Assembly: GCA_001606155.1 (NCBI GenBank)
Contig: LODT01000015.1
Coordinates: 1 to 64,000, forward strand
DNA: 64,000 nt
Reading direction: 5' to 3'
Origin: Tieghemostelium lacteum
Taxonomy: Eukaryota; Evosea; Eumycetozoa; Dictyosteliales; Raperosteliaceae
A program made the translations under genes and the position numbers. Positions within the stretch are counted from its first letter, which is position 1. Every line of letters begins with the position of its first letter. The notes under the pieces were generated by a model, which was given only the letters and a program-made list of their open reading frames with translations, had not been told where the DNA came from and did not search any database. This document shows positions 1-64,000 of the stretch, in pieces.

Positions 1-77
1 TATATATATATATATATATTATTATATATATATTATTTTTTTTTTTTTTTTTTGATCATTTATGCAATAACCACACA

Positions 78-2513
78 ATGGAAGATAATTATAATTTATT
101 TAAATTAGTATTTTCAAATAAATATTTATTAAATAGAATATTTTATTGGGTTAGATATCAAGAGATTAATAAAAATAATTCATTATTATCAAAAAAGAGA
201 TTTGATTGTATACATTCAATAGAATGGATGATAAATTATGGACATTTATCATTATTAAAATATAAATTGGAAAAGAAATGTCATCTATCACTATTTAATC
301 CATTATTACTTTTAGAAAAAGTTAAAGATAAAGAAATTTATCAATTACTGTTGGATGGATATAGCCATTTATTAAATGATCATCAAATTTTAGAAATGTC
401 AATTCAACAAGAAAACTCTATAGCATTTAAAGTACTTTTAAATAGTTTACAATATAAATCTAATAGTTTTATAGTTGATCAAGCTATTAGAAATGGTGAT
501 GTTGGTGTATTGGAATTTATAAGAGCTCATTATGCAATTCATCAAATTGCATTTAAATATTCAGAATCTGATCTATTATTAAATGCAATAACTTCCGATA
601 ATAGAAATCAAGTTTTAGAATATCTAATTGATCGTTTATCAATTGATTTTACAAAAACGGATTTTACACAGTTTACAATCAAAGATTATCACTATTCATA
701 TTTTTTATCCTTAGATTTAAAATGGATAGAAATGTTTTATATTTATTTTGATTTGGATAAATTAGTAACTTCACTTCAAAATTTAATTTTTGATATGGAA
801 CATTATAATTATTCTCCAAGAATTTTTAATGTAAAATCAATAATTTTAAATAGTAATGATATTATAAATTTTATTGAAAAATTACATTTTATATACAGTA
901 AAAATAATAAAACAAAAAAATTCCTATCACCATCATTTATTACTCAATTTCAAAATTATAAGAATAAGAATAATAATAATAATAATAATGAAACAGTATT
1001 AGAATTATTTATAGATCAAGTATTAGTACAACTTTATACAGCAGATCAATATAGAATATATATGATTATATATTTAATATGTTATGATATAACAAATAAG
1101 AAAATGTTAAAGAGTATAGAAACTGAAACGTATTTGGATAATGATTATAAAAATTATTATCAACATGATGAACCATATTATTTTCAACAAAATGTAATAT
1201 TTTGGATAGTTGATAACCACGTATCTAACGTAAAGAGATTTTTTGAAAATCTTTTAATACTATATAATGATGGTTTGGTTGTTTGGGATGAAATGGAAAT
1301 TCTTTGTGAAATTATAAAACGTAATGAAAATGAAATCTTTAAATTACTAGTATCAAAACAACAATTACAATCCCAATTAGATCAAGTTTTAAAGTATATT
1401 GTAAAAGATGATAAATTAGATTATCTAATGATACTTTCACAATGTGGTCATTTACATAAACAACATGTAACTCTGATAAAGGATTATTCATTGGAATTTG
1501 GTAAATTAAAAATTTATCAATTTCTAGTTGATCTAATGCAATATAATCCAAAATCACCAAATCAATATGATTTAAAGATTGCATGTGCTAGTGGTCATAA
1601 TGATATAGTTAGATATCTATTGGAAGTAGTTCATGAAGACTGTACACCTATATGTCTAATAAGAGCTGCAGAGAATAGAAATTTACCATTACTAAAATAT
1701 TTAATTCAATCTCAGCCCCATATTCACTGTGACCGTTTAATTCATGAATGTTCAAAAAGTGTCGATCTATTGGAGCTCTTAAAATCATTTGAACATGGTT
1801 GGGCATTGGGTAGATTTGGTTCACCATCAGATGCAGTAGCCAATAACATTTTGGTAAATGAAAATCTTCAAAAGGGTTATATTCATGACTTTTTTTCATT
1901 TTTAAAATCTGCTGATGAAATTACTTCACCAAATTATATGACTATTGGTAAAAATGGTGATATTGCTCTCATTGAAAATCTAATTTCCAATTTTAAATTG
2001 TCTGATAATCAATTACAATTTATTTTCAAGTCTAGTATTGAAAGTGGTCATTTTCATGTCATTCAATATTTCCATAAATCTGGAATATTACCTTACAAGT
2101 CCAATGTATCATTCTATAAAGGATGTATCTATTCAGCACTCACTAGTAGACATTTACCAATTATTAAACATTTATTGGAACAATTGAAAATACCACTACC
2201 AAATGCCACTGAGCTATCACCATACATTCTAAGTCTAATGACTGGTGGTTATCTATCCATTATTAAATACCTAATCGATAGATACAATGAAAAGAATATA
2301 ATTCAAAAATTTCTACCAATCTATTTAGAAGGTTCAATTAAAAACAAAAAGATTCCAATGATGAATTATCTTTTAGATACTGGTTCCTATACTAGTACAT
2401 TTCAATTACTTCAATCTCCAATTTTAACAAATAATCCTGATGTACTATATCATTTTATAAATAATAGTTTTGTTTCAAATCTATTAAACAATAGAAATAA
2501 TTTAAATAAATAG
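78..2513 (+). CDS. Dictyostelid ankyrin-repeat protein
   Basis: Intronless gene for 811 residues. The amino terminus (residues about 8-50, LFKLVFSNKYLLNRIF, then an HSIEWMINYGHLSLLKY ankyrin-like unit) is the block that opens many dictyostelid ankyrin-like proteins. Further ankyrin-type helices with the pattern G-H-x-x-I/V-x-Y/F-L-x are seen around residues 140-160, 500-560 and 650-760 (for example ASGHNDIVRYLLE). A short Asn run lies near residue 300. No catalytic domain is visible, so a scaffold or recognition role is inferred. The start at 78 follows an A-rich leader and gives the expected amino-terminal block. The family is large in dictyostelids and individual members have no assigned function that I know of. 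Confidence 0.85.
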   Translation: MEDNYNLFKLVFSNKYLLNRIFYWVRYQEINKNNSLLSKKRFDCIHSIEWMINYGHLSLLKYKLEKKCHLSLFNPLLLLEKVKDKEIYQLLLDGYSHLLNDHQILEMSIQQENSIAFKVLLNSLQYKSNSFIVDQAIRNGDVGVLEFIRAHYAIHQIAFKYSESDLLLNAITSDNRNQVLEYLIDRLSIDFTKTDFTQFTIKDYHYSYFLSLDLKWIEMFYIYFDLDKLVTSLQNLIFDMEHYNYSPRIFNVKSIILNSNDIINFIEKLHFIYSKNNKTKKFLSPSFITQFQNYKNKNNNNNNNETVLELFIDQVLVQLYTADQYRIYMIIYLICYDITNKKMLKSIETETYLDNDYKNYYQHDEPYYFQQNVIFWIVDNHVSNVKRFFENLLILYNDGLVVWDEMEILCEIIKRNENEIFKLLVSKQQLQSQLDQVLKYIVKDDKLDYLMILSQCGHLHKQHVTLIKDYSLEFGKLKIYQFLVDLMQYNPKSPNQYDLKIACASGHNDIVRYLLEVVHEDCTPICLIRAAENRNLPLLKYLIQSQPHIHCDRLIHECSKSVDLLELLKSFEHGWALGRFGSPSDAVANNILVNENLQKGYIHDFFSFLKSADEITSPNYMTIGKNGDIALIENLISNFKLSDNQLQFIFKSSIESGHFHVIQYFHKSGILPYKSNVSFYKGCIYSALTSRHLPIIKHLLEQLKIPLPNATELSPYILSLMTGGYLSIIKYLIDRYNEKNIIQKFLPIYLEGSIKNKKIPMMNYLLDTGSYTSTFQLLQSPILTNNPDVLYHFINNSFVSNLLNNRNNLNK

Positions 2514-3448
2514 TACGCACTATTATTATTATTATTTATTTACTATGGGTAGTAAATCAGTCGATAAAAACAATATTTAATAGATTAGATCTTTTTAATA
2601 ACTATCAATGTTATAAAATCAACAATTGTGTAAAATTTTTTTTTATTGAAATACAAATATCATATGAAAAATAATATTATAAAAACACAAATTTATAGAA
2701 TAGTGTGTTATTTATAAACCACACTAAATTCGTACTACCCCAAAAAGAGATAATATAATTTTTTTTTTATTTTTTACATTATCAAATCATTATAATCATA
2801 AAAATCGAATATCTATGGGTTATTACGATGGTGTGTTATTGCATAGGATATCAATAGAGAAATGCTGTCATCTCTACAAATATAAATTTTAAAATCAAAA
2901 TGCTTAATATTAATCACAATAGTTGATAGTACAACTTGTTTGCTCAATTGTAAAATTTGGTGGTAAAAATAATTGTAGAAATTATTTCTTTTTTAATAAA
3001 TTATTACTTCTCACTTGTATTACAAAATTGGAATTTTAAAATCAAAAAGCTAGATAGAGCAAACAAAGAATTAGTTATAAAAAACAAAAAATATTTTTAT
3101 TTATATATATATATATATATTAATATTAAAAAAAAAAATAATATTTTTATAAATATCAATGTTCTAATTGTACAACAATCAAATTTTGTAGACTTTATCA
3201 AGATATTTATTTGTTTTTGTTTTTTTGCGAAATTAATTTAAGTTTTGGTGGTTTTTCTAATTTTTTTTTCATATTACTTTACCACCTAAATTACTGTTCT
3301 ATATTATCTGATAGAACCTTATTTATTCAAATTTTATATAAAAAAGAATTTTTTTTTTTTTTTTTATTAGTTTTATCATTAATCTAAAATAATTTATCCC
3401 AATTTTGATATTTTATTATAAAAAAAAAACACAATATATACACATAAA
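2514..3448. other. Intergenic region, no gene seen
   Basis: 935 bases of AT-rich DNA between the ankyrin gene and the ABC gene. A 94-codon open stretch at 2957-3241 has the composition of non-coding DNA (Ile/Asn/Lys/Phe/Tyr only) and no recognisable motif. The last 100 bases hold long T and A tracts like those at dictyostelid promoters. Confidence 0.6.
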
Positions 3449-5048
3449 ATGGCATCAATGATTGAAAATATTCAAACAGATGAAAAATTTTTTGGACAAG
3501 TTAGATTAAAGAATGATGATAATATAGATTTTCATGATTCTAGTAATATATTGGTCATGAAGAATATACATAAAACTTATTTATTAGGTATAGAAGGTGT
3601 ACCAGCACTTAGAGGTGTTACCATGTCAATTAAAAGAGGTGAATTTGTTTGTATATTTGGTACCTCTGGTGGTGGTAAAACTACAATGTTAAATATCATT
3701 GGAACTATAGATAAACCTACTAAAGGTGATATGAAATTATGTGGTAAAAGTAAGAAATCTTAGAATCAACACACTCTCGCCACACATTTAGTAAAAAAAG
3801 AGACTAACTTTTATTATTGATAAATAGTGATAAACCATAAAACTACCGATAAAGATTTAGCATTTCTTCGATTGAAACACATTGGATTTGTATTTCAAAC
3901 ATTTAATTTATTGTCATCATTGACTGCATTGGAAAATGTAGAGATGCCAATGATTTTACTGGGTGAATTGTCAGCCAGTGAGAGAAGAGAAAGAGCAATA
4001 TCACTATTGACCAAAGTGGGAATGAAAGATCGTCTCGACCATTTCCCATCACAATTGTCAGGTGGTGAACAACAAAGAGTAACTATTGCACGTGCAATTG
4101 CAAACAGTCCTGAAGTTTTATTATTAGATGAACCTACAGGTGATCTAGATACTGTGAATACAAGTATCATTATGAAACTTCTAACCGATCTCAATAAGAC
4201 TGAAAATATTACTTTGGTAATGGTCACTCATGATGTTGGTCTAAAAATGTACTCTGATCGTATCATTTGGATGAGAGATGGTAAAATTCAAAGAATTGAA
4301 ACTGTTTCAAAATCTAAACAAGCTGATCAATTTGAAAAACTTTATAGAGAAGTTGATGTAAGTTTAATAATCAATAATTTTTAATATTATTATTCTAACT
4401 CATTTTTGTTTTTAGGTTATAAATCAAAATCAAAAAAATGGAATAAACAGTGTATATGTAGATAGTAATAATAAATCAAAAGCTAGAGTTGGTAATATGA
4501 CAGAATATAGAAGACCTTTTGATTATAAATCGATAGCCTATGAAAATGTATCAGAGGGATCATCATCATCTTCATCACCATCAACAGATAGAGCATTATT
4601 ACAACAAGCAAATCATTCAATATCACCACCAATTCGTCATTATGGACCACCAAATACAACTACAACTACAACAACAACTACTACTACTACTGCAAATAGT
4701 GGATCATCATCTTCTAACAGGTTACAACAAAGTGGTAGTAATCCTTCAACACCACCATTTACAGATCAATCATCACCACAATTAAATTCAACCTCAGCTC
4801 TAAAACAACCATATATTATTGAAAATGAAAATAGATTTCCTCTTACCAGTAGTGATAGTCAATCACTACTTATAAATTTGGGTTCTGATGAAGGTTCACC
4901 ATTTACATTTAAAAAGAAACCTCAAATTACTCAAGATATTATATCAAGTGATGATGTTTATATACAATCATCACCATCCTCTTCTAGTAGTGGTGTACCT
5001 CAACCCACTCTAAATCAACTTACAAAAGATATTGAAAGAATATTATAA
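3449..5048 (+). CDS. ABC transporter H-family-like ATPase
   Basis: Three exons by my reading: 3449-3749, 3828-4357 and 4416-5048, with GTAAG donors and TAG acceptors, giving about 487 residues. A single nucleotide-binding domain is complete: Walker A G71-TSGGGKT, signature LSGGEQQR, Walker B LLLDEP and H-loop VTHD. No membrane span is present. This resembles the dictyostelid ABC-H group, whose ATPase is close to bacterial LolD/MacB exporter ATPases. The carboxyl half (from about residue 280) is Ser/Thr/Pro-rich low complexity. A membrane partner must be encoded elsewhere if it is a transporter. Frames agree across both introns, which supports the exon model. Which ABC-H member it corresponds to is unclear. 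Confidence 0.85.
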
Positions 5049-5190
5049 ATTACAAAATCATTAAAAAAAACATTACAAAACCTCTCCCAAGGTTTCAAAA
5101 ACTACCTCCCTCTCAATCCTTATCTATTACATCTGTACAATATTATTTTTTTTCTTCTTCTTTTATATTTACATTATTAAGATAACTTAT

Positions 5191-5754
5191 TTAAGTACCT
5201 GTAGGAGTTGATTGCTTTTTATGAGTTGGAGTTTTAAAAGACATTGCTTCAATTTCTATTACTTTGGAGGAATATTCAGAATCATCAAATTCTAAAACAT
5301 CTACATTTTTTAATACCTCCGCTATAAATGATGCAATTTGATGTTTACAATAAATGGATTCTGATCTTAATAATACTGAGAAATTAAATGAAGGACAACT
5401 ACAATAATCACCATCGATAAGACACATATATTTTCCACCTTTTGTACCTTCTATAACATAAAAATACCTATTCGATGGTAAAAATGTATACCTTTTAATT
5501 AATTTTTCATCTATAATATCCAATGATGCAAAAAGTGGTTGATCAAATATAAAATATAAACTTAATAAACATTCATCTGTAACTATTTTGATCAATAAAT
5601 AATTAGTTTAATATTTATAAAAAAAAACTATTGGAGAATTATACATACTTGTTAGATTTTGATAACTATCAAATATTTTTTTTATTATTGGAACTAATTT
5701 AACATCAGATGGTGAAATATTTGTTATAGATTCTAGTAAGTTTTGTTCAATCAT
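5191..5754 (-). CDS. SWIM zinc finger protein, ZSWIM7/SWS1-like
   Basis: Two exons on the minus strand, 5754-5649 and 5582-5191, for about 165 residues. The SWIM motif is clear: C-x-C in DYCSCPSF followed by C-x-H in YCKHQIA. Length and the spacing of this motif match ZSWIM7/SWS1, which pairs with a RAD51 paralogue (SWSAP1 or equivalents) in the Shu complex and supports homologous recombination. Exon 1 supplies the amino-terminal helix (MIEQNLLESI) and joins in phase. The Ser/Thr/Lys tail after the SWIM motif is a little longer than in the human protein (140 residues). Function is inferred from the family. Confidence 0.8.
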
Positions 5755-6107
5755 TATATAGTTTTAAAATGAATATGAAAAGTTGGTAAAAAATTAAAAA
5801 TTTTTTTTCTTATAAATTATATCAAAATCTTATACAATCGACTTTATCAGCCTGTTATGTTGTATAATTATAAATTTAAATCTTGGTATTTAAAATACTA
5901 TTGAAATAAAGTAGATCGCATTTTGATGGAAATTATTCAAATATAGATTTTTATATAAATATCTTGAGCTCCTAAAAATAATAATAGAAACTTTCAATTT
6001 AATGTTTTCATATAAAAATTTTCAAAATTGATTTTTAGTGAAAGAATTTATAAAAATGAAATACTTTAAACATATTTTTAACTTTTAAATCTATATTTTG
6101 AATAAAA
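5755..6107. other. Divergent intergenic region, no gene seen
   Basis: About 350 bases between two genes read outwards from it, so it probably holds both promoters. I see only AT-rich sequence without a coding frame or a recognisable regulatory motif. Confidence 0.5.
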
Positions 6108-6871
6108 ATGAATAATATTGAAGAATCAAATAAACCTTGTACACCATTAACTGAATTTAAAATTACTAATGATAAATTTCAATTAAGTAATGTTGATAGC
6201 AAGGTTATTGAAGGTATTGAAAATGTAGTTATAATGAAAAATGTTCTCTCTGTTGATGAATGTAAAACTATAATATCAACAATATACAAGATTGCTGATA
6301 AAGAGAAAAAGGGTAAAGATAATGAACATTTTGCTCTCTTTGGATCTAGATATCGTAGATATTCAGAAGAATTATCAAAAGTTCTATTTGAAAGAATTAA
6401 AGATCAATTACCATCTACCATCACTAAACCTGACCCAAAAGATTCCACAAAATCTCAAATTTGGAAACTTGATAGTTTAGCAAACAAATTTAAATTTATT
6501 AGATATAGTATTGTATCTCATATAATATCATAATCATGTGTATATAATATTCTTATTAACACTTTAATAATGATTTTCTTTTAGATAAAAAACAAGAATT
6601 TCCAAAACATACAGATAATGAATTTAAATTAGCAGAAGATAGACAAAGTCATTTAACAATATTATTCTATTTGAATAATGGTGGTAATGATTTTAAAGGT
6701 GGTGATTTAAGATTATATCATAAGACTGGTATAAATGCAACATTGTTTACAACATTTCAACCATTAACTGGTAGTGTAGTTGTATTTCCACATGGTGTTA
6801 TTCATGATAGTTCACCAATTACCAAGAGTAAAAAATATGTAGTACGTTCAGATGTTGTATATACACTCTAA
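6108..6871 (+). CDS. 2-oxoglutarate/Fe(II) dioxygenase, prolyl-4-hydroxylase-like
   Basis: Two exons, 6108-6507 and 6585-6871, for about 228 residues. Splicing restores the double-stranded beta-helix core: FIRYN-KKQEFPKH-TD carries the HxD iron ligands (H142, D144), VIHDSSP the distal histidine (H207), and KYVVRSDVVY the arginine that binds 2-oxoglutarate (R221). The region SHLTILFYLNNG with GGDLRLY is typical of the 2OG-FeII_Oxy_3 family. No signal peptide is visible, so it is likely cytosolic or nuclear, unlike collagen P4H. The substrate cannot be told from sequence; proteins, DNA/RNA or small molecules are all possible in this superfamily. Confidence 0.85.
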
Positions 6872-7001
6872 AAAGAACCATTTTGAAAATTTGATATTAA
6901 AACTAAGTATTACTGTATAGGTATTTTTTTTTATTTGTTATTATTATTACTATATAAACTAAATAGTAAAATAGTTTTTTTAAAGAGAAGTTTTAAAGAT
7001 T

Positions 7002-8570
7002 TTAATTTAATTTATCTTTTTGTTTTTGAACTTTCTTTTGGACTTGATCTATTCTACGGTTTTTAGGTTGATGTAAACCATACCAACCACCAAGACCAGC
7101 TAAACCAAATATAATACTCCATTTAGTGAATGAGGCAGCATTCATAAAGATATAAGAGGTAGCAACACCACCAGTTACACCACCAACACCAGCCCAAATG
7201 GCACCATCACGATGATTGAGACTCTTGAAATCATTACGGAACCAGTGAATGGTGTTATTGGATGTTTCATGAATCTTTTCATTGGTCTTCTCAATGGCAT
7301 CAAGTGATTCATCTAATGTTTCAGATGTCAATTTCTTTACAGTATCAAAAGCATTGTTGGTCTTATCATGAATGTTTTGGAACAAGTCATCAGATTTCTT
7401 TTCAGCATCCTTGAGTGCTTCATCCATTTGTTTGGATTTATCAATAGACCATTCTTTGACATCCTTAGCTGCCTTTTTGGCATCTTTACTGGCGGATTCT
7501 ACATTATCCTCAATGACTTGTCCGGTTCCCCTAAAGAAATTAGAAATACCTTGGAAGAAACCAGTGGTTTGTTCTTCAACTTCCTTTTTGGCTTCAACAG
7601 TTTTTTTCTCCACAAATTCTTTGTTCTTGTTCATTGAGTCTTTCATGTTTTCAAAAGATTTGGAAGCTTTCTTTTCAAGATTATTAGTGGTATCTGAAGC
7701 TTGTTTCATTAGATTATCTTTCATATCAACAGCTGTAGTCTTGGTATCTTCCCATTTGTGTGCAAGATTATCACCAACATTACTAGCCTTCTTGGTTTCT
7801 TCCCATTTCTTGGATGCAGTGTCTTTGGTATCTTCCCATGCCTTTGATGCGGTTTCTTTGGTATCTTCCCATTTATGAGATAGATCTTTACCCATATCAT
7901 CAGCCTTTTCCTTAGCATCATCCAAAGTCTCTTTAGTAGCCTTCTTGGTCTTATCCCATTGTTTACCAGCTTCCTTTTTGGTATCATCCCATTGTTTACC
8001 AGCTTCCTTCTTGGTTTCATCTAGCTTATGTTCAGCATCATGGGTTAATTTCTCAGCAGATTTCTTTGTCTTATCCCATTGTTTACCAGCTTCTTTCTTG
8101 GTTTCATCCCATTGTTTACCAGCTTCCTTTTTAGCATCTTCCAAACTTTCATCAAATGCTCTTTCACCTCTGGATTTTTTCATACCAATATCCTCACCTT
8201 CCACTGGTAACTTTTTATCAACGGTTTCTTGGAGATCATGTAACTTTTCTTTTCCAGTCTTTTTTAATTCATCTTTAGTCTGGTCCATTTCATTGTAGTA
8301 CATGTTTGGTTGATGAAGTAAATCATTTTTAACCTTTTCTGTAGCATCTCCAAGATCCTTTTTAACATATTCATAATGTTTCTTGGCTTCATGTTGACCT
8401 TTCTTCAAATGGTTTTTGGCATCTTTACCCAATAATTCATTTTCGTGAGTAATTGATTTATATCCGCTATCAATATCAGCTTTCAAATGTTCTCTAGCTT
8501 CATCCAAATCATTCTTTAAATCTCTAGATGTACTTTTGTAATCTAATTTTGTATCATCACCTTTACCCAT
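7002..8570 (-). CDS. Long charged 11-mer-repeat protein with C-terminal membrane region
   Basis: Intronless gene for 522 residues. Residues about 120-290 are built of near-identical 11-residue units of the type KKEAGKQWDET, later degenerating to KWEDTKETA. Such units make long amphipathic helices like those of group 3 LEA proteins, apolipoproteins and perilipin-like lipid-droplet proteins. Near the end (residues about 455-500) a Gly/Ala-rich stretch (IWAGVGGVTGGVA, then a second hydrophobic segment WSIIFGLAGLGGWYGL) could form two membrane passes, followed by a basic tail. This is reminiscent of MICOS MIC26/27 or of lipid-droplet hairpins but I do not see a decisive motif. Function is unknown; membrane-anchored, lipid-binding or stress-protective roles are inference. 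Trp in the repeat is unusual for LEA proteins. Confidence 0.8.
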   Translation of the reverse strand: MGKGDDTKLDYKSTSRDLKNDLDEAREHLKADIDSGYKSITHENELLGKDAKNHLKKGQHEAKKHYEYVKKDLGDATEKVKNDLLHQPNMYYNEMDQTKDELKKTGKEKLHDLQETVDKKLPVEGEDIGMKKSRGERAFDESLEDAKKEAGKQWDETKKEAGKQWDKTKKSAEKLTHDAEHKLDETKKEAGKQWDDTKKEAGKQWDKTKKATKETLDDAKEKADDMGKDLSHKWEDTKETASKAWEDTKDTASKKWEETKKASNVGDNLAHKWEDTKTTAVDMKDNLMKQASDTTNNLEKKASKSFENMKDSMNKNKEFVEKKTVEAKKEVEEQTTGFFQGISNFFRGTGQVIEDNVESASKDAKKAAKDVKEWSIDKSKQMDEALKDAEKKSDDLFQNIHDKTNNAFDTVKKLTSETLDESLDAIEKTNEKIHETSNNTIHWFRNDFKSLNHRDGAIWAGVGGVTGGVATSYIFMNAASFTKWSIIFGLAGLGGWYGLHQPKNRRIDQVQKKVQKQKDKLN

Positions 8571-8929
8571 TTTATTTTAATTTTTCTAATTCAATTCTAA
8601 AAAAACATAGTTAATATATAATAATTTAAATATTTAATAAAAAATACAAACATACTTTGTTATTATATTTCTAATTATTGAATTTAATAAAATAAATGAA
8701 GAATAAAAAATTTTGAGCTTATTAATACTAAAATTTAAATTCAAATCAAATTAAAAATTTACTTTTTTAGTAACTAAAAATCCTGGTTTCTAATAAGAAG
8801 ATCATATTTTATAAAAAAAGAATTTTTAATTTTAAAATTTCCTTAAAAAAACTTTGCAGATATAGTTTAAAATTAGTGTTGTATTTAGTTTCCCATGTAC
8901 AGATTGTAATTTGTAAATGAATGATATTT
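8571..8929. other. Intergenic region, no gene seen
   Basis: AT-rich stretch between two minus-strand genes; it would contain the promoter of the 11-mer-repeat gene and the 3' end of the small acidic-protein gene. No coding frame or motif recognised. Confidence 0.5.
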
Positions 8930-9223
8930 TCATTTATTTGGCAATTTTGTTGGTGGTGAAGAGAAATCAATTAAATCCATCGAATTTGTAATTTCGCTTT
9001 GATTTGATGCTACATGAGATTCTTTACTTATTCCAAGATCGTCAAATACATCTTTTTCTGTTATATTATTATTTTTATTTTTATTATTCACTATGTTATT
9101 TGATTTTTTAGATTTTGGAGAATTATATGATATTAATGATTCTGAACCTAATGGTAATGCATCTACATTTGAAGTTGTTTTATTACTATTATCTTCAAAG
9201 TCTAAATCTATTAAAGTTGACAT
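8930..9223 (-). CDS. Small acidic protein with clathrin-box-like motifs
   Basis: 97-codon open frame with good coding character (varied residues, no stop) starting at a plausible ATG preceded by A-rich DNA. The start reads MSTLIDLDFED: LIDLD at residues 4-8 fits the clathrin-box consensus L-hydrophobic-x-hydrophobic-D/E. A second related motif DLIDF lies near the end (MDLIDFSSPP), and DVFDDLG is in the middle. The rest is Asn/Lys/Ser-rich and probably disordered. A role as an endocytic accessory peptide is only inference; the family is not recognised. An upstream coding exon cannot be excluded. Confidence 0.55.
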   Translation of the reverse strand: MSTLIDLDFEDNSNKTTSNVDALPLGSESLISYNSPKSKKSNNIVNNKNKNNNITEKDVFDDLGISKESHVASNQSEITNSMDLIDFSSPPTKLPNK

Positions 9224-9541
9224 TGTTTTTATATATTACAAATAAAAATTTTTTTAAAATTATATAAACTTTTTAATTTAAAATATTTTCACAGAGAGAA
9301 TATCTAATTTGGATTTTAAAATAAACAAATCAAGAATTGAATAACAATGAAAGTGTGGGGTGTAAATATATATTCTAAAAAAAAAAAAATTTTAAATTAA
9401 ATTGAAAATTTTACATTATAAGAAAAAGTTCTCTCATTTTCAAATAATTTTTAATTTAAATTACTTTTTTTATTGTACAAAATTAACCTATATACATTGA
9501 AAAATCTAAAAATCTATAGATATATTATTATATTACTGTTT

Positions 9542-10086
9542 TTAATAAATCAAATTTGATTTATGGTATATTCTGTTAAAAAAAAAAAGTTAGATTATTG
9601 ATCGATATAAAGATTTTGAGATGGATAATGATGATGGGAACTTAGATCTTACCTTCCATTATTTGACTGAGAAATAAATTCTTCAATTGTTAACATATCA
9701 TTTGAATTATCTCTTTTCTCAGATGTTAAAATAAATTCTTCTACAGTTAAAAGTTCTTCCTCTTGTTCCTCTTCTTCTATATCATCAGGACCTTTACAAG
9801 ATAGGATAAATTCCTCTACAGTCATTAATCGAGTTTCTTTTGGTTTTGTGGTTCCAGAGGTTGTACATTGTTGTTCTTCAAATTCATTATCATACATTTG
9901 TAAACTAGTTATAAATTCTTCAACTGTAACTAATTCATTATCACTATCTCTCTGTTCACATGCAATGTCATCTTCATCCTCCTGGTTTATTTCATTTATA
10001 ATATGTTCTAGTGTTCTATTATTGTTTGTTGGTATTTGTACATTATTATTATTATTTCTATTTTTTCTTTTAATTAAAAATCTCAT
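9542..10086 (-). CDS. Protein with four LxTVEEFI repeats
   Basis: Exon 1 is 10086-9653. The open frame continues to a stop at 9649, but a GGTAAG donor at the end and an AACAG acceptor at 9573 allow a second, ten-codon exon ending at 9542 (RIYHKSNLIY); the unspliced form has 145 residues. After a basic, Asn-rich amino end, the motif LVTVEEFI (52-59) recurs as LMTVEEFI (87-94), LLTVEEFI (112-119) and MLTIEEFI (131-138), separated by acidic Asp/Glu-rich linkers. No known domain is recognised. The pattern of short helical motifs in a disordered acidic chain suggests multivalent docking to a partner, which is inference. Which 3' end is used is uncertain. Confidence 0.65.
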
Positions 10087-10328
10087 TCTTTTATAAATAT
10101 ATATATATATACAGCTGTTGGTTATTGTTTCAACTAAAAATTAAATAAATACTGTTGTTTGAATACTATACAAAAATAAAAAAAAAAAAAAAGTTATTGG
10201 TGTTGTTGTATGATGGATTTGTATCTGTAAAAGCGTGATACAGAGAAAAAATTTTAACGATATATTTTTCTTTTTTTTTCACTTTTTTTTCTTTTGATTT
10301 TCAATATTCGACTTTAAGGAAGAACAAA

Positions 10329-11918
10329 ATGGAATATGATCTGACTAAACAACTATGCACCTTTTTAGATGCACACATGATGCTTCCATTAATTGATTTT
10401 CTAAAATCAGTATGTGTCAATTGAGTTTGAAACTATTAATGATATAATATTTATATAAAATTTAAAATTATTTAGAGATCAATATATCCAGAAGATCAAG
10501 TAAATAAAGCCAAAGTTGATATAATAGAACAAACAGGTAGATTTGAAGATGCTATTCAATTCTTTGAAAGTATTGGTAGAGATACTACTGAGATTAATCA
10601 GAGAAAAGTTAAAACCACACAAGAAATTACAGATTTAACTAAAGAATGTGAGGTTATTTTACAATATATAGAATCAAAAAAACAACCAGAACAAGCACAT
10701 AAGACCGAATCAGCAGTTGGTGGAGAGGAAGTAACTACATCACAAGTTACCTCTACAACAGCAAGTGCAACATTAGCAACTACACCATCAACAGTTATTT
10801 CAATGAGTACAAACATTTCAGTACTCTATGATAAAGTTACAGCAAATTTATTACAATCATTGTATAAATTGGCAAAATTAACATTTGAACAAGGAAAGTA
10901 TAAACAAGCTAAAGATCTTTTGGAGGTATTTGTACTATTGAATCCAGGTAGTGATAAACATCTCTCTGCATTATGGGGTATGTTAGAATCTGATATTCTC
11001 AGTGGTAATTGGGTTGGTGCAGTTGGTGGAATTGCATCTCTGAAACAACAAATTGATGTTCACGGTACTCCAGTAGACCAACTCTACCAAAGAGCTTGGT
11101 TAGTTCACAGATCACTATTTATCTATTTCAACTATCAAGAAAACAAATCACTACTCTTTGAGTTGTTCCTCGACGAAAAATATTTGATTGCAATTCAAAC
11201 TGCTTGCCCACACATTCTCCGTTACCTAGCCGTTGCAATCATCAACAACAAAAGAAGACAACAATCTATGCTTTTCCAAAGAAATCTAAACACTTTGGTA
11301 AGAATCATTGAACAAGAAGCCTACACCTATCGTGATCCAGTAACTCTCTTTATCCATAATCTCTATGTTAAATTCAATTTTGAAGAAGCTCAAAACCAAT
11401 TGTCTCAAGCTGAGAAGGTTTTGGCAAACGATTACTTTTTGGCTTCAGGACTCGAAGATTTCATGGAAAATGCTCGTGTATGTATCTTTGAGACCTATTG
11501 TAACATTCATGAAAATATCGATATAGATATGCTGAGCAAGAATCTTGGTATCTCTGAAAACCCTGAAAAATGTGAAAGATGGATTGTCGAAGCCATCAGA
11601 CAAGCAAGATTCAATGCCAAAATTGATTCTGCCAACAATCAAATTAAAATGTTTTCACAACACAATAATTCCTATCGTCAAGTTATCAATAAGACCAAAC
11701 CTCTCTTTAATTTAGGTATTGAAATTGTAGTTGGTATCAATGATTCAAAATCTCAACAATCTAGAAAACTTGATCAAAATAATCGTCAAAATAAGAATCG
11801 TCAAAATCGTCAAAGCAATCAAAACAACCAAACCAATCAAAGCAACCAAAGCAACCAAAGCAATCAAAACAATCAAACCAATCAAACCAATCAACCAACT
11901 GTTGCTGCAACCAACTAA
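10329..11918 (+). CDS. eif3e: Eukaryotic translation initiation factor 3 subunit E
   Basis: Two exons, 10329-10409 and 10476-11918, for about 507 residues. Exon 1 gives MEYDLTKQLCTFLDAHM and exon 2 continues RSIYPEDQV, the conserved start of eIF3e/INT6. The PCI domain lies in the carboxyl half (FIHNLYVKFNFEEAQ... WIVEAIRQARFNAKID). eIF3e is a core octamer subunit of eIF3, which loads mRNA on the 40S subunit. Compared with about 445 residues in animals, it has a Thr/Ser/Ala-rich insert around residues 125-160 and an Asn/Gln repeat tail of N-Q-S/T units (last 45 residues). Codon use changes from very AT-rich to more mixed in the middle, as expected for a highly expressed gene. Confidence 0.92.
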
Positions 11919-12167
11919 ATAACAATAATTTCTCAAAATAACCGCACCCCAAAAATAAAAATACATAATATCTTCACCTAAAAATAGTATCTCTATCTCT
12001 ATTTGTTTGAAGTTACTTTAATATATATTTATATTATATATCTCTATGATCTTTTTATTTTTATTTGATGATCGGCTTTTTCAAATACCTTTTTTTAAAA
12101 AAATCTTATCAATCTTATTGCTAAAGAAACTGAAGGTTTAAATGTGATTTACAGTAATATTTTTAAA

Positions 12168-12222
<55 letters not shown>

Positions 12223-12245
12223 TTAGATATCTATTGATTAACTAT
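11919..12245. other. Convergent intergenic region with TTA microsatellite
   Basis: Region between two genes that point at each other. It holds the 3' ends of both transcripts and a long TTA repeat at 12168-12222; no gene seen. Confidence 0.6.
12168..12222. repeat. TTA trinucleotide microsatellite
   Basis: About 55 bases of uninterrupted TTA/TAT repeat (roughly 18 copies) just beyond the stop codon of the NDUFS6 gene. Triplet repeats of this kind are common in dictyostelid intergenic DNA and are likely to vary in length between strains. Confidence 0.95.
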
Positions 12246-12606
12246 TTAATGATGATGATGTCCTTTCTTTTGAACAAATCTAATTCCGCAATAACCACAT
12301 GGTTGAGGTTCATGTGAATCTAAATTTATATAAACCATAGGATGTCCAAGTGGACCATTACCACCATCACATCCAACAGTATTACTAGTTACTTCTACTG
12401 GTTTAACCTCATTAATCAATTCCTCTGCAGTTTTGACTGGCTATTGTTTTCATTTTAAATATTAACATATGACTTGCTACTTAATAATTCACTTTACTTA
12501 CTCTAACATTATATTTATTTGATGGAATTTGGTTTAAACTAACAGATGATCCAGTTGATCTCAAACTGTTATAAATTTTGGTGGTCAAATTTCTCCAGTA
12601 TGACAT
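12246..12606 (-). CDS. ndufs6: NADH dehydrogenase iron-sulfur protein 6 (complex I 13 kDa subunit)
   Basis: Two exons, 12606-12502 and 12440-12246, joining in phase for 99 residues. The CHCC zinc-finger core is complete: VGCDGGNGPLGHPMVYINLD followed by PCGYCGIRFV, the C-x8-H-x14-C-x2-C type site of NDUFS6. The amino end (MSYWRNLTTKIYNSLRS) is basic and amphipathic, as for a mitochondrial presequence. NDUFS6 binds zinc and is needed late in assembly of the complex I N-module. The tail ends in four consecutive His codons. The gene is small and split, so it is easily missed. Confidence 0.93.
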
Positions 12607-12746
12607 TTTGGGTAATAATAAACAAAAAACTAAAAAAAAAAAAAAAAAAAATTATAATCTTCAAAATCAAATAAAGATGGAATATTAACAATTTGGTATT
12701 TAATCACAAAAATAGGATATTTATTTTTTTAAAGTAATTTCACAGA

Positions 12747-15035
12747 TTACCATTGACCATCAAATGAACTGAAACTAGATAGTAAAAAGACAGAATAATA
12801 GTTTTTCTTTTCAATCTTTGAGCACCAATTCCAAGCAGAAGTCAATCTACCATCGATACAAGAACCAGCATCAAAGAAATTATCAGCACCAGAACCATCA
12901 AAAGCAAATTTAAAAAAGTCACAAAGGATTGTTTTTACTAAACCTTCTCTGCTACCAAATGTCTCATTAATATAGTTAATGATACCTGGATCTTTAATCT
13001 TTGGAATATATCCCAATGTGATTACAATTGGATTGAGAATTCTAGAGATTTGAGTATATTTATCAATAAATGTCAAAGCATTGGGTACATTGTGATCACC
13101 CAAATGAATAACTGAACTACCAACCCAATCCTCACCAACCTTCTGTTGACAACGTCTCAAAATGGCATTCATAATTCTAGATACTCTTGGAGCTGATTGA
13201 ATTCTATTCAAACCTTGTCCGGTATTAGACAATTGGTAACCATTACCATCGAGCAAATCAATTTCAGCATTATACCAGAGTCTAAACATATCATGGAGAA
13301 CCAATTGCCATAAAGTCAAAGACTGATAGACATAATTGTACTGTTTCTTGTGAGAATGTGTCAAACGAGCTCCGCCAACACCAGCTTGAATACCCAATGA
13401 GTATTCTAACTCATGAGCACCTGGTTTAAAGTATTTCTTGAGATATGCCTTCATTTTCTTTACTGGATCTCTGTTCTCACGGAGATATGTGTGATTATCA
13501 CAAATGGAATAGATACAAACTTCAATATCCTCTGGTCTCAATTGAGAGGTTGCATATTTTTTTGTAAGTTTCTTAATGGCAAATTCTTTTTCCTTGATTT
13601 CTCTTTGGACTTCATATCTTTGTTTACCATCTGCTAAGATTTCTCTAGTTGCAATCTCTAATAATTCATCTTCCAATAGAGATTCACCACCTTTTTCCTT
13701 TAATAATTCATAGACTGTCTTTAATGGTTTAATCATATTCAATCCACCAAGATTTCTCTTGTTATCCTCTGAAGAGGCATCTTGAAGTAAATGAATCATT
13801 TTACCATACTCCGTTCTCATTTTGGCAGGATTCATAATCTTATGTCTTCTACCAATTTCAAATACATTTTGAAAGAATTCTTCATTTTCAAAGAACTCCT
13901 TATTTTCAAGTAATTTTTGACCTTTTTTAAAATCGCTAAAAAAACAAGAGCTATTAATAATGTGTATATAACAAAATGGATTAATTTAACATACCTAGCA
14001 ACTAATAAACCAGAAAGAATTGCACAAATTTGTCTAAGTTGTTCATTGATTCTTTTTGATTTACCACCACCAATATGAATAATATCAATCTTGTCAGTGT
14101 ATTCAGAGACATGAAGAGCAGCCTCTAATAGACGTAATTCAGATCTTTCACGTATTGATAGACGAAGTGGAATATATTTTGATCTCTCTGTAAACCAATC
14201 TTTTCCCAAAACTGTACGTTCACTTTGATTCATACCATGACCAAAATAGTTTTTAGTGTGTAAACTAAAATTATTATTATTATTATTATTATTACTATTA
14301 TTACTATTACTACCATCCATTTCATCATCATCACCTTCTAGATCTATATTTTTTTTTAAGGTGTGAGAGGCCAAAGAAGGGAGATGATGTAAATTAGTAT
14401 TCGACAAACTTATCAGTGGATTGGTGAGATTATATCGATTATACGTACTACTGAGATTATTACTATTACTATTATTACTATTGTTACTTGTACTATCAAT
14501 GCCTATATTAGTAGGTAAATTACTTTGACCTTGTTGTTGTTGTTGTTGTGGTGCATGTCTCAGAGAATTCAATTGACTAAATGTCAATTCTTGTCCATTT
14601 GAATTATTTAAACTTAAGAATGTATGAGTTTTACGATTACCTCTTCTGTGTACTGCCTATAAAATTATAATAAATCATGATATTTATAAGAAAAAAAATA
14701 GAAAAATTTTATACAATTAATTGTGAACATAAGTTATTTGTAATAAAAAAATAAAGATATATAGAATATATTTGTTAATGATCTTATAATTTTCTTTTAG
14801 AATCTAATGATTGAATACTTACAATTGAACAAACTTCACAAAATTCATCTTTACAAATTAAACAACGAACCATAGCTGGTTGATCTGTGCATTCAACACA
14901 CATTCCCTCTGGTGTGATATCGATAACTGGTTCAAATTTAACATGTGGTGTTAAATCTTCATTTTCTTCATCAATTTCAATATCATCGTCACCGTCTAAC
15001 AATTTAGATAGTTTTGCTTGATTTTGGTTATGCAT
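12747..15035 (-). CDS. UPF0652/DUF2009 protein with amino-terminal B-box
   Basis: Three exons, 15035-14823, 14656-13995 and 13935-12747, join in phase for about 687 residues. Residues about 44-80 form a B-box-type zinc finger: CVECTDQPAMVRC, CKDEFCEVC, then across the intron AVHRRGNRKTH. A Gln/Asn/Ser-rich linker follows (residues about 90-190). The rest, from LGKDWFTERSKYIPLR to the carboxyl end (IHLGDHNVPNAL, ILNPI, FDAGSCIDGRLTSAWNWC), is the conserved DUF2009 region of UPF0652 proteins found in fungi, plants and amoebae. Biochemical function is not established as far as I know. A second open segment upstream could extend the protein, but it has no ATG (see the upstream region). Confidence 0.87.
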
Positions 15036-15457
15036 TTCTCCTTTTAAAAAATAATATTAAAATTGAGGTTTATTATTAAAATCTATACCATTGGTAAATC
15101 TCTCAACAACAATGATAAATACCTTTATCTCTTCTCTTTTTTGAATTATTCTGGTTATTTATATTTTGATTCGATCCTTCAGAATTTGATTCAGAAGAAG
15201 TTAAATAATTCCAAATTCTATCTATTGTGTCTTTTGTATTGAATTGAAAAGAAAGTACTTAAAGGCCTTACTTATCTTTTCAATTACCGTAAATATGTGA
15301 AAAATAGAAAATTGAATAAATAAAAAAAAAAAAAAATTTTTTTAATAAATTGAAATATTTGGGTGTTTTGGCAGATATTTTTTTTTTGAACTTGAAAAAG
15401 ATATACAATCGATTACTTTTTTAATCAAACATTTTCAATAATTATATAGTACGATGA
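15036..15457. other. Upstream region with an in-frame open segment lacking ATG
   Basis: On the minus strand 15258-15123 is open for 45 codons and ends in a GTATTT donor; an AAAAG acceptor at 15041 would join it in frame to the DUF2009 gene four residues before its ATG. The open segment looks coding (RIWNYLTSSESNSEG, then NQNNSKKRRDK) but has no ATG and is preceded by a TAA. It could be a 5' leader exon, part of an exon whose start lies further upstream, or the result of a sequencing error. Confidence 0.4.
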
Positions 15458-17014
15458 TTATATAGTATGATGAGAAGTTAAATATTTATCCGATTGCATT
15501 TCTACTAATCTACTAACAGCTCTACTAAACATAAATCTTTCCTCTTCGCCATTGAATCTTGATAATTGTTCAGGGGTTAGAGTTAAGTCATCCATCAACT
15601 GTCTAATCTCTGCTGACTCTGTTGGAGAGGATGAAGATTGGTCAGCCATAAATAGCTGAGATGGTTGTGCCTCTGCAGTACATATCAATTTAACTTTATG
15701 TTCATATAAAACATCAATTAGTGTGATAAATCTTCTTGCTTGATTCTTTGAGGATTCGTTCATTTTTGGAATATTTTCAATGAAAATGGTGTGGAAATGT
15801 TTTGCAAGACCTATATAGTCGTCAGCACCTAAAGGTTTGTCACAGAGTTCATCAAATGTAAATAAACCGCATTGTCTAGCAGATCTATGTACAATCAGTT
15901 TACGACCTGTATCGAGTGTAATATGTTTCTCTTCAATAGGTTCACCATGAGACAACTGTTTAAACATCTCCATGAGTTGTTTACTAGTCTCTGATGTACA
16001 CTCTGGGAAATATACTCGTTTAGTACGAATTCCAGCTAATCTATAATCCAAACCCGAATTCAGATTATGGACTATACAAGTGGACTCAAGGTAACTTATA
16101 AAAGGTAAAAACAGCTGTCGGTTCAGTCCGTTCATATAGAGGTCTTGTGGTGGACGATTAGATGTAGTAACCAACACAGCGCCCAGACTAAACATTTGTG
16201 AAAACAGTCTCTTAAGTATCATTGCATCGGAGACATCGGTAACTTGAAATTCATCAAAACACAATAACCAAGCCTCATTAACCAATGCACGAGCCAACGG
16301 TATAATAGGATCATCTTCATGTGACTTCTTTGTCTGTCTCCACAAATGTAAACGTCTGTGAACATCTAACATAAAATGATGAAAATGTATTCTCTTTTTC
16401 TTTTTAATATTTACAGAGTGGTAAAATAAGTCCATTAAAAAACTTTTACCACACCCCACATCTCCGTATAAATAAACTCCTTTAATATTACTACTGCTAT
16501 TGATTGAAGTTGCATTTTGATTGCTTTTTTCTTGTCCTCCAAACCATTTTGAAAATATTGAAGTATCTTGTTGTAATTGTATCTCTTGTTGATGATCTTT
16601 ATCAAAATATCTATGTTCGTTTAATTGATTATAAAGATTTTGAAGTAACTTTACAGTCAACATCTGATAGTCATCTCTCTTGATTTTACCTTCACTCAGT
16701 AGTCTTTGGTATTCTGATAAAGGTCCTTGTTCCTTTTCCACCACTGAATCAGTAATTAATTTAATATGATCTGGTATCTTTATACTATTACTACTGTTAT
16801 TACTACTACTACTATAACATCTAAGTGACTTATTAAAGTCATTTAATATTGATTTATGATAATTTGTTTGTAAATATCTTGATACTGTATTACCATTGTG
16901 GTATCTACTGGTACTTTTGATAATATTGAATTTTAAATTCCCAAAATATTGATATTTAAGTGAAATATCATAGTTTCTTATTACAGATCCAATGAATCGA
17001 TTTCTAAATATCAT
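15458..17014 (-). CDS. afg1: AFG1/LACE1-family mitochondrial ATPase
   Basis: Intronless gene for 518 residues. Walker A is GDVGCGKS (184-191), Walker B LCFDEFQVTD (near 253), with sensor-like TTSNRPP and the family block HFHHFMLDVHRRLH and FISYLES. The first 70 residues are basic, Ser/Asn-rich and without acidic runs, a likely mitochondrial presequence. AFG1 proteins are AAA-related ATPases of the inner mitochondrial membrane that help clear or degrade respiratory-chain subunits and affect p53 import in animals. Length is close to the family norm (480-510). The assignment is firm; the local role is inferred. Confidence 0.93.
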   Translation of the reverse strand: MIFRNRFIGSVIRNYDISLKYQYFGNLKFNIIKSTSRYHNGNTVSRYLQTNYHKSILNDFNKSLRCYSSSSNNSSNSIKIPDHIKLITDSVVEKEQGPLSEYQRLLSEGKIKRDDYQMLTVKLLQNLYNQLNEHRYFDKDHQQEIQLQQDTSIFSKWFGGQEKSNQNATSINSSSNIKGVYLYGDVGCGKSFLMDLFYHSVNIKKKKRIHFHHFMLDVHRRLHLWRQTKKSHEDDPIIPLARALVNEAWLLCFDEFQVTDVSDAMILKRLFSQMFSLGAVLVTTSNRPPQDLYMNGLNRQLFLPFISYLESTCIVHNLNSGLDYRLAGIRTKRVYFPECTSETSKQLMEMFKQLSHGEPIEEKHITLDTGRKLIVHRSARQCGLFTFDELCDKPLGADDYIGLAKHFHTIFIENIPKMNESSKNQARRFITLIDVLYEHKVKLICTAEAQPSQLFMADQSSSSPTESAEIRQLMDDLTLTPEQLSRFNGEEERFMFSRAVSRLVEMQSDKYLTSHHTI

Positions 17015-19278
17015 TTTTACTGAAATAAGTGGGGTTAAGATGTTTGCTTTACAAAAATTATTTGAAAAAAAAAAAAAAATAATAAATCCTTTATCTCAAA
17101 ATGTGTGAATCTCGGTTATTCATCAATCTTTTTTATCATGAATGGTATTTTATCCCTTTATTAATATAATTGTCCACTCTCGACATTATTATTTTAAAAA
17201 ATCCCCAATCGAGATGATATGTGAATTATATCATATTGTCAGTTTGTCAGGTCACTTAAATTCACTCACCATGTGTACATATATATTAAATTTAAAACTT
17301 TTCATTTTCATACCTTTGCTAGGGGACCTTCCTTAAAAGACTATTATGTTTTACTCAACTTTTTTTGAAATAAAAATTAATTTATTTTTTTTTAAAACTT
17401 TCCAAAGTGCCTCAATATTCAACCCCCATGTTAAATTTGATATTTACACTAATGGTATTTTGTTGAGATGAGATGTGATCAGATATGTTTCTTATTTTTT
17501 TTTTTTTTTTTTAATAAAAGACTCGTGAAATTATATTAAATTACAATTATTAATCTAAAGTAATATTATTACTAAAATATAATAATATTAATTTAAATTA
17601 AAATAAAATATTTATAAAAAACAAGGTAATTATTATATTTAATAATAAAATTTGTATAAAATTATAAGTATAAAATCATTATTCATAGGTGATAAATAAT
17701 TATATTTTTTTTTTACAAATATTTGAAAAGAGGTGGAGAATAGAGGATATTGTTATTGTTATTGTCAATATAGACTTGAAAACAATGGAATAAAATACAC
17801 ACACTTTCCCCCTGCCCACATTATTTATCTTTAAAATTTTTAATAAAATGGAAATCTCATTAAATTTTATTATAACTTTGGGGATATTGATTTTATCATT
17901 TAACACCTATACCCCTCTCTCCTCTTATGAAATTAAAACCTTTGAAAAAAAGAGGATTTATTTATTTTCAATTTGTGTTAAAACTGTGTGTGTATTAAAA
18001 TTCATGTGTGTCACTTCACTTTTATTCACATAGTTTTAATTTCAATAAAAAAAAACAAGGAGTGGAAAAGAAAGTTTATCAAAATGGAGACCTATCTCAC
18101 TCCAGCAATCACACAACTAGCAAAAATAACAATAGTAGAACAACAAAAATACCAATAACAATTTTTTTTTCAAGATATTATTTTGTGTTTTTTTTTTCTA
18201 CAAGACCACAGATAACAATTCATAATAATAATATTTGTTTTTTTATTATTTTTAAAATAATAATCAAAATCCATTTTTCTTGAAAATTGTACTTCCTTCT
18301 TTTAAATAATTTTTTATAACTTCTCACATTTTAGATGGATGTATAATTATTATATATAATTGCTCTATAAAATCCAAAATAATACTTTGATTTAATATAG
18401 CAATCTCTATTCAGAGAAACCTCCCCTTTTCCCCACAACACACCTCGTTATTCCATCTTTGTACCTTTTTAGACTTTGTATCGTATCTTTAACTTATTTT
18501 TGTAAAATTTAATAAAAAAAAAAAACTAATCACCAATATTGTCATTGTGTTCTCTGTTGTCTTTTGTGTGTCAAATAGCATTTTCAATTAATTCTTCCTT
18601 CAATTCAATTTCAAATTTCCCAGAGTATCCAAATAAATTAAATTTGAAAAAAAAAAAAAAAACTCGTCAAAATTTTCCCAAACAAACTGTTTCGCAAAGA
18701 ATATCTGTTTTTTTAATATTTGTTTTAATTTCTTCTTTACATGTATTGATATTTTTTTTTTCTCTTTACTTTATACATTAGCATTGTTATACCTGTACAC
18801 AAAACCATCTAAAATCAATAGTTATCAAAAAATAACATTTTTATTATATAAAAAAAAAAAGGTAAATTACACACCAAACTCTCAATCAATAAAAATCACT
18901 ACACTCACACAATGGGAACTGAGGAGTATAAATGTTTAATCATTGACACCACCCCCTACTGTGAGCACAGAAAAAAAAAAAAACAGAATAGAAAGGAATA
19001 ATAGAAAGAAATTTTTTTTATACATTCTTATTTACCTCCCAAATTAATGAAAAATCCAAAGATATTAACATTTTTTTTCTCATAATTTATGTTTAGTGAT
19101 TAATTTATTCTATCCTATAGGTCATTAGTTATTTATATATATCACAATCAACAATTACAAAAGTTTTTTTCACTCAACAACAAAACAATTGTTTATTTTA
19201 TACCAATTCATTTCATACAACACTTTTTTAATTATCTTTATAATTTTTACAATACAAAAGCTTTTTTTTTGAAATCCA
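17015..19278. other. Long gene-free region
   Basis: About 2.26 kb between a minus-strand and a plus-strand gene, the longest gap in the window. Four open stretches of 60-91 codons occur, but their residues mirror base composition and none shows a domain. Several C-rich patches (for example near 17806 and 18422) and repeated poly-T and poly-A tracts are present. It probably holds two promoters and a long 5' leader for the kinase gene; a non-coding RNA cannot be ruled out. Confidence 0.55.
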
Positions 19279-21616
19279 ATGATTTATAGAAGAAATTCAT
19301 TATCAAATGTACAGATTAACAATAATAATATTACATCACCTATAGTAAATCAAGAAGTTGATAATAATACACCAAAATTAACACCACCTCCAAATTCTTC
19401 GTAGGTATTTTTAATATACTATGAAAAGAATATATATTAATATATTATTAAAATTTAGGATAAAGATATCAAGATATGAAGAAGATTTTTGTGAAGTAGA
19501 AAAAGTTGGTAAAGGTGGATATGGATCAGTTTATAAGGTTCAAAATAAATTAGATGGATTATACTATGCCCTAAAGAAAATACCATTTAAGAATACTACA
19601 CAAGTATTTTTGGATAAGGTGTTACGTGAGGTAAAGACACTAGCCTCATTAAATCATAGAAATATAGTTAGATATCACTCTGCATGGTTAGAGACAGATA
19701 ATGTACCATATAGTATATCTAGGGATGGTAATGGTTATTTGAATACAGGTGGACAAGATACCACAAACAAAACTGGATCACAGATGTTTGATGGTAATTG
19801 GGGTACTACCAATGACTATGATTCACCACCATTCCAAATTGATCAAATCGAAAGAAAACTAAGATCACCATTAAAGACTAGCACCAATGCTCTCAAAAAG
19901 AACTCAAAGTTGTGTAAATCCTCTTCAGCTGAGGATGAGGACGAAGATGATGATGGTTATGACCACTCTCTAAATCGTCTACAATTTCCACCAGAGTTTG
20001 AAGAAGAGTTTAGACAATTTGGTAAACAGGCCTCTCTTAGAGAATCCATGTTTTCCAATCAGGTTTTGGATGACTCTGATGATGAGTCTGGTAATACTGG
20101 ATTCGGGTTCTTTAAGACTCCAAAAAAGAGAACTAGTAGCAGTTCATTTTCTTTGGATAGTTCAGCAGAGAATTCCAATAATTCAATGTTTTCAGATGAT
20201 GAAGAAGAGGATGAAGAAGAGGATGACTCTGAAGGTTCTGGATCAGAGGAAGAAAGTTCCTATGAATCTGAAGAGGAAGAAGAAGAAGAAGAAGAGGATG
20301 ATGAGGATGACTCTGAATCCGATAAAGAGGATGATGAAGAAGAGGAAGAGGAAGAAGAGGAGGAATTAGATTCTTTAAAAAAGTTAATAACCTCCAGTAC
20401 AACACCACCTATATCCATGCCAAATAGAGCCATTAAAACATCAACATCATCAGCTACCACCACACAATCATTGAAACAATCACAAAGCTCTCAAAAATCA
20501 ATTCCCAATGTTGGTGGAAGCAGTACTTCACCACCCAAGAGTTTATATCGTCTAACTACATTATACATAGTTATGCAATTGTACAGTCAAACCTTGGGAC
20601 AATGGCTCGAAAATCGACCAGGTGACCAAATCAAAGAGGAAGATAATTTAAATATTTTTAAACAAATTTGTATAGGACTTAGATATATTCACAGTAAAGG
20701 TATCATTCATCGTGATTTGAAACCTGGTAATATATTCTTGGTCAAAGCTGAGGATTTTGCAGGTTCTCCTGGATACTCTAACCTCTCTGAAGAATCTGAT
20801 GAATTTGGTGATCTTTTAGTCTCTCTGGGTGACTTTGGATTAGCAGTTCAACATAATGTCTCTTCAACTTCACCAACACCAACCCAAACTCCAAATTCAA
20901 CACCAAGTCTAACTCCAGTAAATAGTCAAATGTTTTTACCAACCATCTCACCTATGGAAAATAATAGTCAGAATAATGTAATATTACAACAACAACAACA
21001 ACAACCAACTTCAACATCATTTAGTGTCAGTTCCAGTCTTAATGGATTGATACCACCTATTCCATCACTGACTACATCATCTTCTTCATCTTCAACAGCA
21101 AGTATTTTATCAAGTAGTAATTCTTCTGCTTCTGCTATGGCCACTTCAGCAACAGGTACATCTTTAAATCGTTCAATGGAACATTTTAAACATACCTCTG
21201 CAGTTGGTACAATGACCTATAGCAGTCCAGAACAGAAAAAGGGTCTTTACAATGAAAAAACTGATATCTACAGTTTAGGTATAATTTTATTTGAGCTCTA
21301 CTATCCATTCTCAACCAGAATGGAGAAAGCTCGTGTATTGTCCGATCTCAGAAATAGAATTCTTCCAAAATCATTCCTACAAAAACATCCAAAGGTTGCC
21401 GATTTGGTTTTATCCATGATGAGACCAAACCCAGATGAGAGACCTTCTGCTGCTGATATCCTAAAATCTGAAATCTTTGGTCAAATGTTATCAGTCTCTG
21501 AAATGGAATATATCATTAAACATCAACAATCAATCATTGAACAATTAAAACAACAAATCTACCAATTAAAATCTCCCAGTCAGTTAATTAATCAAGATGA
21601 TGTTATTATATTCTAA
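19279..21616 (+). CDS. eIF2-alpha-kinase-like Ser/Thr protein kinase
   Basis: Two exons, 19279-19400 and 19459-21616, for about 759 residues. Joining at a GTAGGT donor (an in-frame TAG follows if unspliced) gives ISRYEEDFCEVEKVGKGGYGSV, very like dictyostelid IfkA/IfkB. Catalytic features are intact: glycine loop GKGGYGSV (58-65), ALKK lysine, HRDLKPGN (H458-D460), DFG (D499) and SPEQ. A large insert splits the N-lobe (about residues 130-395), as in GCN2, PERK and HRI, and is mostly Asp/Glu/Ser. A second Ser/Thr/Gln insert follows DFG. The protein ends in a short coiled coil (IIKHQQSIIEQLKQQIYQL) with no histidyl-tRNA-synthetase-like region, so it resembles HRI more than GCN2. The probable substrate is eIF2-alpha Ser51. 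Confidence 0.82.
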
Positions 21617-21862
21617 AAAAAAAGTAGATAGAAATTACCTCCCCCTCCGCTCTCATCTCTACTTTTTTCCAATCAAAAGAAATCATCACTACCCCTCAAC
21701 AAAAGAAATAAATAAGTCCCTCCCACTTTATTATTTATTTTTTTTTCCTTGTAAACAAAAATCGATTAGAGTAACTTCAAAATTTATCTTTTATCTTGTT
21801 TTGTTTTGAGAATATGATATAATATTTATAAAATTTTATTTGTACAATGGTGTTTTATATAC

Positions 21863-22769
21863 TTAATACATGATGATAAGTGAAATTATGATTGAAATGG
21901 TCAATAAAATGGATTTGTAATCAAAATTTGTGGTACCAGAGTTTGGATTAGTTGGAGTAGGAGTAGGGGTTGGTGTTGGAACTGGAGTTACTAAAGTCTT
22001 ATTTACACAATTACATTGTGGAGCAATGTAGAAAATACTTGTTGGTCTATCACAATAGGATCCAAAGAAAGCATCAGCTCTTTCTTGTGCTACACCACCA
22101 ATAACTCTAATTGGTGTATCTGTTAAACCTTTATAGGTATCAAAAACCCATGTTGATTCCATTGGGATATTAGACATACAGATTTTACAATGAATATCAT
22201 GATTATAGGATCCCCAAACTACAGTACTAAATTTACTCCACATTAAACCGGCTGCACACATTCTTTTTGTTTTATCATTAAATATTAATATATAATTTCT
22301 AAATATAGGAATTAATTTTTAAAACTTCTTCTGAAAATACTTACGCACAAGGTTCACCAGTAGTATATAAGGTGTGATTTTCAAAAGTTTTAAGACCATG
22401 AAGAGTTGTACAATTATTAATAGCTACAATTTCACCGTGAGCCAACATGTTTGGAACACCAAGGTTTACTCCAGTACATAATAAAGTACCATTATTATCG
22501 TAAATGTGAGCTACAAATTTTCTGTTTGCTTGTTGTGCTTGATCAAGTACAATATTCATACGAGCTTCGTGCATTTCTAATTCGGTAGTATTTAAATCTT
22601 TTGCGTCAATTGCAGTCGATCCGCAACTTGTGACGGGTTGGAAAAATGAATTCTGAGTAGATCCGCATTTACCTACGGCTGTATTCAAAGGATAAAATTC
22701 ACATGCAAACAAAAGGCCTATTAGTAGATTGAATATTAAAAATAGAGTAAATGTGTAATTATTCTTCAT
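21863..22769 (-). CDS. Secreted, probably GPI-anchored zinc deaminase of the CMP/guanine deaminase fold
   Basis: Two exons, 22769-22345 and 22262-21863, for about 274 residues. The intron falls inside the zinc site and splicing restores it: AHGE (H111, E113) and PCAMC (C141, C144), the HxE...PCxxC signature of cytidine/deoxycytidylate/guanine/TadA deaminases. The amino end is a clear signal peptide (LFLIFNLLIGLLFA). Several N-glycosylation sequons are present (for example NGT at 93, NHT at 131). After the domain comes a Thr-Pro repeat stalk and a terminal hydrophobic segment (ILLTISIIISLIIMY) preceded by Ser/Gly/Thr, as in GPI-anchored proteins. Extra cysteines suggest disulfides. The substrate, presumably an extracellular base or nucleoside, is not predictable from what I see. 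Confidence 0.82.
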
Positions 22770-23700
22770 GTTTTCGTAAACTGTTTAAAAGGGGGTGATT
22801 TATGGAGGTATTTAAAGCATATATAAACAACAGAACAACAAATTTATTTTAATTTTTCTTTTATAGATTCCACAGATTAGTTAGAATTTTTTATATGAAA
22901 CTTGAAACGAATTAAATGCGTTAATTCAAATAACAGATCTCTTTTAAATATTAAAAAATTAAAAAAAAAATAAAAAAAAAATAAAATAAAGAGATATGTG
23001 TCAACCGACACCACATATTTGGTGCAAATCGTGTAATGTTGGACGTGAAACTTTAAATTAATTAAAAAATATCCAAGAACAGATTTGAAAATCTCAATTT
23101 CAGTTAAATATTTCACCTGGTATCTGTCAAATATATTCTAACCAATAGAATCAAAACAATGAGTTGTTTATCATCACTTTTTTTGAACTTGTGCACATTT
23201 GAATAAATTTGTTCAATATTTACTGATTTAAAAATATCAACAAGTGATCTTCTAGTATTAATATTAAAGAAATAGTTTATAATGATAATTTGCATTGCCA
23301 ATAACAAAAATTAACAAAATCCTATTCTCTGAATATTGATTAGTTGTATATATGATATCATTGCAAGACAATAGTTTTAGGTATAATAGACCCAATAGTC
23401 TGATTATCATAATTCAATTTTTGGAAAAAAAAAGGAAAAGAAATTGGATAATGTAAGAAACTCTTATTAGATGTTCTTTATTCTATCTATTGGTGCAGGA
23501 TTTAAAAACTAATAGTATTAGATATAAAAAGAAAAGAGGTTCAATTTGTGTAAATTTACAGGAGGGTTGTTATTTTGTTGTTGTTGTTTTATAAAAAGGA
23601 TTACATTATTACTGATATAGTTTACTAATTATGTCAAAAGTGTGTTGTTTGTTATCGTTATTAGTTTGATTTTAAAATTCCGTAAAGTATACTGTTGTTT
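22770..23700. other. Intergenic region, no gene seen
   Basis: 931 bases upstream of the deaminase gene and downstream of rasB. Two minus-strand open stretches (22877-23116 and 23113-23307) have no domain, no good start context and AT-driven composition. I regard them as non-coding. Confidence 0.5.
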
Positions 23701-24443
23701 TTAGAGAATCAAACAGTCACCTTTGAACTTTTTAAGATAACCTTGAACACCTTTTTTATCCTTCTTATTACGACCAGGTTCTTTTAGGGACTTTTTAATT
23801 TCTCTAACAACCTCAAAGAAACATTCATCTACGTTTAATCTTTTCTTTGCAGAGGTCTCTAAAAATGGGCAACCAAAGGATTTTGATAGCTCTTCACCTT
23901 CTCCTGTTGTGACTTCTCTTAGAGTTTCTAAATCACATTTGTTACCAACCAACACAATTGGTACTTTTTCATTATCTTTAACTCTAATGATTTGATCTCT
24001 GACTACATTAATCTCTTCAAATGATGTTCTTGATGTAACATCATAAACACATAAGAAACCTTGTCCAGTTCTCATATATTGATCCCCTATAATATCATAC
24101 AAATAAACTATATTAATATACTTTTATTCTCTCTCCTCTGTCTTCTCTCAAAACTAAAACATACTCATTGCAGAATAATCATCTTGACCAGCTGTATCTA
24201 AAATATCCAATAGACAAGTATCCTCATCTACTTGACATTGACGTCTGTAACTGTCTTCAATAGTTGGATCATATTCTTCTATGAAATGGTTTTGAATGAA
24301 TTGAATTGTTAAGGCTGATTTACTATTATTATCATAAATGTTAATCTCTCCTCTTTTCTAATTCCTAAAAAATAAAGTGTAACAACTTACCCTACACCAC
24401 CGCCGCCCATGACTACTAATTTATATTCGTTTGAAACTGACAT
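23701..24443 (-). CDS. rasB: Ras GTPase RasB
   Basis: Three exons, 24443-24391, 24322-24165 and 24086-23701, give 198 residues. The start [20 protein letters not shown], the effector [24 protein letters not shown] and ETSAK match D. discoideum RasB almost residue for residue from memory. The carboxyl end CLIL is a CaaX box with Leu last, which favours geranylgeranylation, after a polybasic stretch (KKDKKG, KKFKGD). Q61 and G12 equivalents are wild type. RasB is linked to nuclear division, growth and macropinocytosis control in D. discoideum. The first intron splits the P-loop just before the lysine codon. Confidence 0.95.
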
Positions 24444-25141
24444 TCTATAATACTGTTCTGTTTGATTTGGTTTATGTGTTTGTTATTGATGCCTATGCAA
24501 AAAAAAAGAGGAGATTGTATCTTAAATTGATAGAAAGAGAAAAAAGATAAAAAAAATTAAAGATCTAAGTTTTATAATAGTTTAGGTGAAATTAGTATAT
24601 AAGTTTTATACTTTCTTCTACAATAAATAAAAATAAAAAGTAAGAAGTAAAAAAAAAATAATAGGTTTGTATCGATAACCCAATATTTTGGTGTGTGGTG
24701 TTATCTTTCTTTTGTTTTTTTTTTTTTTGATAAATCAATCCCAACACGCTTTTAAAGTAATAAAGCAATATTTTTCAGCTAAATAAAGTGGTATTTACTT
24801 TTTGTCTTTAATCCTAAGAAAAGTCGAGATAATAAATATTATTTATGTACAAAGAGGAGAATGTTCAAAAAAATCAGAAAAAAAAAAAAAATTTTTTATA
24901 TCACACCAATCAAAAATTTTAATCCAAAAAAAATCAAAAAAAAAATTCAATGAAATTATCAATTCAAAATTACTAAATTTAACTTTTTTGGTTGTAATTT
25001 TTGATTCTAGATTAATTTTAATAATGAAGATACTTAAAGTGTACTTCACTCATTTTTTATTAGATGTATAGAAATAATAAAAACTTTTTTTTTTTTATAT
25101 TTTTTTTTTAATTTTAAAAATTGGTCGATCATCAAAACAAA
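24444..25141. other. Divergent intergenic region
   Basis: About 700 bases between rasB and the TMEM147 gene, read outwards in both directions. It contains poly-A/T tracts and a T/G-rich stretch at about 24687-24704 (ggtgtgtggtgtt). An 89-codon open stretch at 24802-25071 shows no coding signal. Confidence 0.5.
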
Positions 25142-25900
25142 ATGACATTTGTTCATTTCGTCAGTTGTTTAGGTCTAACATTTGGACCTTATTATTTAAT
25201 ATATAAAACCAAATTGTAAACTATCTTGAATTGATTAAAAGAGTGAAATGGTTGTACTAATACACTCTTGATGATGATATACAGAAATGAAAGTAGATCT
25301 ATATCCATGTTAATGTATGGAGTTTTTGGAAATATATTTACACAGTTATGTAAAATGATTATATTGGCAACATTTTTTACATCTTATGACACTAGTATAT
25401 TTAATGTGTTCCAAGAGGTAATTAAAGGAATGTCAGTTTTGATCGATTTAGTCAGTATTTATATGATTTTAAAGTTTGTTTATGGATCTAAAGACGCAAA
25501 GGTATTGGGTGTTGGTTTAGGTTGGAGTTTTGCATCTACAGCTATGATGCGTTTAGCTCAATTGTGGATGGGTGCATTAGGACAAGAGTTTAGTTGGCAA
25601 TATACATTGGACTCTGTTGAGAGTAATTTCAAAATTCTTCAAGATCTCTCAATGGTAGCTCTCACCTATTTGGTATTTAAAGTCAATCAACAACAATCCA
25701 AAAAGAAAGATTCAAATGTTTCATCCAATTTGTCACTTTCTACCGTATATATACTTTTAGCAGGGTTCATGTTGTACCCAATAGTGAATAGCTATCTTGA
25801 ACACATTGTACAAATGGAACCAATTCAAATTCTCCTAACCAATGGTATCTATTCAGTTTCAATTGCATTCCTAACAAAAAATCTAATTGATAAGGAATAA
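25142..25900 (+). CDS. tmem147: TMEM147 homologue
   Basis: Two exons, 25142-25215 and 25285-25900, for 229 residues. Exon 1 gives MTFVHFVSCLGLTFGPYYLIYK, which matches the start of human TMEM147, and exon 2 continues QLCKMIILATFF and LGWSFASTAMMRLAQLWMGALGQEF, the most conserved parts of the family. About seven hydrophobic segments are seen. TMEM147 is an ER membrane protein associated with the ribosome-bound Sec61 translocon (with NOMO and nicalin) and assists multipass membrane protein insertion. Length is near the human 224. The tail NLIDKE is hydrophilic. Assignment rests on the first exon, which is short. Confidence 0.92.
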
Positions 25901-26316
25901 AAAAAAAACCATTGAACATCAACTACTCTTTATAGTACTTTTAATTATTTCATTGTACTTGATCACAAAAGATTATACCTGATTTGTTAGAGTGGTAGGG
26001 GGTGGTGCAAAGAGGGCTATATGATTTTAAAATCCCTCATTGAGTGTGAAAATATCATTATACCCCAGGGATTAATTGGTGTTAGAAGTGATATTTATAA
26101 ATTAGCAAAACGAGGATATCGGATCAACTATTCCATTTATAATTCCTTAGATTCTGAAAAAAAAATAATATCAAAAAATTTGAAAATCTTATTTTATAAA
26201 TATTTAATACTTTAATTTCATTTGTCCTTCAACAACACCCACTATATAACACTAGTATTTTTTTTTAATTTTTTTTTTTAATATTTATAATTATAATTCT
26301 TTGATGTTATAAGTAA
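25901..26316. other. Intergenic region, no gene seen
   Basis: Short gap between TMEM147 and ppk1 on the same strand. An open stretch of 64 codons at 26021-26215 has no recognisable content. Confidence 0.5.
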
Positions 26317-29300
26317 ATGACTAATTTAATTAAACCAATAATGTCTGATAGAATAATAGGTGAGTGTAATATGAATGTTCAATTTTTTAAAAATTTGGGA
26401 ATTTTATATTATGTTTTTTTAATTTTTGTAAAATGAACATTAAAAAGAAACTATTCTTAGGTTTTAACATATTTTTATTTAAAAATGAATAGAAAATAAA
26501 AATGAAGGGAAAGAAGAGCATCCGGAGGGTAGCAACGGTGCAGATAGTTTTAATAAAAAAGAAGAATATGAAAATATAAAGAATGTGCCTAGCAGTATAA
26601 GTGGTACTACAGAGGAATCTGATGATGAACATACGTCAACTACATCGTCATCATCAGGAGGTAACCAAATATTTGGTCACCTACCAATACAAAATAATTT
26701 AATACCAGATGCAATTGGTATTAAAGACTATGAGGATGAGGAAGACACCTGGTCCATTGGAGAGGATGAAGAGGATACCACCGAATCTGATAGTAATACT
26801 CAATTTGAAAATGACTTAAAAGACACTAGTAACACTGGTGAGAAAAAGAGTAAAAAGAATAAAAAGTCAAAGAAAAAGAAGAAGGGGTCAAAGAAATCTG
26901 CTATGAGTCAAGGTAAAGATGGTAAAGTACCTACAACTAATCCACCACAACAAATGGCCAATGAACTTAAATCGTCAGTTGGTATAATGGATAAACATAT
27001 TCTAACTATCTCACAAGGAGAGAACAATCTATTTTCACCAACAGAATTTGTAAAATCCAATAGTTTAAAGAACCAAGGTCCAAACAAAACTCCATTGTCT
27101 CACAGTTTATTAGGATTTTCAAATTTGGGTGCTAGTAATTTGTTGGCTTGCCAGACACCACAGTTAATTCCGCCATCTGCCACTACACCACTATTGAATT
27201 CCAATGCTCCACCAGTTACCAATCCATTGCCAGACGTGGCATTTTGTCATAAAATTCTAGATGACCAAGGTAATTTTATAGTACCATCATCTGAATCACC
27301 AATACTGGATATCGATAATCTCTTTAATGATATCGTTATCCCTGGTGCAACTAGTGATCAATCATCTTCCAATTCAAAATCTTCCTTTATAGGTTCTAAA
27401 GAAATTCCAAAATCCAATGTAAATAATTCTTCTTCTACTTCTTCCTCTAATTTAAACGCCAACATTAACAATAACAACAATATATTAAATAATCAAAATC
27501 AATCATTTTCCAATAATAATAATGAAATACCCACTGAATTAAAAATTCTACAATTAAGTGGATCTAGAATTTATTTTAATAGAGAATTATCAGAATTGAT
27601 ATATTTCTATAGAATTCTATATGAAGCTTATAATCCAAATCTACCAATACTAGAAAAGATTAGATTTGTGGCAATAACTGCTCAGAATCTGGATATGTAC
27701 TTTTGCAAGAGAGCACTCAAATTGAGATTAGGTTACATCTCTACTAGAAAACTATTGAAACCAGAGGAAAGATATATTAATATGGTTTTGAATACCACTA
27801 GAAATCTAACTAATGAAACCTATAACCTCTTTGTAAATCACTTGTCACCAGAGCTATCGGCCAATAATGTATTTATTCTGAAACATGACGATCTAATGGA
27901 TTCTGAAAAATTCCAATTACGTGGTTTCTTTTTACAACATGTTTTCCCATTAATGACACCACTGGTGGTTGATGCAGGTCATCCATTCCCAAATCTCTCA
28001 AATTTGTCATTGAATATTGCAGTGTTGTTACAACATGATGAAGACCATAACAGATTTGTTCGTATTAAAGTTCCTCAGAGGATACCAAGATTTGTTCACA
28101 TTAAGCAGAGATCACCATACTCAATGATCACAATGGAAGAGATCATTTTGGCAAATTTGGATACACTATTTCCAAATACAAAAATCATTTCCAAGAGTCT
28201 ATTTAGGGTCACTCGTCACAATGATTTGAAACTGTCTGGTGAAGATCAAGCTAATGATCTTTTGGAACTTATAAAGACAGAACTTCATAAGAGAAAGTTT
28301 GCTCCAATGGTGAGATTAGAGGTATCACAATCCATGAGTTCTGAGATTTTAGACATGTTAAAAGCTCAGTTGCATTTAGATTCATCAGAAGTCTTTATTA
28401 TCAATGGTCCATTGGGTCTTTCTGATCTCTTTGAATTGTGTAAACTCAATTTACCACATTTGAAATTTGAACCATGGACACCACATATTCCCAGACGTCT
28501 AGTAAACATTGCCAAATTTCAAAATGAAGATATATTTTCAGTCATTAGAAAAGGTGAGTTACTTGTTAATCTACCTTACCTATCATTTAATAGCAGTGTA
28601 CAATTCTTTATTGAATCCGCTGTTAAGGATCCTAAAGTCCTTGCCATTAAGATTGCCATTTATCGTACCAATTCTAATTCTCAATTAATTAGATCTCTCT
28701 GTGAGGCAGCTACTCATAAAGAAGTCAGTGTATTGGTGGATTTAAAGGCCAGTGGAGATGAAGAGCAAAATACAAAATTTGCAAGACTTTTAGAACAGGC
28801 AGGATGCCATGTCTCCTATGGATTAGTAGGTTTAAAAACACATTCAAAAATTGCAATGGTTGTAAGAGAGGAGGAAAATGGACTAAGAGAATATCTGCAT
28901 TATTCAACTGGAAACTATAATGCATCAACAGCTGATATCTATGCTGATATGGGTATGTTTAGTTGTGATCAGGATCTTGGTGAGGATATGTGTAATTTAT
29001 TCAACTATCTCACTGGGTACAGTAGAATTACAAGTTTCAAGAAACTTCTTATTGCACCAATGAATATGAGATCTACTTTGATTCAATTGATTGATAATGA
29101 AGCAAACTTTGCCAAACAGGGTAAAGAGGCTTCCATTTATGCTGTTATGAATGGTTTGGATGATAAACGTCTAGTGAATGCACTCTATCAAGCTAGTATT
29201 GCAGGTGTGAAGATTAAGTTGGTGGTGAGAGGTCGTTGTAGAATTTTACCTGGTATACCAGGTCTCTCCGATAATATCACCGTGATTAGTATTCTCGGAC

Positions 29301-29605
29301 GTTTCCTTGAACATTCTAGAATCTATTGTTTCCATAACAATGGTCAACCAAAAGCCTATATTGCCTCTGCAGATTGGTTACACAGAAATCTAAAAAGAAG
29401 AGTTGAAGTTATGGTTCCTGTTGAAGATCCTGAAAATATCAAAGAACTTTATTCTATCATTAACGTCTATTGTAATGATACCAACGCCTGGGAGATGTTA
29501 TCTGATGGTCGTTATAAAAAGATTTCAATCCCAATTTCAGAAGACAGTCAAATGACATTTATGAAACAAACCATTCAAAAACATCCAGTTATATGGAGTA
29601 AATAA
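26317..29605 (+). CDS. ppk1: Polyphosphate kinase 1
   Basis: Two exons: a 43-base first exon 26317-26359 (MTNLIKPIMSDRII) and 26493-29605, giving 1051 residues, essentially the length I recall for D. discoideum PPK1. The amino-terminal third (to about 330) is Ser/Asn/Lys/Glu-rich and eukaryote-specific. The rest is a bacterial-type PPK1: RELSELIYFYRILYEA head, LKTHSKIAMVV with the active histidine, YLHYSTGNYN, and FLEHSRIYCFHNN and SADWLHRNLKRRVEV at the end. PPK1 makes long-chain polyphosphate reversibly from ATP. In D. discoideum it affects development, predation and secreted polyP signalling. The gene is generally thought to have come to amoebae from bacteria; the intron shows it is settled in the host. 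Confidence 0.95.
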
Positions 29606-29734
29606 CAACACTTTCTTTTTTTTAAATTAAATTCATATAGATAAAAAATAAAAATAACATCTTTAATATTGAGGTTTGATATATACACACTTTATTTAAT
29701 AATAATAAAATTAATAACTACCTCTTTTGAACAA

Positions 29735-31273
29735 CTATTGTACCTTAAAATGATGTATCATATGCTTATTTAGACATTGTTCAATTCGTTTATCTTGGGT
29801 GGTTAAATAGAGTGAATGAATTTTATAGGTGTTAAAACGAATACAGCGCTGAAAATCTTCAAAGACATGGTCTGACATGAAAATTTTGGTTTTGGGTGCT
29901 GGTATCTGATAGTGTTCAATAGATGAGTTATATAACATATCAATTAGGTTATTGAAATAAAAATCTACATTTGAAAAATTTAAATCAGATCCAGATCCAA
30001 AAATAGTAAGGCGATTTATAACACTATTTCCTTCTATTGAATGTCTTAATTGATCAATTTCAAATTGATTACTGATTCTACAATAGAGAGTTTTAATAGA
30101 GGGATGCGATTCAATTAGTTCAGTAATATCAGAAAATGGTACAGATGGGTTCATTGTGAGTTCTGTAATATTGTTATTGGACTGTAAAAGTTTTAGTATT
30201 TTTTTAGACAATTGTGGATAGTTATCACCATATGTACTGGAAATAGTTAGACCTTTTAAGGAGCGGTGGTTCAGTTTTATCAAGTTTGATATATTATCTA
30301 TATCCATATTCCATTCAAAAGATTTTGGAGGAAATGAATAGTCTAGTGAATTGAGTTTAGGAAATACTGATAGAAAGTCTAAACCAATATCTTTAGGACT
30401 ATTATATTGAATTGAGAGTGATACAATGGAGGATGGTCCTTTAAAATACTTATATATCCAAATGTACATCAAATCTGATTCTATTAGGGTACTACTATAA
30501 TTATTGATATATAAATTACTTATAGACTGATTGGTAATTGGAATGATATCCGATTCTTTGGGTTTCTGTATTGATATATAAGTTAATTCCATATAGTTAA
30601 TTGATTTTGTACTATTTAAACAAATAATGATATCGTTCAATTGGATAATTTCATTATTAAATGATAGGGTGACTTCTTCTAAGGTTCCACATTCACCAAT
30701 ACTTTTTAATAACTGAGAAAAATTAAAATTTGATGGTGCATTATTTTCATCGAATTCAAAACTAAATATCTTTAGAGTCCTATGAATTTTTGTAAATTGT
30801 TTGTCAAAAATGTTATATTGAGTAGGGTAACTTGTCACGACGATACCAATAGAGGTAACACTTGATGGCAAATGTTTATCAACATCTGATATATCGTTAT
30901 CACCTTCATCTAGATTGAATGTGAGTTCTTCTAGATTTGGAAGAGTGGGTAGAGCAGATATTTCTGATGGAGTAACAACAAGGTAGTAGATTGATTTTCC
31001 AAATGCTTCCGAAAACTCTTTATCAAATAGTAACTTTCTGAAACGTGTTGATATATCTAATTCCAAATTGTTTTTATCCTTGAGATTCCAAAGCTGAGTT
31101 ATATTAGATTCAAAATATAAAGCAAAATAATATTTTTCAATTTTTGGTATTATATCTCTCCAATCTTTGCACACTAAAGTTATTGTATAAGTTATAACCT
31201 TTCTTAGATTAGATGATAGCGAATCATATAAAAGTTTAAGTATTTTAATTATTATATACTTAGGCAGTGACAT
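29735..31273 (-). CDS. F-box-like/LRR (RNI-like) dictyostelid protein
   Basis: Intronless gene for 512 residues. The first 50 residues (LPKYIIIKILKLL, then TLVCKDWRDIIPKIEKYYF) match the F-box-like opening of a large dictyostelid family. The rest is a series of irregular leucine-rich units (LPNLEELTFNLDE, LKGLTISS, SLDYSFPP). It is a tandem paralogue of the next gene on the same strand, only about 56 bases apart. An adaptor role in SCF ubiquitin ligases or a plain scaffold is inferred; no individual function is known to me. Confidence 0.8.
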   Translation of the reverse strand: MSLPKYIIIKILKLLYDSLSSNLRKVITYTITLVCKDWRDIIPKIEKYYFALYFESNITQLWNLKDKNNLELDISTRFRKLLFDKEFSEAFGKSIYYLVVTPSEISALPTLPNLEELTFNLDEGDNDISDVDKHLPSSVTSIGIVVTSYPTQYNIFDKQFTKIHRTLKIFSFEFDENNAPSNFNFSQLLKSIGECGTLEEVTLSFNNEIIQLNDIIICLNSTKSINYMELTYISIQKPKESDIIPITNQSISNLYINNYSSTLIESDLMYIWIYKYFKGPSSIVSLSIQYNSPKDIGLDFLSVFPKLNSLDYSFPPKSFEWNMDIDNISNLIKLNHRSLKGLTISSTYGDNYPQLSKKILKLLQSNNNITELTMNPSVPFSDITELIESHPSIKTLYCRISNQFEIDQLRHSIEGNSVINRLTIFGSGSDLNFSNVDFYFNNLIDMLYNSSIEHYQIPAPKTKIFMSDHVFEDFQRCIRFNTYKIHSLYLTTQDKRIEQCLNKHMIHHFKVQ

Positions 31274-31329
31274 ATAGAAAATAAAAAAAAATTTTTCAAT
31301 TTGATTTTCTAATATATTTTCTTATTATT

Positions 31330-33027
31330 TTATTTATTTGATTTTACAAAATTCTTATTTAAAATTGATAAGATGGATCGATCAATAGTAGGAATATTTA
31401 AAAAATTGAAAAAAGTTAGGTTATTTTTTAGAACATTATTAAAATGATCTAAAATATGTTGTGGTAGAGATTCGGAATCCCTTGGTGGTACAATGGATAG
31501 GTAATTAAGGGAATTATTATTTTCTATGATATCTGAAAGACAGGTTACGTATTCACTAATTGATTCTCTTACCATTGTCATTAGTACACCATGATTAAAA
31601 TCCAATGCTTCACATATCATCAGTTTCTCAATATAGTTGTTCTTTTGAATGGCTATAGACAACTCTTTTATATTCCAATTAAAAATATCAAGAAAGATTA
31701 GAGTTTTGATGCTTTTTAGGTTTTTAGAAATTAGATTAGATAGATCATTACAATCTATATTACCATAAACCTTAAGTGTGTCTAATGAAGTATTATAATG
31801 TAGTGATTCAATGATATCATTAAATATAGAATTGACTACAACTTGTGGTATTAATCTACAGTTAATATTCAAACTTAACTTTTTAAGGTGTGTCAAGTTC
31901 AGTTTTATCAGTTTAGAGACACCATTATCTTCAGAAACAAATCTCTCTGGAAATGTGAATTTGAATGTCCTTAATGACGTAAACAGAGAGAGACTATTAA
32001 AAAACTTTGGTTTCAGCAGTTTATGACCAATTAGTATTTTCATATTACTCGTTGTATTCCAAAACTGATTAATAGATATCCTTCTTCTATCTTGAACAGT
32101 TGAAATTGAAAGATCCAACTTTTCTAATTTACTATTAGAAATCATTACTCTTTCATTACTATTGGGTTTGGTAATGATGAAATACTTTAGTTTCATCTCT
32201 ACTAAATACAGACATCGATTTAGACATTGCACAATTGTATTTAAATGTACAATAGAGAATTGGGAATCCAAACAAACTTTTTCCAATGACCCTGATTTTG
32301 AAATGGATTCAAATATTCCACCAACATGTGTTATACCAACAAATGTCAAATCCAAATATTTTAAAGATCTACACCCGTCAATCAGTTGTGATATATCTTT
32401 GGAAACTTCTACATTAAAAAGGTAAACCTTTAACTGTATCAAATGACTAAACTTTGAAATCACTGGTAGATTTCTAATTCTGGTACATTTACTAAACTGA
32501 ATTTTTAAATTTTCAATTTTGGATTGGAATAGAAGTTGTTCAAAATCCAAAATCTCGTTGTATTGTTGACTAATTTTTAATGATAACTTTTTAAACTTTT
32601 GGGATTGAATACTATTTACTGTACTAATATATTGTATATTGGTTGAATAATTATTGAAATGAAATCTTAATTTTTTCAAGTTTACTAATCCCAATAGTGA
32701 TATTTGATTATCAGTTTTATCTAATTTTAAATTGACTAAATTATTGCTGTGATTTTCAAATAAATAGGGTATCAATAATTCAGTTTTAGAGTTGACTACT
32801 AAATTAATTTTAAATTCACCAGCTGTGTTATTAATTTTAGTTAATACTGATGATTTAGGAGTGTTTGATATAATAAATTTATATTTTTCTATTTTTGGTA
32901 ATATTATATTATTCCATTCTTTAGAAACTAATTTAATTATTGAAAATTGTTTATATAAATAATGTTTAGATAATCTATTTACTAATATTCGTAATATGTA
33001 TATTATAATATATCTTGGCAATAGCAT
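31330..33027 (-). CDS. F-box-like/LRR (RNI-like) dictyostelid protein
   Basis: Intronless gene for 565 residues. It starts LLPRYIIIYILRILVNRL and continues KLVSKEWNNIILPKIEKY, clearly homologous to the downstream neighbour and to the gene at 43416. Leucine-rich units fill the remainder (LVNLKKLRFHFN, SLKYLDLTFVGI, LTHLKKLSLNIN). The two tandem copies differ a great deal outside the amino-terminal block, so the duplication is old or the repeats evolve fast. Role inferred as substrate-recognition or scaffold. Confidence 0.8.
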   Translation of the reverse strand: MLLPRYIIIYILRILVNRLSKHYLYKQFSIIKLVSKEWNNIILPKIEKYKFIISNTPKSSVLTKINNTAGEFKINLVVNSKTELLIPYLFENHSNNLVNLKLDKTDNQISLLGLVNLKKLRFHFNNYSTNIQYISTVNSIQSQKFKKLSLKISQQYNEILDFEQLLFQSKIENLKIQFSKCTRIRNLPVISKFSHLIQLKVYLFNVEVSKDISQLIDGCRSLKYLDLTFVGITHVGGIFESISKSGSLEKVCLDSQFSIVHLNTIVQCLNRCLYLVEMKLKYFIITKPNSNERVMISNSKLEKLDLSISTVQDRRRISINQFWNTTSNMKILIGHKLLKPKFFNSLSLFTSLRTFKFTFPERFVSEDNGVSKLIKLNLTHLKKLSLNINCRLIPQVVVNSIFNDIIESLHYNTSLDTLKVYGNIDCNDLSNLISKNLKSIKTLIFLDIFNWNIKELSIAIQKNNYIEKLMICEALDFNHGVLMTMVRESISEYVTCLSDIIENNNSLNYLSIVPPRDSESLPQHILDHFNNVLKNNLTFFNFLNIPTIDRSILSILNKNFVKSNK

Positions 33028-33139
33028 TTTAGATTTTTGGACTAAAAAAAAAAAACAATCAGTATTTATTTCATATTTAAATATCTGTCATCTAACCGAC
33101 TTTAGGATATGACATCAAAAAAAAAATAAAAAAAAATAT

Positions 33140-34746
33140 TTATTTATCATTTAAATCCTTCAAGTATTCTTTTATACCTTGTAAACCTTTTCTTTGAAGT
33201 TGTTTTGGAATTTTCCTTAGTATTGGATTTTTGGTTAAATTCAAATCTTGTAAAGTCATTTTATACATTGCAGATGGTAGACTGTCTATATTGTTGTTGG
33301 CTAATGAGATTTCATAGAGATGTTTTAATTGCACTATTGAGCTTGGAATCAGTGAAATTTGATTATCTGAGAGCTCCAATTTGGATAGTTTACAACATTG
33401 ATTAAGGTTTTCTGGTAGAGATTGGATTTTATTAAATCCCATTGAAATCTTATCAATAGAGGCTAGATTACAGAGTGATTGCATGGACTGGAATTTATTG
33501 GAATTTAAATAGATTTCAGAGAGTCTGATTAACTGGTTATCAGGTACCAGTGGTAAATCTTCTATAATGTTATTGTCAAGATAGAGAATGGTTAGGTTAC
33601 ATAGATAGTTGATTGATTTTGGAATTTCTTGAATTTGGTTATTACTGAGATTCAATAGTTGCAAATTAACTAGACTACCAAGATCCTCTGGAATTTTAGT
33701 GAGTTTATTCATTTGTAATTCTAGAGTTTCTAGAAATACCAATTGGTAAAGTTGTTCAGGTAGAGATTCTATAGAGTTACTAGACATATTCAAATGCTTT
33801 AAATGTCTCAACTGACCAATTTCTTTTGGAATCTCTGAAATTTTGTTATTGAATATCTCTAAGGTTTCTAGCTGTGAATGTGGATTTATAATATAACTAG
33901 GTACCATTGTCAAATGGTTATAAGAAATGGACAGAAATTTTAAATTAATTGGTAATAGTTCTAGTTGATCATCAGAAGGATAATTGGATATTGCGTTCCT
34001 GTCTAGAGCTAGTCTTTCAAGTTTTTCTAATTTAACAAGTGATGGAATCGATTTAAATTGATTTGAAGAGAGCATGAGTGATCTTAATGAATGTAGACTA
34101 CTGAATATATCCTTAGGAGATTCATGATCATATTCAATTTTGTTTTGTGACAAAATTAATTTATCTAATTTAACCAATTGTTGAAATTCATTTGAATTTA
34201 GTATTTCAATTTCATTTTGATAAAAATTCAATGTGACCAATGAATGAAATGTGTTATTGTAAATCCAACTAGGTATAGATTTATAACAATTCTGACTTAG
34301 ATCAATCTTTACTAATTCATTACAATGTTTTTGAATTTGAATACTCATTTGACTGTCTGATAGATTATTTAAATTTTTAAAACTATATTAGATATAGCAT
34401 AAGTCAGTAAATGATAATGTAACTGATGTTGTGTGATTAATTACCTCAAATCAATTTCATTATTACTTATAGTGATATCAGAAACTATATTTTCAGGTAC
34501 ATTTAGAGAAACCCTTTCATTAGTTTGTTTGAGTTGTGGTGAATTATTTATATCGATATTGGGTACAACTAAATCATTTTGACCAATTAAATTATTGGTA
34601 TTGTTAAGATTTGAAGTAATAGAGCTGGGTGGTTGGTCATTACTTTGTAATACTGATTTTGATCTACTCCTATTCAATGTAGGTGAATATATATTTGGCG
34701 TAACATAAGTAGAATTCGATCTTTTTCTACTATTTGTATTTCCCAT
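33140..34746 (-). CDS. Leucine-rich repeat protein with N-myristoylation-type start
   Basis: Two exons, 34746-34445 and 34382-33140, for about 514 residues. The start MGNTNSRKRS fits the N-myristoylation consensus (G2, S6) with following basic residues, so membrane attachment is likely. A disordered Ser/Asn/Thr segment follows to about residue 110. From there regular 23-residue LRRs run almost to the end (for example LRHLKHLNMSSNSIESLPEQ, LVNLQLLNLSNNQIQEIP). The layout is like dictyostelid LrrA and the Shoc2/Sur-8 group, whose members act as Ras/MAPK scaffolds. The last repeat is capped by LQGIKEYLKDL. The exact orthologue is not clear. Confidence 0.88.
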
Positions 34747-34988
34747 TACTATTCCTATGATTTTTAATATAATTGATATATTGGGAAAAAGAGATAAAAA
34801 ATATAAAAAAAAAAAAAAATAAGATTAGAGTGACTTGTTAGTGAAAAATATATTAATATTTCACACCCCACCCCACACTACCCACACACTAACAATCACA
34901 GAATACGTATTTTTAATGATTAATTAAAAATTGAGTTGATCTAATCGAAAAGAGACACCTCTTTTTATTTTATAATATTAATTTTGAT

Positions 34989-36513
34989 TTATAAAATATT
35001 TATATTATAATCTTTGAGATGAGATTGTACCAATAATTCAGGTGATTCATTAAATTTAATATTACTAAATAGAACTTTAGGTTGATAATATACCTCTCTA
35101 CCAAACTGTTTTTTACAAAATAGTTCACCATTGTTATTTCTGAGGAACATTTGTGTAATCTCTGGATTCTCTATAAAGGTATCATGTAAACCTGTGCAAG
35201 TATTGATAAATGTCATATCATTAGCAGTTGTAATACCACTACTCATTGACATGTTAGTCAATGAGTCATAGGATAGGAAATGAAAGTTTTGTGATGGTTG
35301 AATATTGGTATGAAATGCAATTTGTGGTGGACTACTGTTACTAGCTGACAGAGTTCTTATATCAAATGCTAATTCCAAATCCTTTTCTAACTGTGTTATC
35401 TTTGGTTTATGATTCAATAGTACCTTATTGAATTCCAAATGAATAGTTTGCTGTTTACTATAATGTGACTCTGTAAATAGTGCTATTGTCAATTCTGTAA
35501 AATATAAAATTAACAATTCAACACTTATCAAATCACTCTCTTTATCATCTGATCCAAATGGATGTTTAGATTGTTGTTGCTGTTGTTGTTGTGGTTGCTG
35601 ATGTGGTTGTGGAACTTGAAATGCATTATTTGGATGCTTATTTAATAAATTTATATATTCAGATGGTTTTATAAATACAGTTTGATGTGAGTTCTCAGGT
35701 AGATGATTGGGTGACATTGAATTCTTTCTCTTTATAGTTTCAACTCTATCAAATAGCAATTTAGTACTATTCAAATCCAAATTTGAATATAGCACTGTAT
35801 TTCTAAAAAATATAGCACCACCTAAATGATCAGGTGTAATAATACTGTCAATTAATTGTGTAGCCTGTATAAATATTCTCTGATGTCTATTGGGTAATGG
35901 TGTATAAGGTATTGGATTAAATGCTGACATTACATTCTGATTTAAATTTATAGTTAAAATCTCCATAATCTCATTAAGTTCTGCTTCAATTCTCTTTTTT
36001 TCTTTCTATATATGTATATATATATATTTATAAATAAAATTAGTTAAAAAAGTTTTGGGGTTTTGTGTAGAAGTAACTTACAATAATAAATTGAAAACCT
36101 TTAACATAAAAACATAATGAATTATAGATGTAGTTGAGATGGTGAAGGATAGTTGATGGTGGGAATTCATTTCCAGCACAAAGTACTAGATTATATTTAT
36201 CAACAGTCTTGAAGGCCAATGTCTTTTTTTCCAATGTAAGAAATTGTATTGGTTCTAATGTAAAATAATCTTTAGTTAGACCTGATATTGATATAATACC
36301 ACCACCAAATAGTGATTTAATCTCTTTGTTCATGGCAGCATCATCACCAATCAATTCAGGATAAAAATAGATGGATTTATCTGCTTGATCTGCTTCTTCA
36401 CGTTCTTCATAATCTTCAAAAATACAAAATAAGATATCACCATCTTTCAAGTATTGTAATGGTGAAAATCTATTTTCTTCCTCTTGTTGTTGTTGTTGTT
36501 TAGCTTTTGACAT
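34989..36513 (-). CDS. hps4: HPS4 homologue (BLOC-3 subunit)
   Basis: Two exons, 36513-36082 and 36005-34989, for about 482 residues. The amino end has the first longin domain with SIYFYPELIGDD, then GGIISISGL, VDKYNLVLCAGNEFP and YIYNSLCFYVKGF, lining up with human HPS4 (ICYFYP, LWVLGCAVELP, FFNFYNGP). Exon 2 has LGGAIFFRNTVLYSNL (HPS4 LAGCILYKGLIVSTQL) and FIKPSEYINLL. The end, FINTCTGLHDTFIENPEITQMF with FCKKQFGREVYYQP, matches the third longin-like region. HPS4 with HPS1 forms BLOC-3, a GEF for Rab32/38 in lysosome-related organelle traffic. The protein is shorter than human HPS4 because the middle linker is small. The alignment was made from memory. Confidence 0.72.
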
Positions 36514-36626
36514 TATTTGACTTAGATAGATATATAGTCTGCAAAAGTAAAAATTTAAAAAAAAACTGATTAATTTTATTTATTCATTTTTCTATTCCCT
36601 ATTTTTTCATATTATAGTATTGTAAA

Positions 36627-38051
36627 ATGATAAGATTTCCACTAATAATAATATTTCATATAATTGGTTTCCTTTTAAAAAATGAATGGTTACCAATTAG
36701 ATATAAACTCTTATTAGGGTTAATAAACTCGGATGTTTATAAAAATTTTAAAGATGATTTTGAAAGATTATCAATACAATGTGTAAATTTAGATGATACT
36801 GCAGCGGGAATTTTTAAAGATAAATATCTAAATAGAAAGATATCAAAAGTAGTTGCAAACCTACCATCAATTAAGTTATCATTTAAAAACAAACAAGATC
36901 TTTTGACTAGGTATAGAATATTATTCCCACATGTACACACATTAGTTTTTGCATGGGTAAATAAAAAAGGTGTAGTGGAAATACCAGTATTTCTACAGTG
37001 CTTTCCATCACTGAAAAAACTTCAACTTGATGCCTATTATAGGAATGGTGAAGTTATACATATGAATCAGTGGGCTGATTCAGTAAATTGGATACCACCA
37101 CAATTGGAATCCATAAATGTGATGATTTGTTACAATAATTCACAACAATTTATAATCAATTTTCTTCAACAGTTTCAGAATACACTAAAATCCATAAAAA
37201 TAAGGTACTTGAAATTTGAAGCTGAAACTGAAGTACAAAGTTTTCTAAATGACTACCATGCACCAAATTTAGAGAAACTTATAGTCTATCCTGTTTTTAA
37301 TAACATTTCATTCTATGGTAATCACATTGCCAATTTAAAGTCACTGTATGTACCAAGGTATATGCTAAATTATCTAATTGAAAATTGGTTGCATTTAGGT
37401 AAAATTGAAAAGCTTCATGTAGAGATTCCTATAGATTCCTTCCATTTATTGAATTCAATCTATGGGATACTAAACGAGAAGCCACATCTAAAACATTTAA
37501 TAATTCACCCAATATATTACACTATTCCTTCCTGCCCACAGAATTCAAAAGAATCATTAATAATTCCTAGTCAATTTATTATTCAATATTTAGTTAAATT
37601 GAATATAAGATATTTTAAAAAAGAAGATATTAGTAATTTTCTATTTTCCAGTACTTTTCCTTCTCTTAGATATCTCAGAGTACATTCAGAATTTGACAAT
37701 TTGGAGTCTATCACATTTTTTGAAAGACATAAACAATTGGTACAGATACATTTAAAAACTCCATATCATACCTTGGATACTGGTCCCAGTGAACAATTGT
37801 CAATTGCATTATCACAATTACCATCTTTGGTACACATTACATTATATTTATATTGCAATATTAAAATTAGCGATCTAATCCCCACCAAAATCTTAGTGTC
37901 ACTTCATAACTCTGAATCTCTAGATTTTATTGAAATTCAATTGGATAACACTACAATACTTCACCCATCACACCCATTTAAACTTATCAGTGGTAAAAAT
38001 AGAATACACAAATATTCAAGATTTGAAATTAATACTAATAATAATGATTAA
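36627..38051 (+). CDS. F-box-like/LRR (RNI-like) dictyostelid protein
   Basis: Intronless gene for 474 residues. The start MIRFPLIIIFHIIGFLLKNEW is the hydrophobic F-box-like block. Leucine-rich units follow (LKSLYVPRYML, FPSLRYLRVHSEF, LPSLVHITLYLY). The last 60 coding bases and the following 30 bases are repeated about 470 bases downstream. A decayed relative of its carboxyl region can be recognised at 55932-56136. Function unknown; recognition or scaffold role inferred. Confidence 0.78.
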   Translation: MIRFPLIIIFHIIGFLLKNEWLPIRYKLLLGLINSDVYKNFKDDFERLSIQCVNLDDTAAGIFKDKYLNRKISKVVANLPSIKLSFKNKQDLLTRYRILFPHVHTLVFAWVNKKGVVEIPVFLQCFPSLKKLQLDAYYRNGEVIHMNQWADSVNWIPPQLESINVMICYNNSQQFIINFLQQFQNTLKSIKIRYLKFEAETEVQSFLNDYHAPNLEKLIVYPVFNNISFYGNHIANLKSLYVPRYMLNYLIENWLHLGKIEKLHVEIPIDSFHLLNSIYGILNEKPHLKHLIIHPIYYTIPSCPQNSKESLIIPSQFIIQYLVKLNIRYFKKEDISNFLFSSTFPSLRYLRVHSEFDNLESITFFERHKQLVQIHLKTPYHTLDTGPSEQLSIALSQLPSLVHITLYLYCNIKISDLIPTKILVSLHNSESLDFIEIQLDNTTILHPSHPFKLISGKNRIHKYSRFEINTNNND

Positions 38052-38083
38052 AAAAAAGGTTAGTTATTTTAAAAAACTGTTAA
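37994..38083 (+). repeat. Direct repeat, copy 1 (end of LRR gene)
   Basis: A 90-base segment spanning the last codons and early 3' UTR of the LRR gene. It recurs at 38463-38548 with one clear substitution and a few bases of length difference. Confidence 0.95.
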
Positions 38084-38105
38084 TATAGTATAATTTAAGA
38101 AGATT

Positions 38106-38220
38106 TTAAATTTCCTCTAAACCAGCAAAGAACAGGAAAGGCATATTACCAAGATGTACATCATCATTGTCCAGGAATAATGCCTCCTTTCTTTTAAACA
38201 CCTTATACTTTCCAAAATAA
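38106..38220 (-). pseudogene. Exon-like fragment of unidentified gene
   Basis: On the minus strand a 38-codon open run ends in TAA at 38106. It reads like the carboxyl end of a real protein, with mixed composition unlike the surroundings: KEALFLDNDDVHLGNM followed by PFLFFAGLEEI. It sits between the two direct repeats and has no partner exons nearby that I can see. I infer a captured or relic terminal exon; the parent gene is not recognised. Confidence 0.4.
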
Positions 38221-38307
38221 AATTACCACATATCATATTTTTATTTTTATTTTTTTAATTAACATAGAAATAATAATATGGAAACAAAGATTTAGACCCA
38301 AATGATA

Positions 38308-38345
38308 TTGGAAAATATTATTATTTATATAATAATATTTTCCAA
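38308..38345. repeat. Perfect 16-bp inverted repeat (hairpin)
   Basis: Two 16-base arms, TTGGAAAATATTATTA and its exact complement, separated by six bases. It lies in the centre of the segment bounded by the 86-90 bp direct repeats. It could be a terminator-like hairpin or part of a small mobile element. Confidence 0.9.
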
Positions 38346-38462
38346 CATCTAGAACATTAGATAATAAGGACATAATTCAAAATATCTTCCATGATACCCT
38401 CAAAGACTTCTTTTTTCATTTGCGAAGGCCAATAATAAATGAAATTGTGAAAAGGGATATGA

Positions 38463-38548
38463 TAAAAATAGAATACACAAATATTCAAGATTTGAAATTA
38501 ATACTAATAATGATAAAAAAAAGGTTGGTTATTTTAAAAAACTGTTAA
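38463..38548 (+). repeat. Direct repeat, copy 2
   Basis: 86-base copy of 37994-38083, in the same orientation. The sequence just before it does not continue the LRR coding region, so only this short part was duplicated or retained. Confidence 0.95.
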
Positions 38549-38663
38549 ATAAATAATATTATTTGGTCAGACAAATAAAAAAAAATATTATATTTTTATT
38601 ATTATAAATATATATATTATAGAATTTGTAATATTACTAAATTGTAGAGTTTAAAATTGTGTA

Positions 38664-38685
38664 GGGAATGGGAAGGGGAAGGGGG
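38664..38685 (+). other. Potential G-quadruplex motif
   Basis: Four runs of G (3, 3, 4 and 5 bases) with loops of two or three bases, in otherwise very AT-rich DNA. It lies 28 bases beyond the stop codon of the RING/B-box-lipid kinase gene, on the strand opposite to its transcript, which would therefore carry a C-rich copy in the 3' UTR. Confidence 0.75.
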
Positions 38686-38687
38686 AG

Positions 38688-38703
38688 ATCAATTCGAATT
38701 GAT
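38688..38703. repeat. Perfect 16-bp palindrome
   Basis: ATCAATTCGAATTGAT, directly next to the G-rich tract and ten bases before the stop codon of the kinase gene. It may be a protein-binding site or chance. Confidence 0.8.
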
Positions 38704-38712
38704 TGGTAAAAT

Positions 38713-41271
38713 TTAAACAATAACTCTAATGGATCTAGGTAACATTTCACAAACAAATGGAGTTGTACCTTTTAATTCACCATCGATATCAATAATTTCC
38801 TCCTCAATATCATCTTTTAATTTTGAAAGAATAGTATTGGAACCACATTGGTCACCTTTAAAGATTTCTAAATGAGATAGAGACTTATCAGAATGAACTT
38901 CATCGTCACCAGATGCCTTGGAAATTCTCTTCTTTTCCTTTTTCATAAGTTTCTTTCTCTCCTTGTCCTTTTTGAATGGAGTAATAGAGAATCTCTTAAC
39001 TTGTTTATAAATTACATAATCCAATTCAGTATGAGTACCATCATAGATCTTTGCAAAGATGCTCATGAGATCAATTGTCTTTTGAGATTTGATAAGAATC
39101 AAATCGATAAGACCATCATTAAGTTTAGCTTTTGGTGCCATTTTCATACCTTTAGCAGCACCTTGAATGTTATTAATAATACCAAGACAGAATTCATCTT
39201 CAATTGCATGATTGACACCATCTGCATCTTCATACTCGATTCTTGCTAGAATTTTCTCACCTTTGAACATTTCTAATAATGCAGCGGTTGTGTAACGTAC
39301 TGCTTTACCCATCCAACGAAGTTTCTCAGCACGGATATTAATTCGACTTCCTAGACCCCAATGCAAGGAATTGAAACTGTAGATTACCTCTGGATGAACG
39401 TGGGTATCTTCTTCTAAAGACTCTGGGTTTAGAGTCTGACCAAATTGCATTAGAGTATCGGGTCTAACACCTTTCTTTGCTTCCTCTAGATAGAGTGTAC
39501 CTGCACTCTGACTTTGAGTCAACATTGCCTTGTCTACGTTAATTAACTGACCGTATTTCTCATTGATTTGGTTGTACTGTTCAGTTTTTTTGGCACATTC
39601 TTGTGTGATCTTTTCTTTTGTCAAAACAGTAACACGTGCGATATCAATTGGAGTTGTGATACCCATGAGAATTCTCTTGCAAATGTATTTGATATTGAGT
39701 TTACCTTGGAGTTCTAGAACGAAACTATTACCAGTACCAGCAGGTAGACATGCCAACACAAATTTATTTCTGGAATCAGCATCTCTTTTCATTATACCAT
39801 TGACGGCTTCATGAATGGTACCATCACCACCAATCATACATACAACATCTACATTGGTAACATCCAAAGTTCTGCAGATATCCTCAGCATGGTTCTTGTA
39901 TTCAGTTGGAATAATGTTAACAGCCACATGGTGCTCTTCAAAGAACTTTTTAGCTTGATTCATAATCTTCTCACCAATCTTGGAACCAGAGAATGGGTTA
40001 TAGACCAATGTTATATTCTTGATTGTAATTTTTTGAACTTGTGGGTTGGCGAAAGATCCATGTTGGATAGTGGAGATGTCAGCATTGACAAGGTCATCGA
40101 GGCTTCCGTTACTTGTAGTTGAACCTAATGTAATCTGTTCATCATCAGAGTAGTCAGAGTCATCTTTGGCGTGGAGAGAGATGGTGGATGGTTGGTGTTT
40201 AAGCTCCATTGTAGATCTCTTGTCTTTAGTTGATAGGATAGAATCAGATTCGTTGGATTTGAATAGACCTGATTTTCTCTTTTGTTGTTTGGTAGCTGCT
40301 ATAGTTGGAGTATTCGGAGCTGATAGAGCTTGAGTGGTGTTCATAGTGAGATTACCTTGTGATGGCTGAGATGTAAGGTTACTAACCATAGAAACCTTAA
40401 TCATTCTATTCATTCTCTCTTGAATAGTGGTGTTGGAATGATATTTCAAATCGACCTTACGGAATTTAACAATTTCCAATGGAGACAGTTTAGCAGAGGT
40501 TACAATCTCTTGGAGTTTAGATGCATGATAGTTTTGCAAAACTACAAAGTATTTATGTTCTCTAAACAGTTCATCGGCAGTCAATTTCAAATAGTCATTG
40601 GTGTTAATGTCATCAATGGTCATAGATAGTTTGTTTTTATGTTCGTCCAACAATTGCATATTCTTTTCAAAGAGTTCCAAGTTGGTGTCATAGTAGGATT
40701 TGAGTTGTCTTTTGACTTCAAATTCTCTGTTTTCTAGAAACTCTCTGAGACTCTTAAATAGCAATTCAGTCTCCACAATTTGACTGTCGTATGACTCTTG
40801 AATGGACTTGAAATCTGATTCCAAAAGGAACAATTGATTGGATTTTATAGCTCTGGCACCTTCTAGTTCCTCTACAGATCTCAATAGATCATTATAACAT
40901 TTCTGGAATTGATCACGATTGATATCAATGAGTTTATGTTCGGCATGTGTGGTTTTGGAACATTCTTGACATATAGGTTGGTGACATGTCTCACAGTACA
41001 ATGATAATCTAATGTGTTTATGTGTAAGACATTTATGTGTGTCTTTTAATTGTTCTTCTTTATAGGTATCTACTAGTTTCTTTATATTGAGCTGTAATTT
41101 ATATCCACCAACTTGTTCCTTACATAATGGACATTCAAATTCTTTTACTCCTTCTATTTTAGCTTTATTTATACAACTGAGACATACTGAGTCACCACAT
41201 GACAATGAATATGGTTCATCATAAACCTCATTACATGCTTGACATAATACAAAATCCTTATTTATATCCAT
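38713..41271 (-). CDS. RING/B-box/coiled-coil protein fused to sphingosine-kinase-like lipid kinase
   Basis: Intronless gene for 852 residues. The amino end is TRIM-like: a RING-type finger (C10, C13, C25, C30, C33, C47, C50, with D27 where His is usual), a B-box (CLTHKHIRLSLYCETC, CQEC, then HAEH) and a long coiled coil to about residue 270. After a disordered Ser/Thr linker comes a diacylglycerol/sphingosine kinase catalytic domain from about residue 415: LVYNPFSGSK, then the nucleotide site MIGGDGTIHEAVNG and LPAGTGNSF. The substrate-side half continues with LGSRINIRAEKLRWMG and LNDGLIDLILI. So one chain could combine ubiquitin-ligase-like or scaffold functions with phosphorylation of sphingosine or a related lipid. 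Catalytic residues look intact. Whether the RING binds E2 with Asp in place of His is open. Confidence 0.88.
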   Translation of the reverse strand: MDINKDFVLCQACNEVYDEPYSLSCGDSVCLSCINKAKIEGVKEFECPLCKEQVGGYKLQLNIKKLVDTYKEEQLKDTHKCLTHKHIRLSLYCETCHQPICQECSKTTHAEHKLIDINRDQFQKCYNDLLRSVEELEGARAIKSNQLFLLESDFKSIQESYDSQIVETELLFKSLREFLENREFEVKRQLKSYYDTNLELFEKNMQLLDEHKNKLSMTIDDINTNDYLKLTADELFREHKYFVVLQNYHASKLQEIVTSAKLSPLEIVKFRKVDLKYHSNTTIQERMNRMIKVSMVSNLTSQPSQGNLTMNTTQALSAPNTPTIAATKQQKRKSGLFKSNESDSILSTKDKRSTMELKHQPSTISLHAKDDSDYSDDEQITLGSTTSNGSLDDLVNADISTIQHGSFANPQVQKITIKNITLVYNPFSGSKIGEKIMNQAKKFFEEHHVAVNIIPTEYKNHAEDICRTLDVTNVDVVCMIGGDGTIHEAVNGIMKRDADSRNKFVLACLPAGTGNSFVLELQGKLNIKYICKRILMGITTPIDIARVTVLTKEKITQECAKKTEQYNQINEKYGQLINVDKAMLTQSQSAGTLYLEEAKKGVRPDTLMQFGQTLNPESLEEDTHVHPEVIYSFNSLHWGLGSRINIRAEKLRWMGKAVRYTTAALLEMFKGEKILARIEYEDADGVNHAIEDEFCLGIINNIQGAAKGMKMAPKAKLNDGLIDLILIKSQKTIDLMSIFAKIYDGTHTELDYVIYKQVKRFSITPFKKDKERKKLMKKEKKRISKASGDDEVHSDKSLSHLEIFKGDQCGSNTILSKLKDDIEEEIIDIDGELKGTTPFVCEMLPRSIRVIV

Positions 41272-41746
41272 CGTTGTTGTTCTTCTCCAGATTTATATTA
41301 ATTATTGACTAAAAATATATATTTTCAAAAAATTAATTTGAGGGGGTTGGTTGGGTGGACAGTGAAAACTTGTGTATATAAATCAAAAAAAAAAAAAAAA
41401 AAAGTTATAAATAACTGATATCGACAATGGGTTGTTATTTAATTATGATTGATTTGAAATGTTTGAATTTTTTTTTTTTTTATAAAAAGAAATCTATAGT
41501 GCTTTACATTCTGCTCTCGGAAATGGAATCAACTCGCCATCACTCGAATCATTTAACTTTTTGACCACCCAAAAAAAAAAAAAAAATTATTATTAAATGT
41601 TCAATACACATTTGTGATGCATTTCTTACAATTCCGGAAAGAAATCGAATTTAATCACGATCATGAAATGGAATTTGAAATCAATGGAATGGATATGAGA
41701 ATAAAAATAAATTTTATTTTTAGAAGGAAGAATGAACGCCTTTTCA
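41272..41746. other. Intergenic region, no gene seen
   Basis: 475 bases between two minus-strand genes, with several A/T tracts and a G-rich patch at 41340-41358. No coding frame recognised. Confidence 0.5.
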
Positions 41747-43276
41747 TTACCTATTTTGTTTAGTGAATAGAATTTGAATTACTGATTGAAGCTCTTCTTT
41801 GTGTTTATCATAATAGGTTTTATATACAGACAGTGTAATGAGTGATGTGGGTAGATAGAGATACTCTTGGTTGAATGAATAACCAAGTTTAAGTTCTCTA
41901 ATGGAATTTGGAAGAATATCAGGTCCTAAAGGTTGGTTGAAACAGTATCCAAAGTGTAGTACCTCTAGATTAGGTGGTAAAGACCCAGGTCTCAATTCAT
42001 AGTTATAATAGTCACCTAAAATCAGTGTCTTTAGACACTGTGCAAGGGAGTTGGGCTCTAGATATTGATTGAATCTGTACCCTAGTCTAAGGTCTAATAA
42101 GTTATCCGTTGGCAGAATTCCATTGGGTATAGCCTGATTAAAGTTTTCACCAAACTCTATATACTCCAAAGTCTGTGGAAGCACATTTGGACGTATAGGG
42201 GAACTAAAGTTTTTACCAAATTTAAGTCTTCTTAAATTAGGTGGAAGTGCACCTGGGACTAGTACGATATTGCTTCTAGGCCCTAGATCAAGTTCCAGTA
42301 AACTCTCTGGTAAATGTCCAGGTTTAATATCAGTAGTTAGACTACCTAATATCAGGTACTTTAATTGTTGTGGTAGAGTACCTTTTTCAATTTGTTGTGA
42401 ATAGGTTTCAGAGAATCTAAGGTACTCCAGTGTTCGTGGTAAAACTCCAGGTTCAATTCTAAATCTATAATCTTTACCCAAATCCAAGTATGTCAAATAG
42501 GGAGGAAATTCTTTAAGTTTGCAATTGCTATAGTTACCAAAAACCAGTTTTCTAAAACAATTTGGAAATACATTCACATCTAATGGTCTGTTGAAATAGG
42601 GACCTAGATTCAAAGTCTCCAAAGACTTTGGTAGAATAGGAAGATCATCAAAAAACTTTATACCCAAATCCAGAGATTTTACAGAACTTGGTATATGTAA
42701 ATCATCAATAGGATGATTGATATTATTGGTGAATTTCAATTCCTCTAAATTATCAGGTAGATAAGGTGGTTGAGTAAACTGTTGAGAAAATCCAATGCAA
42801 AGAGACTTTACAGACAGAGGTATCAGACCTTTCTCAATAGGAACTTTTGAGTTATATTTTAAGTCCAGTATCTGAACGGTATCTGGAATGGCTCCAGGCA
42901 ACAGTTCAAAACTGCTCATAATCTTTAGTGATTTTACTTGTCTGTTTAATATCTCATCTTCTGCAATGGGTTCCATGAAAAAGTACAAAAATCTCCAATG
43001 AAGAATATTATATCTCTTTAGTTGATTTCTAATTTGTCTGTACGTGTATTCTCTAGTTGATGTTATAGATTTGAATTTTAATGGAATTGGGCAATCATTC
43101 CCATCATCACCTTTTTCTTCAATCCATTTAACTAAATATTCAACAGGAAAGGTTTTATATCTGATACTATTTTTATATGCATAGGTTTGCTTATTCACTG
43201 ATAGTAGATTTATAATATCACAATCATTTTCTAAAAATGTTATTATTGATGTTATTAAAAAGAAATCAATAGACAT
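41747..43276 (-). CDS. FNIP repeat-containing protein
   Basis: Intronless gene for 509 residues. After an F-box-like amino end (SIITFLENDCDIINLLSVNKQ) come about twelve repeats of roughly 22 residues with the FNIP pattern, for example LPQTLEYIEFGENFNQAIPN and LPPNLEVLHFGYCFNQPLGP. FNIP repeats are a leucine-rich-repeat variant greatly expanded in dictyostelids and also found in giant viruses. The protein likely folds as a solenoid for protein recognition. No enzyme domain is attached here, unlike FNIP proteins with kinases. Function of individual members is unknown. Confidence 0.93.
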   Translation of the reverse strand: MSIDFFLITSIITFLENDCDIINLLSVNKQTYAYKNSIRYKTFPVEYLVKWIEEKGDDGNDCPIPLKFKSITSTREYTYRQIRNQLKRYNILHWRFLYFFMEPIAEDEILNRQVKSLKIMSSFELLPGAIPDTVQILDLKYNSKVPIEKGLIPLSVKSLCIGFSQQFTQPPYLPDNLEELKFTNNINHPIDDLHIPSSVKSLDLGIKFFDDLPILPKSLETLNLGPYFNRPLDVNVFPNCFRKLVFGNYSNCKLKEFPPYLTYLDLGKDYRFRIEPGVLPRTLEYLRFSETYSQQIEKGTLPQQLKYLILGSLTTDIKPGHLPESLLELDLGPRSNIVLVPGALPPNLRRLKFGKNFSSPIRPNVLPQTLEYIEFGENFNQAIPNGILPTDNLLDLRLGYRFNQYLEPNSLAQCLKTLILGDYYNYELRPGSLPPNLEVLHFGYCFNQPLGPDILPNSIRELKLGYSFNQEYLYLPTSLITLSVYKTYYDKHKEELQSVIQILFTKQNR

Positions 43277-43415
43277 AATTATGTTTGTATGTTAAATGAA
43301 ATCTAGATTTTTTTTTATAAGTTTTGTTAGGTTTGATTTTTACATTTTTTTGATTTACATAAAAAATCTTTGAAATGATTTGGTAAATTAGAAATAAAAA
43401 AGAAGTAACAAACCC

Positions 43416-45173
43416 ATGTTTTTATTTAAAAAATTATTTGTGTCACCAAATATAGAAAATAATAATCAGATAAAAGAACATGTTCAGGTATTCAATTACA
43501 TAGTACCAGGAATTGTAATTAAAAGTATATTAAGAATTCTGATTAATAAATTTTTAAACAAAGAGATTAAATCAACTGTATATCTATTGAGAATATCATC
43601 AATTTCAAAGAAATGGAATAATGAAATTATTCCTACACTAGAGATTAACTATATCTATAATTTAGTATCACAAAATTCAATTAATCATTTCTGTAGTCTA
43701 GTTAAGAGAGGATTCAATATCAGATTTCAATGGCAGTTCAATAGAGACCAATACTTTTTAAAACCTCTATACAACAGAATAGCTATTATCAATAATTTTG
43801 AAGGTTGCCCACGAGATGGTCAATCAACATTTGATTATCTATCCGATTCGATATTTCAACAACTTGAGTCTATAGAATTTATATTTAATATGGGTACGAA
43901 ACTTAATGAATTTCATTCCCATAGCACAGAAACACCTGGTTTACGTAAATCATTAAAGAAATTAATAGTCAAATCCACTAAATTTTCTCTATTATATGCT
44001 GCAGAGCTTTTAGCTGGTTTAGAAGAATGCACAGATTTGACATTTGGACCTAATTGTACTAAAATCTATTCTAGAAGTGACAATGAATTGGCCAATCCAG
44101 TTGTAAACAATTTAAAGCACCTAAGAATAAGTAAACTTAGATGTAGCGATAAAGATCTAAAACATCTCACAACACTATTACCAAATTTAATAGAACTCCA
44201 ACTTGAAGATCCATCAGTAATAACATCTATCTACTCTTCACTAGACCCACTAGACATTTTAAAAATTCTATGTAAACCCAAGGTAACCTATAGTATTTTA
44301 AAACTAAAATTTGAATCTCGTATACATTTGGTAATGGATAATCTATGTACAATACTTTCTGGACCCAATTCAATTGAACATCTATACTTGGAACCATTAA
44401 TTCTACCATCAGGATCTCTATCCACACCCATTGTAAATCAACGTTTAAAAACTCTAGTTTGTCATTTATACTATAATAGCTTTGGTGGTGGTAATAATCA
44501 ATTAGAAATTGAATTACCAAAACTCGAGTATCTAGATATTGGTTATATAAATTTCAAAATTACCAAACCATCTCCAAATTTCAATACACTGATATTGAGT
44601 AAATCTAGAAACCAACTTGAAAACACATGTATTAATTATACTCTATCACAGTGTAACTCCATTAAAAAACTGGAATTAAGTGAATATCATCTTAATGATA
44701 ATCAAGGTAACCTTGATATCTATATAAACCAACACCCAAATTTAGAAATTCTAAAAGTTGGAATAAGTTCACCATCAAGCATTCCAGTATTTGTAAATAT
44801 TCTTAAAGCTGATAATAGAAATCTTTGGAAATTTAGTTATAATCTACCTAATCTCTCACTACCTGACCAAATTGAAGAGTTAACTCAAGCAATAGCAAAC
44901 AACACCAACATTAGAAATCTAAAAATTAGTATCCAAAAGAATTATAGTTATAAAATTGTATTACAGCTGATAACAACTATAATCGAAAAAAACAACACTC
45001 TAGAGGTTCTTTCTGTAATTTATCCAATCTACCCACTCATAAAAAAAGAAGAATATCAATTTCTTTTAGATACAGTGAATAATAATGATTCTCCACTAAA
45101 GGTTATTATATTTCAAAAAAATTCACAATTTAATATTTATCGTGGTATTTATTATAATCCAATAAAAAAATAG
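43416..45173 (+). CDS. F-box-like/LRR (RNI-like) dictyostelid protein
   Basis: Intronless gene for 585 residues. The F-box-like block starts near residue 30 (IVPGIVIKSILRILINKFL, then SISKKWNNEIIPTLE) and matches the genes at 29735 and 31330. Leucine-rich units follow (LPNLIELQLEDPS, LPKLEYLDIGYINF, NLEILKVGIS). The first ATG at 43416 adds about 25 residues before the block, which is longer than in its relatives; a later start is possible but none with Met sits right before the block. Role inferred as for its paralogues. Confidence 0.78.
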   Translation: MFLFKKLFVSPNIENNNQIKEHVQVFNYIVPGIVIKSILRILINKFLNKEIKSTVYLLRISSISKKWNNEIIPTLEINYIYNLVSQNSINHFCSLVKRGFNIRFQWQFNRDQYFLKPLYNRIAIINNFEGCPRDGQSTFDYLSDSIFQQLESIEFIFNMGTKLNEFHSHSTETPGLRKSLKKLIVKSTKFSLLYAAELLAGLEECTDLTFGPNCTKIYSRSDNELANPVVNNLKHLRISKLRCSDKDLKHLTTLLPNLIELQLEDPSVITSIYSSLDPLDILKILCKPKVTYSILKLKFESRIHLVMDNLCTILSGPNSIEHLYLEPLILPSGSLSTPIVNQRLKTLVCHLYYNSFGGGNNQLEIELPKLEYLDIGYINFKITKPSPNFNTLILSKSRNQLENTCINYTLSQCNSIKKLELSEYHLNDNQGNLDIYINQHPNLEILKVGISSPSSIPVFVNILKADNRNLWKFSYNLPNLSLPDQIEELTQAIANNTNIRNLKISIQKNYSYKIVLQLITTIIEKNNTLEVLSVIYPIYPLIKKEEYQFLLDTVNNNDSPLKVIIFQKNSQFNIYRGIYYNPIKK

Positions 45174-45193
45174 TATTGTTAATGTTAAACAGA

Positions 45194-46750
45194 TTAATAT
45201 CTTTTATTATCAAAAGAAGGTTTCCAATCGGATGCAATTGGATTCTTTTGAGGTGTTGATTGGTCATCTTCTTTATAGAATTTAATTGATTTATCAGCTT
45301 CGCAGGTGATTAATCTTGACCCTGTACGATCAAAAGACATTGCAAGAATACCAGCCTCACTGTGTAGAGATCCTGGTTGAGCTATAGTTTCTAGTTTTTG
45401 GAAACAGTAACCTGATTTCCAATCCCAGAAATGAACAGTACCGTTATCACCTCCAGAGACTAAAACATTATCTTGATTGAGTGCTAAGGCATTGAGAATA
45501 CTGTTGTGACCAGACAGATTCTTAATGAAGGCACCTTCTGGACATTTCCATTGTTTGATATTATCCGAACCTGCAGAGGCAAAGGTGTATTCTTTGTGAT
45601 GTTGAACCATTGCTCTGATGGATGATTTATGATTAGTGAGTGTTGCAGCAGAGGTACCAGATGCCAAATCCCAAAGTCGAATAGTATTGTCATGTGATCC
45701 TGATATAATTTGTGGATCGGCACTTTGAGAGATGAGAGAGGCAACAGCATTACGATGACCTTGTAATTGGAATATTGGTGCTCTGGTACGTATATCCCAT
45801 ACACGTACAACACGATCTCTTCCACCTGTAAATAGAATATCCAGTGTTGGATGCATAGCAACTGCATAGACACCTTTTGAATGTCCATAATAGTCACGAA
45901 CCTGTCTATTATGTTCCAAATCCCAACATAAAACTCTATTATCTTCACCTACTGAGAATAGATAAGGGTGTCTAGAACTAACTTCTAAACCTCTAATTGC
46001 ACTTATGTGACCTGTTAGAGTTACCTTTAATTCACCAGATGCCAAATCCCAAACTTTAATAGTATTATCAGTACTACCTGTACAAAACCATTCATTTCTA
46101 ACATCGACTGAAATGGCTCTTACCCAACCTGTATGACCTGCTACCACTCTCATTAACTTCCATTGTGGATGCCATTCTGGTTTATCATATGCAAATGCAG
46201 CATTTAATAAACTTAATGATCTATCATTTGAAGTTGCATTATTATTATTATTATTATTATTAAATGTATTTAGAGTATTATGAATAACCAAAGCATTATT
46301 ATAACTATGATCAAGTTTACGTTTCTTTTCTTCTTGTTTTGGTAGAGAGTTAATTAAATTATCTAATTCTTGAGTATCTTCTTCAATTGTTGGTTTATCT
46401 ACAGTTGGTTTAGTTGTACCAGCTTGTTTAGTTACTGGTTTATTAGGTTGTTGTTGTGGTTTGGATCCATATACTATTGGTGTCATATCTTTAACTCTAT
46501 CATATTCATCTTTAATTTTTGAATATAATTGAATTTTCCTATAATCATTATCACTATTATCGCTAGTAGTACTGATATTATTTTGGTACTCTGAACTCTG
46601 TAATTTTTGCTGTGTATTTAATCTATAAGAGTTAATTGTATTTACAATTGATAATTTACATAATTTTTTAATATTTTCTAATTCTTTAGGGTCAATAGTA
46701 CTACTATTTTGTGTTTCATTATTTATTATATTTTCATTTGATGTTGTCAT
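45194..46750 (-). CDS. plrg1: Pleiotropic regulator 1 (PLRG1/Prp46), spliceosomal WD40 protein
   Basis: Intronless gene for 518 residues. Residues about 195-490 form a seven-bladed WD40 propeller with strong family identity: [67 protein letters not shown]. The ending [13 protein letters not shown] is also typical. The amino third is helical with Asn and Gln runs ([10 protein letters not shown] and an Asn run near 170). PLRG1/Prp46 is a subunit of the CDC5L/Prp19 complex in the active spliceosome. Length is close to the human 514. Nuclear location is expected. Confidence 0.96.
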
Positions 46751-47029
46751 TGAAAGATATTCGAAAATGAAAAAAAATTATAAAAAAACTAAACTTTAAT
46801 AAATTAATTTGATATAAAGAATAATAAAATAATAACGATCAAAATTAGTTCTTTTATATTTCTAAATTAAGTAATATATAACTTATTTTTTTTTTAATTT
46901 TTATTTTAGAATTAAATTAAACAAACAAAGAAAAATTTATTTTGATCTTACTTTATTTCTAAAGAATCATAGTTACATTAATTTTATTTTAAATTTAATT
47001 AATGATAAAGAAATATAATTTTAATGATT

Positions 47030-47794
47030 TTACAAGGTTTGTACAGCAACATAATCTACTCTTAAGTCATAGATTAAATTTGCACCCCAAACGTGGAAGA
47101 CACAATCGAAACCAGTAGCAGTGATATTTTGAGCGGTAATCTCCCAACGAGTTTGACCTTGGTCGTCTTTAGTATCAGTCATACCAGCACCGAGAGAAAC
47201 TCTTGGGGCAGCAGTGAATGGAGATGGGAATGTAATTTTTCTGGTGGTTGTACGTGCACCTGTTCCAGTCCAGAGGTCTCTGTTTCCAATGGCTACACTA
47301 CCATTTTGGACGAAGGATTGTGGGAGAAGTGGTTTGGCATAGAGCTCACATCTTAAGGAGATATGAGTGGACCAAGTTTCAGCATGAATAGCAATGGATC
47401 TTGCAACAATTGGTGTGTTGAAGGCATAAGTTACAACAGTGTTTTGGTCAGTATTTGCTGTGAGGATTTGTCTTCCATTGAAATCAAGCCAATTCATGTT
47501 GTCCAAAGTGTATTTAATGTAGAATGAAGTAACCCATTGTGCCAAATCACCTCTACCTTGAATGGAGAAATGAGTAAATTCTCTGACGAGAGGTGAACCA
47601 AACATAATCCATTGGTTCTTGTTATTCTCAGAAGCACACCAGGCATTGGCAACAGACTTGGAGTTATTATTGAAATTCAATACACAGTTTTTACCTCCAT
47701 GGTCAGCATTATAATCAGATGAGGTTCTAATGTTAACTTGAGCATTGGCAAGACAACCTACAGCGTTAGTTGGAATTGGAGATAATGTGGCCAT
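47030..47794 (-). CDS. Discoidin lectin
   Basis: Intronless gene for 254 residues, nearly the size of D. discoideum discoidin I (253). The amino half is an F5/8 type C discoidin domain (residues about 10-155; SIQGRGDLAQWVTSFYIKY, ARSIAIHAETWSTHISLRCE). The carboxyl half is an H-type lectin domain (about 170-254; ATGFDCVFHVWG, DLRVDYVAVQ). An RGD tripeptide is present at 81-83, as in discoidin I. Discoidins bind Gal/GalNAc, are made at the growth-to-development switch and leave the cell without a signal peptide; none is seen here. Codon use is notably biased to C-ending codons, as expected for an abundant protein. Confidence 0.95.
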   Translation of the reverse strand: MATLSPIPTNAVGCLANAQVNIRTSSDYNADHGGKNCVLNFNNNSKSVANAWCASENNKNQWIMFGSPLVREFTHFSIQGRGDLAQWVTSFYIKYTLDNMNWLDFNGRQILTANTDQNTVVTYAFNTPIVARSIAIHAETWSTHISLRCELYAKPLLPQSFVQNGSVAIGNRDLWTGTGARTTTRKITFPSPFTAAPRVSLGAGMTDTKDDQGQTRWEITAQNITATGFDCVFHVWGANLIYDLRVDYVAVQTL

Positions 47795-48649
47795 TGTTAT
47801 ATTGAATAGAGTTATAATAACTTTTGATTGTTGTTGAAAATATTAAATTTATATTTAATGAAGAAAAAACTTAAATCCAATGCAAGTATTTATACTTAAA
47901 TTAAATATGAAATCTCAGAGTAATCTCTGACCTACTACCCCTCCAAAATATCTTTATGTCTTTTATTCCCAAAATCAGATTTGGAAAACTGTAATCATTT
48001 CTTAAAATTTCCAACATCTCCAACAACAAGTTTCATCTTCACTGCATTAATTTACAAAAAATTCTTGAACCAAATTTTATAAACTGTAGTTTTTTTTTCG
48101 CATTTTTGGTGTACCTCCACCCCTGTGATGCGGGACATTTGGAACCTTTTTACAATTTGATTTGTTCATAGTTTTTTTGGCTTTTCAGTCTTTTTTTTTT
48201 TATTTAAATCAACTATAAGTAATAACCTGCAAATGTAAATAGTTGAAATTATGTACAACCATCACCCAAACTCTCCCCAATAATTAATCATCAAATTTAA
48301 ATTTCACTAACATTTTTACAATAAACATAAACCCCTTAGTTGGAATATATTTTGCATTTTGTTAAATTATAGAAATCCATTGGTTGGAGTGTTGTGTTTT
48401 ACTACAATGATAATCAATAACTTTGAATTTAGATATTTTTTTTTTATCAATTTCTACACTGATATATTTAACTGAAACAAACCAAACCAAACTCAAATGA
48501 AGAACATGTTCATGATAAGTTTCTAGAAATTGGAACAACAAACAACAATAATATATCACTATCAATGTGATTTTGTTTTGGATTTGACTTTAGTAAACTT
48601 TTTAGTCATTGTACTGTATTATATATTATATGATATTAATTTTTGAGGG
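47795..48649. other. Intergenic region, probable discoidin promoter
   Basis: 855 bases downstream of 5-oxoprolinase... and upstream of discoidin with respect to the minus strand. It contains poly-T/A tracts, a GTACCTCCACCCC patch near 48110 and no coding frame beyond a 67-codon open stretch (48362-48565) that I do not believe. Confidence 0.45.
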
Positions 48650-51600
48650 CTATTTTGAACCAAAACCACCACCTCCAGGTGTTAAAATTCTAATTCTCTC
48701 ACCATTAATGAGATCAATTGAGTTTTTGGAAGAAATATTAATAATGGATTGATCATTTCTTATTACAAGATTAAGACCACATTGAGCTTGTTCACCACCT
48801 GCCAAACCATTTGGATGATATGATCTTCTCTCGGAGAGAATTGATACAGTAAATGGTTCAAAAAATTCAATTTCTCTAACTACACCATCACCACCATAAT
48901 ATTTACCTTTTCCACCTGAGTTCTTTCGAATTGAGAATTCTCTGACCATTACAGGATACCTCTTCTCCATAATTTCAACATCGGTAATTCTGGTGTTGGT
49001 CATGTGACATTGTACACCTGAGAATCCGTTGAATCCAGGTCCTGCACCTGTACCACCTGCTATAGTTTCATAGTAACCAAGTTTTTCATTTCCAAAAGTA
49101 AGATTATTCATACATCCTTGAGAATTGGCTGCTGCTCCGAATGCAGCTAGAATTACATCGGTAACACGTTGAGATGTCAGTACATTTCCACCTACAACTG
49201 CAGCTTCTTTGGAAGGGTTCAATAGTGACCCAGGTGGTATTATTACAGTTATAGGATTTAAACATCCTTGATTCAAAGGTATCTCTCTTTTCACTAGACA
49301 TCTTAGGCAATAGATAATAGCTGACATTGTAACTGATGGAGGTGCATTAGTATTTCCAAATACCTGTACACCAGTACCTGTCCAATCAAATATTGCTTCT
49401 TTCTTCTCTCTATCAATTGTCAATCTCAATTCAATAGGTGACCCATCATCCATGTAGTCTCTAGAAACTAAAGTATCTCGTGGATTTAGGCCATTTTGAA
49501 TAGAGAGTTCACAGAGCATATCTCTGACTGCCAACTCTGCATTATTCTGTACATGGTACATATAAGCATGAACAACATCCATTGAATAGTGTCTAATAAG
49601 TTCTTCCATTAATGTTATACCTTTTTGATTGGCTGCAATTTGAGCCTTCAAATCTGAAATGTTATCTGAAAGATTTCTAGATTTTTGGAAAATCTCTCGA
49701 ATAGTTTGCTCTTGGAACTGTGATCCTTTTACAATTTTACAAGAGAATATAGCAGCCCCTTCCTCTGAGATATTCTTTGAGAATGGTGGCATAGATCCAG
49801 GTGTAATGCCTCCAATATCTGCATGATGACCTCTTGATGCTACATAAAATACAACTTTACCTTGATGATAGACTGGTGTGATTACTGTCAAATCAGGTAA
49901 ATGTGATCCACCAGCTTGTGGATGATTACTTAGAATAACCTCACCTTCTTTCCAATCATTTCCTAAATGATGAATTTGGAATTTAACAGCTTCTTGCATA
50001 GATCCTAAATGTACAGGTAAATGGGGTGCATTACTAACCAATCCACCATCAGGTCCAAATAAAGCACAAGAGAAATCCAATCTCTCTTTTATATTTGTAG
50101 ATATTGATGTTCTTTGAAGTGTCTTACCCATCTGTTCTGCAATAGACATGAATCTATGAGAGAATACACTTAAAGTAATTGGATTCAAGGTAGTATCTAC
50201 TGTTTTTCCTTGGCCACTTCCAATGGTAATTTCAATAGATCCTGACTCTGCAATAACCTCTGCACTACATTGAGGCTCAACTACAATAGTTGTAATCTGA
50301 TCAATTATAATTGCAGGTCCTTTAATTACATCACCACCTAAACAATCACTCAACAAATAAACTGAGGTATCTTGTCTACCACCTTGACTAAAATAACATT
50401 TCTGATCAGTTTTAATAGGTTTAAGTGGTTTATCACTATCCAGTCTCTTTGGAATACTAATGGATTCAAGTTTAGCACCTTGGGCTAGAACTCTAACTCT
50501 AATATCATCAATCAACAGATCTCTACCCAAAATGACAAATCCATATTCTCTCTGATAGTTTTCCTTAAATACTCTCTGGTAATCTTGATCTGGTGGAGTT
50601 TGAATCATCATTGAGGTATCAGTGCCAGAGAATCTTAAATTTAGGAACTGTTCTACAACTAACTGCTCTTGACTATACCCTTTATCCAATAACTCCTTAC
50701 AAGCAACCTCTGAAAGATTCTTTAGTTTCCTATTCCATTCCTCTCTATTTGATTCCTCATAGATTGTAGAACATGGCTCTTGTTTATCAATGACAAGGTT
50801 AGCTAGACCCAGACCATAAGCACTTAAAATACCAGAGAATTTATGAATAAAAACTTTAGGCATTCCAAGATTTTGTGCAATGGCACAAGCATGTTGTCCA
50901 CCAGCTCCACCAAAACATGCCAAAACATGTTGAGAACAATCATATCCTTTAGATTCAGTTATATTTCTAATAGGTCTACACATGGACTCATTTGCAACTC
51001 TAATGAACCCATAAGCAACCTGGTCAACTGTCATCTCTTCCATACCTTGATCACGTTGGAATGCATTTATCTCACTAGTCAATTGCTCAAATTTACTAAG
51101 AGTCAATTGAAGGTCCAAAGCCTCGTTTTGAGAGGGTCCGAAAATCTTTGGAAAGAAATCTGGAATCAAACGACCCAATAGTAAATTAGCATCGGTAATT
51201 GCCAATGAACCACCTTTTTTATAGCACACTGGACCTGGATGTGCACCTACAGATTCAGGTCCTACTAGGAAAAGACCAGATTTAAAAAAAAGTCTTGAAC
51301 CACCTCCTGCAGCGACTGTTTGAATGTCAAGTTGAGGTGATTGGATAGTAAGTCCTGAGATTTCAGCTTCAAAGACATGGTCATAGGTTCCAGAGAATCT
51401 AGAGACATCTGTACTGGTACCTCCCATATCAAAACCAATGATTGGTTGCTTAGTCTGTTGATTAAATGTTGTTAGAGAGTATCCAACAACTCCACCTGCT
51501 GGACCTGATAGAATTGATCTAAAACCTCTAAAAGAATCAACTGGACACAGTCCACCATCAGACATCATAAAACTGACATCAACATGCTCTCTAATACCAC

Positions 51601-52399
51601 CATCAAACCCAGCTAAAAAGTTATCAATATACTGTTGAATTAATGGTGTGAGATAGGCATCAACACAAGTTGTCAAACCTCTATTTACAACTTTTATCAT
51701 TGGCATAATCTCATGTGATAAAGATACATGTGTGAAACCTATATCCTTTGCCCATTGACCTACCATCAATTCATGGTCGTTAAAAGTGTAACTGTGAACC
51801 AACACTATAGCCACACTTCTCAGACCTCGATTATAACATTCCTGTAACTGTTTACAAACTTCCTCTTTCTTTGGAACTTGTAAAACACGTATATAATCAC
51901 CAGTTATACCTTTTTTCAAACCTTTTTCATCTATATTCAGGTCTTTGTCATGTTGGTCTGTAAGAGGCAGTGTTGATAGAAACTGAACTCTTTCATCAAT
52001 CTCTACAACTTGGTGGTAGATGAGATCTGGTTTCTTGATATTCAATTCAAAAATCTTTGGTCTAGATTGGTTACCAATTTCCAAAAGGTCTCTAAACCCT
52101 TTTGAAGTTACAAGTAATACCTTCTCACCTTTTCTCTCTAGTAATGCATTAGTACCTACTGTAGTACCCATTCTAATTGATTTAATAAGTTTAGTATCTA
52201 CAGGTTCTGAAGGTGATGATTTTTGTTTAGAAACCTTCTCAATGATTCTTCTGATACCTTCTCTAGGTGCATCTCTATAATTATCTGGGTCCACAGATAA
52301 TAACTTTTCAACCATATAATATGGTTGATATGGCATAAATGCAACTATATCGGTAAATGTTCCTCCCCTATCGATGTTAAATGAAATTGATTTTTCCAT
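48650..52399 (-). CDS. oplah: 5-oxoprolinase (ATP-hydrolysing)
   Basis: Intronless gene for 1249 residues, close to the usual 1260-1290. The amino half holds the hydantoinase A-type domains (FNIDRGGTFTDIVA start, GTTVGTNALLERKGEK, MSDGGLCPV, GFDMGGTSTDVSR, CFGGAGGQHACAIA). The carboxyl half is hydantoinase B-type (SHRFMSIAEQMGKTLQRTSIS, HPQAGGSHLPDLTVI, GNVLTSQRVTDV, FSIRKNSGGKGKYYGG) and ends in LTPGGGGFG. The enzyme opens 5-oxo-L-proline to glutamate with ATP in the gamma-glutamyl (glutathione) cycle, in the cytosol. Nothing is missing. The divergent gene starts 97 bases away. Confidence 0.97.
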   Translation of the reverse strand: MEKSISFNIDRGGTFTDIVAFMPYQPYYMVEKLLSVDPDNYRDAPREGIRRIIEKVSKQKSSPSEPVDTKLIKSIRMGTTVGTNALLERKGEKVLLVTSKGFRDLLEIGNQSRPKIFELNIKKPDLIYHQVVEIDERVQFLSTLPLTDQHDKDLNIDEKGLKKGITGDYIRVLQVPKKEEVCKQLQECYNRGLRSVAIVLVHSYTFNDHELMVGQWAKDIGFTHVSLSHEIMPMIKVVNRGLTTCVDAYLTPLIQQYIDNFLAGFDGGIREHVDVSFMMSDGGLCPVDSFRGFRSILSGPAGGVVGYSLTTFNQQTKQPIIGFDMGGTSTDVSRFSGTYDHVFEAEISGLTIQSPQLDIQTVAAGGGSRLFFKSGLFLVGPESVGAHPGPVCYKKGGSLAITDANLLLGRLIPDFFPKIFGPSQNEALDLQLTLSKFEQLTSEINAFQRDQGMEEMTVDQVAYGFIRVANESMCRPIRNITESKGYDCSQHVLACFGGAGGQHACAIAQNLGMPKVFIHKFSGILSAYGLGLANLVIDKQEPCSTIYEESNREEWNRKLKNLSEVACKELLDKGYSQEQLVVEQFLNLRFSGTDTSMMIQTPPDQDYQRVFKENYQREYGFVILGRDLLIDDIRVRVLAQGAKLESISIPKRLDSDKPLKPIKTDQKCYFSQGGRQDTSVYLLSDCLGGDVIKGPAIIIDQITTIVVEPQCSAEVIAESGSIEITIGSGQGKTVDTTLNPITLSVFSHRFMSIAEQMGKTLQRTSISTNIKERLDFSCALFGPDGGLVSNAPHLPVHLGSMQEAVKFQIHHLGNDWKEGEVILSNHPQAGGSHLPDLTVITPVYHQGKVVFYVASRGHHADIGGITPGSMPPFSKNISEEGAAIFSCKIVKGSQFQEQTIREIFQKSRNLSDNISDLKAQIAANQKGITLMEELIRHYSMDVVHAYMYHVQNNAELAVRDMLCELSIQNGLNPRDTLVSRDYMDDGSPIELRLTIDREKKEAIFDWTGTGVQVFGNTNAPPSVTMSAIIYCLRCLVKREIPLNQGCLNPITVIIPPGSLLNPSKEAAVVGGNVLTSQRVTDVILAAFGAAANSQGCMNNLTFGNEKLGYYETIAGGTGAGPGFNGFSGVQCHMTNTRITDVEIMEKRYPVMVREFSIRKNSGGKGKYYGGDGVVREIEFFEPFTVSILSERRSYHPNGLAGGEQAQCGLNLVIRNDQSIINISSKNSIDLINGERIRILTPGGGGFGSK

Positions 52400-52495
52400 T
52401 TTAATTTATTTGATTGAATATTACTAATTCTAAAAAAAAGATTAATTTTGTTGAAGTTTATATTTTTCATAATTCCATTTTGAATTTTCTAAAGA

Positions 52496-54277
52496 ATGTC
52501 TGTTAGAGAAATTCTAGATAAATTTAGAGAACATTATTTTAAAGATAAACAACATGTTCTAAATGTATATAGAGAAAGTAGAAATGGTCAATTGTTAACA
52601 ATGATTGGTTTACAGGATATTAGTATGGTTAATACCAACCTACTAGAGGACTTTATAAGACTGATCCTTCACAATCCATTAGAAGAGGATTTAACAATGA
52701 TATTAAATGAAATCATAAGAACAATTGAAACTAGATGGTACATTTTATTTTTAGATCCGAACTTAGGACCATTAATATGTAAATTGATAGAGAATTCAAT
52801 TAAACATCAAGTCCTAACTCAAAGTCAATTGGTTAAATTAAAAAACACAGTGTATAATTCAATAGGTGTTATACAATCTAATATCAATACTATTGATGAC
52901 TATAAAACCTATTTGCAATTTCTGTTAGAATGCAATAAAGTAGATTGGATTAGAATGCAGCCATCAACTTTTACTGTGAACCTGTGTATAGACTTTGCCA
53001 ATCTAATTTATAAATGTAATAATATATTAAGTATCACCAATGAAATTGATATAAAGGATATTTCACTATTAGTTGTAGATTTTCTACACACTAATATGAT
53101 TAATAATTTCATTGAGTGTGTATTGGTACAATTTTCCTCTAAAAAAGGAATGGTATTAAACAAAACCAAGCCTCTACTTCAACCAGATCTAAACTACTAT
53201 TTGGAGTTTTTCCAGAAATCCCTCTCTATTGGTATCAATGATAAACTTCAATATGCCCTATTGACTCTGTTCAGGTTTATCGACCCAAATAATATGTCTA
53301 CAATTATTAGAGGGATCCTTTTTATCCAAAAAGGAATCATTATTACACCTCCACCTCTGACATGTCAGAAGTTAATAGAATATTTCCCCTATTCTGTTAT
53401 ATATCCATCCATAGAGGTATTCGAATACATTTATAATATATTTGGTGTTGAAGCTGTATTATCCTGTACTGAATTCAGGGAAAAGTTTATATTTCGTACC
53501 TTTAGACTAAATAATATCCTCAACATTGATAAAGTGTTCTCATATCAATTACAACCAAGTCATAACTGTAATATCCAATTACCAAACTATGTATTAAAAA
53601 CTATCATTGACATGGTATTAGAGTCCCCACTACCATTTTTGAAAGAAAAAACTAGCTTATCAACTCTACCATGGAGAATATCCATGATGTTAGTAAGTAA
53701 GCAATTCTTTTTGGTAATGAGACAGTTATTAGATCATAAAGCTTATTTGACCATTGAACCAAGACAAATGATATCATATCATCCAGAATATTGTCTTTAC
53801 ACTAGAGTTCCAAGATATGTAGGATCTGATTTTATAAAGTATCTAGGATCAGTTGATAGTACATCATTTATTCATATTTACCATCTAACAGTCACACCAA
53901 TTGGAATTCCTGAACTCTTACAATCAGGATTTAAATATACCTCATTGAGATCTACTATCGTTTGGACATCCAATCAACAACATCTTGTAGATACAATTTA
54001 TGCATTTTTAATTTCCTGTAAAGATACTATTGAATATATAACAATTGAAACTTTTAATTATAACCAAAAGATGGAAAACATACTTTTTCTCTTTACCACA
54101 ATTATCAACAAAAGAAATGAAATTTTCAAAAATCTACAAGAGGTAAAATTAGTGAGAAACTATTGTCAATTGCAAAATTCATTAGATATTGATAAATATC
54201 TAACTGATAATGCAATAACTAAAATAACTACTGAACAAGTAGGTAAAAACTCAATTGCCTATACTTTCAATAGATAA
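52496..54277 (+). CDS. Dictyostelid protein with central F-box-like segment
   Basis: Intronless gene for 593 residues. The amino half is helical and of unknown type (LLEDFIRLILHNPLEEDL). An F-box-like segment appears at residues about 360-410 (LPNYVLKTIIDMVLE, then SMMLVSKQFFLVMRQLL), with a short LRR-like part after it (FIHIYHLTVTPIGIPEL, YITIETFNYN). This order, a long helical region in front of the F-box-like segment, differs from the other family members here. No catalytic motif is visible. Function unknown; possibly an SCF adaptor. Confidence 0.72.
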   Translation: MSVREILDKFREHYFKDKQHVLNVYRESRNGQLLTMIGLQDISMVNTNLLEDFIRLILHNPLEEDLTMILNEIIRTIETRWYILFLDPNLGPLICKLIENSIKHQVLTQSQLVKLKNTVYNSIGVIQSNINTIDDYKTYLQFLLECNKVDWIRMQPSTFTVNLCIDFANLIYKCNNILSITNEIDIKDISLLVVDFLHTNMINNFIECVLVQFSSKKGMVLNKTKPLLQPDLNYYLEFFQKSLSIGINDKLQYALLTLFRFIDPNNMSTIIRGILFIQKGIIITPPPLTCQKLIEYFPYSVIYPSIEVFEYIYNIFGVEAVLSCTEFREKFIFRTFRLNNILNIDKVFSYQLQPSHNCNIQLPNYVLKTIIDMVLESPLPFLKEKTSLSTLPWRISMMLVSKQFFLVMRQLLDHKAYLTIEPRQMISYHPEYCLYTRVPRYVGSDFIKYLGSVDSTSFIHIYHLTVTPIGIPELLQSGFKYTSLRSTIVWTSNQQHLVDTIYAFLISCKDTIEYITIETFNYNQKMENILFLFTTIINKRNEIFKNLQEVKLVRNYCQLQNSLDIDKYLTDNAITKITTEQVGKNSIAYTFNR

Positions 54278-54631
54278 AAAGTAATAAATGTATCAAATGT
54301 GTTATACTCTGTATTTTTAACAATTTAAACACTGATGAAAGTTTGAAATTACTCTCATTTCCATCACTCGAATTATTTTCTTTCAAAATCTTTAAATTCT
54401 CTATTGGTTTTGTTATTCCAATTGATCTCAGCAACATGCTCCGATATCTCCTTCACCTCTATTTAAGCTTGTTAATCATTTACAGATATTTCAATGTTTC
54501 TTTAACTATATTTTTTCAATAGCCATTCTATTGAAATAGAAGTGGAAACATTCACATATCAAAAAATATCAATGTATCTTTGCAAGACTCTCCAAATCAC
54601 ATAAATGAAAGATAGATTCCAAAATTTTAAT

Positions 54632-54669
<38 letters not shown>

Positions 54670-54725
54670 AAATTCAATTTAATCTTATTAATATTTTTTT
54701 TTTAATAACTAGTAGTTCTAACTCA
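54278..54725. other. Gap with LRR-like relic and long poly-A
   Basis: The frame from about 54331 to 54522 is open and reads ESLKLLSFPSLELFSFKIF followed by hydrophobic residues, resembling a leucine-rich unit of the F-box-like/LRR genes, but it has no start and stops soon. It is probably a relic. A 33-base A tract follows at 54633-54665. Confidence 0.45.
54633..54665. repeat. Poly-A tract of 33 bases
   Basis: Uninterrupted run of A, the longest homopolymer in the window. It lies about 60 bases before the orphan gene; poly-A/T tracts of this kind are common near dictyostelid promoters. Confidence 0.95.
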
Positions 54726-55520
54726 ATGACAAAAAAATATATATCAGCTAGTGACCTTTTTAAATTGTTTGGTTCGAAGAGGGATATTCCTTTAAATCCA
54801 CAAACTTTTAATGGTAGTACAAATTCAAATACTATAACTTCACCACCTTTAAATTTGACAGGTGGTGCGACTTTCGATGGTTTGGTAATCCCAAATACAG
54901 GAGTCCTCTCGAGCAACAATACTGGTGAACACTATATTGAAAAACAATTAATTGTTTTTGCTCATTATATTGTTGCTGACAAATACGAGGTCTCTTATAA
55001 AGATGGAGTCAAATCTCTCGTGGAATTGGGTAAATCTTACGACCTTCCCCTCGAATTGGACGTATATTTGAGAAAAAAATTGGAAGAAAACAAAAAACCT
55101 ATTCCACCACCAGAAGATTTTAAAAAACAACTCACTTACATTAATAATGGCAAATATCAAATCACAAGATATTTTATGAAGAATGTAATGAGACAAGGAA
55201 TAAATGAGAGAGATAATAACACTGTGCTAGATTTGTGTAAGAAATATCCCGAATCAGCCGAATATATGGTAAAATCAATACATTTTGGTTTAAAGGTAAT
55301 TGACCGTTTGACATTGAATGACTTAGATTTTGGAGCTAAATATTCTACATCCGAAAAGAAACCATCAGAGGTAAAAAGTCAAAAACAATTCGAAACTGAC
55401 TACGTCTGGATTAGTGAATTTTTTTCCTGTATTAGTAGATATATTGAATTTATTCAAAAAATTGATCAAATATTGTTAGAAGCCGAAGAAGATGATGATG
55501 AAAAACCATGCTATAAATAA
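54726..55520 (+). CDS. Orphan protein of unknown function
   Basis: Intronless frame for 264 residues with convincing coding character: mixed residues, uneven third positions and codons such as TCG, GAC and CTC that are rarer in the neighbours. A Ser/Thr/Asn-rich amino end (to about 70) leads to a mostly helical part (FAHYIVADKYEVSYKDG, LDVYLRKKLEE, FMKNVMRQGINERDNN) and an acidic end (EAEEDDDEK). No domain recognised, no signal peptide or membrane span. It lies in a disturbed segment between LRR relics, so it could be a mobile or recently acquired gene; that is inference. Confidence 0.6.
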   Translation: MTKKYISASDLFKLFGSKRDIPLNPQTFNGSTNSNTITSPPLNLTGGATFDGLVIPNTGVLSSNNTGEHYIEKQLIVFAHYIVADKYEVSYKDGVKSLVELGKSYDLPLELDVYLRKKLEENKKPIPPPEDFKKQLTYINNGKYQITRYFMKNVMRQGINERDNNTVLDLCKKYPESAEYMVKSIHFGLKVIDRLTLNDLDFGAKYSTSEKKPSEVKSQKQFETDYVWISEFFSCISRYIEFIQKIDQILLEAEEDDDEKPCYK

Positions 55521-55931
55521 ACTTTAATTTAAATAAAAGTTTTAATGTCTAAATATGTATGGATCAGAATATTCACTATATGTTTTTTCAGGATTATTAA
55601 TAACAATTTTTAAAAAATCTATTAAGGCTTAGTACCTACTGATTATGACAAGGATAGAAATATAAAATACATTAACAGTTTATAAAAACTATTCATTATC
55701 CTATATAAGAGATTTTATATAATGATTTTTAGCCATTATTTCTTTTAGATTGAATGGATAGACCCCAATTTATGTAATGTATAATTTAATTAAGATAGTA
55801 ATGTTGTACATAATTTTTCCCAATTTTTAATAGTTAAACTGTGAGAGGTTACCCCACTTTTATTTCATTTAATATAAATTTCTTTCAAATATTTAATTTT
55901 TAATGGCAATACTACCCAATATTCGTTGAGA

Positions 55932-56136
55932 CTATTAAAGACAAATGGGAGTAAGAAATTATCTAAATCACTCTCACTATTACCATCACTTGAATACCTA
56001 TCTTTATTTCTTTATGAAAGATTTATTGATAAAAGTTAAATTTTATTCATTTTTAAAGAAAAATTATTTTTATCAATAAATCTTAAGATCTCTACATCAT
56101 TCAGAAACTCTAGATTTCATTATATTAAACCAATAA
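55932..56136 (+). pseudogene. Relic of F-box-like/LRR gene, carboxyl part
   Basis: The frame beginning at 55932 reads GSKKLSKSLSLLPSLEYLSL, which matches SEQLSIALSQLPSLVHITLY near the end of the gene at 36627. A later frame (from about 56081) reads ILRSLHHSETLDFI, matching ILVSLHNSESLDFI in the same gene. Between them is an AT-rich stretch with an inverted repeat, an in-frame stop and a change of frame. It is a dead fragment of a paralogue; the amino half is not visible. Confidence 0.65.
56018..56084. repeat. Inverted repeat with 17-bp arms
   Basis: AAGATTTATTGATAAAA at 56018-56034 and its exact complement at 56068-56084, with 33 bases between. It interrupts the LRR relic exactly where its reading frame is lost, so it may mark a small insertion. 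Confidence 0.85.
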
Positions 56137-56200
56137 TCATTATTAATAATATGTATCACAAAATAAAATACCTAATAATTTTATTTGATTTAAATATTTA

Positions 56201-58450
56201 TTAGAACCAACCCTTTGGGCCAATTTGAATTCTTGAAAAGATACCATCAAGTACAGATTTTGGATTATTTGGGTCGGTGTTTTTTGCAATGATTTCAGCT
56301 ATGGCATCAACTTGTTCACGAATTTGATTTCTATTAATATCAGATCTCTGTAAAAGAACATTTTCAATGATTTTTTCATTGATATCTTTGTGGGTATTAT
56401 AAATGGATCTAAAGTAGATTGGAATCATTTCAGGTTCACAAATGATGAGTTGTTGGAAATCTTCCAGTACATGTACATGTGCAGTTGCAACCGACAATCT
56501 AAGATATTTCTTAAAGAACTCCAGTATCAAATCACTATCAGTTCCCATCATTTTAGCAGTGGTATCCTTGAGTTTATTCTTACCAGTAATGAGATTGGTT
56601 AGAATGTGTTCAATGAGGGTATCCAGACAAAGTAGTGACAATCTCTTCATGTAATTCTCTAAAATATGAGGTTGTATATCGTCACGGAAATACTCTTCAA
56701 TAGTGTTAATGATAGGGTAGATTAAAGGCTCATTCTCCCATTCCACGGTAAAGAATTTCTTTAGTGTTGGGGCACAATCTCTAAATATAACAGCTGCAAT
56801 AGCATTAGTAGCTACATTGGAAACTGATATAAAACCCTCTAGAACTGGATCAAAATTGAGTGATGCCATAGATTCTACAGTTAGGATATTCGAGACTTTA
56901 TCGACAATAGTCTGAGTGAAATCATAGGATTTGCTGTTATTATTCACATAGGCAATGAGATTCTCAAATTTAATATGTTGGTTTCTGTCTCTGAGTAGAG
57001 CTATTGCTTGCTCTTGGAAATATAAGAGTGCGTTGATTACCTCTTCCATTACACCTGTAACTAGTTTTTGCGATTTGGTTGCTGCTGCTATATCAATTTG
57101 TGTCATTACACTTTCAAATAGATATACAGGTGCATAGGTTGAGTACTGTCCGTCGACAGATTCAGGTTGATTGAGGTTATCGTTATTGATGATATTGTTA
57201 CACCAGTCCTTCATCAGTACTTTTATATGTAGCTTATAGATACTGATGAGGGGGTCAAGTGAATCGAGTAGAGGTGGTGACATATCCATTATACCCAATC
57301 TAGATAACTGTGTTGAATAGTCTTTAATAACCCACTCAATAAGCATGAGTATATGTGCTGATGGAATCTGTTTAGCTAGATATTCACTATTGTATCCACT
57401 CTCTACTATATTGGAAAAGGATCCAAACAGTGCATAGAATTTAGAATGATATTGATTAACAAAGAAATTAAATAAATCATAAGAAGGTGGGTAACATTCA
57501 CTGACTTGGTCCATTACAACAGTGAGTTCATCAACCATTTTGTTTACCTCTTTTAGTGTCTGAACTAGATCTGATTGACCTGTTAGATACATTGGTTCGA
57601 ATCTAGATGATATAGAATGTAACAGTACAGCAATGAACTTATCACCATAGTCTGTCTTGTTAAGATCAGAATCTTCTTCACCCTCTATACCCTCTGAAGA
57701 AATTAAATTTTTTTTCTTTTTTTCTCTGTTTTTAATTTCTTGAAGTTTCTCTCTTTCGATAATCTGTGCAACTTTAACTAATACAGCAGGTGCCTTCTGT
57801 GCAACTGATATGGAATGTGCTACTATATCCCATATCTTATTATCAAATTTCTCTGAGAGTTTAGGTACAGACCCAAACATCTCTTTAATAGCAGTCAACT
57901 CCTCATAATTGGATTCAAACTGTTTCAGTGCCTTCTGATGAAGTCTTTCCAATTCTCTAATCTTTTTATGTACAATGAGAATATGTATATCATCATCAAG
58001 TAACTGTTCAATCTCTGCGGCCTTCTCTGGTATAGTCAACAATCTATCAACCTCTTTTAGAATATTAATGAGATTAACCCTAACTGTATTAACCTTCTTA
58101 ATCAATGGATAAGATCCAATCAGATTAGAAGTATCATTACACAAATCCACAGTAACACCAAAACTCTTACTCATCGAACCTATTCTACCATAGGATCCAT
58201 GTAAAGTCTCTAAACCTTTTTTTGATTTTTCCAATTCCCCATGTACCTCATTCTTAATTTGTGCCTCTATAGTCTTTTTTTGTTGTATCAAACTCTGTTT
58301 ATGATTGGTCACTGTTGACAAACTTTCAAATGTTGAGAAATGTGCTTCAATCTTTTTAATTGCAACTGTTTGTGATATATTATCATCTAATCCTGCCAAT
58401 GGTACTAATGATACATTTTCCATTCCCTTTCTTTCTTTTTCAGAAATCAA
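56201..58450 (-). CDS. exoc3: Exocyst complex subunit SEC6/EXOC3
   Basis: Intronless gene for 749 residues, matching the length of human EXOC3 (745). Conserved parts of SEC6 are recognisable: [20 protein letters not shown] coiled start, [53 protein letters not shown] with [11 protein letters not shown], and [23 protein letters not shown]6 is a core subunit of the exocyst, which tethers secretory vesicles to the plasma membrane; in dictyostelids the exocyst also works with the contractile vacuole. Entirely helical, no membrane span. A Lys-rich loop sits near residue 240. Comparison was from memory. Confidence 0.87.
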
Positions 58451-58505
58451 ATTGAAATAGTCTTTTATATTAATAATTAAATTTGAAGATAATTATTTTA
58501 CTTTT

Positions 58506-59580
58506 ATGATTAAAATAAAGTGTTACGATTTTAAAAAGAATTTAAAATTTTTTTTTTTTTATTTGTTAATTTTAAGTATATCAATTAGAACTGGAATTAT
58601 TGTTTCACCAAGTTATGACTACTATTGGCATACTGACATTAGGGGTCTACCATATATAAATTCTTTCATGAGTAGAGACCAATTTAGATTGCTAAGAAGG
58701 GTCATTCATTTATGTGATAACAACAATAAAAAATTTGATGATAAATTTTTTAAAGTTAGAAGGTTCATGCAAAACTTGCAAACAAATCTCAAAGAAAACT
58801 ATTACCCAGAACAAAACAACTCCATAGATGAAGACATTATAGCTTGTAGATCTCGTGTGTCAATGATCCAATTCCTTCCATTAAAGCCTAAAAGGTTTGG
58901 ATTTAGAATTTGGAAAATCGTTGATGAGGGTGGAGTGTGCCATGATTTTGATATATATCAAGGAAAGAATTCAGTTGAAAGAAAAGAAAAGGCTTTTAAT
59001 CCACTTGGAGAGGAGGTTGTCATTGATTTGATAAAAAACCTATCAAATAATAATAATCATGTCATCTATATTGATAATTATTTTACTTCAATAGAATTGG
59101 TTAAATAAGAGAAAAAGGATTCCATTGTGTGGGGACAATTAGAACAGCAAGAAAGTCATTGCCACAAAGATCAATAATTAACACTAAGCTGGATAAATTT
59201 TTTCCAGAAAAGAAAATTCTATTCTTTCGAATCTCCAACTCTAAAGTTTTCAATTTGATTTCCACAAAGGGTAGCAATAAGAAAGATAGTGTAACCAAAA
59301 TTACCAGACAAGATGGTGAGGAATACATTATCCCTACTCAACTTCAAATGTATAGAGTTAATATGGATATGTTGATCAACATAATAAACAAATAGGAACA
59401 TATTCATTCTATAGAAGATCCAGTAGGTGGTGGTTCTCCATTTTTACTTATCTCGTTGAGATGACTTTGGTATCCTCATATAATATATATCCAATGAAAA
59501 ATGATATATCATTTCTATCTTATATAGAGAGTATTTCAGATAATTTGATTGATAACAAGACCATAAGATATCGTAAATAA
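58506..59580 (+). mobile_element. Broken piggyBac-type DNA transposon (transposase relic)
   Basis: A transposase of the piggyBac (DDE_Tnp_1_7) type can be followed across three frames. First frame 58506-59108: SYDYYWHTDIRGLPYINSFM, FKVRRFMQNL, PEQNNSIDEDIIACRSR, FGFRIWKIVDEGG, HVIYIDNYFTS. A frameshift near 59105 moves to the frame with REKGFHCVGTIRTARKSLPQ and later MYRVNMDMLINIINK; a second near 59392 moves to GTYSFYRRSSRWWFSIFTYL, ending with TAA at 59580. The amino-terminal part and the cysteine-rich tail are not seen, and I could not find terminal inverted repeats. The element is inactive but still readable, so insertion is fairly recent. The first acidic triad residue lies in YYWHTD... 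region or later; I did not assign it. Confidence 0.85.
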
Positions 59581-60205
59581 TAATAATAAAAGGATTAAGA
59601 TATATAGGATTAACAAAAATAACGTAGTTTATCTAATAAATACCATTGTGCACTAATTCAGTTCATCTAAAGTACCTATTGTACTACTTTAATGTAGCCA
59701 CTAATCATCAAATCCATAATACATAAATTAAACTTAATTAATACATTTTTAGTTATATTTGTTTGAATAAAAGTTTTAACAAATGAATAATAAACGTACA
59801 AATGATTAATTGTCCAACTGCTAAAGGAATAATTTTGTAGAATCAAAATTTTTAATTTATTCAGGAATACATAGTGTTTTATGAAGCGATTTGATAAATT
59901 TCCAAAAAGATTGGCAGACACCATTTTGATCTATACCACCATCAGCAAACAGTTTCTTTTTCTACTCTATGGCAAGGTATATATCCAAATTACACTTTGA
60001 TGAGTTCTTTGACGAAACCTATAATATAAAACATCAATTATATTTAGTCTGGCTATTGTGGCTAGAATGTAAAAAAATGATGACCTATTACTTGAAACAT
60101 GCCATATTCAATTAAAGATATGTTGAAGCATTTTACAAATACCACGCAAGTTGGAAAAAATATAGTTTATGCAAAGTAAAAGAAGTTTTAATTTATTGTT
60201 TTGAT
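59581..60205. other. Gap beside transposon relic
   Basis: 625 bases without a convincing gene. A 48-codon open frame on the plus strand at 59969-60115 (MARYISKLHFDEFFDE start) and an 82-codon one on the minus strand at 59676-59924 (LFGNLSNRFIKHYVFLNKL) look somewhat protein-like and may be fragments of decayed genes. Confidence 0.4.
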
Positions 60206-61481
60206 TTATTGGATAAGGGATTTAAAAGATTTTCTTTTTTGATATTCATCCAATAATTTTATCTTTTGTAATTCCTGTGCAACACGAAACTTTAAATAGT
60301 CACTTTTGGTTGGTGTAAAATATTCAAGATCCTCTAATTGGGCAATATCTGAGACGTTATTTTGAGTTAAATTTTTAGTTTTAGATACTTGTTTTGTAGT
60401 TGCTTGTTTTTTAGCTGTTTGTTTTTTAGCTGTTTGTTTTTTAGCTGGTGGTTCTTTCTTTGGTTTCTTTTTTTCATGGAATTCTTCATCACCAGAAATT
60501 CTATCAACTTTATTTAATATGTCCTTTACAATTTCGCCTGGGACATTTTGGATAATTTGGTGTTCTATAAATAACTCTGTCAATGATTTTTGTTGATATT
60601 CTGTGTTGAATGTGTGATAAATAGTAAGAGTAATGGCTTCTTTTATACTGTCAGTATCATTAATACGACATGTATTTACAACCAAAGAGGTTTTGCTTGG
60701 CGACCATACAATTTCCCAGTATTCATCTAAATCAGTTCCAATTGTAAGTATTAGATACTCTGATGCATCTTGCTGACAAATATGTTGTGCATATAATTGT
60801 CTCTGTTCTTTTGAAATGAATGTTTCCTTTTTTAATTCAAAGCTAACCAAAGCATTGCTATCCTTATTGTCTTTTGGTATAATAAGAACATCTGATTTTC
60901 CTATTATGTTTATATCATCTAACAGCAAAGTGTTTGATGATGAGGTTTTTATATATTTACATCCAATCGGATTACACCATGGTTCAAATATTGTTTTTAT
61001 AATTTGGTCATAATGCTTTTCTTCTTTAGAAGGATCTCGAGCCCAATTATATTTTACAGTATAATTTTTAGCTACCATATATGGGAAGAAGGATTGAGAT
61101 GAAATTCCTGTTTTGTTGAACTCATTAGTTGATAACCTTGATATTGATTTAGCTGCTTGTGTTCCTATTGTGTAGTTGAACAGATGTTTAATTTTATAAA
61201 GTTTATGTAAAAAATATATTAATATAAATGAAGGTGTTGTAATTAGTGATAGGTTTAGTTTACATACCAGTAGTAGTTGTGGTTGTAGTTGTTGGTTGAA
61301 CAGATGTGTTTATTAATTCTATAAGAATTTTTTCAAAATTCAAACCTAAATCTGCATGGTTGTTTATATTTGATAATTGATTTGAAGAATTAATCAAAGT
61401 AACAAGATTACTCTTATCCTCATCTGTTTTACCAGTATATATATTGTATTGTTGTAACGCAGTTAGGGCTTTGCTGTTCAT
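60206..61481 (-). CDS. PD-(D/E)XK nuclease-like protein with basic tail
   Basis: Two exons, 61481-61268 and 61164-60206, join in phase for about 390 residues. The core (residues about 100-245) has GKSDVLIIPKD then ALVSFELKKE, giving D163-x17-E181-x-K183, the spacing of a PD-(D/E)XK (restriction-endonuclease-like) active site; the strands DEYWEIVWS and ASEYLILTIG follow as expected. Upstream is a helical part and a Thr run (residues about 63-70). The tail from about 300 is Lys-rich with KKQTAKKQTAKKQ repeats, a likely nuclear localisation or DNA-binding tail. Such domains occur in transposon nucleases, crinkler-type proteins and herbivore-type defence proteins. I do not recognise the family; nuclease activity is inference. 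Confidence 0.6.
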
Positions 61482-61608
61482 TTGGTGAAAAATAACTAAA
61501 AAAAAAATTAAAAACAAAAAAACTAGGTGATATTCACAACCACCGTGGTATAAATAGTTGAATTAAACAATGAATTTTGATATGATTAAAACAAATCAAC
61601 AAACAAAT

Positions 61609-62355
61609 ATGAAAATTATCAATGCTTTGATAACATTAGTTGTTATGACTACTATTGAATATGCCAAACTGTGTAGTTCAAAACAAAGCTGGATTTTGGT
61701 GGAAACTCAACTCATTATGTATTGACTGATAGTGTATGTAGTGAAATGCCATTGGCAACCCCAGTACCCAATGGACTACCAAAAAAATGTAACCAATTTA
61801 GGATCTGTATTCTTAGTTGCAAAGTGGATTTATTGGAATTCCTAAACAGTGGTACTGATGCCACTGAACAAACCCTTTTTGACCCTAACTGTTCAGTTGT
61901 CTCTATTACCACAGCTAATAATGACAGATCAGGATTTGCCATTGCCAATTACTTTGATTTCCAAACTTCATTTGACTCAAATATTTTCAATCACCCATCT
62001 TCACCATATAAACATTCAATTGCCAAACACCCCAAAATTCCATTAATAAATCCAAAAATCGATAAGATATATTAACACTTTACCATATTGATTAGAACTC
62101 AGCCAACCTAAAATCTATCCAAAATAACTAAAGAATCTAACATTTGATGGTAGCTTTACTATAACACTCTCAAATTATTTGGACATTGTCAACAACAATC
62201 AACAACTAAAAGAACTTAAAATTACAATTAAGATCATTGGTCGAGAGTCATCTCTATTGAATCCAATTCAAACACATCAGTCATTGGAAACTGTCAATCT
62301 CCAATGTAATAGTAACAGAGAAAATATACATGGCAAATTCACAACAATACTCTAA
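61609..62355 (+). pseudogene. Decayed gene for a secreted or LRR-like protein
   Basis: A signal-peptide-like start at 61609 (MKIINALITLVVMTTIEYAK) runs out of frame after about 35 codons. A shifted frame continues as DFGGNSTHYVLTDSVCSEM, then LSCKVDLLEFLNSGTDATEQ and SGFAIANYFDFQTSF to a stop at 62073. A further stretch, 62139-62355, reads TFDGSFTITLSNYLDIVNNN then LKELKITIKII and ends in TAA. Residue composition is clearly that of genes. At least one frameshift and one stop break it unless unseen introns exist; no short intron fits. No family recognised. Confidence 0.5.
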
Positions 62356-62488
62356 AGCATCTCAGTATATCTTTGTTTTAAAAAAAAAAAAAATTTTTTG
62401 ATATATAGCAGATGGGGTAGTGTTTTTGAGTTGAGAAAATATCTCTGAAATATGTATAAGTAAAAATTTATTCAATGAAAATAAATTT

Positions 62489-62842
62489 TTAACTTGGAGA
62501 AGAAATACAAAATTCTAAACATTTAGTTTGACCTTGAGGTGTATTTAATCCTTTTATTAGTCCAAAACATTCAATTCTGTCTTTTGGAGTCTCTAAATCA
62601 AAACAAAATTGTTTCATATCTACAGGTGATTTACAATTATTAATACAATTGATTTCTTCACTTTGGCTATTTCCATTATAATTTACAATAGGAATATTAA
62701 CTCCAAAAACACCTATAACTAATAAACTAATTAAATATACTAAAATTAAACTATAATATTGAAATATTTTATAAGTATTAAATTAAAAACATGTAGAAAT
62801 TTTAAATATATTTTTTGTTTAAACATACATCTTATTAGACAT
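62489..62842 (-). CDS. Small secreted cysteine-rich protein
   Basis: Two exons, a 14-base first exon 62842-62829 (MSNK and part of a codon) and 62750-62489, with GTATG donor and TATAG acceptor; 91 residues. The start MSNKILILVYLISLLVIGVFG is a signal peptide (or a membrane anchor). The mature part has six cysteines: C40-x3-C44, C54, C66, and C82-x3-C86, consistent with three disulfides in a helical hairpin. It is followed by a short Ser/Pro end. No family recognised. The twin C-x3-C spacing recalls small TIM proteins, but the hydrophobic leader argues for the secretory route. Splicing is needed to give the start codon, so the model depends on it. Confidence 0.7.
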
Positions 62843-63077
62843 TGTTTGTATTCTTCCAACAACTTAATTAATCAATTTTTATTAAAAAAAAATTTTAAAA
62901 TTAAAAAAAAATGTAATATAATCCAGTAGAGATGGGGTGTGGATGTGGTGGTTGTAAATCTTGAGAAACAAAGAAAATGTGGTATTAAGTATTACATGAA
63001 ATCTTTAAGATTGTTTATACTAATGATTAATTTTTTTTTTTTTACATTTATTGGAGCTAAGTGATCTACTTAAACGA
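62843..63077. other. Divergent promoter region
   Basis: Short gap between the small secreted-protein gene and the SET/MYND gene, which are read outwards. A GGGGTGTGGATGTGGTGG stretch at about 62934-62951 is G/T-rich in AT-rich surroundings and could be a GBF-type (G-box) site; that is speculative. Confidence 0.35.
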
Positions 63078-64000
63078 ATGTCAGATTTTAAAAATCAAGC
63101 AAATATATTATATACAAAAGGTCAATTTAAAGATGCCAAAGAACTCTATATAAAAGGAATTGAAGAGATTAAGATTGGTGATAAAGAACTTTCAAGTGCT
63201 GATAAAGAGTTGGTTTCGGTTTTATATTGCAATTTGGCAGTTACCAATATACAACTCAAAGAGTACACACAGGCATTGAATGATGCCACACTATCGATTG
63301 AATATAACAATCAAAATGCTAAATCATATCAGAGAGCTGGTGATGCACTGATACATTTACAATTGTATAGAGAAGCCAAAGAAATGTATCTACATGCCAT
63401 CAGACATGTTAAAGACGAGAATAGTCTTCAAATTGCAAATAACAGTTTACAAAACAGTAAAATGAAGTTATTCTACGAACCCATACTCCAAGGAACCCCA
63501 AAATTTTATGAAAATATTGAAATTCGTTATTTGGATACAGTTAAAGAGAAATCACTATTCACAAAAAGAGATGTTAAAAAGGGTGATATTCTATTTATGG
63601 ATACTCCATTTATACATAGAATCAGTCCAGATTCAATGAAAAGACTAGGAAATCTCATTTGTCATTTTTGTATGAAATTTATAGCAGCAGAATCTATAGT
63701 CTATTGTAAAGGTCCTTGTAAAAGTACACAATATTGTTCAGATCATTGTAGGAATGAAAGTGAAAAAACTGTACATACATCTAGATCATGTGTTGATCCA
63801 AATGATAAACAATCAGCACTAGTACAATACAGAAACATGGTTGAGAATCTCTCAACTGGTACAACACTTTTACTCGCCGAATCAATCTATTCAATGATTA
63901 GTCATAAACTAATAACTAGACAATCAAAGAATTGTAATTTAGCATTAGGAACTATAACACATTTAAAAAGAGGTCCTCTAATGGCACAACAACCATCATA
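63078..64000 (+). CDS. TPR/SET/MYND (SMYD-like) protein, partial at window end
   Basis: Open from the ATG at 63078 to the window edge, 307 codons and continuing. Residues 5-135 are tetratricopeptide repeats (LYTKGQFKDAKELYIKG, YCNLAVTNIQLKEYTQAL, KSYQRAGDALIHLQLY). The first part of a SET domain follows (SLFTKRDVKKGDILFMDTPF). A MYND zinc finger is inserted as in SMYD proteins: ICHFCMKF, YCKGPCKSTQYCSDHC, then a terminal Cys. SMYD proteins methylate lysines in histones or cytosolic proteins, and many dictyostelid paralogues exist. The catalytic half lies beyond the window. Confidence 0.88.
   Translation, partial: MSDFKNQANILYTKGQFKDAKELYIKGIEEIKIGDKELSSADKELVSVLYCNLAVTNIQLKEYTQALNDATLSIEYNNQNAKSYQRAGDALIHLQLYREAKEMYLHAIRHVKDENSLQIANNSLQNSKMKLFYEPILQGTPKFYENIEIRYLDTVKEKSLFTKRDVKKGDILFMDTPFIHRISPDSMKRLGNLICHFCMKFIAAESIVYCKGPCKSTQYCSDHCRNESEKTVHTSRSCVDPNDKQSALVQYRNMVENLSTGTTLLLAESIYSMISHKLITRQSKNCNLALGTITHLKRGPLMAQQPS

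Follow-up and report, generated by a model that had tools for sequence, protein, structure and literature searches.

The locus described here raises the question of whether a TRIM-like RBCC amino end (RING-like finger, B-box and coiled coil) and a lipid kinase are encoded together by one gene of the dictyostelid Tieghemostelium lacteum, and of what sort of RING and what sort of kinase would then have been joined. The window, i.e. the whole stretch of 64,000 nucleotides of contig LODT01000015.1 (assembly GCA_001606155.1) that was analysed, carries on its minus strand an open reading frame of 852 codons plus stop, which runs uninterrupted from position 41271 to position 38713. The coordinates 38713..41271 proposed by the initial annotation proved to be exact, and the stop-to-stop frame comprises 859 codons, i.e. 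seven codons beyond the ATG start.

An open frame of 852 codons has a probability of approximately 3e-29 at the local base composition, and a chance origin was rejected; 120 open codons, which is about the length of the linker between the two halves, would be expected by chance with a probability of approximately 1e-4 at the same composition. A gene read from the plus strand of 38713-41271 in the corresponding register was also rejected, the first plus-strand frame having stops throughout. The linker (residues 290-415; 40027..40404, minus strand) is a low-complexity, probably disordered but coding-like stretch, 67% of which consists of S, T, N, Q, K, D, E, P and G. Scored with codon frequencies trained on 11,495 codons from the window's 21 other frames of 250 codons or more, which were presumed to be genes, the RBCC-kinase frame ranked top of the six frames in 20 out of 20 sub-windows, the weakest signal, still positive at 0.08 bits per codon, being found within the linker at residues 321-400. 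A break of the frame in the linker, a concern raised by the initial annotation, was looked for and is absent, the linker frame being the best of six. The G+C content of the frame is 0.353 and that of the linker 0.402, compared with 0.257 for the upstream intergenic flank (41272-41746) and 0.225 for the downstream flank (38052-38712), although single 100-base bins overlap (0.27-0.44 in the frame, 0.14-0.33 in the flanks). Likewise, the longest A/T run is 8 bases in the linker, versus 28 upstream and 49 downstream. The coding signal in all 20 sub-windows, together with a linker G+C content of 40% against 26% and 23% in the flanks, makes two genes unlikely and points to a single gene across the linker. 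That the RBCC and the lipid kinase are two genes, merged through a missed intron, an internal promoter or an assembly error, is in our judgement very improbable: such a reading would fit the dip in coding signal at residues 321-400 and the existence of a kinase paralogue that lacks an RBCC (see below), but has to contend with the stop-free frame, with the base composition and short A/T runs of the linker, and with homology to that same paralogue, which starts in frame from residue ~404, upstream of the kinase domain.

Other genes recognised in the window include a polyphosphate kinase in which each of the four PP_kinase Pfam domains exceeds its cut-off (26903-29605, plus strand), a discoidin-like protein with an F5/8 type C domain and an H-type lectin domain (47030-47794, minus strand), and, approximately 25 kb from the RBCC kinase, a DUF2009 protein (12747-13835, minus strand; 536 bits), a family described in Pfam as non-canonical E2 ubiquitin-conjugating enzymes. 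The 3' end of the neighbouring frame 36627-38051 is repeated 469 bases downstream (37991-38065 and 38460-38534; 75 nt at 87%, and 35 nt at 97% overlapping the frame end), perhaps as the remnant of a local duplication.

The amino end of the protein opens with a RING-like finger (residues 10-50; 41122..41244, minus strand) having C-C-C-D-C-C-C-C ligands at positions C10, C13, C25, D27, C30, C33, C47 and C50. It is followed by a B-box zinc finger (residues 78-116; 40924..41040, minus strand), which exceeds the cut-off of PF00643 (34.5 bits versus 24.1) and obtained the top score among the at least 60 B-box places found in the genome with the B-box model, and by a probable coiled-coil region (residues 120-225; 40597..40914, minus strand). 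In the latter, the TRIM_CC model scored 19.4 bits at residues 150-224, under its cut-off of 30, and a hydrophobic periodicity of 3.5 residues was reached by 11 of 2000 shuffles for residues 120-225, by 5/2000 for residues 150-225 and by 56/2000 for residues 120-260; this periodicity is absent at residues 225-290 (802/2000 shuffles reaching the observed value) and 290-400 (1984/2000). In a phmmer comparison with PDB sequences, the N-terminus matched TRIM21 (E 2.9e-7, best stretch residues 7-116) and TRIM72 (1.3e-6), as well as other TRIM chains. The TRIM-like RBCC front end postulated by the initial annotation is supported, as a RING-like finger, a B-box and a probable coiled coil, with the RING and coiled-coil models remaining under their thresholds, and the Pfam search that it had suggested placed zf-B_box, DAGK_cat and YegS_C over their cut-offs and the RING models under theirs.

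The RING itself can be read in two ways. The Asp noted previously at the usual His position was confirmed as Asp27, the fourth ligand, which is a His in all five other genome frames read with a RING (L009, L012, L028, L029 and L040). This substitution, the scores of the listed RING Pfam models, all of which fall under their cut-offs (the best being zf-C3HC4_4 with 25.1 bits of 30), and the presence of Ala12 at a site where an Ile, Leu or Val commonly contacts the E2, would be expected of a pseudo-RING, inactive as a ligase, in an RBCC scaffold that would serve only to oligomerise and target the kinase; we regard this as a serious possibility, slightly short of an even chance. Against it, all eight ligand positions hold potential zinc-binding residues, Asp being a possible zinc ligand, and in the stretch Pro48-Leu49-Cys50-Lys51 both Pro48 and Lys51 are as in active RINGs, Pro48 being the retained E2-facing proline and Lys51 a basic residue at the usual linchpin position. 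For plant RINGs bearing an Asp, the accessible part of a published study (PMC6118397) does not decide whether Asp at ligand 4 preserves RING activity.

The carboxyl half contains the complete kinase catalytic domain with GGDGT and PAGTGNSF that the initial annotation had described. The DAGK_cat domain (PF00781; residues 420-547; 39631..40014, minus strand), in which the GGDGT motif includes Asp483, was matched with 102.5 bits (hmmscan, E 1.6e-29), and the second lobe, YegS_C (PF19279; residues 637-764; 38980..39363, minus strand), with 72.7 bits, over its cut-off. The stretch between the lobes (residues 552-626; 39394..39618, minus strand) forms a gap between the Pfam matches and is mostly unmatched in a bacterial relative, the placement inside it being ambiguous. 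A segment resembling sphingosine-kinase C4 (residues 633-655, including Asn645) was located by alignment and overlaps the start of the YegS_C lobe, and an Asp-Gly-Glu near the C-terminus (residues 830-832; 38776..38784, minus strand) is invariant in all four rows of the alignment. A classical eukaryotic diacylglycerol kinase (DGK) was rejected, as DAGK_acc is absent from the protein in a Pfam search at E values up to 1.

A profile search of the T. lacteum genome (23,333,832 bases, 43 contigs) found DAGK_cat matches at five places: the window, a paralogue on contig C2 (G000:C2:212545-214197; L056:3216-5201), a DGK with DAGK_acc (L057), a kinase matching sphingosine kinase 1 (SPHK1) at E 1e-33 and far closer to it than the window kinase is (L058), and a divergent DAGK_cat protein (L059). 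For the last of these, the longest ATG frame (L059:1228-2361, minus strand) matches only the end of DAGK_cat, and an upstream exon or start has possibly been missed. The C2 paralogue is 66% identical over the kinase region, including both lobes, and has a Ser/Thr/Asn-rich N-terminus, of which the first 215 residues contain a single Cys and no C-x2-C; neither an RBCC nor a zinc finger was found in it, and the 2.2 kb upstream contains no plus-strand ATG frame of at least 100 aa. The existence of this paralogue indicates that the kinase can stand without an RBCC. Of the at least 60 B-box places, none falls on the same contig as, and within 100 kb of, one of the other four kinase places. Outside the genome, a relative was recovered from Paenibacillus (L062; 27% identity in the best segment) as the only one among 261 candidate stretches in a scan of genome_contigs, and no viral relative was confirmed in viral_contigs (0/39 candidate stretches for the whole protein, 0/310 for the kinase alignment). 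A recent transfer of the kinase from bacteria is unsupported, in a weak test based on two short peptide patterns that miss most distant relatives. In Dictyostelium discoideum, sgkA is named as a sphingosine kinase (PMC2474670, PMC6397043) and sphingosine kinase A is mentioned in PMC5685611, the accessible parts of these papers giving no domain architecture.

The substrate class of the window kinase was considered against these relatives. Its description as sphingosine-kinase-like holds in part: the C4-like segment (residues 625-672) aligned with L058 with a score of 61, reached by 0 of 300 shuffles, and did not match above shuffles the DGK L057 (25; 175/300), L059 (21; 278/300) or the Paenibacillus kinase (22; 228/300). 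This shared segment speaks against the reading that the enzyme is not a sphingosine kinase but acts on ceramide, diacylglycerol or another lipid, a reading to which we nevertheless give a little more than an even chance. At the position of SPHK1 Asp178, the sphingosine-binding residue, the protein has Asn645 (phmmer alignment and comparison with SDVDIESEK of L058), and Asn is also found in the C2 paralogue, whereas L058 has Asp. In PDB sequences, the C-terminal half matched bacterial DgkB first (6.5e-14) and SPHK1 second (8.8e-12), an order shared by the paralogue and differing from the strong SPHK1 match of L058; the best NCBIfam model was that of the YegS/BmrU family, slightly below its cut-off (114.7 versus 118.65 bits); and the whole-domain score against the Paenibacillus kinase (169) is near that against L058 (163, a lower bound since the first exon of L058 was omitted). 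Based on Asn645, the DgkB match, the YegS/BmrU model and the near-equal scores, the protein is classed only as a putative enzyme of the sphingosine-kinase superfamily. The name sphingosine kinase would denote a resemblance and not a demonstrated substrate, which we leave unnamed because of the Asn at the sphingosine-binding Asp and because a clearer sphingosine kinase is encoded elsewhere in the genome.

The RBCC half, for its part, belongs to a large family. A search of the genome with the whole protein retrieved 48 places, consisting of the window, the C2 paralogue, the L058 kinase place and 45 places matched within residues 1-326. For comparison, a set of 48 RBCC loci (L008-L055) was chosen, partly by protein match and partly by B-box match, of which 44 were kept after leaving out the duplicates L038, L045 and L055, and L030, whose matched stretch looks B-box-like. 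The zf-B_box model matched 41 of the 44 frames at E 0.01. Kelch_6, found in 16/44, is the commonest recognised partner (among the 25 of 37 families listed), while DAGK_cat was found in a single frame of the 44 scanned, the window's own; apart from the latter (L026), seven frames end at the edge of their locus (L028, L034, L035, L039, L040, L048 and L051), where a C-terminal domain could have been missed. Other partners of B-box-type frames are Sel1 (3/44), SH3_1 (2/44) and DUSP (1/44). In L040, a B-box stretch lies inside the frame, yet zf-B_box is not among the Pfam matches listed. When a tree was built from the B-box/coiled-coil region of 43 frames, the window protein came out without a near neighbour at the tip of a long branch (1.48). 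This placement hints at an RBCC that is old, not recent, but the fork concerned has a support of 84/81, under the starred level, and the deep forks are weak. Seen from its relatives, the protein would thus be an RBCC protein having a lipid kinase where Kelch repeats are the commonest recognised partner or, viewed from the kinase side, a lipid kinase whose disordered N-terminus gave way to an RBCC.

Comparison with known systems places the protein between two families. It shares with animal TRIM21 and TRIM72 the N-terminal order of RING-like finger, B-box and probable coiled coil and detectable sequence similarity, but differs from animal TRIM proteins by its C-terminal lipid kinase, its amoebozoan origin, the Asp at RING ligand 4, and RING and coiled-coil models below threshold. 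The T. lacteum B-box/coiled-coil/Kelch proteins (such as L008, L012 and L028) resemble it in having a B-box and, after it, a coiled-coil-like stretch, and some of them also have a RING; they carry Kelch repeats where the window protein has DAGK_cat. Human SPHK1 (3vzb), which is not known to have zinc fingers, aligns with it over the catalytic motif and the C4-like segment, the window protein having GGDGT for SGDGL in addition to Asn for Asp178. With the bacterial DgkB/YegS/BmrU kinases (2qv7; Paenibacillus L062) it shares both lobes, GGDGT and the C-terminal DGE; in the Paenibacillus protein, however, the C4-like segment was undetected and most of the inter-lobe stretch is missing, and its frame of 303 codons leaves no space for an RBCC. 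A RING protein and sphingosine-kinase activity meet in one pathway in TRAF2-SPHK1/S1P, where they are two separate proteins, and where the role of S1P as a cofactor of the TRAF2 RING is a contested claim, as far as the accessible part of PMC4769158 goes. A survey of TRIM genes (PMC3503706) reports that such genes occur outside animals and that D. discoideum has one TRIM37-like gene, and mentions no lipid-kinase partner in its accessible part.

The architecture, the coding continuity, the catalytic motifs and the family assignments are observed, and on this basis we favour, with moderate confidence, the interpretation that a single gene encodes an RBCC scaffold that would oligomerise, position and perhaps regulate through ubiquitin a lipid kinase. 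According to this model, the N-terminus of a putative kinase of the sphingosine-kinase/YegS superfamily is formed by a TRIM-like RBCC module that belongs to the genome's large B-box family; we infer that the coiled coil would dimerise or oligomerise the protein, that the B-box and the RING would set its location and partners, and that the flexible linker would present the kinase domains to a membrane, where the kinase would locally phosphorylate one of the membrane's lipids (sphingoid base, ceramide or glycerolipid). More speculatively, the RING may ubiquitinate its own protein or its neighbours and in this way set the level of the kinase. Taking its cue from the contested S1P/TRAF2 claim, a built-in version of such coupling can be imagined, in which the kinase's lipid phosphate product would act directly on the RING-B-box within its own oligomer, forming a single-polypeptide lipid-gated ubiquitin ligase; this is a long shot.

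No description of an RBCC-lipid kinase fusion was found in the open-licence literature searched, and the fusion may already figure in annotated dictyostelid protein databases. What is new is the way in which two known families are combined; the system itself is not of a new kind. Provided that both halves are made as a single protein, an enzyme of lipid signalling would be coupled to a scaffold of the ligase type, and the protein would offer a natural single-chain system for asking whether a lipid phosphate regulates a RING, as is disputed for TRAF2 and SPHK1. The locus would further suggest that, outside animals, recombination has joined RBCC-like modules to a catalytic partner.
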